64,000 nucleotides of DNA from NCBI RefSeq assembly GCF_023516715.1, contig NZ_JAMGSI010000001.1, forward strand, positions 1 to 64,000, read 5' to 3'. The DNA is from Akkermansia massiliensis. GTDB taxonomy: Bacteria; Verrucomicrobiota; Verrucomicrobiia; Verrucomicrobiales; Akkermansiaceae. Below, piece after piece: positions 1-64,000 of this stretch. A program made the position numbers and the translations under genes. Numbering within the stretch: the first letter of the stretch is position 1; every line of letters starts with the position of its first letter. The notes beneath the pieces are model-generated. The model did not search any database, was not told where the DNA came from, and saw only the letters and a program-made list of their open reading frames with translations.

Positions 1-133
1 GAGTGGAGAGTGGAGAGTGGAGAGTGGAGAGTGGAGAGTGGAGAGTGGAGAGTGGAGAGTGGAGAGTGGAGAGTGGAGAGTGGAGAGTGGAGAGTGGAGA
101 GTGGAGAGTGGAGAGTGGAGAGTGGAGAGTGGA
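1..133. repeat. GAGTGGA heptamer tandem array
   Basis: Nineteen perfect head-to-tail copies of the heptamer GAGTGGA run from the window edge to position 133, so the full array may extend further left. It ends 16 bases before the stop codon of the four-helix-bundle gene. A single inverted copy of the same sequence (CTCTCCACTC, 513-522) lies just beyond the other end of that gene. The period of 7 is not a multiple of 3 and no gene is seen in the array. Confidence 0.97.
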
Positions 134-148
134 GTTTTAGATTAAGAA

Positions 149-505
149 TTATTTTTTGATTTGGAGGGAGACGGTTTTTGTGGTGGAGGTGAGGAGGCGT
201 TTGAGTTCTTCTCCATCCCGGTAAATGCTGGCGTGCATTTCTTCCATCAGGAAAGAGGTGTCTTTAAGCAAATCCAGCCAATAGAGGGTTTCCGAGCATT
301 CCTTCAAGGCAATGTAAATTTTGGAAAGGAAATCCTTTTTGCTGATGGCGCATTCCGCTTCCGCCAGGTTGGCTCCAATGCCGGTACCGCTTCTCAGCAG
401 TTGTTTTGAAAGCACGAACTCCTTTCTCTCATTACACAAAAACTGGTACAAACGAACGATCCGAACAGCAAATTTCCTGCTTTTTACTCTAGTAATTCCC
501 TCCAT
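149..505 (-). CDS. Four-helix-bundle protein (S23/TIGR02436-like)
   Basis: A small, almost all-helical protein of about 118 residues. The order is typical of the four-helix-bundle family once called S23: an N-terminal VKSRKFAVRIVRLYQFL helix, then an LLRSGTGIGANLAEAE segment, then KKDFLSKIYIALKE and an ECSETLYWL helix. Family members often sit in rRNA intervening sequences or as accessory genes; their role is not settled. The ATG at 505 is preferred because the longer frame starts with a GTG at 520 lying inside the flanking repeat-like sequence. The gene has heptamer-type repeat on both sides, in opposite orientation, which suggests a small mobile or repeat-associated cassette. Confidence 0.85.
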   Translation of the reverse strand: MEGITRVKSRKFAVRIVRLYQFLCNERKEFVLSKQLLRSGTGIGANLAEAECAISKKDFLSKIYIALKECSETLYWLDLLKDTSFLMEEMHASIYRDGEELKRLLTSTTKTVSLQIKK

Positions 506-537
506 CACTAAACTCTCCACTCTGAACTCTCAACCCT

Positions 538-1269
538 TCATAAAATGCCCAACTCTTTAAGCTGCTGGAGGGGGCGTTCCGGCCAGAGCTTGTTGGCGAT
601 GGGGCTGGCGGGGCTGGGGTGGAGCAGGGTGCCGATGGTGAAGCTTTTGCCGGGGAGCCGTTCGGCGGCGTCCCGCAGCTTCTGCGTGGCGTAGGCTCCC
701 ACCCCTACCAGCGTATGCGGGTTCAGGATGGTGATTAGGGAAACCAGGTGCTCCATGCATACTGCATCCACGGCGGCGCGCTGTTCCGCCGGTAATTTGT
801 CCGGCGTGATGTTGGCTCCCGTTGCCCCCATCCAGATCAGCGGGCAGTAGTTGGCCACGTAATTGTGACGGAAGAAGTTTTTCGCGGTGCCGAAGGCTTC
901 CGCAAAGAGCCCCCACAGGCGGCGCCCGCTGACTTCCGACCGAGGGCAGCCGAAGCCCTCCACGGGACGCTTGGGATGGGTGTGCTCCGGCCTGCCGACT
1001 TCTCCGCGGATGTGCAGCCAGTTGACGACCGCATCCACTTCCCCGAAGGGTACGCCCGTCTGGGCCATGCCGAAGGGGCCGGGATTCATGCCCAGGAAGA
1101 AGTGGCTCTTTTCCCCGTTCCCGTAGGCGCGCACGTACTGCTCATGCGGCGCCCAGGCGTAGGTGAGCGGGTTGTAGGTAAAGTGGACCGGGTCTCCGAA
1201 CTGGAGCCGCTCCGTACCGTCCCGGAGGGCGGCCGTGGCCTTCAGAATGGCTGCTGCGGTGTCGTTCAT
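538..1269 (-). CDS. SMUG1-like uracil-DNA glycosylase
   Basis: A 243-residue base-excision repair enzyme predicted to remove uracil or oxidised pyrimidines from DNA. The active-site segment GMNPGPFGMAQTGVPFGEV lies near residues 79-97 and the second conserved segment HPSPASP near the C terminus, matching the SMUG family rather than family 1 UDG. Length fits the family. The start is the ATG at 1269. It is divergent from the phosphofructokinase gene, with about 110 bases between the two starts. Confidence 0.85.
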   Translation of the reverse strand: MNDTAAAILKATAALRDGTERLQFGDPVHFTYNPLTYAWAPHEQYVRAYGNGEKSHFFLGMNPGPFGMAQTGVPFGEVDAVVNWLHIRGEVGRPEHTHPKRPVEGFGCPRSEVSGRRLWGLFAEAFGTAKNFFRHNYVANYCPLIWMGATGANITPDKLPAEQRAAVDAVCMEHLVSLITILNPHTLVGVGAYATQKLRDAAERLPGKSFTIGTLLHPSPASPIANKLWPERPLQQLKELGIL

Positions 1270-1379
1270 GCCGCTGCATCATGAAGCGTTGCCGTTTATT
1301 GCGCCAGCAAAAACTCCGCGCTTGCATTATTTGCCCGGCCCGGTAACATTTCCCCCCGGACAAGTTAACCTTATTACTT

Positions 1380-2342
1380 ATGAGTGGAATAGCCATTATG
1401 ACATCAGGCGGTGACGCCGCCGGAATGAATCCGGCGATCAGGGCGGCTGTGGATCATGCCCGCCAGCTTGGAATGAACCCGTACGTTGTCTATGACGGCT
1501 TGGAAGGACTGATCGATGGAAAAATCAAGGAAGCCACCAGGGAACTGACCAGCGACATGATTTACAGGGGCGGCACTCTCCTCCGCTCCTCCCGGTCCAA
1601 GCGCTTTTTCGATTATGAATTCCGCAAGCAGGCCTACGAACACCTGAAGGACCGCAACATCGACAAGCTCGTTATCATGGGCGGCGACGGTTCCTTCCGC
1701 GCGCTGAACGACTTTTTCAACGATTTTGAAGTACCCTTCGCCGGCATTCCGGCCACGATTGACAACGACATCGCCGGCACGGATTACTGCCTGGGCGTGG
1801 ACACTGCCCAGAACGTGATTCTGGACTGCATCGACTCCGTCCGCGACACGGCCCGCTCCCACCACCGCGCCTTCGTGATTGAGACGATGGGCCGGGACTG
1901 CGGCTACCTGGCGATGACCACCGCCCTTTGCAGCGCGGCGGACATCTGCATCGTCCCTGAAATCCCTTACGACCTGGAATCCATTTACAAGCGCCTCCAG
2001 CCCGTCATCAATGAGGAAGGAAGCTGCATCATCGCCGTGGTGGCGGAAGGCACCCGCGTGGCGCAGTACCTGACCCGCTGGCTGACGGAACGCGCCGGCA
2101 TGGACACCCGCCTGACCGTGCTGGGCCATGTGCAGCGCGGCGGCTCGCCCACCGCCCGCGACCGCCTGATGGGCACCCGCTTTGCCACCCGCGCCGTGGA
2201 AGCCCTGAACAACGGGGACATCAACCAGATCATGGTGTACCATGACGGCCAGTACGGCTATGCCTCCCTGGACGCCGTGGCCGGGCAGCAGTATTCCGTG
2301 AATCCGGACATCATCAACCTCTGCCGGGAACTGAGCTGCTAG
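1380..2342 (+). CDS. pfkA: ATP-dependent 6-phosphofructokinase
   Basis: Phosphorylates fructose 6-phosphate in glycolysis. The 320-residue sequence has the N-terminal TSGGDAAGMNPAIRA nucleotide loop, GGDGS (glycine in the position that favours ATP over pyrophosphate), the catalytic PATIDNDI segment, a GVDTA segment, and VLGHVQRGGSPTARDR for sugar phosphate binding. Length matches bacterial ATP-type enzymes. It is followed by a strong hairpin terminator and appears monocistronic. Confidence 0.93.
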   Translation: MSGIAIMTSGGDAAGMNPAIRAAVDHARQLGMNPYVVYDGLEGLIDGKIKEATRELTSDMIYRGGTLLRSSRSKRFFDYEFRKQAYEHLKDRNIDKLVIMGGDGSFRALNDFFNDFEVPFAGIPATIDNDIAGTDYCLGVDTAQNVILDCIDSVRDTARSHHRAFVIETMGRDCGYLAMTTALCSAADICIVPEIPYDLESIYKRLQPVINEEGSCIIAVVAEGTRVAQYLTRWLTERAGMDTRLTVLGHVQRGGSPTARDRLMGTRFATRAVEALNNGDINQIMVYHDGQYGYASLDAVAGQQYSVNPDIINLCRELSC

Positions 2343-2374
2343 CCGGTTCCGCGGTTCCTGCCCCCGCTTTTCCG

Positions 2375-2418
2375 CGCCCATGCCTCCATGTTCCCGGCGG
2401 CATGGGCGGATTTGTTTT
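2375..2418 (+). terminator. Rho-independent terminator after phosphofructokinase
   Basis: CGCCCATGCC (2375-2384) pairs perfectly with GGCATGGGCG (2399-2408) around a 14-base loop and is followed by the T-rich stretch GATTTGTTTT. It lies 33 bases after the phosphofructokinase stop and before rfbB. Confidence 0.65.
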
Positions 2419-2474
2419 GAAAAACCCTGCCGCTGCTGTATGATGGCGCCGCATCTTTCCCTGAAAACAGTGTT

Positions 2475-3527
2475 ATGAAAGTTATCGTTACGGGCGGCGC
2501 CGGATTCATCGGCTCCAATCTGGTCAGGCTGCTGCTTGAGCGCGGCCATGAAGTCCTGAATATTGACGCCCTGACTTATGCCGGCAACGTCCGTTCCCTG
2601 GACGGCACGGCGGATTCTCCGGCGTACCGCTTCCTGCACGCCGACGTTCGGGACGCCGCCCTGATGCGGAACACCCTGCGGGAATACGGACCGGATTGGG
2701 TGATGCACCTGGCGGCGGAGTCCCACGTGGACCGTTCCATTGACGATCCGGGGGATTTCATGACCACCAATGTCATGGGCACCTTTTCCATGCTCCAGGC
2801 CGCCCTGGAATATTACCGTTCCTTGGAGGGGGAGAAGAAGGAGCGTTTCCGCTTCCACCATATTTCCACGGACGAAGTATACGGCTCCCTGGGGAAGGAC
2901 GGCCTGTTTACGGAATCCACGCCGTACCGCCCCCATTCCCCCTATTCCGCCAGCAAGGCGTCCAGCGACCATCTGGTGCGCGCCTGGCATGATACGTACG
3001 GGCTGCCCGTGCTGATTACCAACTGTTCCAACAACTACGGCCCTTACCAGTTCCCGGAAAAACTGATCCCCGTGGTCGTCCTGAAGGCCCTGGGCGGCGA
3101 GCCCATTCCCGTGTACGGCAAGGGGGAAAACGTGCGGGACTGGCTGTACGTGGAGGACCACTGCGAAGCCCTGCTGACGGTCGTTTCCTCCGGAAAACCC
3201 GGCGAAACGTACAACATCGGCGGCAATAACGAGAAAACGAATCTGGAGCTGGTGGAGCTGCTGTGCTCCCATCTGGATGAATTGCGGCCCCGCGCGGACG
3301 GCCGGAGCTACCGGGAGCAGATCACCTTTGTGCAGGACAGGCCCGGCCACGACCTGCGCTATGCGATTGATGCGTCCAAAATACGGAGGGAGCTGGGCTG
3401 GTCTCCGCGCCAGGACCATTCCTCCGGGTTCAGGAAAACCATTCAGTGGTATCTGGACCATGAGGACTGGTGGCGGGGAATCCTGTCCGGGGAATACCGT
3501 CTGGAACGTCTGGGAACCAATGGCTAG
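2475..3527 (+). CDS. rfbB: dTDP-glucose 4,6-dehydratase
   Basis: Converts dTDP-glucose to dTDP-4-keto-6-deoxyglucose, an early step to dTDP-rhamnose and other deoxysugars. An extended short-chain dehydrogenase: [18 protein letters not shown] loop at the N terminus, [12 protein letters not shown], a catalytic YSASK pair near residues 156-160, and [15 protein letters not shown] near the C terminus, which is typical of RfbB. Length of 350 residues is standard. rfbA follows after 9 bases, so the two are very likely co-transcribed. rfbC and rfbD are not in the window. Confidence 0.93.
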
Positions 3528-3536
3528 GAAATTGAT

Positions 3537-4400
3537 ATGAAAGGTATTGTTCTGGCCGGGGGAAGCGGCACGCGCCTGCATCCCGTCACGCTTTCCGTCA
3601 GCAAGCAATTGCTGCCCGTTTACGACAAGCCGATGGTGTATTACCCCATTTCCGTGCTGATGCTGGCCGGGATACGGGAAATCCTCGTCATTTCCACTCC
3701 GCGGGACCTGCCTCTGTACCAGGATCTGCTGGGGGACGGAAGCAGGTTCGGCGTAACTTTTGAATACCGGGAACAGCCCAGGCCGGAGGGACTGGCTCAG
3801 GCCTTCATCATCGGGGAGGAATTCATCGGAAAAGATACCGTGTCCCTGGTGCTGGGGGACAATATTTTTTACGGTCGCGGCCTGACGGAGAAGTTGAGGC
3901 GCGCCGCTGAACTGACGAGCGGGGCGACCATTTTCGGTTACCAGGTGCACGATCCGCAGCGTTTCGGCGTGGTGGAGTTCAATGAAGAAGGAAAGGCCGT
4001 TTCCATTGAGGAAAAACCGCTCAAGCCCAAGTCGGACATCGCCGTGACGGGCCTTTATTTTTACGACAACCAGGTGGTGGAGATCGCCAAGAGGATTCCC
4101 AAATCCGCCCGGGGGGAGCTGGAAATCACCTCCGTGAACCAGGAGTACCTGAAACAGGGCCTTCTGCGCGTGGAAAAGCTGGCGCGCGGCTATACGTGGC
4201 TGGACACGGGCACGCACGACACCCTTCTGGAGGCTTCCATGTTTGTCCGCACCCTGGAACACCACCAGGGCTTCAAGGTGGCGTGCCTGGAGGAGATTGC
4301 CTTCAACAACGGCTGGATTTCCGCAGAAACGCTGCGTATTCAGGCCGGAGCCATGAAAAATAACGGCTACGGCTGTTATTTGGACGAATTGGTGAAGTAA
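3537..4400 (+). CDS. rfbA: Glucose-1-phosphate thymidylyltransferase
   Basis: Makes dTDP-glucose from dTTP and glucose 1-phosphate, feeding the upstream dehydratase. The signature nucleotidyltransferase segment [20 protein letters not shown] is at residues 8-27, [10 protein letters not shown] carries the metal-binding aspartate, and EEKPLKPKS and [15 protein letters not shown] are typical RfbA/RmlA segments. Length of 287 residues fits. An AGGAAA sequence 5 bases before the ATG is a reasonable ribosome binding site. Confidence 0.93.
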
Positions 4401-4706
4401 CGTTCCGAGCGGCGCTCCTGTTTCCCCTGCCTGGGAAAATGGCCCGGGTTGCGTTGGCTCCCTGCCGTAGCCCGGGATTCCCGGAGGGCGTGGGTGCCTC
4501 CCTTGCAGTGCCTGCCCGTAGGGACGGCCGTGTTCCCGGACGGATAAATGATGCCGCCGGTTTTTTATTCAAAGCCGTAAAAGGCTTCGGCGCTCCGGGA
4601 GCCGCACCCGGGCTGTAAGAAGGGCCGCGGCGCGGAGCGCGCGCATTCATTTCGCAGGATGAGGCAGGAACTCTTTCGGAAAGCCTGTAGGAATGGAGAG
4701 AGGGGC
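4401..4706. other. Intergenic region, no gene seen
   Basis: A GC-rich stretch of 306 bases between two convergent genes (rfbA on plus, the membrane protein on minus). Open frames here are biased and match nothing I recognise. No hairpin with a clear T run was found, so how rfbA transcription ends is not evident. Confidence 0.6.
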
Positions 4707-5408
4707 CTACGGGCGGCTGTCCGGCATGGAAGGATTCATCAATTCCGGCATGGAGGCTATGGACATGGCGTTTTTAAAAAGGCGCCGCACCAGAATAACG
4801 GAAAGGGCCGCTAGCAGGATTTCGAGGCCGCAGGACAGGATAATGGCCAGCCACGCAGCTGGCGTTGCCAGGGAGGGAGCCACGGAGGACAGGCACTGCC
4901 GCAACAGGGTGGAGAGGAAGAACAGGACGCTTTGCAGTCCGCAGCCTGCCGCCGCAATGCCCCAGGCCAGGAATGTCCTTCTGCCTGCGGATCCGTATCC
5001 CGCCGTATAAGGGAAGGAAAAGAAAGAAATGATGGCCGCCAGAAGGAGGAAGGACTCCCAAACCTTGTCCATTTCCGCGTATTGCAATAAGACGGGCATC
5101 CCCGCAAACGGAATGAGGAGGGAGTACAGGGCGGGCAGGAAGGCCAGCGCGCTTAGAATTCTTGTGATCCTGCTCCCCTGGGAAGCCAGCAGGACCCTGC
5201 TTCCCCAGGATAGGAGGAAAGACAGGGCCAGGATGGAGATTAGTTCCGACCATGTTCCCAAAAGCAGGAAGGGCGCGGCTGTCCGTGGGCAGTGGAGGAA
5301 AAGGGGCATGAAAAGATGAATGAGGACGGTCGCCGTGACGCCTGCTCCGAAGAGGAAGGTGCAGGCTCTGATAAATGCCTTGGCTGCGGGGTAAATCATC
5401 CAGTTCAT
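4707..5408 (-). CDS. Multi-spanning membrane protein, function unknown
   Basis: A 233-residue protein with about six hydrophobic segments, starting with a signal-anchor-like stretch near residues 15-37 and ending in VILVRRLFK followed by a short polar tail. I recognise no family. It lies on the same strand as the methylmalonyl-CoA cluster, but a terminator hairpin at 5437-5476 separates it from the CoA-transferase, so it is probably transcribed on its own. Confidence 0.65.
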   Translation of the reverse strand: MNWMIYPAAKAFIRACTFLFGAGVTATVLIHLFMPLFLHCPRTAAPFLLLGTWSELISILALSFLLSWGSRVLLASQGSRITRILSALAFLPALYSLLIPFAGMPVLLQYAEMDKVWESFLLLAAIISFFSFPYTAGYGSAGRRTFLAWGIAAAGCGLQSVLFFLSTLLRQCLSSVAPSLATPAAWLAIILSCGLEILLAALSVILVRRLFKNAMSIASMPELMNPSMPDSRP

Positions 5409-5436
5409 GGGAGAGGAGCGGGAAGTGGAGAAGGAC

Positions 5437-5476
5437 GGGAAAAAGGAAAAGGACCGCTCCCTGCGCGGGAGCGGTC
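5437..5476 (-). terminator. Rho-independent terminator of the propionate cluster
   Basis: GGACCGCTCCC (5451-5461) and GGGAGCGGTCC (5466-5476) form an 11-bp perfect stem with a 4-base loop. Read on the minus strand the stem is followed by TTTTCCTTTTTCCC. It lies about 54 bases beyond the stop of the CoA-transferase gene, at the end of the long minus-strand cluster. Confidence 0.8.
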
Positions 5477-5529
5477 CTGTAGGGTTAACGTGAAGTCATG
5501 GACGCCAATGCAATGACGGCAGACATGGG

Positions 5530-7026
5530 TTACTTGTACTGGGCCCAGTCGACATTCTTCATGTCTCCGCTCCTGGCCAGCTCGGCATGCATGCCCAGGG
5601 CGGCCCGGATGGACTGCGGAGTCTGGGCCTTGCCGCCGGACAGTTTCAGGTAATCCCAGAGGATATTCTTGTAATCCGGATGGACGCAGTTCTCGATAAT
5701 GGTCTGGGCCCGTTCTTTCGGGCTCTTGCCGCGAAGATCGGCGACGCCCTGTTCGGTAATGATGATATTGACGTCATGTTCCGTATGGTCGTGGTGGGAG
5801 ACCATGGGGACGATGGCGCTGATCTTGCCGTCCTTGGCGACGGACGGGCAGGTGAAGATGGAAATATAGGCGTTGCGCGTGAAGTCGCCGGAACCGCCGA
5901 TGCCGTTCATCATCTTCGTGCCGCCGATGTGCGTGGAGTTGACGTTCCCGTAAAGGTCGGCTTCAATGGCGGTGTTGATGGAGATGACGCCGAGGCGGCG
6001 GATCACTTCCGGGCTGTTGGATATTTCCGAGGGACGGAGCACCAGCTTGTCGCGGAAGAAGTCCATATCCCTGTAAATGCCTTCCAGGCAGTCGTTCGTA
6101 ACGGTCAGGGAACAGGCGCTCCCGAATTTCACGCGGCCTTCCCGGATCAGACCGATCACGGAGTTCTGAATGACTTCCGTGTACATTTCAAAGGCGGGAA
6201 TGGTCTTGTCGCGGCCCAGGGCGCCCAGCACGGCGTTTGCAATGTTGCCCACGCCGGATTGAAGCGGCAGGAAGGTGGAGGGGATAATGCCCCGCTTCAT
6301 GTCGGCGGCCAGGAAGTCCGCCACGTTCTGCCCGATTTTATCGGTCAGGGGGTCAGCCGCGGCAAAGGAACGGGCTTCGTCCGGCCAGTTGGTTTCCACG
6401 ATGCCCACGATCTTCTTCGGGTCAACCTGGATGTATGGTTTCCCGATACGGTCGCTGGGTTTGTAAATGGGGATTTCACGGCGGTTGGGAGGATCCATGG
6501 GTTCGTAAACGTCATGCAGTCCCATGGCATTTTTGCTGTGGGCGGCGTTCAATTCCACGATGATCTTGTCGGCAAGGCGGCAAATGGTGGGAGCGATCCC
6601 TCCGGCGGCCGTCAGATAAATTTTACCGTCGGCCGTGACCTCGCAGGCTTCGATGATGGCCATGTCTACTTTGCCCATGAACCCGTAACGGATTTCCTGG
6701 GCCATCTGGGACAGGTGGATGTCGTTGTAGGCGATTTCCCCATTGTTCACCGCCTTGCGGAAGTCAACGTTGGTGGTGTAGGGGGCGCGGTAGCGAATAG
6801 CCTTGGCGCGGGAAAGAACCCCGTCGCAGGAATCGCCCGTGGAAGCACCGGTGAAGACGCTCACCTGGAAGGGGTTCCCCTTAGCGTGTTCCGCTTCTGC
6901 AATTTTTGCCAATTCAGCCGTCACAGCCTTGGCCGTCCCTGCGGGAGTAAACCCGCTCAGGCCAATGTGGTGGCCGTGTTTAATCAGGCTTGCTGCTTCT
7001 TCTGGTGTTAGTTCCTTGTAACTCAT
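5530..7026 (-). CDS. Acetyl-CoA hydrolase / succinyl-CoA:acetate CoA-transferase family
   Basis: About 498 residues from MSYKELTPEEA. Family members (Cat1, AarC, ScpC, Ach1) move CoA between succinyl-, acetyl- or propionyl-CoA and free acids. Visible segments are GLSGFTPAGTAKAV near the N terminus, SGVGNIANAVLGAL, then FEMYTEVIQ with the likely catalytic glutamate, and a C-terminal IITEQGVADLRGKSP. Its position at the end of the methylmalonyl-CoA decarboxylation cluster suggests that it recycles CoA from propionyl-CoA to succinate; that substrate choice is inferred. A longer frame from 7071 exists but its extra 15 residues look non-native. Confidence 0.88.
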   Translation of the reverse strand: MSYKELTPEEAASLIKHGHHIGLSGFTPAGTAKAVTAELAKIAEAEHAKGNPFQVSVFTGASTGDSCDGVLSRAKAIRYRAPYTTNVDFRKAVNNGEIAYNDIHLSQMAQEIRYGFMGKVDMAIIEACEVTADGKIYLTAAGGIAPTICRLADKIIVELNAAHSKNAMGLHDVYEPMDPPNRREIPIYKPSDRIGKPYIQVDPKKIVGIVETNWPDEARSFAAADPLTDKIGQNVADFLAADMKRGIIPSTFLPLQSGVGNIANAVLGALGRDKTIPAFEMYTEVIQNSVIGLIREGRVKFGSACSLTVTNDCLEGIYRDMDFFRDKLVLRPSEISNSPEVIRRLGVISINTAIEADLYGNVNSTHIGGTKMMNGIGGSGDFTRNAYISIFTCPSVAKDGKISAIVPMVSHHDHTEHDVNIIITEQGVADLRGKSPKERAQTIIENCVHPDYKNILWDYLKLSGGKAQTPQSIRAALGMHAELARSGDMKNVDWAQYK

Positions 7027-7079
7027 GTCAGTGATTTTTGTTGGATGAAAGAGAAAGAAACTCCGTGTCAACGGAGCGG

Positions 7080-7883
7080 TCAGGCTTGTTCTTCAACAAG
7101 CCTGTTGATCAGATGTGCCGGAACGGTCCGGAGGGAACCGGTCGGAAGGGATACCACAGGATTGCCCTGATCGTCAATCCCCGTAAAGATTCCCCGGATG
7201 GTTTCGTCATCCGTAAGGATGGAAACCGGCCTTTCCCCGGCCCATGCTTGCGCCAGCCCCTCCTGAAGGGTGGGGATGCCGCCGTGGGCAAAGGTAGAAA
7301 AAACCTGGTCCAAATGCCTGCCGAGGGAAGCCATGACGTCATGCAGTGAGGGGCAGTCCTGAACAAGATCCGCGAGCCTTGCGGGAGGGTCCTTGATTTC
7401 TCCGGCTATAGAGGCCACGTCATTGAAAATGTTGATGCCCATGCCGATGACGGCCATGTGCGCGGAGGGGCGCTCCACAAGAATGCCCGCCAGTTTGGAT
7501 TTTCCTATGAGGACGTCGTTGGGCCAGCGCAGGCGCGCGTTGGCAATGCCCATGCTGCGGAGCATGTTGAGCAGGGCCAGCCCTGCAACCAGGGGCAGAT
7601 GGCCCCAGTGTACGCCGGCCGCAGTATCCAGGGGAACGGTGAAGGAGGACCACAGGCCGCCTTCCTCCCCTACCCATTTGCGGTTGAACCTGCCGCGGCC
7701 GCTTTTCTGCACGCGGCAGACGGCAATGTGGCGGGGGGGCAGGGAACGGGCCAGGTCATTGGTGGAAGAAGCCTCGGCCCATTCATGATAGGTCCAGTCG
7801 CCGCATGGTCCTTCCTCCTCTGGAGGAGTGGGGGATGGGGCGGTGGAATTCATGGGATGGGCCGAGGCCTGGAATAATTTCAA
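7080..7883 (-). CDS. birA: Biotin--[biotin carrier protein] ligase
   Basis: Attaches biotin to carrier lysines. GRGRFNRKWVGEEGGLWSS contains the GRGRxxRxW biotinyl-AMP loop, and LRWPNDVLIGKSKLAGIL and GMGINIFN are conserved ligase segments. At 267 residues there is no N-terminal helix-turn-helix, so this is a stand-alone ligase and not a BirA-type repressor. It lies between the CoA-transferase and the beta subunit of the sodium pump, in the same operon as the biotin carrier it would modify. The first 25 or so residues are low in conservation and the true start may be internal. Confidence 0.88.
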   Translation of the reverse strand: MKLFQASAHPMNSTAPSPTPPEEEGPCGDWTYHEWAEASSTNDLARSLPPRHIAVCRVQKSGRGRFNRKWVGEEGGLWSSFTVPLDTAAGVHWGHLPLVAGLALLNMLRSMGIANARLRWPNDVLIGKSKLAGILVERPSAHMAVIGMGINIFNDVASIAGEIKDPPARLADLVQDCPSLHDVMASLGRHLDQVFSTFAHGGIPTLQEGLAQAWAGERPVSILTDDETIRGIFTGIDDQGNPVVSLPTGSLRTVPAHLINRLVEEQA

Positions 7884-7889
7884 ATCAGG

Positions 7890-9554
7890 TTATCTCGCCA
7901 GAGTGGCGATGTAGTAGCCTGCGATGACTGCGGTGCCGATCACGCCCGCAACGTTCGGTCCCATGGCGTGCATGAGAAGGTAGTTGGAGGGATCGTACTT
8001 CTGGCCCACATTGTGGGAGACGCGGGCCGCCATCGGAACGGCGGAGACGCCTGCGGAACCGATCAGGGGGTTGACCGGATTCTTGCGCCAGATGAGGTTC
8101 ATGAGCTTGGCGGCAATCACGCCGCCCGCGGTGGCTACGCCGAAGGCGACAATGCCCAGCAGAATGATCAGCAGCGTTTCCTTCTGCAGGAAGCGGTCAC
8201 CTTGCATCGTCAGGCCCACGGAGGTCCCCAGGAAGATGGTGACGATGTTGATGATTTCATTCTGGGAGGCCTGCACCAGGCGTTCCGTCACCTTGCACTC
8301 GCGCAGGAAGTTGCCCAGCATCAGCATGCCGATCAGCGGAGAGGCGTCCGGAATCAGCAGGATGGTGACAATGGTGACCAGCACGGCGAAGAACAGTTTT
8401 TCACTCTTGCTGACCGTTCGCAGGGATTTCATGCGGATGACCCGCTCCTTCTTCGTGGTCAGCAGCGCCATGATGGGCGGCTGTATCAGCGGAACCAGGG
8501 CCATGTACGTATACGCGGCCACGGCCACGGCGCCCAGCAGGTGTGGGGCCAGCTTCATCGTCAGGAAGATGGAGGTGGGGCCGTCAGCGCCGCCGATGAT
8601 GCCGATGGAGGCGGATTCATTGGGCGTGAAGCCCATGAACAGGGCCATGAAGAACGTGGCGGCCACGCCCACCTGGGCCGCTGCACCCAGAAGAAGGGTG
8701 CGCGGTGCGGCGAGCAGCGGGCCGAAGTCCGTCAGGGCTCCCACGCCCAGGAAGATGATGGGCGGGAAGATTTCAGCCTTGATGCCCAGCCCGATCCAGT
8801 CGTACAGACCCCCATGGATGGAGGTGACCAGTAATTCCTGGGTGTGCTGGCCCACGGCCACGTACTTGCCTGCGGCGGAGACCACCAGGGGTTCCAGCTT
8901 CTGCGTTTCCAGATTCACCGGAACCTGGTTACCTTCCGTGTCAAAGTAGTTGACTCCCTTCTGGCGCAGAACGGTGGTGACTCCACCGTTCGTGAGCAGG
9001 TACACCGGATCGTTGGCGTCCGCTTCCGTCACGTTGTGGAAGTCCTTCAGGTTGGGGTCCACCGTCAGGCTGTCGTCCCCCAGAAGGGCGGCGTCAGCCT
9101 TGGCTTTTTCCTGGGATTCCCGCACGGGCTTGATCTGGGAGACGGTCAGCGGGCTGCCGGGGTAAACCTGCATGGGCTGTTCCATGTTTGCCAGATACTG
9201 GGCGCGCGCTTCAGGCGTGGTCAGGTTGGCCGGCACCTTGACGGGGGCCTGCTGGAGCGGGGCCACGTGAACGCGCAGGTAGCCCACGTTGTTGAGGGAC
9301 GTGGCGGTCACTTCCCCCGCCTTATTAGAGGAGATGACCTGCTGGTTCAGCTGGGTGATGAGCATTCCGTTGTCCGGAATGTTGGCAATTAATGCGCCAA
9401 AGGCAATTGGAACCATCAGAAGAGGTTCGTACTGCTTGGCTACACCCAGGTACAGGAGAAGAACGGCAATGCCCCACATCCCTACCATTTGCCATGATAG
9501 GGAGAAGATGCCCATCCCCTGTAAAAAGGTGATTAATGAATCAAAAAGACTCAT
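7890..9554 (-). CDS. Sodium-translocating decarboxylase beta subunit, enlarged
   Basis: The integral membrane subunit that couples decarboxylation of carboxybiotin to sodium export (OadB/MmdB/GcdB family). Typical segments are EIFPPIIFLGVGALTDFGPL, GIIGGADGPTSIFLT, LLIPDASPLIGMLMLGN and SHNVGQKYDPSNYLLMHAMGPNVAG. The protein is 554 residues, against roughly 375-435 for most family members as I know them. The excess is a soluble, Pro/Gln-rich insert at about residues 62-247, between the first membrane segments and the conserved core. It sits between the biotin carrier and the ligase. The remainder appears intact. Confidence 0.92.
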   Translation of the reverse strand: MSLFDSLITFLQGMGIFSLSWQMVGMWGIAVLLLYLGVAKQYEPLLMVPIAFGALIANIPDNGMLITQLNQQVISSNKAGEVTATSLNNVGYLRVHVAPLQQAPVKVPANLTTPEARAQYLANMEQPMQVYPGSPLTVSQIKPVRESQEKAKADAALLGDDSLTVDPNLKDFHNVTEADANDPVYLLTNGGVTTVLRQKGVNYFDTEGNQVPVNLETQKLEPLVVSAAGKYVAVGQHTQELLVTSIHGGLYDWIGLGIKAEIFPPIIFLGVGALTDFGPLLAAPRTLLLGAAAQVGVAATFFMALFMGFTPNESASIGIIGGADGPTSIFLTMKLAPHLLGAVAVAAYTYMALVPLIQPPIMALLTTKKERVIRMKSLRTVSKSEKLFFAVLVTIVTILLIPDASPLIGMLMLGNFLRECKVTERLVQASQNEIINIVTIFLGTSVGLTMQGDRFLQKETLLIILLGIVAFGVATAGGVIAAKLMNLIWRKNPVNPLIGSAGVSAVPMAARVSHNVGQKYDPSNYLLMHAMGPNVAGVIGTAVIAGYYIATLAR

Positions 9555-9635
9555 ATGGAATAATTATTGTAGCGGTTTTTAGTCTGAGTCGGAGTCCGGA
9601 CCTGTGTTAGGGGGACCGGACGGCTCCCGCCGGGA

Positions 9636-10036
9636 TTAACCAATCTTGGCCAGCGCCTGTCCTTCCTGAACCGTGTCGCCCGCGCTTACGCAGAAAGCGG
9701 TGAGCGTGCCGGAGGCGGGAGCGTAAATGATGGTGTTCATCTTCATGGCTTCCAGCGTCAGGATCTGGTCACCGGCCTTCACGGCGGTGCCGGGGGCAAC
9801 GTCCAGGAAACGACTTTGCCGGCGAGCGGGCTGGGCACGTCTCCTGCGCGGCGGCCGGGGCGGGGGCGGGCGTGGGAGCCGGAGCGGGCGCCGCGACAGG
9901 GGCGGAGGCTGCGGGTGCGGGAGCCGGGCTGCAACGGGGCCGGAGCCGGGGCGGAGGTAGTGGAGGAGACCTGGTCCAGGAGTTCTACGGATACGTCAAA
10001 TACCTTGCCGTCTACGGTGATGCGAAGTTTCTTCAT
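9636..10036 (-). pseudogene. Biotin carrier subunit of the decarboxylase, with three apparent frameshifts
   Basis: This should be the roughly 133-residue biotin/lipoyl carrier of the sodium-pumping decarboxylase. The N terminus (MKKLRITVDGKVFDVSVELL) is in one frame, the Ala/Pro linker in a second, VPSPLAGKVVS back in the first, and the biotin domain with EAMKMN and a stop at 9636 in another. Coherent protein needs one base removed near 9931-9940, one added near 9838-9840 and one added near 9805-9808. The biotinyl lysine motif itself is intact. Since every neighbour is intact and the complex needs this subunit, sequencing or assembly error in GC-rich sequence is the likeliest cause; genuine inactivation is the alternative. 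Confidence 0.85.
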
Positions 10037-10111
10037 AATAATGTATGGTATGGAATATTAAGTTAAATGATTCCCGCCGGGGGCGGGGGTAAGGGTGAAT
10101 AATGCAGTGGT

Positions 10112-10570
10112 TCAATGACTGGGCCGGATGCGGTGGGAGGCGAAGATTTCCGCCCTGCCTGCGGCCGCATAGCCGGAGCCCGGGGATTGCTTGATTTCCA
10201 CGATGCGGTGGCTCATGCCGTCCAGGCCTGCGTCCACGGCGGCGGAGATGACGGCCACCATTTCCGGCGTGAGCTCCGTCATGGCGGAGTCCACGGCTGC
10301 GGAGAGGATGGCGAGCATTTCCGGAGTCATGCCCGGCTTGCCTGCTGCCGCAGGGGCGGCGGCAGGCACAGGAGCGGGAGCGGCGGAGGCCGCTGCGGCC
10401 TTGGCTTTGGCCTTGTTCTGGATGGAAGCGGCAATGGAGCCGCTGATGGTCAGAATGACGGCCAGGCCACCCAGGCACATCATGACCACCAGGATGCCGA
10501 CGATCTGGTAGTCCAGATTCTCCATGATGTTGGCCATGCCCTGCGCAAAGGCGAGTGTCGTAAGTAACAT
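10112..10570 (-). CDS. Decarboxylase gamma subunit (OadG-like)
   Basis: A 152-residue membrane-anchored accessory subunit of the sodium pump. One transmembrane helix at about residues 22-50 (YQIVGILVVMMCLGGLAVIL) is followed by a Lys/Ala/Pro-rich linker, as in OadG/MmdD proteins. The second half carries two similar stretches, TPEMLAILSAAVDSAMTELTPE and TPEMVAVISAAVDAG, which look like an internal duplication. It sits between the carboxyltransferase and the biotin carrier genes, the usual place for this subunit. Confidence 0.82.
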   Translation of the reverse strand: MLLTTLAFAQGMANIMENLDYQIVGILVVMMCLGGLAVILTISGSIAASIQNKAKAKAAAASAAPAPVPAAAPAAAGKPGMTPEMLAILSAAVDSAMTELTPEMVAVISAAVDAGLDGMSHRIVEIKQSPGSGYAAAGRAEIFASHRIRPSH

Positions 10571-10591
10571 ATGAATCCGTTAAGATGGATG

Positions 10592-12157
10592 TTAGAGCGG
10601 AATGTTGCCGTGCTTCTTGGCCGGACGCACTTCCTTCTTGTTCAGGAGGGTGCGCAGTGCGAAGGCGATCTTGGCGCGGGTTTCTTCCGGATTGATGACT
10701 TCCGTGATCTGGCCCATGCCGGCCGCCACGTACGGGTTGTAGAAGGCCTCCCGGTATTCTTCCAGAAGTTCTCCCTGGCGCTTGGCCTTTTCCGCGGGGT
10801 CTTCCACGGCTTTCAGCTCGCGGCCGTAAAGCACCGGAACAGCGCCTTCCGCGCCCATCACGGCGATTTCCGCGCCGGGCCAGGCGAAAACGGCGTCAGC
10901 GCCCAGGTCCTTGCAGCACATGGCGATATAGGCGCCGCCGTAGGCTTTGCGCATGATCAGGGTGACCTTGGGCACCGTGGCCTGGGAGTAGGCGAAGATG
11001 AGCTTGGCGCCGTGGCGGATGATGCCGCCGCGTTCCTGGTTCTTGCCGGGCAGGAAGCCGGGCACGTCCACCAGGTTCACCAATGGGATGTTGAACGCGT
11101 TGCAGAAGCGGATGAAGCGGGCGGCCTTGTCGGAGGAGTCGATGTCCAGGCAGCCGGCCTTCACGTTGGGCTGGTTGGCGATGATGCCGACCACCACGCC
11201 GCAGACCCGGCCGAAGCCGACGACGACGTTCTTGGCGAAGTCCTTGTGCACTTCCAGGAAATCCCCGTCATCCACCAGGCGGCTGATGATGGGCTGGACG
11301 TCCAGGGGCGTGCGGTTGTCGCCGGGAATCAGGTCGCTCATGCCTTCGTCCGCGCTCAGGTCAAGCGGGGTGTCCAGCTTGTGGGGCGGTTCTTCCGCGT
11401 TGTTGGCGGGAAGGAAGGAAAGGAGCCTCTTCAGGATGTCCAGGGCGTGCGCGTCGCTGTCCGCCACGAAGTGGACGTTGCCGGACACGGAGGCGTGGAT
11501 GGCCGCGGAGCCGATGTCGTCCATCGTGCACTTTTCATACGTGACCTGTTCAATCACCTTGGGACCGGTGATGTACATGCCGGCGTTGCCGGAATTGCGC
11601 ATGATGATGAAGTCCGTCAGGGCGGGGGAATAGGCCGCGCCGCCTGCGCAGGGCCCCAGGATCATGGATATCTGCGGAACCACGCCGGAAGCCAGCACGT
11701 TGTTGTAGAACACCTGGGCGTAGCCGGACAGGGCCGCCACGCCTTCCTGGAGGCGCGCGCCGCCGGAGTCGTTCACCGTCACCATTGGGATGCCGGCTTT
11801 CAGGGCGTACTTCTGGGCGTCCGCAATCTTCATGGCGTGCATGTAGCCGAGGGAGCCGCCCTGGGCCAGGAAGTCGGAGGCCGCGCAGGCGACCGGACGG
11901 CCGTTCACGAGGCCAAAGCCGGAAACGACGCCGTCGCCGGGGATTTCCTTCTTGCCCATGCCGAAGTTGTGGCAGTTGTGGCGCACATGCATGCCGATTT
12001 CCGAGAAGGTGCCTTCTTCAAAGAGGTACCCCATGCGGTCGCGGGCCGTCATTTCGCCCTTTTCGTGTCTCTTGTCGATCTTTTCCTGACCGCCGCTGAG
12101 GATGACCTTCTTGCGGCGGCTGTTCAGATCGTCAATCAATTTGGGATCAATAGCCAT
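10592..12157 (-). CDS. mmdA: Methylmalonyl-CoA decarboxylase alpha subunit (carboxyltransferase)
   Basis: Transfers the carboxyl group from methylmalonyl-CoA to carrier biotin, giving propionyl-CoA. The 521-residue length and the two crotonase-like halves fit the MmdA/PccB family: GGARLQEGVAALSGYAQVF and GPCAGGAAYSPALTDFI in the first half, GFLPGKNQERGGIIRHGAKL and AYGGAYIAMCCKDLGAD in the second. Clustering with a sodium-pump beta subunit and an epimerase favours methylmalonyl-CoA decarboxylase over propionyl-CoA carboxylase. The direction of the reaction is inferred from this context. Confidence 0.92.
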   Translation of the reverse strand: MAIDPKLIDDLNSRRKKVILSGGQEKIDKRHEKGEMTARDRMGYLFEEGTFSEIGMHVRHNCHNFGMGKKEIPGDGVVSGFGLVNGRPVACAASDFLAQGGSLGYMHAMKIADAQKYALKAGIPMVTVNDSGGARLQEGVAALSGYAQVFYNNVLASGVVPQISMILGPCAGGAAYSPALTDFIIMRNSGNAGMYITGPKVIEQVTYEKCTMDDIGSAAIHASVSGNVHFVADSDAHALDILKRLLSFLPANNAEEPPHKLDTPLDLSADEGMSDLIPGDNRTPLDVQPIISRLVDDGDFLEVHKDFAKNVVVGFGRVCGVVVGIIANQPNVKAGCLDIDSSDKAARFIRFCNAFNIPLVNLVDVPGFLPGKNQERGGIIRHGAKLIFAYSQATVPKVTLIMRKAYGGAYIAMCCKDLGADAVFAWPGAEIAVMGAEGAVPVLYGRELKAVEDPAEKAKRQGELLEEYREAFYNPYVAAGMGQITEVINPEETRAKIAFALRTLLNKKEVRPAKKHGNIPL

Positions 12158-12188
12158 TGGTATAGTGGTATGGTGGATTCGGAGAATG

Positions 12189-12611
12189 TTACTTGCCGCA
12201 TCCGCAACCGCCGGGGTGCTGGCAGAATTCGGTCAGCACGCCGAAGGTGCACTTGGGATGCAGGAAGGTGACCTGCGTATTGTGCGCGCCGGGGACGGGC
12301 GGGTCGTTCAGCACGGTAAGGCCGGCTTCCTTGGCCTGGGAGATGTTGTCAGCAATGTCGTTGGTCTTGAAAGCGATGTGGTGGATGCCTTCCCCTTTCT
12401 TCTCGATGGCCTTGGCGATGGCGCTTTCCGGAGAGGTGGGTTCGAGCAGTTCGATGTGGACTCCGGCAACGTCAAACATGGCGACGCGCACCTTTTGCGT
12501 GGGCACTTCCTCAATGTGGGGCTCTCCGAGTCCGAGCGCATCACGGTAGTAGGGAACGGTGGCGTCAAGGCTCTTGACGGCGATGCCGATATGGTCAATT
12601 TGTTGAATCAT
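12189..12611 (-). CDS. mce: Methylmalonyl-CoA epimerase
   Basis: Interconverts R- and S-methylmalonyl-CoA so that the mutase product can reach the decarboxylase. About 140 residues of vicinal-oxygen-chelate fold: MIQQIDHIGIAVKSLD at the start with metal-binding His, then HIELLEPTSPESAIAKAIEKKGEGIHHIAFKT. The start at 12611 is chosen because the family begins right at this motif; a longer frame to 12668 adds unrelated residues. It is the first gene of the minus-strand cluster. The short C terminus HPGGCGCGK is unusual in having two cysteines and glycines. Confidence 0.92.
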   Translation of the reverse strand: MIQQIDHIGIAVKSLDATVPYYRDALGLGEPHIEEVPTQKVRVAMFDVAGVHIELLEPTSPESAIAKAIEKKGEGIHHIAFKTNDIADNISQAKEAGLTVLNDPPVPGAHNTQVTFLHPKCTFGVLTEFCQHPGGCGCGK

Positions 12612-12776
12612 ATGCGTATGATGGTTGTAGGGAATGCAGGTGGAAGCCTGCAATACATCAGGAGCCATTAAAGCGGATTTTTTTTAGATGTGAAGCGAAA
12701 AGCGGAAAAATGGCGAAATCGCGCCCGCTCCGTTTCACCTGCTTGATTGCCCCGGAAGATGAGGTATGGTAGGGGC

Positions 12777-14315
12777 ATGTTCAAGAGGGGATTAGCCGTA
12801 TTGTTCCTGCTGGCGTCGTGGTTTTCCGCCGCGTGTGCCTATGAGCTGCTGCCCGCCCATGTGGCCGTGGTTTACAACGGAAAATCCGAGCTGAGCCGCC
12901 GCATGGCCAGGGAGTATGCGCGGGTGCGCGGCGTGCCGGAAGGGAACCTGGTTTCCCTGGACTGCCCCTCGGCCAACGAGATTTCCCGGAAGGAGTATGA
13001 AGACCTGATCCGTGCGCCCCTGCTGCGGACGGCGCAGGAGCAGCGGTGGTGGGTGCCGTCCGGCATTGCCTCCGCCCCCATGATGGACCGGAAGATTTTT
13101 GCGCTGGTGCTGATGGCGGACCTGCCAATGAAGATACGGCATGAAGCGCCCGTTCCCCCTCCCGGGAAGGATATCAACCAGATGCAGACGGACCGCGCCG
13201 CCGTGGATTCCGAACTGGCGCTGCTGGCGGTGGACGGTTATGAGAGGAAGGCCTGGGTAGGAAACCCCTATTTTGACAGGAAGGAGGATTTTGTGGGCTC
13301 CGGCCTGCCCACGTTCCTGGTGTGCCGCCTGGACGGTCTGACGGCGGATACCTGCCTGCGGCTGGTCACGGAACCTGCGGAGGTGGAGAAGAAGGGCCTG
13401 TGGGGGTGGGCGGTGGTGGACCGGGGCGGCCCCTACGCCCAGGGGGACCAGTGGCTGGACGCCGTGTTCCGCCGCGTGCGGGAAGCGGGAATCCCCGTTT
13501 ACCTGGATGACTGGCCCCAGACTCTTCCGGAGAAATTTCCGCTGAGCCGGGACACGGCGCTTTACTGCGGCTGGTACACCGGGAATGCGAACGGTCCGTT
13601 TACGGACCCAACCTTCCGTTTCCGGCCCGGAGCGGTCGCCATGCACCTGCATTCCTTCAGCGCCTCCGATTTCAAGATTCCCGGCAGGGGGTGGAGTTCC
13701 GCCCTGCTGGAAAAGGGGGCGGACGTGACGGTGGGGAACGTGTATGAACCGTTCCTGGGCGCGTGTCACCGCTTTGACATTTTTGCGGACCGCCTGCTGG
13801 ACGGCTATACCGTGGCGGAAGCCTCCTGGATGAGCATGCCCGTACTGTCCTGGCAGGGGGTGGTGTTCGGGGACCCCCTCTACCGTCCGTACGCCCGCAT
13901 GAAGAACATGGACGTGAAGCCGACGGAAGAGGACCGCTATTTCCAGGGCTGGTGGGCTTCCTCTGTACAGTTCGGGGACCGCTGGCGGGACCGTTCCGCG
14001 CGCCTGCTGGAATCCGCCCGGAAGGCACCCTCCTCCTGCCTTTATGAAGCGCTGGCGCTGGAATACCTGTACCGGAAGGAGCCAGCACGGGCCGGGGAGC
14101 TGGTTTTCTCCGCCCTTGACGGCGCGTCGGACGCCCGCACCCGCGCCCGTCTTCTGCTGGAGTCCCTGCTGGCGGACCGCGCCCAGGGCGGGGACAAGGC
14201 CTTCCTGCTGCGGATGGACAGCGTCCGCGCCCTCATGTCTTCCTCCGCCTTTCTCCCGGCGCTGGAGGAGTGGCATGCAAGGATAGCTCCGCCGCCGCCC
14301 CCGCCTAAAAAATAA
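12777..14315 (+). CDS. TIGR03790-family exported protein
   Basis: About 512 residues with an N-terminal signal peptide (FKRGLAVLFLLASWFSAACA). The stretch HVAVVYNGKSELSRRMAREYARVRGVPEGNLVSLDCP followed by EISRKEYEDLI is the opening pattern of TIGR03790, an uncharacterised family described as restricted to species with exosortase. PGAVAMHLHSFSA and VGNVYEPFLG appear later. The last 120 residues look like a helical repeat, and the protein ends in a Pro-rich tail. It is divergent from the epimerase. The function is not known; recognition is by pattern only. Confidence 0.75.
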   Translation: MFKRGLAVLFLLASWFSAACAYELLPAHVAVVYNGKSELSRRMAREYARVRGVPEGNLVSLDCPSANEISRKEYEDLIRAPLLRTAQEQRWWVPSGIASAPMMDRKIFALVLMADLPMKIRHEAPVPPPGKDINQMQTDRAAVDSELALLAVDGYERKAWVGNPYFDRKEDFVGSGLPTFLVCRLDGLTADTCLRLVTEPAEVEKKGLWGWAVVDRGGPYAQGDQWLDAVFRRVREAGIPVYLDDWPQTLPEKFPLSRDTALYCGWYTGNANGPFTDPTFRFRPGAVAMHLHSFSASDFKIPGRGWSSALLEKGADVTVGNVYEPFLGACHRFDIFADRLLDGYTVAEASWMSMPVLSWQGVVFGDPLYRPYARMKNMDVKPTEEDRYFQGWWASSVQFGDRWRDRSARLLESARKAPSSCLYEALALEYLYRKEPARAGELVFSALDGASDARTRARLLLESLLADRAQGGDKAFLLRMDSVRALMSSSAFLPALEEWHARIAPPPPPPKK

Positions 14316-14425
14316 AATTAAGGCCGTACGGCAAATTTGGATTGCCTTTTAGGGGATTATGGCCCATATTCTGCGTCCCGTAAGTTTTCCTTTTACTGAT
14401 ATTCACCAGCAATAGATAACACAAG

Positions 14426-14773
14426 ATGAACATTATCAACAAAATCGAGCAAGAGCAACTCAAGGCGGATGTGACCCCATTTAACGTAGGTGATACCATC
14501 AAGGTTCACACTCGTGTTATTGAAGGCGGCAAGGAACGTATCCAGATTTTCCAGGGCATCGTGATCGCCAAGCGCGGTTCCGGCATCAATGAAGCTTTCA
14601 CGGTCCGCAAGATTTCCTACGGTGAAGGCGTGGAGCGCGTGTTCCCCCTGCACACCCCCCGCATCGCCAAGATTGAAGTCGTGAACCGAGGCAAAGTCCG
14701 CCGTGCCAAGCTTCACTACCTGCGCGGCCGTATCGGCAAGGACGCCATGATCGTGAAGTCCGCCAACCGGTAA
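14426..14773 (+). CDS. rplS: 50S ribosomal protein L19
   Basis: A 115-residue ribosomal protein at the 30S-50S interface. [60 protein letters not shown] is highly typical, followed by the basic [20 protein letters not shown] end. Here it stands alone, without rpsP, rimM or trmD next to it, and is followed by its own strong terminator. Confidence 0.97.
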
Positions 14774-14798
14774 TCGGAAAAATTGCTATTTTTGCTGG

Positions 14799-14831
14799 CC
14801 CGGCCCGCCGTGAGGCGAGGCCGGGTTTTTT
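14799..14831 (+). terminator. Rho-independent terminator of rplS
   Basis: CCCGGCC (14799-14805) pairs with GGCCGGG (14819-14825); the intervening bases add an inner CGCC/GGCG stem. A run of T follows directly. It begins 26 bases after the L19 stop. Confidence 0.88.
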
Positions 14832-15064
14832 ATGCCCGGAAGGTTTTATTCCACCCCGGAGGAAGAAGGGGCCGGACGGGAAAGGAAGGCGTGAAAAAAT
14901 TTTCGTGAACCCCCCTGTGAGGGCAACACGGTTTTTCCCGGTGAAAGTTCCGGAAAGGGGGAGAGAGGCTGAAAGAAAGCCGGCAAGAAAAAGGAACGGG
15001 ATGGAACAAGTCCTCCGGCTTTTCCGTTCCTTCCGGCGGGGCTTTGCCGGGGGGAGGGAGCTAA

Positions 15065-15841
15065 TCAGGAAGGCAGGCGGTTGGCCAGCCTCTTTTGCAG
15101 GAAATAGAAGTGGAGCATCATCAGCACGGAACTTGCCAGGCTCACCAGGAAGGCCGTTCCGTTGTACATGATGACGGGGCGCACCATGCCGTTCAGCAGG
15201 GCTTCCAGCTCCCGGTCCAGCGCAAGCACGTTTTCCGGGCTTTCTTCCGCCCATGCCCGGAGCGTCTCCGAGAAATGGAACAGGGGCTGGAACAGCGTAT
15301 ACAGGAAGATGAGCAGGGAACCCGGCACGCTGACGGCCCAGGCCAGCCATATCCAGCCTTTTCCGCGTGAAGGGCCGGGGAAGGAGAGGGCCTTGTTGAC
15401 GTCCAGCATGGCTTGAAGGGGCATCCAGATATTGCCCACGGGGAGGAAGAAGGAAAGGACGCAGAGCAGGGGAGAGGCGCGCATGGCTCCCTTCTTCACC
15501 GTTTCCGCATTCTGCGCCAGCCGGTAAACCAGCATCAGCCAGCAGACCACCAGCCCGGCCATGGACAGGTAAAACAGGCCGCCGTCCAGCGTAAACGGAG
15601 CGGCGGAGCCTGCCTCCGCCCTGGCAAGGGAGAGGGAAAGGGAGGCGCGGTCCCCTTCCTGGAGTTCCTTCATGGTTTGAGCCAGCGTTTCCGAGATGGC
15701 TTGCTGAATCAGGGGAAGATCGTGGAAAAGCAGATAGAAGGTGCCCCCGGCCAGCGTCAGGGCAAACAGGCACAGGAGGAACAAGAGGACGCCGAGCTTC
15801 CGGAGGGGCGGAATTCCGGCTGAAAACGGTTCCGCAGGCAT
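15065..15841 (-). CDS. DUF4328-like membrane protein
   Basis: A 258-residue protein with about four membrane helices. The middle contains VCWLMLVYRLAQNAETV followed by SFFLPVGNIWMPLQAMLDVNKA, resembling the DUF4328 pattern in which a charged loop precedes a membrane segment and a WxP-type motif. Its ATG overlaps the stop of the upstream pseudokinase gene by one base (TAATG), so translation is probably coupled. No function is known. The protein family call is tentative. Confidence 0.6.
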   Translation of the reverse strand: MPAEPFSAGIPPLRKLGVLLFLLCLFALTLAGGTFYLLFHDLPLIQQAISETLAQTMKELQEGDRASLSLSLARAEAGSAAPFTLDGGLFYLSMAGLVVCWLMLVYRLAQNAETVKKGAMRASPLLCVLSFFLPVGNIWMPLQAMLDVNKALSFPGPSRGKGWIWLAWAVSVPGSLLIFLYTLFQPLFHFSETLRAWAEESPENVLALDRELEALLNGMVRPVIMYNGTAFLVSLASSVLMMLHFYFLQKRLANRLPS

Positions 15842-17514
15842 TATTCTTCCGCAGGTGCGGGGGCCGGTGTTTCCGCCGCTTCTTCCGGGCCGTATGCCTC
15901 CACTTCCGTCAGCGCCAGCGGATGGGCCGGATCGGTGGATTCCACGCGCAGGGCGCGCGCCTTGACCGGAGCTTCCAGCTTCCAGGTGGTGACGTTGGTG
16001 GATTTTTCCGAGGGTGTGGTGTTGAAGGTTTTTTCCGCCAGCACGTTCTTGTCATTGTCGTACAGAATCACCTTGAATTCCTCCATGGTGCCCAGCAGAG
16101 TCAGGTTGGCTGGCGTGTAAATAACCACTTTTTCTATGGTGCGGTTGGTCTCCTTGCCGAAGTCGATGCCGAACCAGGCGGTTTTTCCTTCCGCCACGCC
16201 GGTGGCGCTGATGGAAACGTCGGAAAGCTCGGAGCTGGTATTGCCGTCCACGGCCTTTTCCGGACCGTAGGCGCCCAGTATGTTGCGGTTGGAGCTCTGG
16301 CGCACCTTGACGCCGGGCTGAAGGCTCCAGTTGACTTTGCCGGGTTCGGCGGAGGGTTTGGGAGCTGCAGGCACGGGTTCCGGATGCGGGAGCGGGGCAG
16401 GTGCGGGAACCGCAGGGGCCGGAGTGGTGTTTTCCGCGACGGCCGGGGCAGAGGGCGCAGGCGTTGCCGGAGCATGGCGGCGCGCTTCCCTGTTCGCTTT
16501 TCTCGCCTCATCCGCCTTCGCGTTGTTTTCCTTCTGCACCTGTTCGTTGTAGTCATTGCGCATTCTGACGACGTCCTTCTTGTACAGGATGCAGGTGTAG
16601 GTCAGCACAATGCCTACGATCAGGGCCGGGATAAGGTAGTAGTAAACATTGGTCTGCCCTTTCTGCATATTCATGGCGGGGACGGGCGTTGAGGACGGCC
16701 GGGGAGGAATGGCTGCCGCGTTTCTTCCCGTGGGGCTGGCGATGGCCTTGTCCAGGTCCGTGATAAAGTCCCCCAGGTTCCGGTAGCGTTCGCGGGTGTC
16801 CGGATTGATGGCCCGGGAGACCACGGCGTCCACGGCGTCGCTGCACTTGATCAGTGTGGAGGGCATGGCGAAGCCCGCTTCCATCGGCGTCTTGCGGGTC
16901 AGCAGGATGTAGAGCGTCAGCCCCAGGGCGTAAATGTCCATGCCCGGCGTGAAGGCGGCTTCCGCCCCGGTGACCCATTCCGGAGAGGCGAAGTCCCCCA
17001 TGTCTACCGGGGGCTGCGCGGGATAAATGTTGATGGGCAGCAGCAGGGCGTCTCCGCCGTCCGCGCGCAGGGAAATCAGTTTGGGCGTGATGCCGCCGTG
17101 AAAGATGTTTTTCCGGTGCAGCGTCAGCAGGCCTTCCGCCATGTTCCGCACCAGGTTGAGCGCCGCCTGGGGGGATATCTGGGGGAGGGTTTCCAGGTCC
17201 GCCAGGCGCGGATAGGGGGAGTGTTCGGAAATGATGAAGGTGAACGGTCCTGCCTGTCCCACTTCGTAAACGCGCAGAAGGCCCTGGTGCGCCTGTTCCA
17301 CAATGGTGAGGGAGCGGACGATGAATTCCGGATCCCAGCCGAAGACTCCGGCTTCCTCCGTGGGAACCACCCGCAGCATGACGGGAGCGAAATTGGATTT
17401 CAGGGTGGCGGTGAAAATTTGCTGGGGGCCTTTGGCCCCGACAAGCTGGATGTTTTCCAGCTGGGGGAAGAGGGCGGAAATCTGGTCCATGGAAAGGGAA
17501 TCGTCGGCAGGCAT
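15841..17514 (-). CDS. Membrane-anchored pseudokinase with C-terminal discoidin-like domain
   Basis: A 557-residue three-part protein. Residues about 15-260 follow the Ser/Thr kinase fold (HGGITPKLISL at 139-149 in place of HRDxKxxN, ASPEW at 176-180 as the APE region, then DIYALGLTLYILLTRKTP). The catalytic Asp is replaced by Gly, the VAIK-type Lys by Arg (VMLRVV), and no DFG is seen, so catalysis is unlikely. A membrane helix at about 291-311 follows, then a charged and Ala/Pro-rich linker, then an F5/8 type C (discoidin)-like domain at about 400-545. The likely topology is cytoplasmic pseudokinase and exported ligand-binding domain. It is coupled to the DUF4328-like protein. Confidence 0.8.
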   Translation of the reverse strand: MPADDSLSMDQISALFPQLENIQLVGAKGPQQIFTATLKSNFAPVMLRVVPTEEAGVFGWDPEFIVRSLTIVEQAHQGLLRVYEVGQAGPFTFIISEHSPYPRLADLETLPQISPQAALNLVRNMAEGLLTLHRKNIFHGGITPKLISLRADGGDALLLPINIYPAQPPVDMGDFASPEWVTGAEAAFTPGMDIYALGLTLYILLTRKTPMEAGFAMPSTLIKCSDAVDAVVSRAINPDTRERYRNLGDFITDLDKAIASPTGRNAAAIPPRPSSTPVPAMNMQKGQTNVYYYLIPALIVGIVLTYTCILYKKDVVRMRNDYNEQVQKENNAKADEARKANREARRHAPATPAPSAPAVAENTTPAPAVPAPAPLPHPEPVPAAPKPSAEPGKVNWSLQPGVKVRQSSNRNILGAYGPEKAVDGNTSSELSDVSISATGVAEGKTAWFGIDFGKETNRTIEKVVIYTPANLTLLGTMEEFKVILYDNDKNVLAEKTFNTTPSEKSTNVTTWKLEAPVKARALRVESTDPAHPLALTEVEAYGPEEAAETPAPAPAEE

Positions 17515-17858
17515 GGAAAAGGGAGGTGGAATAGTATCGGCAAACAGTCTACCTTAAAATCCTTGCCGGAAGCAACTCTATAAGCGGGCATATTTTGCTG
17601 GCGGGATGTCCTGACGCTGAACGGAAACCGCTCGTGCCGGGCCGGAACGGCCTTTTCCGGGCGGGGCGGACGCTCTCCTTTGAAGAAGGCGTCCCGAGGG
17701 GCCGTTCTTTCCGTATCCATACGGTTGACGGGCCTGTTCCTTCCGCTGGCGCAATGGTTTTTCCTGACGGGGAAGTTTGTTGGAAAAGCCGGATGCCCCC
17801 TCCGTTTTCAGGAAGGGTTGTTTCCTCTTCATTCCGTGGCCGGGAAATAACTTTTTCC
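17515..17858. other. Intergenic region, no gene seen
   Basis: A GC-rich stretch of 344 bases upstream of the pseudokinase gene and downstream of a small membrane protein gene on the same strand. Several frames are open on both strands, as expected at this base composition, and none resembles a known protein. It may hold the promoter of the pseudokinase gene, but no clear -35/-10 pair was found. Confidence 0.5.
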
Positions 17859-18299
17859 TTACCTGCTGGGCAAAACCCGGAAGGCTGAACAAACCAGTCC
17901 GGAGCAAGCCGCAATCAGCAGGAAAAATTTCAGTTGCTTCAGGCGCCTGAGAGACATTCCTGTCCGATTGGCCATGGCCATGTAAAAATCATGTTCATCC
18001 CAATTCTTGCGGATGCGGCAAAGCAGGTGGATAACTGTGGCGGTTGTTAAAGCCACCATGTACAGGGTGGCTAGGAAAAGAGCCGTTTCCGGACATCCGT
18101 TTGACAGGAAAACGGCGGATGCGAGCAACAGGCATAACAGAATGAGGAATAGGGAGCCGGCAAACTCAGCAAGGAGTTTGTATTTGTTAACGATTTCCTG
18201 AACCTGTTTCTTACCGGAAAAATGTTCTTCCTTCCTTGTCCTGAACATCATCCAGCCGGTCAGCAGGGACGTCAGGAGCAGCCATAGGATGTCATGCAT
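17859..18299 (-). CDS. Small membrane protein, function unknown
   Basis: A 146-residue protein with four hydrophobic segments (about residues 2-18, 42-68, 72-92 and 124-142) and charged loops, including a basic RTRKEEHFSGKKQ near the N terminus. I recognise no family. GC content is lower than in the flanking metabolic genes, and it borders the RHS island. Confidence 0.6.
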   Translation of the reverse strand: MHDILWLLLTSLLTGWMMFRTRKEEHFSGKKQVQEIVNKYKLLAEFAGSLFLILLCLLLASAVFLSNGCPETALFLATLYMVALTTATVIHLLCRIRKNWDEHDFYMAMANRTGMSLRRLKQLKFFLLIAACSGLVCSAFRVLPSR

Positions 18300-19004
18300 G
18301 GGGCGGAACGGGGGAATTTCGGGAAATAAGCGCGGGCATTACGGCCTTTTCTGCATGATAGGGAACCCGATCGTCCCAGTACATCGTAAATCTGGGTGTG
18401 AAAGATAAAGCTTCAATTTTTGCAGCCTCAAGTTAATCTTATCATTGAACGCCTCAGAAACTCTTCGGTGGCCGGGGTGGCGTCAAGGGACCTTGAAGGA
18501 GCAGGGTTCGAACTTCCTTTGATAGTTTTCGCGTTTCAGAACATGCGGGGTATGCCGGATGGATGAAGAGGAGAAGCTTATTTACTCGCTTCCTGTGCAG
18601 AGCCTTTTCCTCCCCGAATTCCGCGTCAAATTGGACTAATTCCTCGCGGAGGCGAGAGAGAAGACGCGCAGGGTTTTTCCTGAAATTTCAATGAGGAAGC
18701 GTTCGTTCTCAGAGTTGGAGTAGATGAGGGGGAGAGGCGGGAGCGTTCCCAGGCCTCCGCGACTGCGGATGCCTGATCCCGAGGGAGGGGGCAGGTCATG
18801 CAGGGTATGTAAGGAAGATGTTATGGAGAAATTGGATGTCTCCAGGCACTGGAGCCGTTGATCTCTTTCTTGATGAGTATTTTTTGCCTATCACGAAGAA
18901 TCATACATTTTAACGTTGTCGATAATTCTTGTATAAACTTGCCTATTGCCTGATCAAAAACACCAAATACGATGTACGATTCATAGATATCGTTTCAACT
19001 CTGT
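18300..19004. other. Decayed intergenic region beside the RHS island
   Basis: About 700 bases with no intact gene. A minus-strand open frame running from about 18694 down to a stop near 18443 encodes charged, protein-like sequence (RLREELVQFDAEFGEEKAL) but has a stop in front of it and no start I trust; it may be the remnant of an older gene. Sequence becomes AT-rich at 18890-18990. GGGTTCGAACTTCC near 18506 recalls a tRNA T-loop but its stem does not pair. Confidence 0.5.
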
Positions 19005-19435
19005 CAGTTACTTTCTTCATGTAACGGCGCCCTCGGTAGTCGTAGCCGCATTCCACCACCGTACTGCCGTCCTGGCTGATGAAGCTCACCGCACGGTTAG
19101 CTTCATTGTATACTGTGGTCCAGATGCCCGTTGAAGTTCTAATCAGCGTCTGGTTGGCCGAAGCGTTATAGTCGGGAACAAAGGGTTGATCCAGATCCAG
19201 AGTGGAGGGTGATGCTAGTGTACTGTGCTTGAGTTCGTTGACCGCGTAGATGAGTTCTTCGGCCAGTTTCTACACCGTCTTGCGGTTGACGATGTTGTCT
19301 AGCTGAGGCATAGGGCGTCGTGCCTAGAGAAGCTCCGGTGAGTTCGTTCCTGCTGTTGTAGCTGAAGCTGTCGCTATGGACTACTTCGTTTTTCCGCTAC
19401 TGGGTGCGGGTAGTCGGATGCCCCAGCGCAATCAT
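19005..19435 (-). pseudogene. Decayed RHS-repeat gene fragment
   Basis: This stretch aligns by eye over its whole length with 20845-21265 of the adjacent RHS gene, at roughly three-quarters identity (for example CTTCATGTAACGGCGCC against CTTCATGTAGCGGCGTC, and the following GTAGTCGTAGCCGCATTCCACCACCGT run). Translated on the minus strand it recovers pieces such as DSFSYN-RNELTG and CGYDYRGRRYMKKVT, with stops and frame changes. It lacks the core and C-terminal tip. It lies immediately beyond the candidate immunity gene, where displaced RHS fragments are found in other bacteria. Confidence 0.88.
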
Positions 19436-19910
19436 AAGTTGGAGTATTTATTTTCTCAGGAAAATCCAGTACTGACATTTGTAAATACAGCTTATTGACA
19501 TATTTCGCCTGTTCATTAAGCATATTTATTAAATTCTGAATATCTGTTTTTTCTAATTTTATATGCTTCTCCATATTTAATGCAGCAATTGCATTTCTTT
19601 GATCTTCTATCCAAGTCTCTATTTGTTTCTTTCTTTGTGAATCATTTTTCTGACTATACTTGTTTTTAATTTCTAATTTCTGAAATTCGATGATATCGTT
19701 TGGAGTAACATCAAATTTAGAGAAATTATATTTTCCTGGAACGAGATTGCGAAGGGATCCTGCTTGGTACATAAACCATTCTGTATAAATAAGATCAAAA
19801 TGCGCCTTATCACTTAATTCACTAAAAATGTTTTTCTCAACATTTTGTTGTTTAATGTCAGAACAGTGCGTACATAACAATATAAAAGCTACATAAAATA
19901 TTTTATTCAT
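19374..19910 (-). CDS. Candidate RHS immunity protein with altered C terminus
   Basis: A 178-residue, AT-rich gene that starts 9 bases after the RHS stop codon. The N terminus (MNKIFYVAFILLCTHCSD) is signal-peptide-like with a cysteine, but the lipobox is not canonical. The rest is charged and helical with no family I recognise. Position, base composition and size fit an immunity protein for the RHS tip; this is inference. The last 19 or so residues (from DCAGASDYPHP) are translated out of frame from the adjoining RHS fragment, so the native C terminus appears to be lost or replaced. Confidence 0.65.
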   Translation of the reverse strand: MNKIFYVAFILLCTHCSDIKQQNVEKNIFSELSDKAHFDLIYTEWFMYQAGSLRNLVPGKYNFSKFDVTPNDIIEFQKLEIKNKYSQKNDSQRKKQIETWIEDQRNAIAALNMEKHIKLEKTDIQNLINMLNEQAKYVNKLYLQMSVLDFPEKINTPTYDCAGASDYPHPVAEKRSSP

Positions 19911-19919
19911 AGTTATTAA

Positions 19920-20372
19920 TTATTTTTTATTAGGAATTATAAGAATCCATTCTTTCGGATTATTCGGATTATCTACTTGATATAATAATGTATTACTTAA
20001 CAACAATACATTATGGCATTCCCATTTTCCCTTATTACAGGAACACCATTTATAGGCTTGAACGCTTACTCCTAATGCACTCCGAGCTCTTCCTACTCCT
20101 CTCAAAGGTTGGACTTTTCTATTGAAAGTATCACCTGTTTGACTATAACATGTTTTGTTATAGCAATCAAACCAAGTATAAACTACATAGCAACAATTTT
20201 CATTACATGTACCATTATGTTCGCATTTGGATGTGAACATAGGACTTTCAACTGATGCCTTAACATCAATTCCTTTTGTTCCTGCATCTTTAATAACTGG
20301 CCTTTCCTGCGATCTTTCACATCCTTTACAACATTTCGGACACGGATCGCCTGTTTTTGTGAATCCCTTTTT
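19920..20372 (-). other. Cys-rich variable C-terminal tip of the RHS protein
   Basis: The 150 codons following the conserved KYDGLGL junction. Cysteines are clustered as CPKCCKGC near the start, CEHNGTCNENCC in the middle and CSCNKGKWEC near the end, suggesting metal binding or disulfide bonds. AT content rises sharply relative to the RHS body. No nuclease, deaminase or ADP-ribosyltransferase motif is evident to me. Confidence 0.7.
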
Positions 20373-21428
20373 TAACCCTAAACCGTCATATTTGTTTATT
20401 ACAACATTTTCTATAAACCCGTACAAATTCCATCCGCCTTCTTCAGCGATGGGGTCACGATTGATCCACCTGCCGTCTGCGGGATTGTAATAACGATAGT
20501 TGTAATAGACCAGGGCGAGTTCTACATCGTTCATCTCGCTGGACCACTGCACCGGCTGGACGAGGTCCCCCGTGGAAACAACCTGTCCGTATGGCGAGTA
20601 GTCATAAGTTGCCGCAATAGCTCCCTCTCCAGCGAACACCTCCGTGACGTTCTTGTTAAAGTCAACTCCATAGCAGTAAAGGGCATTTTCCTGCACCAGG
20701 GCCAGGGGACGCGTTGCCACCGGTTCCAGTGGATCCCACAGCAGTGTCCGAAGCACGTTCCGGTTGTCCAGCATGTCCAACGCCGCTAGTTGCAGGTAGC
20801 CACGGTACAGGTAGCGTTCATGGCTGACGACCGTTCCGTTGACGGTGACCTTCTTCATGTAGCGGCGTCCCTGGTAGTCGTAGCCGCATTCCACCACCGT
20901 ACTGCCGCCCTGGCTGGTGAAGCTCACCGCGCGGTTGGCCGCGTTGTAGACTACTGTCCAAATGCCCGTCGAGGTTTTGATGAGGGTCTGGTTGCCCGAG
21001 GCGTCGTACGTCGGCACAAAAGGCGCCTCCGCTTTTTCTTCGATGCTTGTGTACTGGTTGAGGTTGTTGGCCGCGTAGGAAAGTTCCTCGGCCAGTTCCC
21101 GCGCCGTCTTGCGGTTGCCGATGTTGTCGTAGCTGTAACCGTAGGGGGCTGTTCCCAGAGTAGCCCCGGTGAGTTCGTTTCTGCCGTTGTAGCTGAAGCT
21201 GTCAGTACGAGTTGCTTCGGTTCCCCGCTGCTGGGTGCGGGTGACCGGGCGTCCCAATGCGTCGTAGCTCTGGCTGCGGGAGACCAGCGCGGTTCCCCCC
21301 AGACGGCAGCTTATGGCCACTGCCAGGTCACGGTGTTCTTCATAGGCAAGTTCCCGGACGATGCCGTTGGGCATCGCGAGGCTGGAGGGCAGGCTGCTTC
21401 CCGCCAGGTAGCCGTAGGCGAAGGTTGG
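19920..21428 (-). CDS. RHS protein, C-terminal part with core and Cys-rich tip
   Basis: Continues the reading frame of the upstream RHS gene after a single TAA codon: the 18 codons before the first ATG (21374) encode PTFAYGYLAGSSLPSSLA, a normal RHS continuation. YD-repeat sequence is followed by the RHS-associated core (YDYSPYGQVV, YYNYRYYNPADGRWINRDPIAEEGGWNLYGF). After KYDGLGL a distinct tip of about 150 residues begins, with 13 cysteines, no similarity I recognise, and much lower GC. By analogy with polymorphic toxins the tip is the candidate effector. Re-initiation at 21374 is possible but unproven. Confidence 0.85.
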   Translation of the reverse strand, partial: PTFAYGYLAGSSLPSSLAMPNGIVRELAYEEHRDLAVAISCRLGGTALVSRSQSYDALGRPVTRTQQRGTEATRTDSFSYNGRNELTGATLGTAPYGYSYDNIGNRKTARELAEELSYAANNLNQYTSIEEKAEAPFVPTYDASGNQTLIKTSTGIWTVVYNAANRAVSFTSQGGSTVVECGYDYQGRRYMKKVTVNGTVVSHERYLYRGYLQLAALDMLDNRNVLRTLLWDPLEPVATRPLALVQENALYCYGVDFNKNVTEVFAGEGAIAATYDYSPYGQVVSTGDLVQPVQWSSEMNDVELALVYYNYRYYNPADGRWINRDPIAEEGGWNLYGFIENVVINKYDGLGLKKGFTKTGDPCPKCCKGCERSQERPVIKDAGTKGIDVKASVESPMFTSKCEHNGTCNENCCYVVYTWFDCYNKTCYSQTGDTFNRKVQPLRGVGRARSALGVSVQAYKWCSCNKGKWECHNVLLLSNTLLYQVDNPNNPKEWILIIPNKK

Positions 21429-24400
21429 TTATTCTCCTACGTGCACGATTCCGGCGCCGGCAAGCCTCCCGTTGGCTTCATAGCCCTGGCTTGCTTCCTG
21501 GAGGACGTCGGTTCCCTGTTTCAGGGTATAGCCGGAGGACCGGCCGTAGGCATCGTAGTTTTCCTGGAGCTGGCAGGAGGCGCCTCCTATGGTGATGCTA
21601 TCGGTGTCCGGTTCGTTGTAGGGAGTGTAAGTGATGGTGCGAGAGCCTGAGGCGTCCGTCACCTGGGTCAGCTGGTTGAGGCAGTTGTAGGCGTACTGGA
21701 TGCCGGGCGTGGAGTCGCTGTAGGAGACGGAGGTGTTGACCCCTTTCTTCAGATTGTAGCCCCAGGTGGTGACCACCCCGCGCGCGTCTGTGAGCGTGGA
21801 TCTGAGGTTCAGGGCATTGTAGGCGGTGTCCTCATGCGTTCCGTCCGCGTAGGTTTTACGCGCCAACAGCCCCGTGGCTTCATCATAGCTCCAGGTGGTG
21901 ACGTCTCCGTCCGTGCGTCCCGTGGGGTCGGTGGTGATGTCGCCCGCGTCCTCCCGGAAGGTGGTAAGGCTGACCATTCTGTCGGCTTCGTCGTAGCCGA
22001 AGAGCAGGGGCTGGGCGCCCGTTCCCCATTGCGCCGTATTGCGGCCCCGGAGATCGTAGTTGTAGCATGTCGTTTTCCCGAGGGCGTTGGTGACGGCGGA
22101 AGGCTGGTCAAACCAGGGATCGTAGGCGGTAGAAGCCGTGTTGCCCGCCGCGTCGGTAACGGAAACAGTGCGCCCGGCGATGTCGGTACGTGTCGTAATG
22201 GTGTTGCCCCGTCCGTCCGTGTTAGTGTAGATGATGCCGGTTTCCGCATAGGCTCGGGTCTGCGTGGAAGTAATGCCCGCGTGGTCCGTCTGCGTGGTAG
22301 TAAAGTCGTCGATGACCGTCGCGGTGGCCGTGACATTGGAAGTGGGGATGCTGCTTTTTTGCGTCCGCAGGGCGCCTGTTCCGTATTCGCTCCACTGTGT
22401 GGATATATTTCCTCTGGGACCGATGAAGACGGTTTTGCTTTCCAGCGTGGACGAGAGGGAGGAAACCAGCGTCTTCTGCGTTTCGCCATAGGTAGTCCCT
22501 TGGCCGTTGTTCCTAGTCGCCGTGACGACGCGGTAGACGCCGTCCTGCGCCTGTTCCACGCCATAGCTCCACGTGGTGATGCGCGAGTTGGACACGGTGG
22601 CCGGATCGGCAAGCTTCCAGGTTTCCTTGACCTTATTGCCGAAGTCGTCGTATTCCCACAGGGTCGGCGCCATCGTCGTAGCTGCGGTTTCCGCATCTGT
22701 CTGTTCCTTGGTCAGCTGTCCCTTGGCGTTATAGGTGTTCCTCGTGTAAATGACTCCCCCGATGGTGTTGGGCCGGCCCGTGCGCAGAATTTCCCCGGCA
22801 CCGTTGGCGACGCTGCGCTGCAGTTCGGTTTCCGTTTCCCCGGAGACGGCTTTCGTGAAGGTCCGAACGCCGTCGGCAACCAAGTCGAGGGAATAGATGA
22901 TATGCCGCTGTCCCGTGCCGGATTCTTCCAGGACCGTTCCGTCCGGCGCGTTGCGCGTGACGAACGTGGCTCCGGAGGGAGTGGTTTGCGTCGTCGTCAG
23001 ACCGTCTTCGCTGTAGGCGTAGGTGGTGACTCGTCCCAGGACGTCCGTAGAGGAAGTTATCCTCCCCAGCAAGTCGTACTCCGAGCTTTCGCTGGTCGTC
23101 ATGGCCCCCGTATCCCGGCGCGTAGAGAGGATGCGCCCCGCCGCATCCAGGGTGTAGGTGGTGATGGTTTCCGGCGTGATGACGGTTTCCCCGTCCATTA
23201 CGGCGGAACGCGTGGTTTCCACCAGTTGGCGCGCCGTGTCGTAGGCATAGTCCATTCTTACACCATTTTCATCAATGTCCCACAACAGGCGCCCGTCGCA
23301 CATCAGCTCGCGCTCCGTTATTCGGCCATTGCCCGCCGTCCGCTTCACCCACCTGTTCTGCGTGTCAAATTCATAGGAGGCGCTGTCCGTGAGCGCCCAT
23401 TCCCCGCCGGTGAGCAGGGCGTAGCTTTCTTCCCTGACGCGCTGCCCTTCCGCCGTGATCCAGGTCGTGGTGCGCGTGCTCTGTCCCGGCACGGTTTCCC
23501 CGTTGACGCGCGTTTCCAACGTTTCCGTGTAGAGGGCGCCGTGCTCCGTCGTTGCCGCGTAGTCGTGCCAGGTTTGCACGCCGGTGAGGTCCCGGGTCAT
23601 CCGGGTGCGTCCGCGGGCATAGACGTCGGGCGCGCCGGCCAGCCATTGTTCCGTGGCCGTCAGGCGCGTGCCCGTTACTCCCAGTCCGGTGACCCGCTTT
23701 TCCGTCCTTTTGACGTGATTGGCCGTCGTGTACTTGTAGGCAATGGTGGTCAGCGTCTTGACGTGTCCTTCCAGCGGAAGCAGGTCTACCGTTTCCGTGG
23801 CGGGTTCGTCGTTGAAGTCGGCTTCTCCCGAATAGGCATAGGTGTAGCGCGTGATGCGCCTGCCGCTTTCCGCCCACGGTTCGTCGCGGGAGAGCAGGCG
23901 TCCGTAGAGGTCATACGCGTAATGAATTTGGCTGCCGTCCGGGGCAGTTTCCGTCTTGAGCCGTCCGCACTGGTCGTAGGCGTATTGCGTGGTCTGGGCT
24001 TCCTGGCTTTGATAGCCTTCCACTTGAGTGAGCAGCAGATCGCCTACGTCCGTCGTTTGATATATGGAGCAGGTGCGCTCTGCCACGATACCTCCTTTGG
24101 AGATTTCCGTCACCAGCTGCCAGACCGAGTCTTCCGGTTCCAGCTCCGTGCGCGTGCGGATGGTCGTGACGGCGTCTTCCCCCGTGCCCTGCCGCATGTT
24201 CCACGCCAGGCCGTCGTTCCACCAGGTGACGGCGTAGGGCTGCCTAGCCGGCGCCTGTTCCGTGACGGTGAAGTGGCCGTCCGCGGAAAGGGAAAGGTTG
24301 AATGTTTTAAAGGGTGTCCCGGTGACCGTATAAAATCCCTGTTCGTCCGTTCCGGTGATTTGCCCAGGCGTGTAGAGCGCGATGATGTAGCCCGTGGAGG

Positions 24401-25601
24401 TGACGTTTTCCACGTTGAGCAGGCCGTCCCACAGGTTCCAGATTTGCCTCAGCGAGCCGTCTTCGGCATGCTTGACGTCCAGGTAGGATGACGCGTTGGA
24501 GATGACCTGCTTGTCGGTGGTGGTGTAGGAGAGGAGCATTCCTGTTTCCGCCGAGAAGAGGTATTGGCTGCCGTCTTCCACGATCCAGCGGAGGCAGGAT
24601 TGTCCTTCCACCGTGTCCAGCGTTGCCCGTCCTCCGCCCGACGTGTCCACGCCAACGGGCAGCACGGACCCGTTCATATAGCAGCGCATGGCAATCACCC
24701 GGTCTCCCTGCACCAGATCAAAACGCACTCCGGGTACAATTCCCCCTTCGGGCACGTCCAGGCGGCTGTTCAACGGATGGTTGTAGGCCAGTGAGGAGGG
24801 GCTTTCCAGGCCGGAGACAGTTTCCTCAGCCCTCAGTTCCACAAGGCCCGCAGGAATCCCTCCCAGTCCCCGGAACATTCCGAAGTTGCAGGACCAGTAC
24901 ATCAGGGTGGCCGTGCTTTCCGCACTCACACTGCACCCTGCGGAGGAGTAGTTTCCCAGCGTGCTATTCCCCACCGCGGAGCCCGACCGGGCCAGCGACG
25001 GGGAAGGCGGCGTTCCGCCGCTGTTATCACACGTGTCTCCCTCGCACGGGCACTTCTCGGGCTCCTCCTTGCCTCCCGGCTCCGTCGGCACCACGTCGAT
25101 GCTATAGTTGCAGATGGAGACGTTGTCTTTTTCAGGCTTGTAGTCGATGTTGGTCTGGTTGACTTCCCAAATGTAGGAGCCGGAGGGCAGCTGCGCCCCG
25201 CCGGTCCCCGTGTGGTATTTATGGCCGCCCTGCTTGCCTGCCGTCTGCGAGTCTTTCTTCAGGTCCACCTGCGCCACCACGCTGCCGCTGGAGTCCTTCA
25301 CTTCCAGGCTGCCCCAGTCGTCCACCCCCAGGAAGAGCGAACAGGTGCCGTAGAGCTTTTTACCGTCCGCTCCTTCCGGAATGGTAAAGTAACCGTGAGC
25401 ACTGTGTCCATCCGCCGACGTACTGGGCGGTCCCACGGTAATTTCATCGTGTTCGTGGATTTCCTCGAACGGTAGCGGATCGGGCTCCGGAGAGGCGCGC
25501 ATGCCACGCGGCATGGGTTTGGCCGTAGAGCCAAAGTACCATTTGCGGTAAGCGGGGATGGAAGAAGGGGTGCCGGCAGAAGAAGTAGTTGGAGTATTCA
25601 T
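21429..25601 (-). CDS. RHS/YD-repeat protein, N-terminal part ending at an in-frame ochre codon
   Basis: A 1,390-residue protein of the RHS shell family. The N-terminal 250 residues contain an IPEGADGKKLYG-type domain, then EKCPCEGDTCDNSGGTPPSPSLARS, a Cys-containing linker. From about residue 540 on there are many YD repeats (for example YAYDQCGRLKTETAPDGSQIHYAYDLYGRLLSRDEP). Translation stops at TAA (21429-21431) just after GAGIVHVGE. The frame continues open for another 502 codons, so a CAA-to-TAA change in one 1,893-codon gene is the simplest explanation. No signal peptide is obvious at the N terminus. Confidence 0.9.
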   Translation of the reverse strand: MNTPTTSSAGTPSSIPAYRKWYFGSTAKPMPRGMRASPEPDPLPFEEIHEHDEITVGPPSTSADGHSAHGYFTIPEGADGKKLYGTCSLFLGVDDWGSLEVKDSSGSVVAQVDLKKDSQTAGKQGGHKYHTGTGGAQLPSGSYIWEVNQTNIDYKPEKDNVSICNYSIDVVPTEPGGKEEPEKCPCEGDTCDNSGGTPPSPSLARSGSAVGNSTLGNYSSAGCSVSAESTATLMYWSCNFGMFRGLGGIPAGLVELRAEETVSGLESPSSLAYNHPLNSRLDVPEGGIVPGVRFDLVQGDRVIAMRCYMNGSVLPVGVDTSGGGRATLDTVEGQSCLRWIVEDGSQYLFSAETGMLLSYTTTDKQVISNASSYLDVKHAEDGSLRQIWNLWDGLLNVENVTSTGYIIALYTPGQITGTDEQGFYTVTGTPFKTFNLSLSADGHFTVTEQAPARQPYAVTWWNDGLAWNMRQGTGEDAVTTIRTRTELEPEDSVWQLVTEISKGGIVAERTCSIYQTTDVGDLLLTQVEGYQSQEAQTTQYAYDQCGRLKTETAPDGSQIHYAYDLYGRLLSRDEPWAESGRRITRYTYAYSGEADFNDEPATETVDLLPLEGHVKTLTTIAYKYTTANHVKRTEKRVTGLGVTGTRLTATEQWLAGAPDVYARGRTRMTRDLTGVQTWHDYAATTEHGALYTETLETRVNGETVPGQSTRTTTWITAEGQRVREESYALLTGGEWALTDSASYEFDTQNRWVKRTAGNGRITERELMCDGRLLWDIDENGVRMDYAYDTARQLVETTRSAVMDGETVITPETITTYTLDAAGRILSTRRDTGAMTTSESSEYDLLGRITSSTDVLGRVTTYAYSEDGLTTTQTTPSGATFVTRNAPDGTVLEESGTGQRHIIYSLDLVADGVRTFTKAVSGETETELQRSVANGAGEILRTGRPNTIGGVIYTRNTYNAKGQLTKEQTDAETAATTMAPTLWEYDDFGNKVKETWKLADPATVSNSRITTWSYGVEQAQDGVYRVVTATRNNGQGTTYGETQKTLVSSLSSTLESKTVFIGPRGNISTQWSEYGTGALRTQKSSIPTSNVTATATVIDDFTTTQTDHAGITSTQTRAYAETGIIYTNTDGRGNTITTRTDIAGRTVSVTDAAGNTASTAYDPWFDQPSAVTNALGKTTCYNYDLRGRNTAQWGTGAQPLLFGYDEADRMVSLTTFREDAGDITTDPTGRTDGDVTTWSYDEATGLLARKTYADGTHEDTAYNALNLRSTLTDARGVVTTWGYNLKKGVNTSVSYSDSTPGIQYAYNCLNQLTQVTDASGSRTITYTPYNEPDTDSITIGGASCQLQENYDAYGRSSGYTLKQGTDVLQEASQGYEANGRLAGAGIVHVGE

Positions 25602-25992
25602 AAGGCATTAAAGAACTGGGATTGATGATGAAATTAGAGGAGAGCAATCCTCCATGATCATTTTCCCAGTAGCATGATCCAGAGCCAGTGTCAATAAAGT
25701 TTATTTGCAAATTTTTGTTTGCCTATGAAACATAACGATTTTTTCCATCAAAAAATAATATAATAATTATTACGCTCAGTACCTTCCTTTTACAGACATT
25801 AATATTATCTATTTGTTAGAAAAAATCCACAATAGGATGAAAGACGATATACATTTTTCTTAAAATTTGCCTGTATAGTCCGTTTAAGTTTGCCGGCACG
25901 GGCAAGGGGAGGAACTGTGTGGAATGAAGAAATCCTTTTCCCCGGAGACAAAGGGTACGGACGATTCTTTGGAAGAGCAGCTCCGGTTTCTG
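25602..25992. other. AT-rich intergenic region upstream of the RHS gene
   Basis: A 391-base, distinctly AT-rich stretch (especially 25685-25870) between the lipase gene end and the RHS start. A minus-strand TTGACA lies at 25689-25694, but I see no good -10 hexamer at normal spacing. The composition shift marks the right-hand border of the RHS island. No gene, repeat or tRNA was found. Confidence 0.55.
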
Positions 25993-27729
25993 TTACGGCC
26001 TTTTCAGGATGATGGGCGGGGCGGGGTTGGACTGCCATACCGGGGTGGCGGCCCGTGCGTCCGCTTCCTCCAGCGCCTGGCGGCCCTTGACCTTGGCCAG
26101 GTGCTCCCGGAGGATGCGCCGCAGTTCCACGGCGGCGGCGGGGTCGTCCTGCACGCTGTGCCCGGACGGGACGATTTTTTCACTGGCGCTCCAGTCCAGA
26201 TGGGAGGAGCGGTACTTGACCACGCCGTCGGAGGAGTGGGGCGTATCGTTCCTGCCCCTGTCCCCGATGATGGAATGGACGGGAACGTTCGGGTCCCCGC
26301 GCAGCTCCGACATGTACTTGACCAGGGAGGAGTTCGGGGAAAGCTGGCGGATGCTGGTGAGTTCGTCCTTCAGCTGCAGGGGGTTGAGCAGGAACATGCC
26401 GCGGCTGAGGGTGGCGATGCGGGTGACTTCCTCCAGCATGTCCGCCGGGAGGTCGATCAGGCGCTGGCCCAGCCGCCCTATCCAGTTGTCCGCAAAGGTG
26501 GAGCCGCGGTGCGGGGTGGCCATGTACACGATGCGCGTGACGCCCCTGGCGGGGGAGAAGATAAAATTGTTCTGGAGCTGTTCAAGCATGGGCTCGTCAC
26601 AGTGCAGGGGTTCCAGCCCGGTTTTCCAGTTCTCCAGCGTCATGTCTGCAAAGGTTTCCGGGGGAAGTTCAAAGAGGCCCTTCATCAGCGTCCAGGGCTT
26701 GGTGGAGTTGTTGAAGCGGGTGATGAGGCCGCCCATGGAGTGCCCCACCATGACGATGTTGTTCATTTCCCTGGAGTCGCCGCGGGGATTGTATTCCTGC
26801 ATGAGTTCCTCCAGGGCCTTCCGCTGCCTGCTGGCCGGAATGGTCCAGGCCAGGCCGGACGGATAGCCGAAGAACCAGAACTGGTAGTTTTCCCGGATGA
26901 CGGGATCCACCAGAAGGCGGTTGGTCAGGTTGGCAAAGGTGGCGGGGCCGGACATCAGGCCGTGGGTGAAGACCACGGGAATTTTCCGGGGGTCATAGGG
27001 TTCGGAAAAATAAAGCCCCATCGTATTGATGGCCTTTTTGGGACGGAACGCGCCCAGCAGTTCCGTTCCGTCCGCGTCGGAAAGCTTCCAGAAAAGGGCG
27101 ATGGGAACGGAGAAGTTGGCCGCCAGGGGCTGACGCACCTTGTTTTTGCCGATGAAGACGTGCTCATTCATCAGACGGGGAATGGTGCGGAGGGTGGGCT
27201 TCCCGTCCACCATGCGGTCAAAGTCCAGGATGGCCGTCAGCGTGTGCACGTTCCCGTTGTCCTTGAGCACGTTGGCATGGGGCCGGGAGACGCCCTGGGG
27301 CGCCAGGCCCGCCAGGGGAATGCCCATTCCCTCCACGGTTACGCTTTCCCGCAGGCGGAAGGTGGGGTCCACTTCGTCGGACATGAAGATGGCCTCGTAG
27401 AACCAGGGGTTGCTGTCCTTGGCGTAAGGAGATTTTTCAATGATGAAGGGGAGGCTTTGACGCTTCTTCTCATTCATGCCGCCCTCCCGTTTGGCCTCTT
27501 TCAGGTGGGAGGCCAGCTTCCGGATGCATGCGTTGTATTTTTTTCTGGCTTCCGGCCATTCCCTGCTGCGGTGGGGAGAGGAGAGGATGAGCCATGCGGC
27601 CTGGGCTTCCCGGATGGCTACGGCGTCATCCTGGTAATGGGCGTACGCCCTTTCCTGCTGCTGGTGGTGCAGGGAACAGCCGGAAAGGCCCATGAGAAGG
27701 CCTAGAAGAAGGGCGGAAGCCGTTTTCAT
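25993..27729 (-). CDS. Lipase/esterase-like lipoprotein (alpha/beta hydrolase)
   Basis: About 578 residues. A lipoprotein signal peptide (KTASALLLGLLMGLSGC) places it at the membrane after cleavage before Cys. The central VFTHGLMSGPATFANL and NIVMVGHSMGGLITR give the oxyanion and nucleophile-Ser (GHSMGG) elements of an alpha/beta hydrolase. IVYMATPHRGS after it is typical of lipase-like hydrolases with an AxPHxG segment. SGHSVQDDPAAAVELRRIL near the end offers a possible catalytic His. Start at 27729 is preferred over an ATG three codons upstream. The natural substrate is unknown. Confidence 0.82.
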   Translation of the reverse strand: MKTASALLLGLLMGLSGCSLHHQQQERAYAHYQDDAVAIREAQAAWLILSSPHRSREWPEARKKYNACIRKLASHLKEAKREGGMNEKKRQSLPFIIEKSPYAKDSNPWFYEAIFMSDEVDPTFRLRESVTVEGMGIPLAGLAPQGVSRPHANVLKDNGNVHTLTAILDFDRMVDGKPTLRTIPRLMNEHVFIGKNKVRQPLAANFSVPIALFWKLSDADGTELLGAFRPKKAINTMGLYFSEPYDPRKIPVVFTHGLMSGPATFANLTNRLLVDPVIRENYQFWFFGYPSGLAWTIPASRQRKALEELMQEYNPRGDSREMNNIVMVGHSMGGLITRFNNSTKPWTLMKGLFELPPETFADMTLENWKTGLEPLHCDEPMLEQLQNNFIFSPARGVTRIVYMATPHRGSTFADNWIGRLGQRLIDLPADMLEEVTRIATLSRGMFLLNPLQLKDELTSIRQLSPNSSLVKYMSELRGDPNVPVHSIIGDRGRNDTPHSSDGVVKYRSSHLDWSASEKIVPSGHSVQDDPAAAVELRRILREHLAKVKGRQALEEADARAATPVWQSNPAPPIILKRP

Positions 27730-27759
27730 GATGAACAAGGAGAGAAGGGGGCGGAGAGG

Positions 27760-28986
27760 TCAGGAGAGCATGTCCAGAGCCCGGTTCATGGACTTGAGGA
27801 AGGTCTGAACTTCCTCTTCCGTATTGTACAGGGCAAAGGAGGCGCGGGTGGTTCCCGTAGTTCCCAGGGCGCACATGAGAGGCTGGCAGCAATGGTGCCC
27901 GGTGCGCACGGCAATGCCCATCTGGTCCAGCAGGGTGCCCAGGTCGTAATGGTGGATGCCTTCCGCCAGGACGGAGACCACGGCGCTGTGCGGCACGTCC
28001 GGGGCCAGCACGGTCAGGCGCGGTATGGCCTTGAGGCCTTCCACGGCCATGTCCGTCAGTTTTTGTTCATGGGCGGCGATGTTGTCCAGCCCCAGTCCGG
28101 AGACGTAGCGGATGGCCGCCGCCAGACCTACCGCTCCGCCAATGTTGGGCGTCCCAGCCTCATATTTGAAAGGGATGTCGTTGTAGACGGTTTTTTCAAA
28201 GGTGACTTCCTTGATCATCTCCCCGCCGCCCATCCACGGCGGCAGCTTTTCCAGCAGCTCCCTTTTTCCCCACAGCGCGCCGATGCCGGTGGGAGCATAC
28301 AGCTTGTGGCCGGAAAAGGCGTACAGGTCGCATCCCAGTTCCTGAACGTCCACGTTCATGTGGGAGACGGCCTGGGCGCCGTCAATCAGCACAATGGTGT
28401 CCGGCCTGTTTTCCCTGGCAAGCGCGGTGATCTCCTGCACGGGATTGATTGTTCCGAGCGTGTTGGAGACGTGGCCCACGGCCACGATGCGGGTGCGGGG
28501 GGAAAGCAGGTTCCGGTAGGCCTCCATATCCAGCGTCTGGCCCGGAGTCAGCGGGACTACCTTGAGGACCGCGCCCGTGCGTTCGCAGAGCATTTGCCAG
28601 GGGACGATGTTGGAGTGGTGCTCACAGGCGGTCAGGATAACTTCGTCCCCCGGCTTGACCGTGCCGGACCTAGCGATGGTGTCTGCCGCCAGGTTGATGC
28701 CCATGGTGCAGCCGGAGGTGAACAGGACTTCCGCCGTTTCCGGCGCGTTGATGAACCGGGCCACCGTTTCCCGCGACTCTTCATGCGCCTCCGTGGCAAG
28801 CTGGCTCAGGTAGTGGGAGCCGCGGTGCACGTTGGCGTTCTGCGTTTCATAATAATTCCGGGTGGCATCCAGGACGGCTAGGGGCTTCTGCGTGGTGGCC
28901 GCATTGTCCAGGTAAATGAGCGGTTTGCCGTGCACGCTGGTTTCCAGGATGGGAAACTGCGGGCGGATGGTTGCTGTGTCAAGCAT
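27760..28986 (-). CDS. sufS: Cysteine desulfurase, SufS type
   Basis: Takes sulfur from cysteine for iron-sulfur cluster assembly. YLDNAATTQKP at the N terminus, TACEHHSNIVPWQ, the PLP lysine in YAFSGHKLYAPTGIGALWG, and the persulfide cysteine in VRTGHHCCQPLM are all present. Length of 408 residues is standard for group II (SufS/CsdA) enzymes. It is followed by the lipase gene and preceded by a rhodanese with only 2 bases between, so sulfur transfer may be linked, but no sufBCD or sufE is in the window. Confidence 0.94.
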   Translation of the reverse strand: MLDTATIRPQFPILETSVHGKPLIYLDNAATTQKPLAVLDATRNYYETQNANVHRGSHYLSQLATEAHEESRETVARFINAPETAEVLFTSGCTMGINLAADTIARSGTVKPGDEVILTACEHHSNIVPWQMLCERTGAVLKVVPLTPGQTLDMEAYRNLLSPRTRIVAVGHVSNTLGTINPVQEITALARENRPDTIVLIDGAQAVSHMNVDVQELGCDLYAFSGHKLYAPTGIGALWGKRELLEKLPPWMGGGEMIKEVTFEKTVYNDIPFKYEAGTPNIGGAVGLAAAIRYVSGLGLDNIAAHEQKLTDMAVEGLKAIPRLTVLAPDVPHSAVVSVLAEGIHHYDLGTLLDQMGIAVRTGHHCCQPLMCALGTTGTTRASFALYNTEEEVQTFLKSMNRALDMLS

Positions 28987-28988
28987 GG

Positions 28989-29471
28989 CTATGGTACGAG
29001 TGAAGGTTCTTTGCGCAATTCGTCCCAGCCCCCTTCCAGAATGAAGATGGGCGCGCGGATGCCGTATTCCGGCTTTTTCAGTTCATTGGCTACGGCTGCG
29101 CTGGAGGTGCAGTCCCTGCTGCAAAAGATGACGATGCAGCAGCCCTTGTCTTCCGCCGTCATCAGGGCTTCCATGGCGTTGGCCAGGAGTTCCTGGTAAT
29201 TGGCGTCCGCCGGACGGATGGGGTAGACGGGGGCCTGCGTGATAGTGTGGCGTTCAAAGTCGTCCTGTTTTCTGGCGTCTATCCAGATGACTTTTCCCGG
29301 CCATTCCTTCAGCACCTGGGCCAGGCACACGTGCCCCTCCTCCAGCGTCTCCGGATTGCAGGGCGGCGTGCGGAACGGCTGGATGACGCGCAGGTCCAGC
29401 GCGGCGATGCCCACGGCCAGCAGGAATACGGCCAGCAGGAGCTTCAGGGCGGTGGAAAGGGCGTCTCTCAT
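28989..29471 (-). CDS. Membrane-anchored rhodanese-like protein
   Basis: A 160-residue protein with an N-terminal membrane anchor (LKLLLAVFLLAVGIAAL) and a rhodanese-like domain: VIWIDARKQDDFERHTI, then CCIVIFCSRDCTSSAAVANEL. The cysteine within FCSRDC is at the place of the rhodanese active-site loop, although the loop differs from the classical CxxGxR. Three bases separate its stop from sufS, suggesting co-transcription and a possible sulfur carrier role. DUF1573 gene lies just upstream. Confidence 0.78.
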   Translation of the reverse strand: MRDALSTALKLLLAVFLLAVGIAALDLRVIQPFRTPPCNPETLEEGHVCLAQVLKEWPGKVIWIDARKQDDFERHTITQAPVYPIRPADANYQELLANAMEALMTAEDKGCCIVIFCSRDCTSSAAVANELKKPEYGIRAPIFILEGGWDELRKEPSLVP

Positions 29472-29481
29472 GTGGGGAAGG

Positions 29482-30144
29482 TCAGTTTTCCTTGATGGTC
29501 AGGAACCCCATCTGGCGCTTGTAGCGCGGCACGGTGGAATCCGTGCGCACCCAGATGGTGTTGAAGGCCGGCTTGGCCGTAGATCTGGGAGTGATGATGA
29601 TTTTGTATTCCCTGCCTTTCTTCACGGTCACGGGCTCATAGTCAAAGGCGTCCCCGGTCAGGTCCACCGTGGTCAGGTTGACGGGCAGTTCCTTGGAGAT
29701 GGTGATTTTAATGGTCTTGGGGGCAGGGGCTTCTCCCCTGGTCCATTCCAGCTTGCGGGGTTCCATTCGGATGATGTCCGGGATTTGCGCGCGTATCACC
29801 AGCTTGTAGGCGGAGCCGTTGGCGTGCACCGTCATGTCCTTGTCCACGGTGCCGGAAAAGTTGCCGGTCTTCATCACGGCGCTGATGACGCCGGATTCCC
29901 CCGGAGCGTACGTCAGCTTGTTATCTTTCGCCCCGGCGGTGGTGCAGTCGCAGGAGACATGGATTTTGCTGATCGTGACGGGAACGCCGGAGGTATTGGT
30001 GAAGGGGAAGGAGGCCGTGATGCTGTCCTGGTCCGGAGCCACCTTTACCGGAACCACCGTTTCCTTGAAGGACAGTTCATTTTTGCCGGAGGCGAGGCCC
30101 CCGCACAGCAGCAGTCCTGACAGAATAATGGTCCGGATGGTCAT
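29482..30144 (-). CDS. DUF1573-containing exported protein
   Basis: About 220 residues with a signal peptide (MTIRTIILSGLLLCGGLASG). TASFPFTNTSGVPVTISKIHVSCDCTTA is the DUF1573 pattern, in which a beta-sandwich carries a conserved CxC. The second half (KELPVNLTTVDLTGDAFDYEP, then KKGREYKIIITPRS) resembles a second sandwich domain. Start at 30144 is chosen for the signal peptide; the upstream extension to 30288 overlaps lspA and is Ser/Pro-rich noise. The start is 8 bases past the lspA stop. Confidence 0.82.
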   Translation of the reverse strand: MTIRTIILSGLLLCGGLASGKNELSFKETVVPVKVAPDQDSITASFPFTNTSGVPVTISKIHVSCDCTTAGAKDNKLTYAPGESGVISAVMKTGNFSGTVDKDMTVHANGSAYKLVIRAQIPDIIRMEPRKLEWTRGEAPAPKTIKITISKELPVNLTTVDLTGDAFDYEPVTVKKGREYKIIITPRSTAKPAFNTIWVRTDSTVPRYKRQMGFLTIKEN

Positions 30145-30151
30145 GGTCGTT

Positions 30152-30925
30152 TCAGGATGGTTTTTCCTCTTTCTTCCTGGCGGAGAAGATGCTGGCGATG
30201 AAGAAGATGATCGCCGCCACGAAGATGCAGGAGTCCGCCACGTTGAAGGCGGGCCAGCGGTAGTTGAAGAGGGGAATGGTGACGTCAATGAAGTCCACCA
30301 CGTAGCCGTTCATGAGCTTCGTGAAGAAGCCGTGCGGCTGTTCGTAGGGAATCAGGAAGCCCTGCATCAGGCGGTCCGTCAGGTTGCCCGCCACCCCGGC
30401 CAGCAGCAGCACATAGGCCAGCTTGAGCCATACCGTATGGAAGAAGTTTTTCCGGTAGAGCACGACCAGGGCCACGATGGCGAGCACGGGAATCGCCAGG
30501 AACAGGTAGCTGGACCATGCCGTTCCGTTGCCCAGCCCGAAGGCCACGCCCGTGTTGTGCACGCGGGTGATGTTCATCGTTCCGTCCAGGAAGGAAATGG
30601 GTTCCAGCTCCCTCAGCCTGTTCAGGGCGTCCACCGTGTTCGGGTTCAGGTCCTGGAACTGCGCCATGTCCGCCGCCGGTATGTGCCCGTTCGTGGCGAA
30701 GTCCAGCGTGCCGTCCGCATTGACGTGGTGGAAGCCCGGAAAGTCCGGCAGGTAGGCGTACTTGTGGACTTTCTCGTTCAGGTAGTTCAGCGGGAAGCGG
30801 TGGACGATCCACAGCTTGCTTGCCTGGTCCAGTACATACAGCCCTACGCCCAGCAGGCTCCACCAGAGCCAGCCGGGAGGCGTTTTCTTATGGGGGCCGG
30901 GTTCCTTTTCCGTCTGGGTATCCAT
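30152..30925 (-). CDS. lspA: Lipoprotein signal peptidase (signal peptidase II), enlarged
   Basis: Cleaves signal peptides of lipoproteins at the inner membrane. DQASKLWIV at residues 33-41, HNTGVAFGLG at 123-132, AGVAGNLTDRLMQGF with catalytic Asp 184, and FNVADSCIF with Asp 231 give all family blocks. At 257 residues it exceeds the usual 160-170. The extra length is mainly a soluble stretch at about 50-118 between the first helix and the NTGVAFG block, plus a longer loop at 191-210. Order ileS-lspA is the common bacterial arrangement. Three nearby exported proteins have lipoboxes it could process. Confidence 0.92.
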   Translation of the reverse strand: MDTQTEKEPGPHKKTPPGWLWWSLLGVGLYVLDQASKLWIVHRFPLNYLNEKVHKYAYLPDFPGFHHVNADGTLDFATNGHIPAADMAQFQDLNPNTVDALNRLRELEPISFLDGTMNITRVHNTGVAFGLGNGTAWSSYLFLAIPVLAIVALVVLYRKNFFHTVWLKLAYVLLLAGVAGNLTDRLMQGFLIPYEQPHGFFTKLMNGYVVDFIDVTIPLFNYRWPAFNVADSCIFVAAIIFFIASIFSARKKEEKPS

Positions 30926-30949
30926 AAAAGATCGGGGAATGGTTTCAGT

Positions 30950-33679
30950 TCAGGAAAGGACTTCCGAGCAGCGTTCGCACACGTCGCTGCCGTCCGCCGC
31001 GGGTTCATACCGGCGGCAGCGCGGGCACATGGCGTGTTCCGTTTTGGCGGCGGTGGCCGCCAGCTCCGGACCGCTCTTCACGTCCAGGTCTGCAATGATG
31101 AAGAATTCCGTGGCAAAGGCGCGGTCTTCCAGCAGCGCCACCACGTCCTCGCTTTCATTCGTGGGAACGGTGAGGGTGATGGAGGCCTCATTGTTCTTGG
31201 AGAACGCCTTGGCCTTCACCTGCTCTTCAATGGCTACCTGGATGACGGACTTGATTTCCTGGAGGCGGGAAATGGCGGAGGAGGCCTCCTGGGTGTCGTA
31301 CTCCGGCATCGGCGCGGGGAAGTCCTGCTCGTGCACGCTGCCTTCATACCCGGCGTATTCCCAGGCTTCATCCGCCGTGAAGACCAGGATAGGGGCCAGC
31401 AGGCGGCACAGGGCCTTGAAGACGATGGTCATGGCCGTCTGGGTGGCGCGGCGGCGCACGGAGGTGACGTCGTCGCAGTACAGGCGGTCCTTCGTGGTGT
31501 CCACGTACAGGGCGGAAAGGTCGCTGGTGCAGAACTGGTTGATGACGCTGAACGCCTTGCGGAAGTCATAGGCTTCATAGGCTTTCAGCGTTTCCTTGAT
31601 GACGGCGTTCAGGCGTTCCAGAATCCAGCGGTCCAGGATGGGCATGTGTTCCGGGGCGACCGCCTGCGTGGCGAAGTCAAACCCGCTGATGTTGCCCAGC
31701 AGGATGCGCAGGGTGTTGCGCAGCCGTCGGTAGGGCTCCGTGACCTGCTTGAAGAGGTCTTCCCCGAAGGGGACTTCATTCTGCCAGTCCACGGAGGCGG
31801 CCCACAGGCGCACGATGTCCGCGCCGTACTTGTCGTAGTAGTAGGCGGCGTCAATGGGCTTGCCGCTCTTGGCGTCGGACTTGGAGGTCTTTTTCCCGGT
31901 GTCCTTGTCCACCACGAAGCCGTGGGTCATCACGGCCTTGTACGGGGCCTTGCCGCGCCAGGCGACGGAAAGCATCAGGGAACTCTGGAACCAGCCGCGG
32001 TGCTGGTCCGTGGCTTCCAGGTACAGGTCCGCCGGGGCGTCCAGCCCGGGGCGGGCGTCCATGACGGCCATGTGGGAACAGCCGGAATCGATCCAGACGT
32101 CCAGCGTATCCTTGCCCTTCTTCCAGGTCTTCGGCAGGCCGAGGCGTTCGCACAGGTCTTCATCGGAAAGCTCAAACCAGATGTTGGAGCCGTGGGCCTC
32201 CACCATATCCGCGATTTTGCGGACCAGGGCGGCGTCCAGAACGGCCTTTCCGTCTTCGTCAAAGAAGACGGGCAGGGGCACGCCCCAGGTGCGCTGGCGG
32301 GAGATGCACCAGTCCGGGCGCGCCTCCACGGTGCCGTAAATGCGGTTGCGGCCCCAGGCGGGCAGCCACTGCACCTTGTCTATTTCTTCCAGGGCCTGCG
32401 GTCGCAGCCTGTCCATGGAGATGAAGAACTGCTCCACGGCGCGGAAGATGATGGGCGTCTTGGAACGCCAGCAGTGCGGGTACTGGTGGCGGTATTCCTC
32501 CACGCCGAAAAGGTTGTCGTCCTTCTCCAGCATGGAGATGATGTCCTTGTTGGCGTCAAAGACGTGCTTGCCCACCAGGGAGGGAACGCCCACTTCTTCC
32601 GTGTACTTGCCGTCGTCGTCCACGGGGGAAAGGACGGGCAGTCCGTACTGGCGGCCTACGTTGTAGTCGTCCGCCCCGTGGCCGGGAGCGATGTGCACGG
32701 CGCCGGTGCCGGTGTCCGTGGTCACGAAGTCCGCCAGGATGATTTTTGACGTGCGGGGAAGGAAGGGGTGCCGGGCCTCGCAGTTTTCCAGCTCGGCGCC
32801 CTTGAACTCGCGGATGGTTTCCGCTAGGGCCCAGCCCGTCTTCTGCGCGAAGGCGTCCAGCAGGTCTTTCAGGATGATGAGGGTTTCCGTCTGGCCGTCC
32901 TTCATGAACTTGCCGGCCACATACGTGAAGCGCGGATGCAGGGCGATGCCCACGTTGGCAGGCAATGTCCACGGGGTAGTGGTCCAGATCACCATGGAGG
33001 CCTTCAGGTCCAGGGGATTGTCCAGCAGAGGGAAGCGCACGAACACGGAGGAGCTGATCTTCTCCTTGTAGTCGATTTCCGCTTCCGCCAGCGCGGTATA
33101 GGCCCCGTAGGACCACTGGACGGGCTTGCGGCTCTGGTAGACCGCGCCGTCTTCCACCAGCTTGGCGAACACGCGCAGAATGTTGGCTTCATACGCCGGC
33201 TTCATGGTCAGGTAGGGATGCTCCCAGTCACCGAAAACGCCCAGGCGGCGGAAGGAAGTCCGTTGGATGTCAATGAAGCCTTCGGCAAATTCCGCGCAGC
33301 GGCGGCGGATTTCAGCCGCGTCCAGGTCACGGGCCTTCTGCACCACCTTGAATTCGATGGGGAGGCCGTGGCAGTCCCAGCCCGGAACGTAGGGGGCGGC
33401 GTAGCCGGCCATGGTCTTGGACTTCAGGACGAGGTCCTTGAGAATCTTGTTCAGGGCAGTGCCCATGTGCACGTCTCCGTTGGCAAAGGGAGGTCCGTCG
33501 TGAAGGAGGAAACGGGGTGCGCCCTGTTCTATCCTGCGGGACAAAATTCGTTCGTACAGCCCGGTGTCTTCCCACTTTTTCAGGCGTACTGGTTCGTTTT
33601 TCGTCAGGTCCCCTCTCATGGGGAAGCCGGTCTCCGGCAACAGGATGGTGTCTTTATAATTCTTTTCGGGCGCACTCAT
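30950..33679 (-). CDS. ileS: Isoleucyl-tRNA synthetase
   Basis: Charges tRNA-Ile. The class I signature is PPFANGDVHMGTALNKIL (HMGT in place of HIGH), the KMSKS loop is present as KKTSKSDAK, and the editing domain region TTTPWTLPANVGIA is intact. The C terminus has a zinc-binding CPRCRRYEP...CERC pair of cysteine knuckles, typical of the bacterial-type enzyme. About 909 residues from MSAPEKNYKD at 33679. The upstream esterase frame overlaps its start by 26 bases. Confidence 0.95.
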   Translation of the reverse strand: MSAPEKNYKDTILLPETGFPMRGDLTKNEPVRLKKWEDTGLYERILSRRIEQGAPRFLLHDGPPFANGDVHMGTALNKILKDLVLKSKTMAGYAAPYVPGWDCHGLPIEFKVVQKARDLDAAEIRRRCAEFAEGFIDIQRTSFRRLGVFGDWEHPYLTMKPAYEANILRVFAKLVEDGAVYQSRKPVQWSYGAYTALAEAEIDYKEKISSSVFVRFPLLDNPLDLKASMVIWTTTPWTLPANVGIALHPRFTYVAGKFMKDGQTETLIILKDLLDAFAQKTGWALAETIREFKGAELENCEARHPFLPRTSKIILADFVTTDTGTGAVHIAPGHGADDYNVGRQYGLPVLSPVDDDGKYTEEVGVPSLVGKHVFDANKDIISMLEKDDNLFGVEEYRHQYPHCWRSKTPIIFRAVEQFFISMDRLRPQALEEIDKVQWLPAWGRNRIYGTVEARPDWCISRQRTWGVPLPVFFDEDGKAVLDAALVRKIADMVEAHGSNIWFELSDEDLCERLGLPKTWKKGKDTLDVWIDSGCSHMAVMDARPGLDAPADLYLEATDQHRGWFQSSLMLSVAWRGKAPYKAVMTHGFVVDKDTGKKTSKSDAKSGKPIDAAYYYDKYGADIVRLWAASVDWQNEVPFGEDLFKQVTEPYRRLRNTLRILLGNISGFDFATQAVAPEHMPILDRWILERLNAVIKETLKAYEAYDFRKAFSVINQFCTSDLSALYVDTTKDRLYCDDVTSVRRRATQTAMTIVFKALCRLLAPILVFTADEAWEYAGYEGSVHEQDFPAPMPEYDTQEASSAISRLQEIKSVIQVAIEEQVKAKAFSKNNEASITLTVPTNESEDVVALLEDRAFATEFFIIADLDVKSGPELAATAAKTEHAMCPRCRRYEPAADGSDVCERCSEVLS

Positions 33680-34796
33680 GCCCGAAAAAGGTAGCACCGG
33701 GCCCGTTTCCGGTCAACCCTGCGGTGCGGCACAAATCAGGGCCTAGCGCATTCATTCCCGCCGTGTTCCGGGGGGGGGTGCCCGCACCGGAAGGCGCATT
33801 CCCGCAGGCAGGAGCCGGGGAGGGGAGAATTCCCCGTTCCGCGAGCCATTGTTCCGCGGCCTCCGGCCATTTGTCCGTGGGCTGGCCGCGCTTCTCCATG
33901 CCGTACCCATGCCCTCCGGAGGGATAAAAATGCAGGCTGGAGGGAACGCCCTTTTCCCGGCAGGCCTGTTCCATCAGCCTGCTGTTGGCGCTGGCTACGC
34001 CGTCGTCCAGCGCGTGGACGAGGAACACGGGCGGCGTCTGCGGCGTCACCTGCCGTTCCGCGGAACACAGCTCCGCCAGATCCGCGCCGGGGGCAGGCCC
34101 CAGAATCCTGCTGCGGGTGCCCCCGTGGGTGGTTTTGGGGTCCATGGTGATGACGGGGTAGATGAGCAGGGAGAAATCCGGCCGGGCGGAAACGCTTTTC
34201 AGCGGGTTTTCCGCTTCTTCCGGCAGGGGGCGGTTCCAGAGCGTGGAAGCCATGGCAGCCAGATGGCCGCCTGCGGAAAAGCCCATGACGCCGATGCGGT
34301 GCGGGTCAACCCCCAGCGCGGAGGCATGCCGGCGCGTTACGCGCAGAGCCTGCCGGGCGTCCAGCAGAGGGCCGGGAAACCTGCCGACGGCATCATTGCT
34401 CCCGGAAACGCGGTACTTTACGACGACGCCCACCATGCCGTGCTCCGCCGCCCAGCGGGCGATATGGCCGCCTTCCTTTTCAATGGCCTGGATGGCATAG
34501 CCCCCGCCCGGAAAAATGCACAGGGCCGCGCGCCTGTCCTGCGGCTTCCATCCGGCGGGAAAGTAGAGCTGCATCTGCGCTTCCCCCACGTCCGTAATAT
34601 GTCCGGGGGATACTTGTTTCTCCTCCAGGTCCGCCGCCTTGAGCCCCAGGGAAATCCACCCGGAATGAAAGGCTCCGTGTTCCGCGGGCGGCTGGAGGGC
34701 CTCCAGCACGGACGGTTCAAACGGCGCGGCTCCGGCGTGGCCGTGAGGGAAGGCCAGGAAAAGGGCGGGAAGGAGGAAGGCAAGCTTCATGCTCAT
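33654..34796 (-). CDS. Secreted alpha/beta hydrolase (acetyl-esterase-like)
   Basis: A 380-residue frame with an N-terminal signal peptide (KLAFLLPALFLAFPHGHAGA). CIFPGGGYAIQAIEKEG forms the oxyanion region, GVMGFSAGGHLAAM holds the nucleophile serine, LVHALDDGVASANS the acid, and YPSGGHGYGM the His. It belongs with the BD-FAE/acetyl-xylan-esterase-like hydrolases. The domain ends at WLAERGIL. The following 47 or so residues read through a run of nine C (33770-33778) and into the ileS start; with eight C the protein would end at a TGA at 33752-33754. The start overlaps the M28 peptidase stop (ATGA). Confidence 0.85.
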   Translation of the reverse strand: MSMKLAFLLPALFLAFPHGHAGAAPFEPSVLEALQPPAEHGAFHSGWISLGLKAADLEEKQVSPGHITDVGEAQMQLYFPAGWKPQDRRAALCIFPGGGYAIQAIEKEGGHIARWAAEHGMVGVVVKYRVSGSNDAVGRFPGPLLDARQALRVTRRHASALGVDPHRIGVMGFSAGGHLAAMASTLWNRPLPEEAENPLKSVSARPDFSLLIYPVITMDPKTTHGGTRSRILGPAPGADLAELCSAERQVTPQTPPVFLVHALDDGVASANSRLMEQACREKGVPSSLHFYPSGGHGYGMEKRGQPTDKWPEAAEQWLAERGILPSPAPACGNAPSGAGTPPRNTAGMNALGPDLCRTAGLTGNGPGATFFGHECARKEL

Positions 34797-35863
34797 GGTT
34801 TATTGGCGAGTGAGATGACGAGTTGGGAAAGGCCCTGCACCACTTCCGCAAACTGGGGATAATCCAGCTTTTCAGCCGTGTCGCTGGTTTCATGGTAGTC
34901 GTCGCAGCGGAGGAAGGCCGTGTCCGTGGCGGCAAAGGAGGGAATGCCCTCCTTCATGTATCCCCAGTCGTCGGACCAGGAAACGCCGCGGGTGTAATAC
35001 GGGAACACGGCGGAACGGACCGGAAAGCGGCTCAAAGCGGCAAATTCCTCCGCGCAGGAGCGGGCCAGCTTGCGGCCCGTGTTGGTGGACATGAAGGCCA
35101 CGTAGTCGCAGCGGTCCGGCAGCCCGGCCAATCCGGCAACCACGGCTGACTGGCGTTTTTTGTTCACCCGCGGGGAATAGCAGCCCAGCGTTTCCAGGGC
35201 AATCATGCCGATGATTCTGTCCTTGCCCGGATGGCGTGCGACGGATTTGGCGTGCACCACGCTGCCCATGGAGGGCGTCTGGTAAAAGGGCGGCTCTTCA
35301 TTGGCATAAGCCACCAGGCACACGTCGTGCAGGGTGGGAGTGGCCGTCAGGGCGCGCGCCGTTTCCAGCAGGGCGGCCACGCCGGAAGCGTTGTCATTGG
35401 CGCCCGGCGTTCCGGTACGGGCGGGTCTGGCGGGACCGTGGTCGTGCCAGTTGTCCATGCCTACCTTGGTATCGTAATGCGCGCCCACGATGAGCATTCT
35501 GGGGCGGAGGGATGTTCCCTTTTTGGTGGCGATGAGGTTGTACGCCGTCCTGTCCTTCACGGCGCCGAATTCCCCGGAGGGCGGAATGTTCACGGCCTGG
35601 CGCGTGACGGCATAGCCCATGTCCGCCAGGGTTTTTTCAATGTAGCGGGCGGATCGCTCCATGGTGCCGGGTTTGTAGACGTTGCGTTCCCCGATGGAAT
35701 CCGCCAGATGGAACACGTGTGCTTTCAGGAGTGTTTCCGTCTGGTCCGTGTCCGGAATTTCTCCGCTTCCGCAGGGGGAAAAAAGCTTGGAGCAGGAGCC
35801 GAGGGCGACGCAGGCCGCCGCGGTGAGCAGCCCGTACTTGAGAGTTCTGGATGAGACATTCAT
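34793..35863 (-). CDS. M28-family zinc aminopeptidase, lipoprotein
   Basis: A 356-residue exported peptidase. The signal peptide ends with a lipobox (VALGSC). Metal and catalytic segments of M28 are visible: IVGAHYDTKVG, then PGANDNASGVAALLETAR with the bridging Asp, YANEEPPF with the general base Glu-Glu pair, IALETLGCYSP, and DYHETSDTAEKLDY near the end with the last His. The stop overlaps the start of the esterase gene by 4 bases (ATGA), so these two are probably translated together. Both may act on host-derived glycopeptides in the periplasm or at the surface; this is inference. Confidence 0.9.
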   Translation of the reverse strand: MNVSSRTLKYGLLTAAACVALGSCSKLFSPCGSGEIPDTDQTETLLKAHVFHLADSIGERNVYKPGTMERSARYIEKTLADMGYAVTRQAVNIPPSGEFGAVKDRTAYNLIATKKGTSLRPRMLIVGAHYDTKVGMDNWHDHGPARPARTGTPGANDNASGVAALLETARALTATPTLHDVCLVAYANEEPPFYQTPSMGSVVHAKSVARHPGKDRIIGMIALETLGCYSPRVNKKRQSAVVAGLAGLPDRCDYVAFMSTNTGRKLARSCAEEFAALSRFPVRSAVFPYYTRGVSWSDDWGYMKEGIPSFAATDTAFLRCDDYHETSDTAEKLDYPQFAEVVQGLSQLVISLANKP

Positions 35864-35896
35864 GGGGGAGTTGGAGGGTGGGGAGAGGAAGGAATG

Positions 35897-38263
35897 CTAG
35901 TGGGGAAGCGGCGGAAAATCAAGCCGCGCCGTTTCCCCCTTTTTCATGGCCAGATCCTTTTTCCTGCCCTGGTGCATGAACCGGAACCTGCCGGGACGGG
36001 TGGCGGTGGCTGTGGCCTGCACCCTGCCGTTTTGCCAGGACAGGTCCACCTTCAGCCCTCCCCGGGTGCGCAGCCCCGTGGCGGAACCCTTCTTCCAATC
36101 GTCCGCCAGGGCCGGAGCCAGCAGGATAACCTGGAAGCCGTCCTGCGTGATCTGGCTCTGAATCAGGCACTGGGCCACGCCGGAGGCAAAGCCGAAGTTG
36201 CCGTCGATCTGGAACGGGGGATGCAGGTCGAAAAGGTTGGAATTGATGTAATGCCTCAGCATGGCGTACATCCTGTCCTCCGCGGCGTTTCCGTCGCCAA
36301 GGGCGGCATAAAGGTTGATGAGCCATGCGGTGCTCCAGCCGGTCCTGATGCCGTTGTTCCCCTTGTCCGCGTACTTGCGCCGGAAATCGGCGGACTTGCG
36401 CACGGCGGCGGCATATTCAGGCGTATTGAGCACGTCCCATTCCGTGCCGGGAAACAAGCCGTAAAGATGGCTGATATGGCGATGGCCCTTCTGCATTTCT
36501 TCAAAAGGCTGCCTCCATTCCAGCACCCTCCCGTCGGAGCCAATGGCAGGCTGGGGAATCTTTTTGAGGAATTGAACGGCTTTAACCAGAGTAGGCGTCC
36601 GTATGCCCAGCTCTCCGCAGGCGTAAATGTAATTGCGGAGGGACTCCCTGCCCAGAAGCTGGTCATGAGAAGTCCCGTTGGAAACGTAGGAAAGCACGTT
36701 GGGGCCTGTGCCGTCCGGCGCGTAAAATCCGGTTTCCGGGGAGACGCCGGGGCCGGAAAGGTAATGCCCCTGATCGTCCTCCTCAAACCAGGACATGATG
36801 AAACGCGCGTTGGATTCCAGAATGGGCAGGGACTTCTTCAGGTCTTCCCTGTCTCCGGTGAAGCGGTAGCTGTCCACCAGGTGGGCGCACGCCCACGCCC
36901 CGTTCATGAGGCTGGCCCCCCATTCCGGGTTATTTCCTGAAAAATAGGTGCGTTTCCAGCAGTCCGTGTAATGGCCGAAGCAGAATCCGTCCCGTTTGAT
37001 GAAGCGCGCAAATTCCTCTCCATGAGGGCGCAGGCTGCGGACGAATTCAAGATAGGGCTGCTGGAATTCCCCCAGGCCGGTGGCATAGGAGGGCCACTGG
37101 TTCATCTGGCTGTTGATGTTCAGGAAATAGCAGCCCATCCACGCCGCCCGCAGCTCCGGATTCCACAATCCCTGCAAGCCGCAGGGAAGCTGCCCCGGCC
37201 TGGTGTGGACAATCGTGCAAAAGCGGCCGAACTGGAAAAGCTGTTCCAGAAGGTCCGGATCCTTTTCCCCTTGTTTGACCCGTTCCAGCCGCTCAGGGGT
37301 GGTCATGGCGGAAACCTCGGGAGGGGAATCCCCCAGGTCCACCTGGCAGCGCATCATGAGACGTGAAAAATAATCTTCCGTTTCCGCCGCCAGTTTTTTC
37401 CAGCCTTTTTTCTGTGCCTTCGCCAGAATTTGCCTGTTCTTGTCTGCCAGGGAATGGGTCAGGGGCTCTTCCGGCTTCCGGATATTGTAATCCGTGGAGG
37501 TGGAGGAAAGCACCAGCACTTCCCGCGCGGAATCCAGAACGACCGTTTTCCCCTTGCGGGATATGGCGGCGCCGGGAGCCAGGATGACCACCCTGTTTTC
37601 AAACCGGGTGCCCCCGTTGCTTCCCTGTCCCGTCAGGACCCAGCCATCGGGCCGTGCGTCAATCCGGGCGGACGGGTCCGGATGCTGCAAGTCCAGCGCA
37701 ACGTGGCACCCGGCCGGAAGGGTGCAGGTGATGCGGTAAGCGGCGCAATCGCTGGACGGAGCCGCCAGGATTTCCGTGGACAATTCTCCCGTGCCGAATT
37801 GAACGCGGGTGGAAGCCTTGCCCCGCTGCATGTCCAGCGTGCGCCGGTAGGAGGCAGCGGCGGGAAGCCCCTGGAATTCCACCTGGAGGAGACCTCCCTG
37901 CTGGTAATCCCCCGCGATGCTGCCGGGGGGAAGGATATCCTTCCGGAACACCTGGTCCGCGCTCCGGTATTTTCCTTCCTTGCAAAGTTCGCGCGCCTTG
38001 TCCAGGGCCTCCGCGGCGCCTTCCTTCATCTGGAAATTCTTCTTCGCGAAGATGCTTCCTTCATTGAAAACGACGATTTCCTTCGGAAAAACGCCAAAAG
38101 AAAGAATGCCCAGCCTTCCGTTGCCCGTGCCGTAGCCATCCGTCCAGATCCGTGCAGGTTCGGTGGAAGTGGCCTGCATGGGGGCGGGAGCGGCCCGGAG
38201 AGGGACGGCCGCCGCAAGAAGGCAGGGGAGGAAGAAATATTTCAAGGTTGTAGAGACAGTCAT
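35897..38263 (-). CDS. Glycoside hydrolase family 95-type alpha-L-fucosidase
   Basis: A 788-residue enzyme with a signal peptide (LKYFFLPCLLAAAVPLRA). It follows the GH95 plan: an N-terminal GYGTGNGRLGILSFG region, the INSQMNQWPSYATGLGEFQQPYLEF segment, WGASLMNGAWACAHLVDSYRFTGDRE, then GPGVSPETGF and NIDGNFGFASGVAQ-like sequence (QIDGNFGFASGVAQCLIQSQ) near the C terminus. Family enzymes remove terminal alpha-1,2-linked fucose or related sugars, as found on mucin O-glycans. Fucose linkage for this protein is not determined. It precedes the M28 peptidase by 34 bases on the same strand. Confidence 0.9.
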   Translation of the reverse strand: MTVSTTLKYFFLPCLLAAAVPLRAAPAPMQATSTEPARIWTDGYGTGNGRLGILSFGVFPKEIVVFNEGSIFAKKNFQMKEGAAEALDKARELCKEGKYRSADQVFRKDILPPGSIAGDYQQGGLLQVEFQGLPAAASYRRTLDMQRGKASTRVQFGTGELSTEILAAPSSDCAAYRITCTLPAGCHVALDLQHPDPSARIDARPDGWVLTGQGSNGGTRFENRVVILAPGAAISRKGKTVVLDSAREVLVLSSTSTDYNIRKPEEPLTHSLADKNRQILAKAQKKGWKKLAAETEDYFSRLMMRCQVDLGDSPPEVSAMTTPERLERVKQGEKDPDLLEQLFQFGRFCTIVHTRPGQLPCGLQGLWNPELRAAWMGCYFLNINSQMNQWPSYATGLGEFQQPYLEFVRSLRPHGEEFARFIKRDGFCFGHYTDCWKRTYFSGNNPEWGASLMNGAWACAHLVDSYRFTGDREDLKKSLPILESNARFIMSWFEEDDQGHYLSGPGVSPETGFYAPDGTGPNVLSYVSNGTSHDQLLGRESLRNYIYACGELGIRTPTLVKAVQFLKKIPQPAIGSDGRVLEWRQPFEEMQKGHRHISHLYGLFPGTEWDVLNTPEYAAAVRKSADFRRKYADKGNNGIRTGWSTAWLINLYAALGDGNAAEDRMYAMLRHYINSNLFDLHPPFQIDGNFGFASGVAQCLIQSQITQDGFQVILLAPALADDWKKGSATGLRTRGGLKVDLSWQNGRVQATATATRPGRFRFMHQGRKKDLAMKKGETARLDFPPLPH

Positions 38264-38311
38264 GAGAGAGGATGGGTGTCCCGTAAAAGAGGAGGTTGAT
38301 GTAAAAAGCCG

Positions 38312-38632
38312 CTATTTTTTAAACCGGCTTCCGGTACCGGCATAAATGACTGCAAACGCTATGCTGCCCACCAGAAGGCACAGGGAGACGGACAGGAGCA
38401 CGGAATTCTGGAGGATAATGCTGATGAGCCACAGCAGCATGGCGAAGGCCAGGCAGTACATGAGCTTTCCCATGAACCGGCACAGCGCGCGTTCATCGTA
38501 CTGCTTCTTCTGTTCCTTGCTCATCATATTGTAGCCTGCGATGAGGAAGGAGCATTTTCCCATGGAAAGAATGACTCCAAGAATGATGAAGCCTGCCATC
38601 ATGGCGACGGGTATCAGAATAGGTGCATCCAT
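38312..38632 (-). CDS. DUF3784-like small membrane protein
   Basis: A 106-residue protein with three membrane helices. GKCSFLIAGYNMMSKEQKKQYDERALCRFMGKLMY is the DUF3784 pattern, where a YNTMSKEEKEKYD-type segment joins two helices. Function is unknown. It lies 48 bases upstream of the fucosidase start on the same strand. Confidence 0.8.
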   Translation of the reverse strand: MDAPILIPVAMMAGFIILGVILSMGKCSFLIAGYNMMSKEQKKQYDERALCRFMGKLMYCLAFAMLLWLISIILQNSVLLSVSLCLLVGSIAFAVIYAGTGSRFKK

Positions 38633-38803
38633 AAGCCGGAAAAATGGGGGAAATGAAAGTCCGCGGCAACTCGCCCGGATAAGTACGTAGAGTGGTCTTT
38701 AAGGGAATACGTTAGGGAAATGGTTTTTTTTCAGCGGAAGAAAAAGCGTCTGTTTTTTCTGCCGGAAGCTTTCGCAAGGCAGCGCCGCGGCCTGTTTTTT
38801 GCG

Positions 38804-39307
38804 TCAAAACAGGAAGTAGCAGGAGCAGAACCAGGCGATGATGAGCAGGCCGCAGGTGAATTCCAGCAGCAGCCCGGTGAGCATTCCCAGCGCCGCGCCG
38901 GAGCCTGCCTTGAAGGCGGCCATGATGTCTTTTCTGGCAAAGATGAGTTCCGCCAGCAGCGCCCCCAGGAACGGCATGAACAGAAGGCCCACGATGGGGG
39001 TGAAAAGGATGCCGCCCACCACGGCGCCGATGATGGCTCCCCAGATGCCGGCGGCGGTGCTGCCGAATTTTTTGGCCCCCATGCCTCCGGAGAGCTTGTC
39101 AATGACCAGGCCGCCCGCAACCATCAGCGCCAGGACGGTCCATTCCCACCACGCCAGGTGCCTGCTGCCCATCACTCCCTGCCAGATGCACCCTGCCGCA
39201 ATGATAATGATGCCGGGGAGCATGGGAATAAGCGTGCCGATCAGCCCCATGCCGAACAGCAGCAGGGTGACGCACCAGACGAGGGTTTCTGAAAGGACGG
39301 GTGGCAT
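38804..39307 (-). CDS. DUF456-family membrane protein
   Basis: About 167 residues with several helices and many glycines. LLFGMGLIGTLIPMLPGIIIIAAGCIWQG is the opening of the DUF456 pattern, followed by KLSGGMGAKKFGSTAAGIWGAIIGAVVGGI and FMPFLGALLAELIF. Function unknown. Start at 39307 (MPPVLSETL) is chosen over an upstream ATG; the gene is divergent from the beta-lactamase. Confidence 0.8.
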   Translation of the reverse strand: MPPVLSETLVWCVTLLLFGMGLIGTLIPMLPGIIIIAAGCIWQGVMGSRHLAWWEWTVLALMVAGGLVIDKLSGGMGAKKFGSTAAGIWGAIIGAVVGGILFTPIVGLLFMPFLGALLAELIFARKDIMAAFKAGSGAALGMLTGLLLEFTCGLLIIAWFCSCYFLF

Positions 39308-39435
39308 GCCTCCCTTCTTATCAGGAAGGGAGGCGTGTGGCAAGGCTTCTGCCCGGCTTGCGGATGACGGAAAAAAGGGGGGAAGTGCATGGATTGCTGT
39401 TGCGGTTTTTGCGAGCGTGGTATAGAATGGCGCCC

Positions 39436-40356
39436 ATGACTTTCACCGGTTCTTTTCTGCGTGGCTGCATGGTGTGCTCCTGCGCTCTTTCTCTGGGTGT
39501 TATGCCCGTGGTGGCCGCGTCTCCCGCGGCTGATTCCGCCGCTGTGCAGAAGCTGGCTCATTCCCTGAAAGCCCGTGTGGGCATGGCCGCAGTGATGCTG
39601 GACACGGGGGAGGCCGTGGCGGTAGGTGATGAGACTGCCTATCCCATGCAGAGCGTCTTCAAATTCGTGCTGGCCCTGTCCGTGCTCAAGCGGGTGGACC
39701 AGGGAGCCCTGAATCTGGAACAGATCATCCATATACGCCCGGAGCAGTTGGTAAAAGACACGTGGAGTCCCCTGCGGGAGCGCTTTCCGCAGGGCGGTGA
39801 TTTTTCTTTAAAGGAACTGCTGCGCGTGACCGTTCAGGAGAGCGACAACAACACGTGCGACCTCCTGTTTGCCCTCATCGGCGGGACGGAGACCGTGCAG
39901 AAGGATTTGAAGGAATGGGGCATCAGCGGCATCAACGTCCGGTTTACGGAAGACGAGATGCTGCGGAATCATGAATTGCAGTACGCCAACTCGAGCCGTC
40001 CGTCAGCCATGAATGCCCTGCTGCGCGCGTTTGACGAGGGTAAGATACTGAACAAGGACACGCAGCGGCTTCTCTGGGACATGATGGCCGGCTGCGCTAC
40101 GGGGACTACGCGCCTGAAAGGGAAGTTGCCGCAGGATTATGTGGTGGCGCACAAGACCGGATCGGGCTTCACCACTCCGGAGGGCGTGATCACCGCCGTC
40201 AATGACGTCGGCATCATCGTTCTTCCCAATGGGCGGAAAATGGCGGTCTCCGTGTTCGTCATGGATTCAAAGGATTCCGCTCCCGCCTGCGAGAAGGTGA
40301 TCGCCTCCATGGCCCGCTGGCTGTGCACGGAATGGCAGGCCGCCGCCGCCAAGTAG
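39436..40356 (+). CDS. Class A beta-lactamase, A2-like subgroup
   Basis: A 306-residue exported serine beta-lactamase. After the signal region (to about residue 28) the active-site elements are all present: SVFK (Ser 73, Lys 76), SDN (136-138), Glu 172 in RFTEDEM as the deacylation base, and KTG (240-242). The longer Omega region and the EDEM spacing resemble CfxA/PER-type subclass A2 enzymes. It would be expected to hydrolyse some penicillins or cephalosporins, but activity cannot be read from sequence. No mobile element flanks it and its base composition matches the neighbours, so it looks chromosomal and resident. Confidence 0.9.
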   Translation: MTFTGSFLRGCMVCSCALSLGVMPVVAASPAADSAAVQKLAHSLKARVGMAAVMLDTGEAVAVGDETAYPMQSVFKFVLALSVLKRVDQGALNLEQIIHIRPEQLVKDTWSPLRERFPQGGDFSLKELLRVTVQESDNNTCDLLFALIGGTETVQKDLKEWGISGINVRFTEDEMLRNHELQYANSSRPSAMNALLRAFDEGKILNKDTQRLLWDMMAGCATGTTRLKGKLPQDYVVAHKTGSGFTTPEGVITAVNDVGIIVLPNGRKMAVSVFVMDSKDSAPACEKVIASMARWLCTEWQAAAAK

Positions 40357-40430
40357 CGGACGGCCTTCCCCGGAACATGTTTTAAGCTTGGAAAGGGGGC
40401 CGCTATCAGGCAAGGTGTGCCGCGTTATTC

Positions 40431-42056
40431 ATGAAGAACCTATTGAGCCGGTACATCAGCCTGAGCCTGGCGCTGCGGTATTTGAACCCGCTGCGGACTT
40501 TCTTTTCCATCATTACCCTGATCTGCCTGCTGGGCGTATCGCTGGGGGTGATGGTGCTTATCGTCGTGCTGTCCGTCATGGGCGGCCTCCAGAAGGAAAT
40601 CCAGGGGAACCTGTTTGCGCACTCCCCGCACGTCCAGGTGTGCTACCGGAATGACTTCGGCGTGAGGGAGGTGATTCCGGACTGGATGGAATTGAGCGAG
40701 AAGCTCAAGCACGTTCCCGGAGTCCAGTCCACGTATGCCCTGATAGAAGACTACGCGCTGGTAGACGTGCAGGGACGGCAGAGGCCCTGCTTTTTCCGGG
40801 CCATCGATACGGAAAACGCCGCCCAGCTGGAAGATTTGAAGCACCTGGTGGTGGCCGGCAATGCGGAGCTGGACATGGGGGAAAAGGCTGTGGTTTCCTC
40901 CATCGTGGCGGAGAACATGGGGCTGAACGTGGGGGATGTGGTCCGGGTGTACACTACCCGCAATTTCCAGGAAATTTCCCACGCCTACCAGCAGACGGAA
41001 CTGCCGATGCTGGCGGAAAAGAACGCCCGGGAACTCAATGATTTGAAGGAGTGGGGCAAGTCCCTGAAAAGGGAGGGAGAGCGTGAAACGGCCGGCAAGG
41101 CCTCCGTGGACAAGGTATTCACCCTGCTCAACGGGCTGCTGTCCGTCCCCCGCAGGGATGCGGAGCGCTCCAGCCTGATGGATTTGCTTGCCGTGCTGAA
41201 TGACGGGGAAGCCGTGGACAACGGCAGGGTGGCCTTCCCGGAAGGCACGCGGAAGGAATGGGAAACCATTCTGGGCGGCTTCAAGGCGGGGCAGAGGAAT
41301 GAGGCGGACATGGAATGCTTCCGCAAGATCAGGGAGCTGGTCATGCCGAAGGATCTGGAGGTGATCGGCATTTACCGGGCCTCCCAGCATACGCCCAGCC
41401 CGGATCTCTTCATTCCGCTGGTCATCGGCCAGGAATTGCTGGGTTATGAGGATGACGTGGTGCAGGCCGTGGCCCTGCGCGTGAACGACCCCTACCATGT
41501 GGAAACGATGCTGTCCCCCGTGATGCAGGCTCTGGAAAAGGAAAAGCCCTCTTCCGCGTGGACGCTGGAAACCTGGCATGACCGCTTTAACGCGTGGTTT
41601 GAACTCATGCAGAAGGAGCGCATGATGATGAGCTTTGTGCTGTCCTTCATCTCCCTGATTTCCGCCTTCTGCATTATGGCGGTGATGTTTACCGTTTCCA
41701 TCCAGAGGAAAAAGGAAATCGCCGTGATGAAGGCCCTGGGCGCCACGCCGTTCCAGGTGGTGCGCGTCTTCTTGTGGCAGGGGGTCATCATCGGCTTTGT
41801 GGGAGCTCTCCTGGGCGTGGGCCTGGGACTGCTGGTGCTGGAATACCGCATGCAGATCCAGGGCTTTCTGGCGGGAATAGGCTTTGACCCGTTCCCCGTG
41901 GCTTTCCACGGCACGGCGAACATTCCGGTGGTGATTGACTGGGCGGAGCTGGCGTGGCAGGCGGTGAAAGCCTTCGTCATGGTCGTGGTGGCCTCCATCA
42001 TTCCGGCCCTGATCACGGCGCGCCAGGACCCGGCCCGCTCCCTGCGCAGCATGTAA
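40431..42056 (+). CDS. LolC/LolE-type lipoprotein-release ABC transporter permease
   Basis: A 541-residue FtsX-type permease. The first helix region (RYLNPLRTFFSIITLICLLGVSLGVMVLIVVLSVMGGL) followed by a long exported domain and then three helices (MMSFVLSFISLISAFCIMAVMF, QVVRVFLWQGVIIGFVGALLG, the last near 510-530) is the LolCE plan. QRKKEIAVMKALGATPFQV is the coupling region to the ATPase. The exported domain is larger than in E. coli LolC. The ATPase LolD is not next to it; the next gene is a GYF-RDD protein. Confidence 0.87.
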   Translation: MKNLLSRYISLSLALRYLNPLRTFFSIITLICLLGVSLGVMVLIVVLSVMGGLQKEIQGNLFAHSPHVQVCYRNDFGVREVIPDWMELSEKLKHVPGVQSTYALIEDYALVDVQGRQRPCFFRAIDTENAAQLEDLKHLVVAGNAELDMGEKAVVSSIVAENMGLNVGDVVRVYTTRNFQEISHAYQQTELPMLAEKNARELNDLKEWGKSLKREGERETAGKASVDKVFTLLNGLLSVPRRDAERSSLMDLLAVLNDGEAVDNGRVAFPEGTRKEWETILGGFKAGQRNEADMECFRKIRELVMPKDLEVIGIYRASQHTPSPDLFIPLVIGQELLGYEDDVVQAVALRVNDPYHVETMLSPVMQALEKEKPSSAWTLETWHDRFNAWFELMQKERMMMSFVLSFISLISAFCIMAVMFTVSIQRKKEIAVMKALGATPFQVVRVFLWQGVIIGFVGALLGVGLGLLVLEYRMQIQGFLAGIGFDPFPVAFHGTANIPVVIDWAELAWQAVKAFVMVVVASIIPALITARQDPARSLRSM

Positions 42057-42069
42057 CAGGAAACCGCCC

Positions 42070-42936
42070 ATGGATATTTACTGGATTCAGGATCATGAAA
42101 AGAAGGGCCCCCTGCCGGAGGTGGAGGTAATCTCCATGCTGGAGGCGGGCCTCATTCCGGAAACCGCCCGGGCGTGGCATGCCGGATGCGCGGAATGGGT
42201 GCGCATCCATGACCTGCCGGCGCTGAAGGAAATGTTCGCCGTTCGCAAGGAAGAGGAAGAACGGCGTAATGTGGAGGAAGATGTGCCGGAGGATGAAGCG
42301 GCGCAAGATGCCGCCGCCGGCACCACGGACGCGGATTCCCTGCCGGAAGAAGAGGAAACGGCTGTGGAGGAAGGCACGCCTCTGGTAGTTCCCTACCCGT
42401 ACGTCCGTTTTCTGGGAAGAATGGCGGACGTGATGATGCACATGACGCTGTATCTGGCCGTGCTCAGGATCTTCGGCCTGGCCTTCAGCCCCGATTTTCT
42501 TCCCGGTTCCTATGAAGCCCTCCTTTACCTCTGTCTCCCGATGGTGCTCATTGAAACCGCCTTTCTGGGAACGCTGGGCACCACTCCGGGGAAAGCCATG
42601 CTGGGCGTCTCCGTCAGGGACTACCGGGGGAAGCGCCTTTCCTTCTCCACGGCGTTCCGGCGCTCCCTGTTCGTCATGGTGCTGGGGCTGGGCTGCTTTG
42701 CCCCCTCCCTGATGCTGCTGGCCCTGTTCTTTTCCTGGTGGTGGGTGCGCCGCTTCGGCTTCACTCCCTGGGACAGGAAGCTGGGCACCACGGACGTGCT
42801 GAACGACTCACTCACCCTCCGCAAGGTGGTGATGACGCTGGTGCTTGTCATCCTGTGCCTCCAGGTCATGTACGTGCTGCTGATTCCCTGGCTGCCGGAA
42901 ATGGAGGCGTACATGGGCGCCTCCGGGCAAATGTGA
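42070..42936 (+). CDS. GYF_2-like and RDD-domain membrane protein
   Basis: A 288-residue fusion. Residues 1-56 (MDIYWIQDHEKKGPLPEVEV... AGCAEWVRIHDLP) match the bacterial GYF_2 pattern, where a Y/W-rich adapter precedes membrane domains. An acidic linker follows. Residues about 105-270 form an RDD-type membrane domain (VRFLGRMADVMMHM, TTPGKAMLGVSVRDYRGKRLSFSTAFRRSLF). The gene starts 13 bases after the permease stop, so the two are likely co-transcribed. Function unknown. Confidence 0.78.
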   Translation: MDIYWIQDHEKKGPLPEVEVISMLEAGLIPETARAWHAGCAEWVRIHDLPALKEMFAVRKEEEERRNVEEDVPEDEAAQDAAAGTTDADSLPEEEETAVEEGTPLVVPYPYVRFLGRMADVMMHMTLYLAVLRIFGLAFSPDFLPGSYEALLYLCLPMVLIETAFLGTLGTTPGKAMLGVSVRDYRGKRLSFSTAFRRSLFVMVLGLGCFAPSLMLLALFFSWWWVRRFGFTPWDRKLGTTDVLNDSLTLRKVVMTLVLVILCLQVMYVLLIPWLPEMEAYMGASGQM

Positions 42937-43003
42937 CAAAAAGACCGGCCGCGCGGGATTTAGCCTTTTAATCACCTGAATTTGTTTCATACTCGTCCCA
43001 GCC

Positions 43004-43783
43004 ATGCCAGAAATACACCCAACGGCAGTAGTGCATCCTACTGCGGAGATCGCGGATGATGTTAAAATCGGTCCCTTTTGCGTTGTCGGAGAACATGTAA
43101 AGCTGGGCCCGGGCTGCGTGCTGCACAGCCATGTGGTCATTGAAGGACCTTCCTCCTTCGGAAGCGGCAACGAATTTTTTCCGTTTTCCGTCCTCGGCCT
43201 GAAAAGCCAGGATTTGAAATACAAGGGGGAACCGACCTATCTGGAAGTGGGGGACAACAACGTCTTCCGTGAAAACGCCACCATCAACCGGGCTACGGAC
43301 ATCGGCGGCACGACGCGGATAGGGAATAACAACCTCTTCCTGGTTTCCTGCCACGCCGGGCATGACTGCCAGATCGGCAATCATGTGATTTTCTCCGGCT
43401 TCGCCACTGCCGCCGGCCACGTTACGGTGGGGGATTACGCCATTCTGGCGGGATGCTGCGCCGTGCACCAATTCGTCAGCATCGGGGAGCACTCCATGGT
43501 GGGCGCGATGGCCCGCGTGAGCCAGGACGTGCTGCCGTACACCATTGTGGAAGGCCATCCGGCCGTGACGCGCTCCGTCAACTCCATCGGCATGCAGAGG
43601 CGCGGATTTTCCGAGGAAGACCTGCGGGCCGTACGCATGTGCTACAAAAAGCTTTTCGTCAACAAGAAGCTGACCGTTCATGAAGCGCTGGAAGAGCTCC
43701 GGAACTCGGACTACGCGGAAAATGCCTGTCTGAAAAGAATCGTCAAGTTCGTGGAAACTTCCGAACGGGGCTTCTGCCACTGA
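43004..43783 (+). CDS. lpxA: UDP-N-acetylglucosamine acyltransferase
   Basis: First enzyme of lipid A synthesis; adds a 3-hydroxyacyl chain to UDP-GlcNAc. The 259-residue protein has left-handed beta-helix hexapeptide repeats (IHPTAVVHPTAEIADDVKIG..., FRENATINRATDIGGTTRIGNNN) and the catalytic His region SCHAGHDCQIGNHV. It shows that the organism is Gram-negative with lipid A. An HAD-type phosphatase follows 4 bases after the stop. lpxD and fabZ are not adjacent. Confidence 0.95.
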   Translation: MPEIHPTAVVHPTAEIADDVKIGPFCVVGEHVKLGPGCVLHSHVVIEGPSSFGSGNEFFPFSVLGLKSQDLKYKGEPTYLEVGDNNVFRENATINRATDIGGTTRIGNNNLFLVSCHAGHDCQIGNHVIFSGFATAAGHVTVGDYAILAGCCAVHQFVSIGEHSMVGAMARVSQDVLPYTIVEGHPAVTRSVNSIGMQRRGFSEEDLRAVRMCYKKLFVNKKLTVHEALEELRNSDYAENACLKRIVKFVETSERGFCH

Positions 43784-43787
43784 GGCC

Positions 43788-44492
43788 ATGAAAACAGGTT
43801 TTGTCTTTGACCTGGACGGAACGCTGGTGGACTCCATTCCCGGCATCGCCCGCGGCCTGAACCTGGCCTTGAAGTCCCTGGGGTATCCGGAGCACTCCGT
43901 GAATGCCATCCGGGGAATGGTGGGCAGGGGCGCGCGGGAACTCTGCCTGGCTTCCCTGAAAGGCTGTTTCAACGGAGAAGTGCCGGAGGAAGCCTTTGAA
44001 GCGGTGCACCGGGGATTCATGCGGGAATACCCCCATACCTGGCAGGACGGCACGGTGCCGTACCCAGGCATCCGTGAAATGCTGCTGGAACTGGCCGCTG
44101 CAGGCCACCCCCTGGGCGTTCTGTCCAACAAGCCTCATGTGGTCACGGGACCGCTGGTGCGCCATATCCTGCCAGAGGTGCCCTTCCGGGAGGTGATGGG
44201 CTTTTCCGAACGCTTTCCGCGCAAGCCGGAGCCTGATTCCCTGCTGTCCATCGTCCGTTCTTGGGGAATGGAGCCGGAGCAGGTGTGCATGGTGGGGGAT
44301 TCAGCCCACGACGGCAACACGGCCGTGAACGCCGGAACGCGGCTTGTTCTGGTAGGGTGGGGCTACAGTTCCCGCGCCGCGCTGGACGTCTTCCGTGTGC
44401 CGGTGTGCGCCTCTGTAACGGAACTGTCCGCCCGGCTGCGGGATGAAGACAGCCTGCCGTTTCCCGTTTCCGCCCACAGGACGATCCCTTGA
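43788..44492 (+). CDS. HAD-family phosphatase (phosphoglycolate phosphatase-like)
   Basis: A 234-residue HAD subfamily IA hydrolase. FVFDLDGTLVDSIPGIARGLN carries the nucleophile Asp pair, VLSNKPH gives motif II, and VCMVGDSAHDGNTAVNAG gives motif IV. YPGIREMLLELAAAGHPLGVLSNKP is typical of phosphoglycolate phosphatase. Substrate is not certain from sequence. It begins 4 bases after lpxA and is transcribed with it. Confidence 0.85.
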   Translation: MKTGFVFDLDGTLVDSIPGIARGLNLALKSLGYPEHSVNAIRGMVGRGARELCLASLKGCFNGEVPEEAFEAVHRGFMREYPHTWQDGTVPYPGIREMLLELAAAGHPLGVLSNKPHVVTGPLVRHILPEVPFREVMGFSERFPRKPEPDSLLSIVRSWGMEPEQVCMVGDSAHDGNTAVNAGTRLVLVGWGYSSRAALDVFRVPVCASVTELSARLRDEDSLPFPVSAHRTIP

Positions 44493-44668
44493 AAATCCTG
44501 GAGCGCTCCGTGGCCTGCGGCATCCAAAACAATGCGGGAGTCGCGAACACGCTTTTTTGAACACCAGCGCATCCTGCGGATGCAAAGAAATTCAGTGAAC
44601 GCAAGGGCTGGCGGCATTCCCGGCCCGGAACCGGACGCGGGCATGGCTGCCGTGTTGCTGCTGCGCGT

Positions 44669-45922
44669 TTAGGACGGAATGTCCGGAATATCTGCGGATT
44701 TGGCCTGCACGGTGATGTCTTCCAGAGAGCCGGGCAGGTCCTTGGTGGAAGTGACGCCCAGATTCTTCAACTTCTGCGCCCGGGGAATGAACCGGTGCTC
44801 AAAGGAGGAAACGGTCTTGTTATACTGGGTCACTGCCTGGTTCAGGCTCTTGCCCAGGGAGGAAAAATGGCCGGTGAGGATGGAGCAGGTATTGAACAGG
44901 TCCGCCCCCGCTTCCGAGATTTTCTTGGCGTTGTCCGCCAGTTGCTCCTGCTTCCAGCCGTAGGCGACGGCTTTCAGCAGGGCGATCAGGGTGGAGGGCG
45001 TGGAAAGGATCACCTTGTTCTCCGCGCCGAATTCAATCAGGGAGGGGTCCGCTTCCAGGGCCGCCTGGAAAAAGGCTTCCCCCGGCAGGAACATGATGAC
45101 GAATTCGGGGCACGGGGAAAACTGGGCAAAATAATTCTTGGCGCTCAGCTGCTGGAGGTGTCTTTTTACGTCCGCGGCGTGGCGGGACATCCACTGGCTG
45201 CGCTCCTCCAGCCTGTCCGTCTGCCCGGCATTCAGGTAGGAGGACATGGGGGCCTTCGCGTCAATGATGATGGAACGGCCTCCCGGCAGGTGGATGACCA
45301 TATCCGGGCGCACCCGGTCCTCTTCCCTGGAACGGGTCTCCTGCGTCGTGAAATCACAGTATTCCACCATTCCGGCCAGCTCCACCACGCGGCGCAGTTG
45401 GAGTTCCCCCCACTGGCCGCGCGAGCTGTTGTGGTGCAGGGCCTGGGAAAGCCTGGCGGTCTCATTCTTCAGGGCTTCATTCCCGGAAAGGATGTAGCGG
45501 ATTTGCGTTTTCAGGTCCGTATAGGCGCCCACGCGCTCCTTTTCCATCTCTCCCAGCCGGGACTGCACGAGTTTCAGTGACTCGCTCACCGGCTTCAGCA
45601 TGGACTCAATGGCCTGTTTGCGGGATTCCAGGTCATGGTTGGCCTGCTGGCGCTGGCTTTGCAGCCGCGTTTCCGCCAGGTTCAGGAATTGTTTTTCCGA
45701 ATTCCGGAGGACTTCCGCGCTAATGCCGGCGAAGGAATCCTTCAGCACCTCTTCCGCCCGGTGGAGCATCTGTGTTCTATCCTCCGCCCGTTCCTGCCAG
45801 GAGCGGGATTCCGCTTCAAGCCGGACGGAGCGGTCCCGGTAGCGCAGCAGCAGAATCAGCAGTGCCACGCAGGCGGCCAGCAGCAGAAGGGCGAGAAACC
45901 AGGGAATCAGGGGAGAAGTCAT
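44669..45922 (-). CDS. rmuC: DNA recombination protein RmuC-like
   Basis: A 417-residue protein with an N-terminal membrane anchor (LIPWFLALLLLAACVALLILLL), a coiled coil (about residues 25-150), then the RmuC nuclease-like domain: RGQWGELQLRRVVELAGMVEYCDFTTQE, RPDMVIHLPGGRSIIIDAKAP and FLPGEAFFQAALE. RmuC is thought to limit recombination at inverted repeats. The gene lies on the minus strand, downstream of the penicillin-binding protein by 16 bases. Confidence 0.92.
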   Translation of the reverse strand: MTSPLIPWFLALLLLAACVALLILLLRYRDRSVRLEAESRSWQERAEDRTQMLHRAEEVLKDSFAGISAEVLRNSEKQFLNLAETRLQSQRQQANHDLESRKQAIESMLKPVSESLKLVQSRLGEMEKERVGAYTDLKTQIRYILSGNEALKNETARLSQALHHNSSRGQWGELQLRRVVELAGMVEYCDFTTQETRSREEDRVRPDMVIHLPGGRSIIIDAKAPMSSYLNAGQTDRLEERSQWMSRHAADVKRHLQQLSAKNYFAQFSPCPEFVIMFLPGEAFFQAALEADPSLIEFGAENKVILSTPSTLIALLKAVAYGWKQEQLADNAKKISEAGADLFNTCSILTGHFSSLGKSLNQAVTQYNKTVSSFEHRFIPRAQKLKNLGVTSTKDLPGSLEDITVQAKSADIPDIPS

Positions 45923-45938
45923 AAGAAGGGTAAGGCAA

Positions 45939-48605
45939 TCAGATGGGGGTGGCGTAGGGGATGGCGTCCGTTTCTTCTACGGGTTCGGCCAGGGGAATAT
46001 TGTCGTCGCTGCCGTCCAGCGGCTCCGCATAGGGAATATTCTCTTCTGTATCCGGTTCCGCCATGGGGATGTGCTTTTCACACATCCTGGTGGGGGCCTG
46101 GTAGCCGGCGGAAGTTTCAAAATACGCCGTCTTGGCATACTGGCAGCCGGAATGGGCCAGTTGGTTGGACTCCCGGCAGACGAGCACGGCCTGTCCTTCC
46201 GAACCGGGCCGCGTGCGGATGGCGTTGGCGGGGTAGCCCTCCTTCTGGGCGGCCAGCATGATGTCCACCCAGACGGGAAGGGCCAGCGTGCCGCCGTAGC
46301 CTTTCTCCAGAATCTTGGTGGAGGAGTCAAACCCCACCCATACGCTGCACGTGAGATTGGAAGTATATCCGGCAAACCACGCGTTCGTGTAATTGTTCGT
46401 GGTCCCGGTCTTGCCGCCGCAGGGGGACTTGAAGCCCAGCGCGGTGATCCTGCCCGCCGTGCCGCCGGGTTTGCAGACCTGCTGGAGGATGGAGGAGGTG
46501 ATGTTGGCCGCCCGCTGGGAATACACGGTGCGCTTGCTCTTGGTGATGGCGAAGCGCGGCTGGCCCTGGGAATCCGTAATGTGGTCAATGATGTACGGAG
46601 TGGGGCGCACGCCGCCGTTGGCGAAGACGCTGTAGGCGCTGGCGATGTCCAGCGGGGAGGCCTCCCACGTGCCCAGGTAAAGAGCCGGGGTGCGGGAAAT
46701 ATTCCCGTGGAAGCCCGCCAGTTGGGCGGACTGGATGACGTTGGACAGCCCGGCCCGGTTGCCGATGCGCACGGACATGGTGTTGCGGGAAAGGATGAGG
46801 CCGAAGGAGGCCGGCTTCATGCCCCGGTACGTGCCGTCCGAATTGCGGGGGGACCAGTTGGCGGCTCCGCGTACTTCCCCGTAGGCGATCCGGTCGTCTG
46901 AAATGCGGGTGTCCGCGGAATTGCCCTGCTGGAAAAACGTGGCGTAAATGAACGGCTTGAACAGGGAGCCGGTCTGCCTTCTGGACTGGATGGCGCGGTT
47001 CAGCTTGGATTCCTCCGCATCCCGTCCGCCGACGACGGCGAGGAGGGCCCCCGTGGCGTTGTCCATGACTACGGCGGCGGACTGGATGTAATTGGGCATG
47101 GGAGGCTGCATTCCCTCCTTCCGTTCCGCGGGCAGCGCCTTCCAGGCGGCCAGGGCTGCTTCATATTCTGCCTTGGTGGTCAGCTTGTTCTTCAGGATTC
47201 CCTTCTTCTCACGTTTGGCTTGCAGGGACGCCAGGTGCTTCTTGAAATCCTTGCGCGCTTCCAGCGCTTCCATATGCTTGTTGATGGCGTCCAGCGTGGC
47301 GTTCTGCAAATCCAGGTCCAGCGTGGTGTGGACCACCAGACCGCCCAGGCGGATGTCTTCTTCTTCCAGAATGGCGTCCAGTTCCCGGCGCACAAGGTCC
47401 ATGGCGTAATTCTCCTCCGACCGGGACTGGGGAGTCCGGGTGACGATGGGTTCCGCCAGGGCCGCCTGATACTGCACCTCCGTGATCTTGCCCTCGTTTT
47501 TCAACAGTCCCAGGACGATGTCGCGCACTTTTTTGGCTTCCTCCGGGTGTTTGATGGGGGAAAAATCATTCGGGCCGTAAATGATGCCGGCCAGCGTGGC
47601 GCATTCCGCCAGGGACAGGTCGCGGGGCTCCTTGTCATAATACCCGCGCGCCGCCGCCGCAATCCCCAGGAAAGTGTGTCCCCAGAAAATGCGGTTGATG
47701 TAGGTCTCCAGAATCTCATCCTTCGTGTAGGTGGCTTCAATGCGCTTTGCCAGAGCCACCTCCGTCAGCTTGGAATGCAGGTTGCGCTCCCGGTGGTTGT
47801 AAGTGATCTTGGCGAGCTGCATGGTCAGCGTGGAAGCTCCCTGCGTGGCCCTCTTGTGCTTGAGCACCTGTGCGAAGGCGCGGCCCACGCCTATCCAGTC
47901 CACGCCGCCGTGGTCGTAAAAGCGGTTGTCCTCACGCAGAATCAGGGCGTCGATGAAAATGGGGGGGACTTCCCGGAGGGACACCCGCTTGCGGTTTTCC
48001 CCGTGCAGGGTGCCGATGGTCCGGTTCTTGCGGTCCAGAATCACCGTGCGTTCCGGAATGTTGCTCTTGACCTCGGAAATGTCATAGCGGTTGGAAATGG
48101 TTCCGTAAAGGAACACCAGGATGGAACCGATTACAATGCCGACGAAGCAGCACCCCAGCAGGATGCGCAGGGGCCAGCTGATGAACCAGCGGATATTCCG
48201 CGTCAGGGAGCCGATGAAGCGGAACGGCATCAGCAGGACAAACAGCAGGGCGCCGAAAATCGTGAAGCGCGGCTTGCGCGGCCTTCCTGCGCGTGCGGAA
48301 CGGGATTCTCCTTCCGCTTCAGGGTAGTCCTCATACTCCTCCTGCGGAGCCGGACGGGCAGCGCGCCGCGGGCGCGGGGGCGGTGTGTCATGCCGGGAAG
48401 AACCGCTGCGGGAATTTCTTGTTCTGCGGGTGGGGCCGGGAATGACTGCCGGACCGGGATCTTCCTGCGGCAGCCCGGGATAGGACGGACGGGGCGCAGG
48501 CCTTTTTTTGCGTTCCGTTTGGGGACGGGAAGCCGCCTCACCGTCCTGGATGCGTTCCCGCCAGGAGCCGGCATTTCGTTTCCGTGATTTGTCGTTTAAA
48601 CCCAT
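45939..48605 (-). CDS. Class A penicillin-binding protein (transglycosylase/transpeptidase)
   Basis: An 888-residue bifunctional peptidoglycan synthase of the PBP1 type. A basic, Pro-rich cytoplasmic tail of about 125 residues precedes the membrane helix (WPLRILLGCCFVGIVIGSILVFLYG). The GT51 domain has LREDNRFYDHGGVDWIGVGRA with the catalytic Glu, and GASTLTMQLAKIT. The transpeptidase has SLFK in RQTGSLFKPFIYA, SRN in LSRNTMSVR, and KTGTTNNYTNAWFAGYT. The C terminus ends in four degenerate repeats of the form IPxAEP (IPMAEP, IPYAEP, IPLAEP, IPYATP) separated by acidic spacers. rmuC follows. Confidence 0.93.
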   Translation of the reverse strand: MGLNDKSRKRNAGSWRERIQDGEAASRPQTERKKRPAPRPSYPGLPQEDPGPAVIPGPTRRTRNSRSGSSRHDTPPPRPRRAARPAPQEEYEDYPEAEGESRSARAGRPRKPRFTIFGALLFVLLMPFRFIGSLTRNIRWFISWPLRILLGCCFVGIVIGSILVFLYGTISNRYDISEVKSNIPERTVILDRKNRTIGTLHGENRKRVSLREVPPIFIDALILREDNRFYDHGGVDWIGVGRAFAQVLKHKRATQGASTLTMQLAKITYNHRERNLHSKLTEVALAKRIEATYTKDEILETYINRIFWGHTFLGIAAAARGYYDKEPRDLSLAECATLAGIIYGPNDFSPIKHPEEAKKVRDIVLGLLKNEGKITEVQYQAALAEPIVTRTPQSRSEENYAMDLVRRELDAILEEEDIRLGGLVVHTTLDLDLQNATLDAINKHMEALEARKDFKKHLASLQAKREKKGILKNKLTTKAEYEAALAAWKALPAERKEGMQPPMPNYIQSAAVVMDNATGALLAVVGGRDAEESKLNRAIQSRRQTGSLFKPFIYATFFQQGNSADTRISDDRIAYGEVRGAANWSPRNSDGTYRGMKPASFGLILSRNTMSVRIGNRAGLSNVIQSAQLAGFHGNISRTPALYLGTWEASPLDIASAYSVFANGGVRPTPYIIDHITDSQGQPRFAITKSKRTVYSQRAANITSSILQQVCKPGGTAGRITALGFKSPCGGKTGTTNNYTNAWFAGYTSNLTCSVWVGFDSSTKILEKGYGGTLALPVWVDIMLAAQKEGYPANAIRTRPGSEGQAVLVCRESNQLAHSGCQYAKTAYFETSAGYQAPTRMCEKHIPMAEPDTEENIPYAEPLDGSDDNIPLAEPVEETDAIPYATPI

Positions 48606-48716
48606 CCGTGAGGGAATTTTATCATAAACAACCGGAATGGTCTAAGCAAAAGATGGAGCGTCATGTCGCAATCCTTAGACAAATTCGTACCGGTTTGAAC
48701 GTTTATCTGGTAGGAT

Positions 48717-49769
48717 ATGTCCTATCATTCGATTATCGATAATTTCATGATATCAGCATTCAGGATGACGAGTTTTTATTACTTGGTCGTTGGGGGGCTT
48801 GTGTCCCTGTTGTTAGGAGGAATGAGTCTTGCGGGGAATGTCTCTTCCATGGCGGACTTGCAGAAGCATGTGCATCAGGTGGCTTCCAGGGTCACGGCCG
48901 CTACGGTAGCGCTGGTTTCCGACGGGGGGGAGACGGGCAGCGGCGTGATTGTCACTCCGCAGGGGCTCATCCTGACGGCGGCCCACGTGGTGGGCGGCGA
49001 TGAAATCATGCGCGTGGTTTTTGCCGACGGGCGCGTAGTCAAGGGGCGCGTGCTGGGGGCCAACTTTACGCGGGACGCCGCCATGGTGCAGATCATGGAC
49101 GGCGGAAATTATCCCCATGTGGAACTGGGGGAATCCGACGGCCTGCATGTGGGGGACTTTGTGGTGGCCCTGGGCCATTCCAAGGGCTTTGACCCGGAAC
49201 GCCGCGCGCCCATCCGCATGGGAAGGCTGTGCACGGACGGAAAACAGCGCTTTCTCATCTCGGAATGCACGCTCATCGGCGGGGATTCCGGCGGCCCTCT
49301 CTTTGACCTGTCCGGCAAACTGGTGGGCATTCATTCCTCCATCGGCCCCATGTTGAAAATCAACAACCATGTCCCCGTCTCCGTATTCCGGAGGGACTGG
49401 GACAAGCTGCTCTCCGGGCGGCACTGGGGCCAGCTTGGACTTCATCCCATGGCTGACCCGGAATCCCCCGTATTGGGATTTGCCATGATGGACGTGCTGG
49501 GCGTGGACGGAGTGGTAGTGGAAGACGTGGTGGTCAACTCTCCGGCGGATACCGCGGGCATCAAGCCGGGGGACGTCATCACCCACATGGACAGCCGCAG
49601 CCTCCGTTCCGTGCGGGACATGCTCCGTGAGCTGGGCAGGCACCGTCCCGGGGAAACCGTTCCGGTGGTAGTGGTGAGGAAAGGTACGGCCTACAAGGCG
49701 GATCTTACATTCGGCAGGCGCGGCGATCTGATGTCCGGCCTGAAATACCAGGAACAAACTCAAGGATGA
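48717..49769 (+). CDS. HtrA/DegP-type serine protease with PDZ domain
   Basis: A 350-residue exported protease. A membrane or signal segment (YYLVVGGLVSLLLGGMSLAG) precedes the S1C domain, with catalytic His 90 (LTAAHVV), Asp 120 (NFTRDAAMVQI) and Ser 191 (GGDSGGPLF). One PDZ domain follows (GVVVEDVVVNSPADTAGIKPGDVI). Such proteins act in periplasmic quality control. The ATG at 48717 is used here; ATGs at 48747 and 48765 are also possible and would shorten the leader. Its stop overlaps the start of the next gene (ATGA), pairing it with a degenerate paralogue. Confidence 0.88.
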   Translation: MSYHSIIDNFMISAFRMTSFYYLVVGGLVSLLLGGMSLAGNVSSMADLQKHVHQVASRVTAATVALVSDGGETGSGVIVTPQGLILTAAHVVGGDEIMRVVFADGRVVKGRVLGANFTRDAAMVQIMDGGNYPHVELGESDGLHVGDFVVALGHSKGFDPERRAPIRMGRLCTDGKQRFLISECTLIGGDSGGPLFDLSGKLVGIHSSIGPMLKINNHVPVSVFRRDWDKLLSGRHWGQLGLHPMADPESPVLGFAMMDVLGVDGVVVEDVVVNSPADTAGIKPGDVITHMDSRSLRSVRDMLRELGRHRPGETVPVVVVRKGTAYKADLTFGRRGDLMSGLKYQEQTQG

Positions 49770-50938
49770 TCATGAAATACTTATGGGCGGCATTCGCGGC
49801 GGCTTCCGCGTGTGCCCAGGAAATAGCGTCCCCGCTCCCTCCGGACCAGATGATAGCCCCGGAGGACAAAATCGTGCTGGATAGCCAGGCCAAGGAAATC
49901 TTCCGGGAATGGGACAAGGTGGCTGTACCTGTGGGGCAGTCCGTGGTGGCGCTGGTGGCCGGCAATACCCAGGTGGCCCTGGGAACGGTGGTGGGGAAAG
50001 GGAAAGTGCTTACCAAGTTGAGCGACCTTCAGAAGGAACGGCGGCCGGTCATGCTGGTGGACTCTTCCGGACGGGTGTATGACGCCAAGGTGCTCTTTGC
50101 CCTGCCGGAACACGATCTGCTGATGATGGACGTCCCGGGGCTTCCCGCTCCCCCCATTGACCTGAACTCCTACGTGCAGGCGCAGGAAGGGGACGTGATT
50201 GCGGCCGTGTCCCCCACGGGGCATGTCAGTGACTTCGGGGTTGTTTCCGTGGCGCAGCGCAGCCTGCGGGCGGACGACCAGCCTTACCTGGGCATCGTTT
50301 CCGATCCCCGCTGGGACGGGGAGGGAGTCATGATCGGCGGCGTGGAGGCCGGAAGCGGAGCGCACCGCAGCGGTTTGCTGGCCGGCGATGTGCTGATGAA
50401 GCTGAATGGGAAGCCGGTGGACGGCATGTACTCCATCCGTGCCGCCATGGTCGGGGTGCGCCCCGGTGAGACGGTTCCCGTGGAAGTGAAGCGCCGGGAT
50501 CAGGTGGTTGAAGGGAAGCTCCTCACGGGCCCCAGGCCCAAAGTGATGAAATTCCCCCAGAAGCGCCTGGACATGATGAACTCCATGGGCAACCGGATGA
50601 GCCTGAAGCGGGACGAATTCCCGCTGGTCATCCAGTCGGACATGACGTTGTTCCCGGAACGCGCCGGATGCCCGGTCATTGACGTTAACGGAAAATTTGT
50701 GGGGCTGGCCCTGAGCCGCGCCGGACGTACGGAAACCTACATTCTCCCCTCCTGGATATGCCGGGAACTGGTGGAAGGGGTGCTTCCGCAGGTGCAGCAG
50801 TACCAGGCCGGCCGCGGAGAAAACATTCCGGATGCCCAGCCTGTGGACGACTCCTATGACGCACGGCGCTTGGAGGAAAACCGCCGCAAGGTGGAGGACA
50901 AGATGAGCCGCCAGGGACTGGTGCCTAAGGTCTATTAA
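49766..50938 (+). CDS. Degenerate HtrA-like (pseudoprotease) PDZ protein
   Basis: A 390-residue exported protein following the HtrA gene with a 4-base overlap (ATGA). It has the overall S1C-PDZ layout: VALVAGNTQVALGTVVGKGKVLTKLSDL aligns to the His segment but lacks the AAH, LPEHDLLMMDV aligns to the Asp segment and keeps an Asp, and FPERAGCPVIDVNGKFVGLALS aligns to the Ser segment with Cys instead of GDSGGP. A PDZ domain lies in the middle (VMIGGVEAGSGAHRSGLLAGDV). It is therefore unlikely to cut peptide bonds in the usual way and may regulate or scaffold its neighbour. The start may be the second ATG at 49772. Confidence 0.8.
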   Translation: MIMKYLWAAFAAASACAQEIASPLPPDQMIAPEDKIVLDSQAKEIFREWDKVAVPVGQSVVALVAGNTQVALGTVVGKGKVLTKLSDLQKERRPVMLVDSSGRVYDAKVLFALPEHDLLMMDVPGLPAPPIDLNSYVQAQEGDVIAAVSPTGHVSDFGVVSVAQRSLRADDQPYLGIVSDPRWDGEGVMIGGVEAGSGAHRSGLLAGDVLMKLNGKPVDGMYSIRAAMVGVRPGETVPVEVKRRDQVVEGKLLTGPRPKVMKFPQKRLDMMNSMGNRMSLKRDEFPLVIQSDMTLFPERAGCPVIDVNGKFVGLALSRAGRTETYILPSWICRELVEGVLPQVQQYQAGRGENIPDAQPVDDSYDARRLEENRRKVEDKMSRQGLVPKVY

Positions 50939-51317
50939 GCTCGGTTGGTTTCCGGGAGGTGAAGAGATGAACCGCCCGGGAGCCTGGAGTATTCGAGGCA
51001 TCTTCGTGCTCTTCATGCCGTCCGGTTTTGACCGGGAGGAACTTTCTGCCTTACCTGCTGTTTTTACTTCCTTCTCTTGTGGGAATCGTGCCGTTGTTGT
51101 CCCGGAGGAATGGGTTGCCGCATGAGGAAACTAAATGGCGGCGGCAATTTCTCCTGCCGGGAAAACGCGGAGCATTTTATTCACCGGGAATGGCGGCAGG
51201 ATGGGATGATGGCGTAAAAAAACGGGCAGTAATGCCCGTTTTTCCGAATAAACCGGATTGGTTTCCGGCTCTTGAATATCTTTCGCCCCCGTATTGCCGG
51301 AGGCTGAGGGGGAAAAC
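50939..51317. other. Intergenic region with terminator, otherwise no gene seen
   Basis: A 379-base gap between two convergent genes. The one clear element is the hairpin at 51216-51243. A 135-codon plus-strand frame (51028-51435) begins with a hydrophobic stretch but runs into the opposite-strand gene and looks spurious. Confidence 0.6.
51216..51243. terminator. Bidirectional rho-independent terminator
   Basis: AAAAACGGGCA and TGCCCGTTTTT form a perfect stem with a GTAA loop. The A run on one side and the T run on the other make it work on both strands, which suits its place between the convergent HtrA pair (plus) and the exported protein gene (minus). Confidence 0.88.
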
Positions 51318-52130
51318 TTACTTGCCCGAAGAGGCTGCCACCGGTTTTTCCTTGAAAATCATCAGCTCCGTTAGAACGACGGTGCGTCCGGTGGAATCCG
51401 GGGAAATGATCATCACTACTTTCCGCCCGGGGTAGGTGGTCAGCATCATGCCCCTGTCCTTCACCTTCACGACTTTGCCGTTCTTCAAACGAGTCATGTA
51501 CGTCAAATTGGCGGCAGTGGTGCGGGAAACGTTGCTGTCCGTAGAGTCCTTGCCGAAAATGTAAATGGACTTGCTGGGCAATTCAATGGCGCTCTTTTCT
51601 CCCGCGGGGGGCTTGGGAAGCTCCAGAGTGAAGGTGCGCCCGGTCAGATTCTGAATGTAAACGCAATTAAGCGGAAGTTCCGCTTCATTGATAAAATCCA
51701 GGGTAAACTCTCCGCTGCTGTTCTTGCCTACCAGCGCCAGGGTTTTGGGGCCAAGGTCGGTCGGAAGGGGCTTGCTGACAAGCTTGTTGGTCGGCATCCC
51801 CTTCTGGTCCAGGCCACCGAACAGGGTAATAATCTTGCTCCTGGGATAAACGCTGCGGCGTCCGGGAAGGGCGGCGCGGATTTCCACTTTCTCCAGCCTT
51901 TTGGAATCAATGGGCATGTAAATGGGAGAGGGGAGGGGCATGGGCGTCTTAAGGACAAACCGGATGCCGTTGACGGCGGCGGGGGAGAGGGACTTGTCCA
52001 CGGTATCAGCCGCCGGGGCGTTCGTTTCCGGTTTAGCCGGCTCCGGCTTGGAAGGAGTGCGGGTCTGTCCATGGACGAAAGAAACGCTTCCGAGAAGGCA
52101 GGTAAAGGCGAGGATGGGTAAAATGCGCAT
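51318..52130 (-). CDS. Exported protein of unknown function
   Basis: A 270-residue protein with a clear signal peptide (RILPILAFTCLLGSVSFVHG) and a Thr/Pro/Lys-rich linker. The body is predicted beta-rich, with PLPSPIYMPIDSKRLEKVEIRA, then DFINEAELPLNCVYIQN and IELPSKSIYIFGKD. I recognise no family. It ends at the bidirectional terminator and has a low-GC region upstream. It may be a periplasmic or surface protein. Confidence 0.72.
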   Translation of the reverse strand: MRILPILAFTCLLGSVSFVHGQTRTPSKPEPAKPETNAPAADTVDKSLSPAAVNGIRFVLKTPMPLPSPIYMPIDSKRLEKVEIRAALPGRRSVYPRSKIITLFGGLDQKGMPTNKLVSKPLPTDLGPKTLALVGKNSSGEFTLDFINEAELPLNCVYIQNLTGRTFTLELPKPPAGEKSAIELPSKSIYIFGKDSTDSNVSRTTAANLTYMTRLKNGKVVKVKDRGMMLTTYPGRKVVMIISPDSTGRTVVLTELMIFKEKPVAASSGK

Positions 52131-52638
52131 ATATTCGGGGGAGTGAAAAATAAAAGGGGGCTTTTGGCCGGCGCATGGACCCTTGACGGACAGTCTTGCG
52201 GGAGAGAATGCAGCAGGCTGAATCCATCGGGGCGTGCAACAGGGTACGGACGCAAGCCTTGATGGACTTTATATCCCTTGTGAAGTACAGGAATGAGGAA
52301 GGCCGTGCAAGCTCAAAGTAGGGATGTTGAAGATAAAAAATAGAAAATTCCAGCGGTAATTGGCCCCCTTTTTCTGCCGGGAAAGCCTGCGGATTCAGCA
52401 TTTCTGTTACGCATGACCTCATCTGCACAGGGTAAAATAGTATCTGAATGAATAAAATGGCTTATGTGCAGGTACATGGAGTAATGATGAAAAACAAGTT
52501 ATGTGACATCTCCACAGGAAAATAATTGCATTTAAAGGATAGGAAGCCTTGGTTATTCGCCTTGGCCGGGTAAGATGCGTTTTGTGGGAAGGGCCCTCTT
52601 GGCGGAAAAAGTGAGATAAAGACATCTGCGGAGGAAAA
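52131..52638. other. Lower-GC intergenic region, no gene seen
   Basis: About 500 bases upstream of the exported protein gene, falling in GC toward 52500. Open frames on the minus strand (for example 52033-52428) overlap the real gene and look random. It probably contains the promoter of the exported protein gene. The region leads into a decayed gene remnant. Confidence 0.5.
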
Positions 52639-52858
52639 GCATTTGACTGGGGCGGAACTTCGGCATCCTGTGCAATGTTCCGTGATATTTATCCGCAGGA
52701 ATTTTACGATAAAATCATCAATCGCAAACTATGTGTAAGTGGCCGGAATATGCTTGATATAGGCACGGAAACAGGAGCATATGAAACTGCTTGCTGAAAT
52801 TGCTCCTGCTGAATTTGACATATTGCATGAAGTGGCTGTTGCTGAGCTTAAAAAATAA
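52639..52858 (+). pseudogene. Remnant of a class I SAM-dependent methyltransferase gene
   Basis: Frame from 52639 reads AFDWGGTSASCAMFRDIYPQ, then EFYDKIINRKLCVSGRNMLDIGTETG, and stops at 52795. This matches the start of a methyltransferase family (FDW-R--YPQEFYDK-, then the LDxGxGTG SAM-binding motif, here LDIGTETG). In another frame from 52781 the 25 codons MKLLAEIAPAEFDILHEVAV and following AELKK, ending at 52858, resemble the C terminus of the same family. The central portion of the gene (most of the SAM fold) is missing, so this is an internally deleted relic. No start was identified. Confidence 0.7.
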
Positions 52859-52979
52859 GTGGTGGATAACGTTTATAGAAGCGGGTTAATGACGTCCCTA
52901 TGGAATGTGGGCTGTACCTTGTCTTTGGCTCTTTTAAATAACGGCAAGGAGAGTAAAATAATATCCGCTTTACAACTTT

Positions 52980-53402
52980 TCACTTTTTCGCCTTCGGGAA
53001 AAGCCTGAAAATTCGTTCGTTGAGGTCTTCCCCATCGAGCAAAAATGCAGAAGTCTCTGCACTGGTCTGTCTGTCGCGATGGATTTCGTGAAAAAGCCGT
53101 TCCCGCTTCACATAAAAACTGCTCTGGAATGCAGTGGAATAATTCTCATGCCGGGGGTGGTTACATGGAATGATAGAAACCCTCTTTCGGAGGTTCGGGA
53201 TAAAAGATGCAGGCCCCCGCGGCTTGAAATCCGCAAAGGCCCATTTTGCCAGGATTTCAGAAGGCCTGTTTTCTTTAATTGGCTGCCTTGTAAGTTCCTC
53301 GAACAAAAGACGTTCCTTCTCTTTCTGGATAGTAAACATGTCAGCAAGCCGGCCTCGTACTTGCAGATTTATATTTTTCGTAATTCTCAAATGGAGGCTC
53401 AC
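52980..53402 (-). CDS. Hypothetical protein, doubtful
   Basis: A 140-codon frame encoding a basic protein (HEIHRDRQTSAETSAFLLDGEDLNERIF near the C terminus). It matches nothing I recognise. The region is of low GC and other frames on both strands are open over the same bases (for example 53079-53423 on plus), so it may be chance or a remnant. It is next to a methyltransferase relic, which favours decay. Confidence 0.3.
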   Translation of the reverse strand: MSLHLRITKNINLQVRGRLADMFTIQKEKERLLFEELTRQPIKENRPSEILAKWAFADFKPRGPASFIPNLRKRVSIIPCNHPRHENYSTAFQSSFYVKRERLFHEIHRDRQTSAETSAFLLDGEDLNERIFRLFPKAKK

Positions 53403-53439
53403 TTAAAAAATATGCGTCTATAATTGCACCCCCCCCATT

Positions 53440-53475
53440 ATCCCTATTACCCCTATAAACCTTATAACCCCTATC
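53440..53475. repeat. Degenerate 9-bp tandem repeat
   Basis: Four units of about nine bases: ATCCCTATT, ACCCCTATA, AACCTTATA, ACCCCTATC. A run of eight C (53429-53436) lies just before. It sits between the doubtful frame at 52980-53402 and the terminator of the Verru_Chthon A-like gene. Confidence 0.6.
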
Positions 53476-53501
53476 TTGCTTTTCCTCCCTCCCCTTAAGC
53501 A

Positions 53502-53535
53502 CAAAAAGAGCCGCTCCCCGTGGATGGGAAGCGGC
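53502..53535 (-). terminator. Rho-independent terminator of the Verru_Chthon A-like gene
   Basis: Read on the minus strand, GCCGCTTCCC and GGGGAGCGGC pair around a 6-base loop and are followed by TCTTTTTGTG. It lies 37 bases after the stop of the large gene at 53572. Confidence 0.82.
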
Positions 53536-53571
53536 GCTGGCCGGGAAGAAGAAAAAGAACTCTCTCTTTTA

Positions 53572-56500
53572 TTACACCTCCTCGGGAGACAGCCAGCGGA
53601 AGGAGACGATGTTGAACTTCCTCCCGAACGCCTTGTTCACCGCGCTCAGCTCCGTCTCCTCCAGCGCTCCGCTCTTCATGTTGATCTTCTTGACCGGCGT
53701 CTCCGGGCTGTCCACCGGGTCCACGTAGTTGATCCCCCTCTGCACCACCGCCTCGCACCACGCCCGCGACAGCACCACACCCTCGCGGTTGGTCAGCTCC
53801 CCGTAGGCCCGGATCGTAAACGTGTCGTCGCGCGTCGTTAAAATATTGCCCAGCACCGCCAGCACGTCGGACTGGATCAGGTAGCCGGGCGCCGCCGTGT
53901 ACACCGATCCCTTGGCCGCGTCCTGGTTCGGGTACCCTCCCTTGGGCGTGATGACCATGTCGGAGAGTTCGTCAAAGGTGCTGTTGATGGAGCTTTCGTC
54001 GATGGCCGCCTGAAGCGCCCCCTTCACCCCCATCTCCCCGCTCTGCAGGCGGCGGTTGACGAAGTCGGACATGTTCAGGAAGGGGCCCCTCTTCTTGACC
54101 TCCTGGACCATGTTCCGGGCCAGGGACTTGATCTGCGAGTCGCTGAGCGTTCTGAGGTCGGACCACGCCATGGCCTCCCCGTCCGGGATGCCCTGGGTTA
54201 CGCCCACCGAGCCGTAGTCGTCCACGTGGGACTTGTCGCTGCTGGCCACCCCGAAGCGGGAGAAGGCCGTCTGGCTGTTGTTGAGCACGGAGGGGGTCCC
54301 GCTCCGGGAGTAGAGGAGCTTGCGCTTTTTGAGCCCAAGCAGGGTGGCTTCCCAGGCGCGCTGGGAGGTGGAGTTGACGTTGAAGCCCCCGGCCACGGTG
54401 AGGTACTTGGAGGCGTGCTTGTAGCCTTCGTCGGTCTTGGAGAGTTCTTCGACGACGGCCTCGGAGGGCTTGCCCTGGAGGTCGGGCACGAAGCGCCTGT
54501 TGGCAATGCCGGCGGCCTTGTTGGAGGAGGCGTCCGTGGAGAAGGCCTGTTGAAGCACGGTTTTAAGTTCCTCCCTGCCCGTGCCTCCGATGCTGGAGGG
54601 GCGCGCGGCCAGGGAGGAGGCGAACCAGGAGTCCCAGAGGGCGTCGTTGACCATCAGGCCGTGGTCCCAGAAGTCGCCCAGGGAGGCGTCTCCCATGATT
54701 TCATTGTGGGAGAAGACCTTGTCGGGCGGGAGCATGGGGTCGGCAAAAGCGTTGCCGATCCCCACGCCCGGCACGCCGGACTGGTAGGCGAAGCGCTTGG
54801 CGACGGCCGCCTTGGAGTCGCTCCTGTACCATCCCGGGGTGAGGCGGCAGCCTGCGAAGCCGGCGAGGCTGGAGGGCTGCTGGAAGGGGAGTTCCGCGGC
54901 CACGATCTTGTTGACCTGCTCGGCGCCCGGTCCGCCGAAGGGGGAGAGCCTGGTGCCGTCGTTGGAGAGGATGTTGGAGATGGTGATGGGGAAGAAGTCG
55001 CTGTTGGCGTTTTTGACTTCAAACTGGTAGGGGCTGTAGAGGCGTCCGAGCTCGGAGGCGGTGGGCATCTGCCCACCCCAGAAGAGAGGGCTGGAGTGCT
55101 GCCATGTCTTGGCGCGGTAGTCCTTGCCTTCCGGGTAGGCTCCGATCACCGGAGGCTTGCCCCATTTGACCGATACTCCGTAGTAGGCCACGAAGGTGGA
55201 ATCCTGGGCCGCACTGCCGTATTTGCCGCGGCGTTTCAGGTTGTCGTCCGGTCCTTCATTGTCCAGGAACATGTCCGCAGGCAGTTTGACCTGGTCAAGC
55301 AGGGGTTTTTCCCACGCGCCCCAGTTCAGGTTCAGAATAGAGGGCATGGCTTTGGAGAAAACATTCATGTCTGCTCCGGTGTTTGCGGTTAAATTCCCTG
55401 CTTTGCCAATTTGCTTGGGATCCATGATGCCGGAAACCATGACGATGGAACCGAGTTTGTTGGAACTGGAGGAAAATTCGTCTGTATACTTGGTGCAGAG
55501 AACAACGCTGTTAGGCGTGTAATTGAGATCGTCCAGCGTTTCCGCAAATTTGATGGACATCATGGCCGTTCCCCTGTCTTCATAACCGCTGCCGGAAAGA
55601 TACTGGTACTGAATGCCGTCAGCCTGGTTGATAGCATAGGAACTGACCTGTCCGGGGCTCTGGTCCCAGCCTTCCTTGAAAGCAAAGTTGTCCACGCGCA
55701 CATCGTTCTTGTTTGCCTTGGATTGCGTGACCATGTTGCCGTGTTCGATCCGTTCGACGACGGGATGGGCGAAAATGACGATTTCGCCCGCTTTGAGCGT
55801 GGAAGGCTCCCCGGCTTTTCCTACCCCTCCCGAGGTTAATTGCGACGTTTTCCGGAAGGAGGCTCCAAAGTCGGCAATCTGGCGGTTGTTATAGCCGTCG
55901 TTGGGGGAATACGGGGAAAAGGGTGATTCTGAATAGGTGGCCGTAGAGGGATCCCAGTTTTCGATCAGATTGCCTTGCATGCGGCCATAATTATTGGTCT
56001 GCATGAGCGGCATGTAGCGGTGCTCTCCGAAGAAAGAGCCCCAGGGACCGCCTTCCGCTCCCTGGAATTTCATGTCCACGTTATACGGGTTCCACCAGAC
56101 ATACACCGGGATCACGGAAACGCGCACGTCAATATGGCCTCCGCGGGCTCCGTGCTGGGCCTCGCGTTTGACGTACTGAATCCCTACGAAGGAGTAGAAG
56201 CGCAGCAGGATGGGATGGCGCATGTACGTGTAGCGGTTGTCCATCATTTCCATGTTTGCGGCGGCATCAGCCGCAATCAATGTGCTGGGGGAGCGGCCGT
56301 CCCATTGCAGGGCGGCGGAAGAATCTTGTCCGTCCCTCTTCGTGGAGGAGTCCCACACGTTGGCCCACAGGTAGAGCTGGTTCCAGGAACCGATCGGGCG
56401 GTTCTGCTCGGTTGGGCTGCCGTCCTCTGACGTGTACGGGCGGAGGCCGATATCAGAGGTGTCTCCACGGAAATCTTCAGGCAGTTTTTCCTGTGAAAAC

Positions 56501-57489
56501 ATGATGTTCAGGTCTTTTTTCAATCCACCGAATTTAGAATCCGTCAAGAGACTGGAAGAAACCAGGGAGATGTCATGGTACACCTCTCCCAAGTCTTTCA
56601 GCCGGCCGTTTTTACTGTTAGCCAGTATCGTATCAAGGGAGATGAGTTTTCTGACTGTGGACATGTCGTTTCCGGAACTCGATGCCATCATGGAAGAAAG
56701 GTTGAGGGGCTCCAAATCGGGACCGGGCGTGTCCCACGTGGAGCGCATCACCGTCAGGGCATCCGTGCTTTCTTCCGAGGCATGCGGCATCAGGTTGATG
56801 CGCGCCTTCTGGTTTTCTCCCGTTACCCACCACGCAATGTATTTACGCACGCTGGAATTTCTTTTAAGGCCAATGGTTTTGGATGAATCGTCCACACGCA
56901 CCATGCGGGCGTAGATTTCCTTTTTGTCCTGGTTCTTGGCGCCTACGGGCGTTCCCACCGTGCCATGGTCCACCAAGGCGACACTGCGGAAATTCTGGTT
57001 GGTAAGGGAACGTTTGCCCAGCAGGCTTTTGCCCGCTTCCAGCGTGCTGAGCCTGCGCAGGTCCGGGTCGGAAATGAGCCAGCGGCGGAACATGGACTTT
57101 CTTCCCGTATCGTAGGTGGAAGAAATGTTCATGCCCTGGGAGTTAGTCTTGTTGAGCCAGGTGTCCCAGCTGTTCCAGACGCCCAGGATGTACGGGGCGT
57201 TGCCTTCGCTGGCGCCGGAGGAAAGGATGCCCGAGTTGGCGGAAACGCGCTGGTCGGGTCCCAGCTCACACTGGAGCTGCCCGAGGGCCACTTCCAGGGA
57301 AAACCTGGCGAGGGATTTGGCCTCCGCGGCAAAGAGCTGTTTTTCGGAAATGCGGACCTGTGAGGATGCAATGGTAAGAAGGCCAACGCTGAGGAGGGCC
57401 AGGAGCATCATCAGGGTGATGGTGGCAATCAGGGCAAAACCCTTGCTTATATGTTTAAATCTTTGGGTTTGCGGAATTGTTCTTTTCAT
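53572..57489 (-). CDS. Verru_Chthon cassette protein A-like giant pilin-type protein
   Basis: A 1,305-residue protein. The N terminus (KHISKGFALIATITLMMLLALLSVGLLTIASSQVRISEKQLF) is a type IV pilin/PilX-like leader: a GFALI junction followed by a long hydrophobic helix. The rest is a very large exported domain. The C-terminal region (YLTVAGGFNVNSTSQRAWEATL, then IQSDVLAVLGNILTTRDDTFTIRAYGEL and WCEAVVQRG) fits Verru_Chthon cassette protein A (TIGR02600), known in Verrucomicrobia. The usual companion B, C and D genes are not next to it; pstB is on the other strand upstream. A probable role is in a pseudopilus or cell-surface structure. Confidence 0.8.
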   Translation of the reverse strand: MKRTIPQTQRFKHISKGFALIATITLMMLLALLSVGLLTIASSQVRISEKQLFAAEAKSLARFSLEVALGQLQCELGPDQRVSANSGILSSGASEGNAPYILGVWNSWDTWLNKTNSQGMNISSTYDTGRKSMFRRWLISDPDLRRLSTLEAGKSLLGKRSLTNQNFRSVALVDHGTVGTPVGAKNQDKKEIYARMVRVDDSSKTIGLKRNSSVRKYIAWWVTGENQKARINLMPHASEESTDALTVMRSTWDTPGPDLEPLNLSSMMASSSGNDMSTVRKLISLDTILANSKNGRLKDLGEVYHDISLVSSSLLTDSKFGGLKKDLNIMFSQEKLPEDFRGDTSDIGLRPYTSEDGSPTEQNRPIGSWNQLYLWANVWDSSTKRDGQDSSAALQWDGRSPSTLIAADAAANMEMMDNRYTYMRHPILLRFYSFVGIQYVKREAQHGARGGHIDVRVSVIPVYVWWNPYNVDMKFQGAEGGPWGSFFGEHRYMPLMQTNNYGRMQGNLIENWDPSTATYSESPFSPYSPNDGYNNRQIADFGASFRKTSQLTSGGVGKAGEPSTLKAGEIVIFAHPVVERIEHGNMVTQSKANKNDVRVDNFAFKEGWDQSPGQVSSYAINQADGIQYQYLSGSGYEDRGTAMMSIKFAETLDDLNYTPNSVVLCTKYTDEFSSSSNKLGSIVMVSGIMDPKQIGKAGNLTANTGADMNVFSKAMPSILNLNWGAWEKPLLDQVKLPADMFLDNEGPDDNLKRRGKYGSAAQDSTFVAYYGVSVKWGKPPVIGAYPEGKDYRAKTWQHSSPLFWGGQMPTASELGRLYSPYQFEVKNANSDFFPITISNILSNDGTRLSPFGGPGAEQVNKIVAAELPFQQPSSLAGFAGCRLTPGWYRSDSKAAVAKRFAYQSGVPGVGIGNAFADPMLPPDKVFSHNEIMGDASLGDFWDHGLMVNDALWDSWFASSLAARPSSIGGTGREELKTVLQQAFSTDASSNKAAGIANRRFVPDLQGKPSEAVVEELSKTDEGYKHASKYLTVAGGFNVNSTSQRAWEATLLGLKKRKLLYSRSGTPSVLNNSQTAFSRFGVASSDKSHVDDYGSVGVTQGIPDGEAMAWSDLRTLSDSQIKSLARNMVQEVKKRGPFLNMSDFVNRRLQSGEMGVKGALQAAIDESSINSTFDELSDMVITPKGGYPNQDAAKGSVYTAAPGYLIQSDVLAVLGNILTTRDDTFTIRAYGELTNREGVVLSRAWCEAVVQRGINYVDPVDSPETPVKKINMKSGALEETELSAVNKAFGRKFNIVSFRWLSPEEV

Positions 57490-57849
57490 CGTAATTTTCC
57501 TGAAAATTATTAAAATCTATTATAAAAACTGGGAGACGCAAAGCTGCTGCCAATAGGTTTTCCGGCACGTCATATCAACATACAAAATAGTTCTTTCCGG
57601 GCAAGAAAAATAGTTCTCGTTTTGCAAGTAAAAACGTATCTCTAAAAAGAAAAGACCAAACGTGTTTTTGCATTCACACTCATTTAGTTTTATAGTCAAT
57701 TAAAAGTAAACGGATTCTAAATCCGCTGCGTGTTTTTCTTTTTCTCAAAAAGCCAGGTTAAGAAATTGTCACAAACCCGTAGTAGACCTGGAGCTTCGTT
57801 TTTGGGATACCATGCGGTCAACGGCGCAGGACGCGCCATTTGACCGAAC
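57490..57849. other. AT-rich divergent promoter region
   Basis: A 360-base region between the divergent Verru_Chthon A-like gene and pstB. It is AT-rich from about 57500 to 57780. One PHO-box-like heptamer (TTGTCAC near 57767) is present, but not the paired direct repeat that would define a Pho box. No gene or RNA was recognised. Confidence 0.5.
57496..57524 (-). promoter_or_regulatory. Possible -10 box and ribosome binding site of the large pilin-like gene
   Basis: On the minus strand, TATAAT (57519-57524) lies 29 bases before the ATG, and AGGAAA (57496-57501) lies 6 bases before it. No convincing -35 hexamer is seen at 17 bp, so the promoter part is weak; the Shine-Dalgarno part is good. 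Confidence 0.4.
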
Positions 57850-58632
57850 ATGACTCCGCATCCAGCCGCCGCCGACCAGACCGCCGTAGAGGTGGATTCC
57901 CTGGATTTTTGTTATGGGAGCAAGCAATCCCTGTTCCATGTCACCATGAAGGTTCCCAGGAACCGGGTGACGGCGTTCATCGGCCCTTCCGGATGTGGAA
58001 AGTCCACGCTGCTGCGCTGCATCAACCGGATGAATGACCGCATTCCGGAGGCCCGCGTCACGGGCGGCTCCATCCGCATTGACGGGGTGGACGTGACTTC
58101 CCCGTCCCTGGACCCCATCCATTTGCGCCGGGAGGTGGGGATGGTTTTCCAGAAGTCCAATCCCTTCCCGATGACCATTTATGAGAACGTTTCCTACGGA
58201 TTGAAGCTGGCGGGGGTAAGGAACCGCGGCATTCTGGATGAAGCGGTGGAGGAAAGCCTGAGGCATGCCGCCTTATGGGATGAAGTGAAGGACCGCCTGC
58301 ATGCTTCCGCCAACGGCCTTTCCGGGGGACAGCAGCAGCGCCTGTGCATCGCCCGTTCCATTGCCGTGAAGCCTCGCATCCTGCTGATGGACGAACCTTG
58401 TTCCGCCCTGGACCCCATTGCCACGGTACGGGTGGAAGAGCTGATGCACCGGCTCAAGGAGGAGTTCACCATCATCGTAGTTACCCACAACATGCAGCAG
58501 GCCACCCGCGTTTCCGACCTGACCGGTTTTTTCATGCTGGGAAGGCTGGTGGAGTTTGATTCCACGGAGAAGATTTTTTCCAATCCTTCCATGAAAGAAA
58601 CGGAGGATTATATCACGGGAAGATTCAGTTAA
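57850..58632 (+). CDS. pstB: Phosphate ABC transporter ATP-binding protein
   Basis: The ATPase of the high-affinity phosphate importer. Walker A is [19 protein letters not shown], the Q loop [20 protein letters not shown], signature [15 protein letters not shown], Walker [14 protein letters not shown], and [12 protein letters not shown] closes the set. The CINRMND and [13 protein letters not shown] segments are specific to PstB. 260 residues is standard. pstSCA are not in the window. phoU follows after 185 bases. Confidence 0.95.
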
Positions 58633-58817
58633 CAGAGAGTTGTTTATGGTTTTTTCAAAGTTTACTTCCAGAAAGGGAGCCGGGCATTTTTCCCTTTCCT
58701 CCGGCGTTGTACGGAGGCTGGCCGCATCCTCCGCCAAAAGGAACAGCCTGCGCCGCCAGCACATTTTTTACCATGCCGGCAAAAGCGCCGCCAGTCATCA
58801 AGCCAATATTCCTAATC

Positions 58818-59465
58818 ATGAATCACGACGCGCACACCCTGAGGGAGTTTGACGCCGCCCTTTCCTCCCTGAATACGCATTTGCTCCAGATGGCCTACAA
58901 GGCGCAGAGCGCCCTTGACCTGGCTGCCGCCGGGCTGCTGCAGCAGAATGAATCCGCCTCCAACCAGGCCATTGCGGAGGATGAGGAGCTGGATGAGCTG
59001 GAAATGACGGTGGACCGGGAAGGCCTGCATCTGCTGGCTTTTTTCAGTCCCGTAGCCTCCGATCTCAAGGTGGTGCTGGCTTCCATACGCATGTCTTCCA
59101 TGTATGAACGGATCGGGGATGAGGCCGTGACGATCGCCAAGAGGGCCAACAAGCTTAACAAGCGCCCCCGCATCCGGGAGGCTGCCCAGGCGGACCCCGT
59201 TTACCGGGAGATGGCGGAGCAGTTCAGAGCGGTGAACAAGGCCGTCTCCTCCTGGGACGGGAAGGCTCTGGCGGAGCTGGTTCCCGCGCTGGAGACGCTG
59301 GCGGAGCATGCGGCGGCCATGACGGATACGTTCACGCGCCTGCCGGAACAGTATCAGGACAATCTGATTTCCGTGGCGGACCTGATTTTTGTGGGCCGTT
59401 CCATGGAACGCATGGCGGAAGGCCTGCAAAAGGTGGTGGCGGAAGCCCTTTATGCGGCGTCTTGA
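58818..59465 (+). CDS. phoU: Phosphate transport system regulator
   Basis: About 215 residues, mostly helical. MNHDAHTLREFDAALSSLN starts the first three-helix bundle, and DRIGDEAVTIAKRANKL (present here as YERIGDEAVTIAKRANKL) and FVGRSMERMAEGLQKVV are the two PhoU metal-binding type segments. The start at 58818 is chosen because the upstream extension to 58707 is not PhoU-like. It represses Pho regulon signalling and lies next to pstB, as usual. Confidence 0.92.
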   Translation: MNHDAHTLREFDAALSSLNTHLLQMAYKAQSALDLAAAGLLQQNESASNQAIAEDEELDELEMTVDREGLHLLAFFSPVASDLKVVLASIRMSSMYERIGDEAVTIAKRANKLNKRPRIREAAQADPVYREMAEQFRAVNKAVSSWDGKALAELVPALETLAEHAAAMTDTFTRLPEQYQDNLISVADLIFVGRSMERMAEGLQKVVAEALYAAS

Positions 59466-59495
59466 CAGCGCACGCCTGAAAAGCTGAAAGACGGG

Positions 59496-59520
59496 GTTCC
59501 GGAGTTTGGCGCGCCGGAAC
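59496..59520. terminator. Weak hairpin between convergent phoU and galM
   Basis: GTTCCGG (59496-59502) pairs with CCGGAAC (59514-59520) across an 11-base loop. The following ATTTCCTGCCTTT is only moderately T-rich. It sits between two convergent genes. Confidence 0.35.
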
Positions 59521-59561
59521 ATTTCCTGCCTTTCCCGCGCAGGGGACTGCGGATATGCCTT

Positions 59562-60521
59562 TTACCTGACGGTCCAGGTGATATTGCGCGTGGCTGACTG
59601 GCCGGGACGCAGGATGACGCTGGGGAAGTGGGGCGTGTTGACGGCATTGGGGAAGCCCTGGGCTTCCAGCGCGATTCCCTGGCGCGCCTGGGGCAGGTAT
59701 TCCCCGGTATACACCTGGAGGCCGGGCGCGTCCGTCGCCACGATCAGGCGGTGGCGGGATTCCGGGTCCAGAAGGATGGCGGCGATTTTGTCGCCGGGTT
59801 CGGAATCCAGCACGTAGTTGTGGTCCAGTCCGGCGGCGGTGTCCGGATGGGCGGCGGAGTTGCGTTCTCCCAGCAGGGCTGCCTTCCGCAGGTCAAAGTC
59901 CGTTCCTTCCACGGGAAGGATGCGGCCGTCCGGAATGTTGGTGGCGTCCACCGGGGTGTAGGCGGAAGCCCGCACCTCCAGCGTCATGGAGTCAATGGTG
60001 GGCTTGCCGGAAAGGTTCCAGTAGGCGTGGTTGGTGAGGTTGACGATGGTGGCCGCGTCCGCGTACGCTTCCAGCCGGAGGTGGAGGGTTTCTTCCACCA
60101 CGGTATAGGTGGCTACCACTTCCAGATTGCCGGGATAGTTTTCCTCCCCGTCTGCGGAGTGCAGGGTAAGCACCAGCGTGTTGCGCGTGGCTTCCTGCAC
60201 CTGCCAGATTTTGCTGTCGAAGCCCTGCACGCCTCCGTGCAGGTGGTTGGGGCCGTTGTTGACGGCCACGGAATGGGAGTCTCCGTCAATGGAGAACCTG
60301 CCTTTTGCGATGCGATTCGCGACACGGCCGCAAATCGCACCGCAATAACAGGTGTCTTTCAGCATGTCTTCAAAGTGCTTGGGCCCTACGATCATGTCCA
60401 TGCCGTCCTTGACGACGGAGATGATGCGCCCCCCGTAGTTGCTGATGCGTACCGTCAGCTTGTCGGAAGACAGTTCAAACAGTTCTACTGGAGCGCCGCC
60501 GGGTAAGGTGCCGAAGATCAT
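59562..60521 (-). CDS. galM: Aldose 1-epimerase (mutarotase)
   Basis: Interconverts the alpha and beta anomers of galactose and glucose. The 319-residue sequence contains YGGRIISVVKDGMD, GAICGRVANRIAKGRF with the Arg/Asn of the family, NNGPNHLHGGVQGFDSKIW with a catalytic His, and VNLTNHAYWNLSG with the second. Catalytic Glu is likely in the QGIALEAQGFPNAVN segment near the C terminus. Full length and intact. It is on the minus strand, downstream of the glycine-zipper lipoprotein. Confidence 0.92.
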   Translation of the reverse strand: MIFGTLPGGAPVELFELSSDKLTVRISNYGGRIISVVKDGMDMIVGPKHFEDMLKDTCYCGAICGRVANRIAKGRFSIDGDSHSVAVNNGPNHLHGGVQGFDSKIWQVQEATRNTLVLTLHSADGEENYPGNLEVVATYTVVEETLHLRLEAYADAATIVNLTNHAYWNLSGKPTIDSMTLEVRASAYTPVDATNIPDGRILPVEGTDFDLRKAALLGERNSAAHPDTAAGLDHNYVLDSEPGDKIAAILLDPESRHRLIVATDAPGLQVYTGEYLPQARQGIALEAQGFPNAVNTPHFPSVILRPGQSATRNITWTVR

Positions 60522-60555
60522 GCCGGTATGTAGCTGGTCAGTGAAGGAGGGCCAA

Positions 60556-61035
60556 TTAGTAGGCCAGCACGCGGGAACCGTTGTTGCCGATGATCACGCG
60601 CACGCGCTGTCCGACCTGGATCGGGTTGTTCCTGCTGGCGACCTGCACGACCGTGTAGTTGCGGGTGCCGTTCCTTTTCTGGTCCAGGCGCACGGTGATG
60701 CGTTCCCCGGTCGTGTTGTTCACGGCCTTGTCAATCTGGTTGCCGGCGATGCCGCCCAGAATGGCGCCGCCCGCTGCCGTGGCGTACTTGGCGTTGCCGC
60801 CGCCGAACATGGCGCCGGTCAGGCCGCCCGCCACTGCACCGATGCCGGTGCCGGTATTGGCGTTATTGGCCTGGATTTTGACGTTTTCCACACTGGTGAC
60901 CGTACCGGTATAGGTTTCCTGTGCGCCGCCGATTTCGTTCAGGTTGTAGGCGTTCGGGGAACCGAAGTTGGTGCAGGAGGTGATGGACAGCGCGATGGCC
61001 GCACAGCCGATGGTAAGAATGGAAGTCGTTTTCAT
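60556..61035 (-). CDS. Glycine-zipper lipoprotein
   Basis: A 159-residue protein with a lipoprotein signal (ILTIGCAAIALSITSC), then GIGAVAGGLTGAMFGGGNAKYATAAGGAILGGIAGNQIDKAVN, a glycine zipper of the kind found in SlyB/OmpA-associated lipoproteins. The rest (VRLDQKRNGTRNYTVVQVASRNNPIQVGQRVRVIIG) is a beta-barrel-like or SH3-like tail. It lies 34 bases upstream of galM on the same strand. Likely an outer-membrane stress protein, by analogy. Confidence 0.82.
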   Translation of the reverse strand: MKTTSILTIGCAAIALSITSCTNFGSPNAYNLNEIGGAQETYTGTVTSVENVKIQANNANTGTGIGAVAGGLTGAMFGGGNAKYATAAGGAILGGIAGNQIDKAVNNTTGERITVRLDQKRNGTRNYTVVQVASRNNPIQVGQRVRVIIGNNGSRVLAY

Positions 61036-61120
61036 GATGACAATTTATAAAATGGGTTGAAGGTTCAAATCAAGTAATTTCATGGTCAACGGGACGGACG
61101 GTTTTACGCCCACCCGGTGG

Positions 61121-61151
61121 AGAAAATCCTTGCCGAAAGGGTTCGGCAAGG
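61121..61151 (-). terminator. Rho-independent terminator after the Cys-rich gene
   Basis: CCTTGCCGAA (61128-61137) and TTCGGCAAGG (61142-61151) form a 10-bp perfect stem with a 4-base loop. On the minus strand it is followed by ATTTTCT. It lies 31 bases after the stop of the small Lys/Cys-rich gene. Confidence 0.8.
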
Positions 61152-61182
61152 GTTCGCGTTCATTGTGATGGTTTCCGTGAGG

Positions 61183-61425
61183 TTAGGCCTTGGGAGCTTC
61201 TTCCTTTTTGGAGCAGTCGCAGGGCTTTTCACCTTTGCTGCAGGGCTTGTCGCATTTTTTGCCGCACTTGCCTTCCTTGTCGCATTTCTTGTCGCACTTT
61301 TTGTCTTTCTTGCAGCACTTCTGAGCAGCGGGGGCGGAGGAATCGGCCGGAGCGGCGGCTTCCTGGGCGTAACCGTTGACACTGAATGCGAAAGCAAAGG
61401 CTGCTACAGCGAGGATCTTTTTCAT
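61183..61425 (-). CDS. Small exported Lys/Cys-rich protein
   Basis: An 80-residue protein: signal peptide (KKILAVAAFAFAFSVNGYAQ), an Ala/Pro/Ser spacer, then a Lys- and Cys-rich stretch starting KCCKKDKKCDKKCDKEGKC and continuing to KPCDCSKKEE. The KKCDKKCD pattern repeats several times with ten cysteines in about 45 residues. Candidate roles are metal binding (for example copper) or a periplasmic thiol reserve; neither is shown. The ATG at 61425 is preferred over one at 61467 because it gives a clean signal peptide. It has its own terminator. Confidence 0.75.
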   Translation of the reverse strand: MKKILAVAAFAFAFSVNGYAQEAAAPADSSAPAAQKCCKKDKKCDKKCDKEGKCGKKCDKPCSKGEKPCDCSKKEEAPKA

Positions 61426-61661
61426 ATGATGATGTGTGAGGTTGGTGTTGTTGATGATAAACGGCACATAATCTGCCGTTCTACGACTGATAGAGTAACA
61501 GAGTTTAAGATTTGTTCAAAAAAATGTGCAGTCAGCATGTTTTTTTTAGGAAGGTTTTCGATTCAACTGCGTTTTTTAAAACCGGGGTAAGTCTGACAGT
61601 GCCGCGGCGTGGACGGAGCGGCGGCTTGCATGGCCTGCCGTCTTAAGGCACGCTAAGAAAC

Positions 61662-64000
61662 ATGAGTTCAGCCAAGGAGCCTGTGACGCGCCGTTTCGGA
61701 AACGGTTTGACGGTTTTGATCAAGGAGGACAAGTCCCATCCCGTAGTGTCCCTTCAGTACTGGGTGGGCACCGGGTCCATGAATGAGGGCCACTGGCAGG
61801 GGAGCGGCCTTTCCCATTTGCTGGAACACCTGGTGTTCAAGGGAACGGAGCATTATTCCGGGCAGGACCTGGCCCGCAAGGTCCAGGAACGCGGCGGCCA
61901 CTGGAATGCCTATACCAGCGTGAACCGCACTGTGTATTATATAGACGGCCCTGCGGATTCCTGGCAGATTTTCCTGAACCTTCTGACGGAGCTGGTGTTT
62001 TTCCCCACGTTCCCGGAGGATGAACTGGAGCGGGAGAAGGGGGTGGTGCGCCGGGAGATGGCCATGTACGCGGACGATCCCGATTCCGTGGCTTACCAGC
62101 TTCTGATGCAGACATTGTATCTCAAGCATCCGCGCCGCTGGCCCGTGCTGGGGGAACCCGCCGCGTTTGACTGCCTGACGCGCCAGGACGTGCTGGATTA
62201 CCATGCCAGCCGCTATGTTCCGAACAATGTGGTGCTTTCCATCGCGGGAGATGTGGATGCCGCGGAGATTTTTTCCCATCTGGAACTGCTGGTGGAGGAT
62301 TTAAAGTCCCGCCCCCTGAACCGGGAGCTTATTCCCCATGAACCGCACCAGTTCGGTTCCCGCAGGGTGCGCAAGGAATTTGCCGTGCCTTATTCCAAAC
62401 TGAACCTTGCCTGGCGCCTGCCCTGTTCAGGCCATCCGGATACGCCGGCTCTTTCCGCCCTGGCCAGCATCCTGGGCGGGGGCCGTTCCGCGCGTTTTTA
62501 TGAAAAGTTCCACGACCGCCTGGGGCTGGTGTACAGCATTGAGGTGCATTCCAACCAGTCCGAGACTGACGAAGGGGCGTTCACCATCAGCATTGACGTG
62601 GACCGCGCCCAGCGTGACAAGGTGCGGGACCTGGTGCTCCAGGAACTGCGGAATCTGGCACAGGAGGATTTTACGGAGGATTTGAAGAGAGTTTGCAAGC
62701 AGACGCGGGTCAGCCGCCTGCGCCGCAGGAGTTCCGCCGCCGGAGTGGCCTCGGAAATGGGGGCGGACTGGTTCGGGGCGCGCAATTTGAACCTGTCTTC
62801 AGAATGGCAGGAAGCCATTGAACGGGTGACCACGGAAGACCTGCACCGCGTGTGCTCCACCTGGCTGTCCTCCCCGAATGTGACGGAAGTCAGCCTGGAT
62901 CCCGTGGGCAGCAACGCCGCGGAGGAAGACGGTTCCGCCGCCGGGACGGAAACGGCCCTGAGCGAGCATGTGCTTGGCAACGGCATGAAGGTGGTGATTC
63001 GTGAGGACCACCGCCTTCCGCTGGCCTATGCCTGCCTGGCCTTCAAGGCCGGCTGCCGTGCGGAGAATGAACATGACGCCGGGGTGACGGATTTGATGTC
63101 CGAATGCCTGCTGAAAGGGACCGCCACGCGTTCTGCAGGGGACATAGCGCGTTTTCTGGAGGACATCGGAGGGGCCATCAATACCTCCACAGGCAACAAT
63201 TCCCTGAGCGTGGGCTGCCAGATTCTGGCGGAAGACCTGGATTCCGGACTGGAGCTGATGGCGGATGTGGTGATGAATCCCTCCTTCCCGGAGGACGCCT
63301 TCCTCCGGGAGAAGGAGTCCTTTGTGGCAGATGCGGAGGAGGATTTGGAAGATCCGCTTTCCGTGGCGTTCCGGCAGGAACGGAAGGTGGCCTACGGCCA
63401 TGTTTCCTACGGGAATTCCCCGTCCGGCACGCCGGAGAGCCTTTCTTCACTGACAGTGCGGGACGTGAAGGAACAGTATGAACGCATCATCTGCGCCTCC
63501 AATGCCGTGATATGCATTTCCGGAGATGTCAGGAAGGAGGAGGTTCTCCCTCTTCTGGAAAAGCGTCTTGGCGGAATGAGGGCCGGAATGCCGCCGGTCC
63601 TGACTCCCACGCCCGCGCTGCGCGCTGGCCGGGAGGTGTCCGTGCTGGACAAGCAGCAAGCCGTGCTGGTGGTGGGAATGCCGTGCGTGGACGTGGCTTC
63701 CCCGGAAATGGCGCAGGCGCTGCTGTTCCAGGCCTGGTGCAGTGACATGGCCGGTCCCGTTTTCACCAACATCCGGGAGGAAGCCGGGCTGGCCTACTAT
63801 GCCAGCTCCTCCCTGTTCATCGGCATGGACGCCGGAGGCATCTGCTTCTACCTGGGCACCTCTCCGGAACAACTGGAGGAAGCCGGGCGGCGGCTGGAAA
63901 AGACTCTGGAGATGATTCATGAGCGCGGCATGACGGAAGAGGAGCTGGAACGCACCAAGGCGTCCGCCCTTTCCTCCCGCCTGCTGGCCATGCAGTCCAA
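61662..64000 (+). CDS. M16-family zinc peptidase (insulinase-like), 3' end beyond the window
   Basis: Begins MSSAKEPVTRRFGNGLTVLI and continues open to the window edge, so at least 779 codons. HLLEHLVFKGT near residue 53 is the inverted zinc motif HxxEH, followed by ERGGHWNAYTS. The second half (LGNGMKVVIREDHRLPLAYACLAFKAG) is a second M16 domain in which DLMSECLLKG replaces HxxEH, so it is inactive, as expected for a tandem M16 protein. GMPCVDVASPEMAQALLFQ and IREEAGLAYYASSSLF belong to its later part. No signal peptide is seen at this start. It is divergent from the Cys-rich gene. Confidence 0.9.
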   Translation, partial: MSSAKEPVTRRFGNGLTVLIKEDKSHPVVSLQYWVGTGSMNEGHWQGSGLSHLLEHLVFKGTEHYSGQDLARKVQERGGHWNAYTSVNRTVYYIDGPADSWQIFLNLLTELVFFPTFPEDELEREKGVVRREMAMYADDPDSVAYQLLMQTLYLKHPRRWPVLGEPAAFDCLTRQDVLDYHASRYVPNNVVLSIAGDVDAAEIFSHLELLVEDLKSRPLNRELIPHEPHQFGSRRVRKEFAVPYSKLNLAWRLPCSGHPDTPALSALASILGGGRSARFYEKFHDRLGLVYSIEVHSNQSETDEGAFTISIDVDRAQRDKVRDLVLQELRNLAQEDFTEDLKRVCKQTRVSRLRRRSSAAGVASEMGADWFGARNLNLSSEWQEAIERVTTEDLHRVCSTWLSSPNVTEVSLDPVGSNAAEEDGSAAGTETALSEHVLGNGMKVVIREDHRLPLAYACLAFKAGCRAENEHDAGVTDLMSECLLKGTATRSAGDIARFLEDIGGAINTSTGNNSLSVGCQILAEDLDSGLELMADVVMNPSFPEDAFLREKESFVADAEEDLEDPLSVAFRQERKVAYGHVSYGNSPSGTPESLSSLTVRDVKEQYERIICASNAVICISGDVRKEEVLPLLEKRLGGMRAGMPPVLTPTPALRAGREVSVLDKQQAVLVVGMPCVDVASPEMAQALLFQAWCSDMAGPVFTNIREEAGLAYYASSSLFIGMDAGGICFYLGTSPEQLEEAGRRLEKTLEMIHERGMTEEELERTKASALSSRLLAMQS

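What the first reader, a model, noticed from the sequence alone, without database searches (positions are those of the whole stretch)
19374..20372. Cys-rich RHS tip and linked candidate immunity gene
After the conserved KYDGLGL junction the RHS protein switches to a 150-residue AT-rich tip with 13 cysteines that I cannot assign to any toxin family. Nine bases after its stop begins an AT-rich 178-residue protein with a signal-like N terminus. This is the layout of a polymorphic toxin with its cognate immunity protein, but with an unfamiliar, probably metal- or disulfide-bearing effector.
Basis: partly seen in the sequence, partly recalled or inferred. Interest (0 to 1): 0.7.

Follow-up and report, generated by a model that had tools for sequence, protein, structure and literature searches.

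The report
Cysteine-rich RHS toxin tip, lipoprotein immunity candidate
A bacterium carries a swappable, cysteine-packed protein tip next to a likely protective lipoprotein gene, which looks like a new toxin-and-antidote pair of a well-known kind whose toxin probably works in the rival cell's outer compartment.

Summary
On the minus strand a 150-residue, 35% GC tip with 13 Cys (19923-20372) follows the RHS core, and nine bases later a 178-codon ORF starts (19374-19910). Neither has a credible family match. All 6 tip copies found (window, two same-genus genomes, one other genus, two MAG contigs) have a small ORF directly downstream. All 13 Cys are kept at about 43% identity (p about 7e-6). Both genes show purifying selection. 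The neighbour looks like a lipoprotein (Cys16), and most other ORFs after long RHS tips in this genome have hydrophobic N-termini. Best reading: an RHS toxin/immunity cassette, new in sequence but ordinary in architecture, with a disulfide-stabilised beta-rich toxin acting in the periplasm. The RHS frame carries an in-frame TAA at 21429-21431, so the tip is cut off from its carrier here; in two relatives it is an orphan cassette. The 178-aa length is also inflated: four relatives have 149 aa, and the extra tail runs into a decayed RHS remnant. Two sheath families (T6SS, phage-type) were not found, so delivery is unknown. Toxicity and protection are untested, and the structure models were too weak to name a fold or show an interface.

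The parts
19923..20372 (-). Cys-rich RHS C-terminal tip, 150 aa, 13 Cys; candidate toxin
   Evidence: starts right after the TIGR03696 core match that ends at 20373
19374..19910 (-). neighbour ORF, 178 codons; lipoprotein-like N-terminus with Cys at residue 16; candidate immunity gene. Conserved part is 19464-19910 (149 aa)
   Evidence: four close relatives are 149 aa and end with a stop here
19377..19463 (-). 29-residue tail of the neighbour ORF absent from the four close relatives; the last part reads into the decayed RHS copy
20373..20600 (-). RHS-associated core domain (TIGR03696) in front of the tip
19920..21374 (-). 484-aa ORF: last part of the RHS core plus the tip, downstream of the in-frame stop
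21429..25601 (-). 1390-aa RHS ORF, same frame as the tip ORF, ended by TAA at 21429-21431
   Evidence: two relatives have an uninterrupted frame here
19002..19425 (-). decayed second copy of the RHS core (three blocks, 77-82% DNA identity to 20840-21256), frames broken
17859..18299 (-). 146-aa membrane-type protein, 44% identical to the ORF that follows the same kind of RHS remnant in G053 and L010; possibly an older immunity gene

Best explanation
The pair is a polymorphic-toxin cassette. The 150-residue tip is the toxic C-terminal domain of an RHS protein, and the downstream lipoprotein is its cognate immunity protein. Inferred mechanism: the tip is made reduced in the cytoplasm, sheltered in the RHS shell, and reaches the periplasm of a neighbouring cell by an unknown route. 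There its 13 invariant cysteines oxidise into a disulfide-locked, beta-rich domain that harms the envelope, more likely by binding or perturbing a periplasmic or membrane target than by acid- or His-based hydrolysis. The lipoprotein sits on the periplasmic face of the producer's and its kin's membrane and blocks the tip there. Shown here: layout, pairing, Cys conservation, purifying selection, the tip on different carriers. Inferred: toxicity, immunity, compartment, disulfides. In this genome the carrier frame is interrupted, so the cassette is probably now a reserve or orphan module giving immunity rather than attack.
For: The neighbour lies 9, 3, 3, 3, 3 and -1 nt from the tip stop in 6 of 6 copies: window, G015, G053, L010, L011, G120. 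The G120 tip, from another genus, is 43% identical and keeps 13 of 13 Cys (p = 7e-6). The G120 neighbour looks like a diverged homologue: 0 of 2000 shuffles score as high against the window neighbour, 0 of 2000 against L002 and 9 of 2000 against L010; with it as query the four family members rank directly after itself among 240 ORFs (E 0.0059, 0.033, 0.59 and 3; next decoy 4.4). dN/dS: tip 0.128/0.582, neighbour 0.210/1.179, window against L010. The main RHS genes of G015 and G053 (open frames of 1904 and 1970 codons) bear other tips, and this tip starts about 0.8 and 1.0 kb beyond their stops. Among 13 RHS tips of at least 140 aa in this genome (of 18 core hits; 5 with short or no tips dropped), 11 next ORFs have a hydrophobic N-terminus, against 14 of 46 window ORFs (Fisher p = 9e-4). 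Without the window's own pair, which is in both sets, it is 10 of 12 against 13 of 45 (p = 0.002). Only D137 among acids, and no His, is invariant in six rows. DsbA-dependent activation of periplasmic effectors is known (PMC5792426, one results section read).
Against: No toxicity data. In none of the 6 copies is the tip seen on an uninterrupted full-length RHS: the window is broken by TAA, four copies (G015, G053, L011, G120) follow short core pieces, and L010 is cut by the contig end. The neighbour's profile does not find the G120 neighbour at E 0.001 (E 0.059 with a three-row profile), and hhalign gives it 2.1% probability. BLASTP gives E 3e-4 for the window but 0.094 for L010. The lipobox is imperfect (LLCTHC), and no signal predictor was run. 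The hydrophobicity threshold was set after looking: at 1.8 the counts are 11 of 13 against 17 of 46 (p 0.004), at 2.2 they are 8 of 13 against 11 of 46 (p 0.018), at 2.4 they are 8 of 13 against 7 of 46 (p 0.002). The background holds some ORFs antisense to real genes, and starts are unverified. An odd number of Cys leaves one unpaired.
Confidence: 0.66

Rival explanations
1. Polymorphic toxin/immunity cassette, but the Cys bind metal (zinc or Fe-S): a metal-centred toxin domain that acts in the target cytoplasm.
For: CxxCCxxC at the tip's start and CxC near its end resemble metal-ligand spacing (sequence; the resemblance is recalled, not tested). RHS proteins are made in the reducing cytoplasm (general knowledge).
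Against: The neighbour has an exported, lipoprotein-like N-terminus, and 11 of 13 ORFs after long RHS tips in this genome have a hydrophobic one. No His and one acid is invariant. No tip hit in Pfam or NCBIfam.
Confidence: 0.15
2. The tip is not a toxin: it is a non-toxic disulfide-rich binding or adhesion domain at the end of a surface RHS protein, and the lipoprotein is its partner or anchor.
For: The weak beta-sandwich model resembles FnIII and cytokine-receptor folds (VIA Z up to 8.3, Foldseek best E 0.058). No conserved catalytic set is evident.
Against: Tip+neighbour cassettes on and off RHS carriers, orphan cassettes and decayed leftovers are typical of toxin/immunity loci (PMC3150448 abstract). 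Model confidence is low (mean pLDDT 57.8), and a Z near 8 is common for unrelated models (note).
Confidence: 0.12
3. Decaying debris: a broken RHS gene and hitch-hiking AT-rich ORFs with no present function in this genome.
For: In-frame TAA at 21429-21431, decayed RHS copy at 19002-19425, neighbour ORF running into the remnant.
Against: Tip and neighbour frames are intact and under purifying selection between lineages, and all 13 Cys are kept. Debris fits the carrier, not the cassette.
Confidence: 0.07

Closest known systems
Orphan rhs-CT/rhsI and cdiA-CT/cdiI modules (Poole et al. 2011, PMC3150448; abstract and outline seen)
   Same: Variable C-terminal tip followed by a small ORF; orphan copies beside a full-length carrier; the same module on or off the main gene in different genomes.
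   Different: This tip and neighbour have no credible hit in the libraries searched; the neighbour looks exported; no activity has been tested; the T6SS sheath family was not found in this genome.
DsbA-activated periplasmic T6SS effectors Ssp2/Ssp4 of Serratia (PMC5792426; abstract and one results section read)
   Same: Model for the proposed mechanism: target-cell DsbA and the effector's cysteines are needed for toxicity in the periplasm.
   Different: Those have 3 Cys each; no sequence relation was tested; here the disulfides are inferred. In the same paper the cytoplasmic Rhs2 did not need target DsbA.
Tse5-CT, pore-forming RHS tip of Pseudomonas aeruginosa (PMC9637101; abstract and outline)
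   Same: An RHS-borne non-enzymatic toxin that acts on the membrane and is neutralised by a cognate immunity protein.
   Different: Tse5-CT is a transmembrane toxin delivered by a T6SS; this tip is predicted beta-rich, is Cys-rich, shows no long hydrophobic segment by eye, and has no known carrier machine.
Arrays of displaced effector-immunity modules in Vibrio cholerae (PMC5361080; abstract and start of the introduction)
   Same: Successive replacement leaves older immunity genes downstream: compare the RHS remnant and the 146-aa membrane-type protein after this pair.
   Different: Those are T6SS clusters; here RHS-core remnants separate the modules.
Bacterial Teneurin-like RHS/YD proteins (PMC13018210; passages seen)
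   Same: RHS/YD shell with toxin and adjacent immunity gene, and no obvious delivery machinery.
   Different: Gram-negative members are described there with predicted signal/lipoprotein starts (some without); the RHS N-termini of the window, G015 and G053 show none by eye. No sequence comparison was made.

Membership tests
RHS polymorphic toxin | RHS/YD repeats and RHS-associated core directly before the tip | tested here: met
   TIGR03696 E 7.8e-18 over its cut-off in the tip ORF; RHS_repeat over its cut-off; core match ends at the tip boundary
RHS polymorphic toxin | tip varies between otherwise similar RHS proteins | tested here: met
   last core stretch 80-83% identical in G015 and G053 but with other tips; 13 long tips in this genome, only one pair of them similar at E 1e-3
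RHS polymorphic toxin | uninterrupted carrier joined to the tip | tested here: not met
   in-frame TAA at 21429-21431 in this genome; so an orphan-type module here, not a working full-length effector
RHS-CT/RhsI orphan cassette | tip fragment plus adjacent small ORF, kept together in different settings | tested here: met
   6 of 6 tip copies with a small ORF starting -1 to 9 nt from the tip stop
RHS-CT/RhsI orphan cassette | tip inhibits growth and neighbour blocks it specifically | not testable with these tools
   needs expression tests
T6SS-delivered Rhs effector | host genome has a T6SS sheath (VipB/TssC) | tested here: not met
   PF05943: 0 matches in the own genome (100% complete by its record), control E. 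coli rings; PF04984: 0 matches, three controls ring
Bacterial lipoprotein | short charged start, hydrophobic stretch, Cys near residue 16 | tested here: inconclusive
   present by eye in the window, four close relatives and G120, but the lipobox is imperfect; no signal-peptide predictor was available
FnIII-like beta-sandwich | confident fold match | tested here: inconclusive
   mean pLDDT 57.8, pTM 0.54; Foldseek E 0.058 at best; VIA Z 8.3 with rmsd 2.4 over 94 residues, a level the tool calls common for models without a clear match

The most novel reading that the evidence does not exclude
A new class of RHS warheads in this family of bacteria: disulfide-knotted, non-enzymatic beta-domains that become active only when oxidised in the periplasm of the target, blocked by lipoprotein or membrane immunity proteins, and delivered by RHS proteins without any contractile injection machine.
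Probability: 0.2. Interest if true: 0.75.

Novelty: new member of a known kind. Interest (0 to 1): 0.42.

Why it matters
It adds an unassigned toxin/immunity pair and points to a wider pattern. This genome has 18 RHS-core hits, 9 of them in open frames of at least 1900 codons. Its 13 long tips are richer in Cys than window ORFs, and 11 of the 13 next ORFs carry hydrophobic N-termini, yet no contractile sheath was found by two families. If the reading is true, these bacteria fight in the periplasm with oxidation-dependent warheads delivered by an unknown route, which can be tested in laboratory strains.

Tried and rejected
Family searches gave nothing usable. For the neighbour, weak Pfam, NCBIfam and PHROGs hits (E 0.048 or worse) and PADLOC RT_UG23 at E 0.0027 with 14.3 bits over 42 residues were treated as chance. 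The tip had no hit in any of the four libraries or in the PDB by sequence.

Wider tip searches: viral contigs, 54 candidate stretches, none confirmed; plasmids and phages, none; genome contigs, 19 candidate stretches, 2 confirmed. The order sample gave 5 of 189 genomes, of which G137 (E 7e-4, 27% identity, two stops, antisense to a long ORF) was dropped as chance. The phylum sample gave 4 of 387, the genus of G120 1 of 18. These samples overlap.

Structure: the fused tip+neighbour model failed (mean pLDDT 37.8), so it says nothing on an interface. The tip alone reached 57.8. The FnIII-like resemblance is not used as evidence of function. Each model had three alignment rows only, because loci from the genome search may not be folded. 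A 'viral' structure search was not run, and the neighbour was not folded alone.

First alignment A1 held only part of the G120 tip. The statement on acids comes from the fuller alignment A5, where one acid, D137, is invariant.

Of six window flanking proteins searched in the 18-kb stretches of G015, G053, G120 and the 14-kb stretch of G077, only the 146-aa membrane-type protein was found, in G053, so synteny of the RHS locus is not shown. The two MAG contigs L010 and L011 bear names of other phyla; their RHS-core matches to the window are mostly 73-83% identical, so they are probably mis-binned, which was not proved.

Literature: listings for Akkermansia with RHS terms, Verrucomicrobia with polymorphic toxin, RHS with lipoprotein and cysteine and RHS with cysteine-rich showed no title or abstract start that appears to describe this pair; the papers were not read through. 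In the polymorphic-toxin catalogue PMC3482391 (passages seen; 300,000 of 357,715 characters held) 'cysteine-rich', 'disulfide' and 'Akkermansia' occur 0 times. The genus name Akkermansia is my recall from gene content; no call names the organism.

Full report
What is there. On the minus strand, a large RHS gene ends in an RHS-associated core (TIGR03696, E 7.8e-18; match 20373-20600). The next 150 residues (19923-20372) hold 13 Cys. Nine bases after the TAA stop begins a 178-codon ORF (19374-19910) whose first 16 residues look like a lipoprotein signal ending in Cys16. Tip and neighbour have 34.7% and 31.3% GC, against 58% in the adjacent core. At the Cys rate of the window's ORFs, 13 or more in 150 has p about 4e-8.

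The RHS frame has an in-frame TAA at 21429-21431: a 1390-aa ORF ends there and the same frame goes on to the tip. The corresponding RHS genes of two same-genus relatives are open through this point (frames of 1904 and 1970 codons). Intact copies thus exist elsewhere; in this genome the tip is cut off from its carrier unless the stop is an assembly error. The neighbour's length is also inflated. In four close relatives it is 149 aa. The extra 29 codons run through a spacer and end on a decayed RHS-core copy at 19002-19425, which repeats 20840-21256 in three blocks at 77-82% identity with broken frames.

Relatives. The tip was found in G015 and G053 (same genus), in G120 (another genus of the family, 43% identical), and in two short MAG contigs, L010 and L011. 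Profile searches found it in 4 of 260 genomes of the family, the window's own included, and in the same 4 of a 387-genome phylum sample. It was not found in viral contigs, plasmids or phages. The neighbour profile found 4 of 260: window, G015, G053, and a decayed copy in G077, on the opposite strand about 2.1 kb beyond the end of an RHS ORF.

Pairing. In 6 of 6 tip copies a small ORF starts -1 to 9 nt from the tip stop. In five it is plainly the same protein. In G120 (160 aa) it is much diverged. It scores above all of 2000 shuffles against the window neighbour and against L002, and is matched by 9 of 2000 against L010. As a query against 240 ORFs of the window and four loci it ranks the four family members next after itself (E 0.0059, 0.033, 0.59, 3; next ORF 4.4). 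Against this, hhalign gives 2.1% and the neighbour profile misses it at E 0.001. Pairwise BLASTP gives E 3e-4 for the window neighbour and 0.094 for L010.

Constraint. All 13 Cys are identical between window and G120, where 50 of 115 aligned positions are identical (p = 7e-6), while in that alignment 0 of 5 Asp, 0 of 2 His and 2 of 6 Glu are. With the fuller G120 tip one acid, D137, is invariant in all six rows. dN and dS between window and L010 are 0.128 and 0.582 for the tip and 0.210 and 1.179 for the neighbour. Both genes have been kept as proteins; the Cys are the constrained part and no usual catalytic set stands out.

Cassette behaviour. In G015 and G053 the full-length RHS gene bears other tips, and the Cys-rich tip with its neighbour starts about 0.8 and 1.0 kb beyond that gene's stop, behind a short piece of core. 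In G120 it is one of five short core pieces, each with its own tip and a following ORF (read by eye). In the window, G053 and L010 the order tip, neighbour, RHS remnant, 146-148-aa membrane-type protein is kept; in G015 that last protein was not found. This is the known behaviour of orphan rhs-CT/rhsI modules (PMC3150448, abstract) and of displaced effector-immunity arrays (PMC5361080, abstract and start of the introduction).

Compartment. The genome has 18 RHS-core hits, 9 in open frames of at least 1900 codons. I took the 13 with tips of at least 140 residues and dropped 5 with short or no tips. Two of the 13 tips are alike (56%); no other pair is similar at E 1e-3. Of the 13 next ORFs, 11 have a hydrophobic N-terminal stretch at a threshold of 2.0, against 14 of 46 non-overlapping window ORFs (Fisher p 9e-4). 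Without the window's own pair, which is in both sets, it is 10 of 12 against 13 of 45 (p 0.002). The threshold was chosen after seeing the values: at 1.8 it is 11 of 13 against 17 of 46 (p 0.004), at 2.2 it is 8 of 13 against 11 of 46 (p 0.018), at 2.4 it is 8 of 13 against 7 of 46 (p 0.002). Starts are unverified, three of the next ORFs run off the fetched stretch, one lies 148 nt away, and some background ORFs are antisense to real genes. The 13 tips are also richer in Cys (median 3.5%) than the 46 ORFs (1.25%; p 9e-4). This suggests that RHS tips here work in the periplasm or at the membrane, where disulfides form.

Mechanism proposed. The tip is carried reduced, reaches the target periplasm, is oxidised, and harms the envelope; the lipoprotein blocks it at the producer's membrane. 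Target-cell DsbA is needed for two Serratia periplasmic effectors with 3 Cys each, and not for a cytoplasmic Rhs effector (PMC5792426, section read). Delivery is unknown: no match to the VipB/TssC family or the phage-sheath family, with controls ringing. Other injection or secretion machines were not tested.

Structure. The best Foldseek E is 0.058, and VIA Z is at most 8.3 against FnIII-type domains, a level common for models without a clear match. I take only 'beta-rich' from this.

Verdict. A real, rare, unassigned tip/neighbour pair, very likely an RHS toxin/immunity cassette: a new family in a well-known architecture. Its Cys-based, periplasmic mode is a reasonable inference, not a result. 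It is probably silent or orphaned in this genome.

Noticed in passing
window 21429-21431: In-frame TAA splits the RHS gene; the same frame is open in two relatives.
   Followed up: partly
window 17859-18299: 146-aa membrane-type protein, 44% identical to an ORF at the same place after the RHS remnant in G053 and L010; perhaps an immunity gene of a lost tip.
   Followed up: partly
own genome, 18 TIGR03696 hits: Nine long RHS open frames and 13 long tips, often Cys-rich, but no match to the VipB or phage-sheath families; how these proteins leave the cell is unclear.
   Followed up: partly
L025/L043 (G000:C1:879418 region): The RHS tip contains HEYIH, an HExxH-like motif (recalled meaning), and its neighbour has a signal-like N-terminus; perhaps a metallopeptidase tip.
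   Followed up: no
L015 (G120:C1:1664000-1682000): Array of five short RHS-core ends with different tips, each followed by a small ORF, beside an ORF (14489-15505) that looks like an integrase by eye.
   Followed up: no
L010, L011: Short contigs titled Rikenellaceae and Candidatus Stoquefichus carry RHS cores mostly 73-83% identical to the window's; probably mis-binned.
   Followed up: no
window 25993-27738: ORF that looks by eye like a lipase-type alpha/beta hydrolase with a lipoprotein-like start, next to the 5' end of the RHS gene.
   Followed up: no
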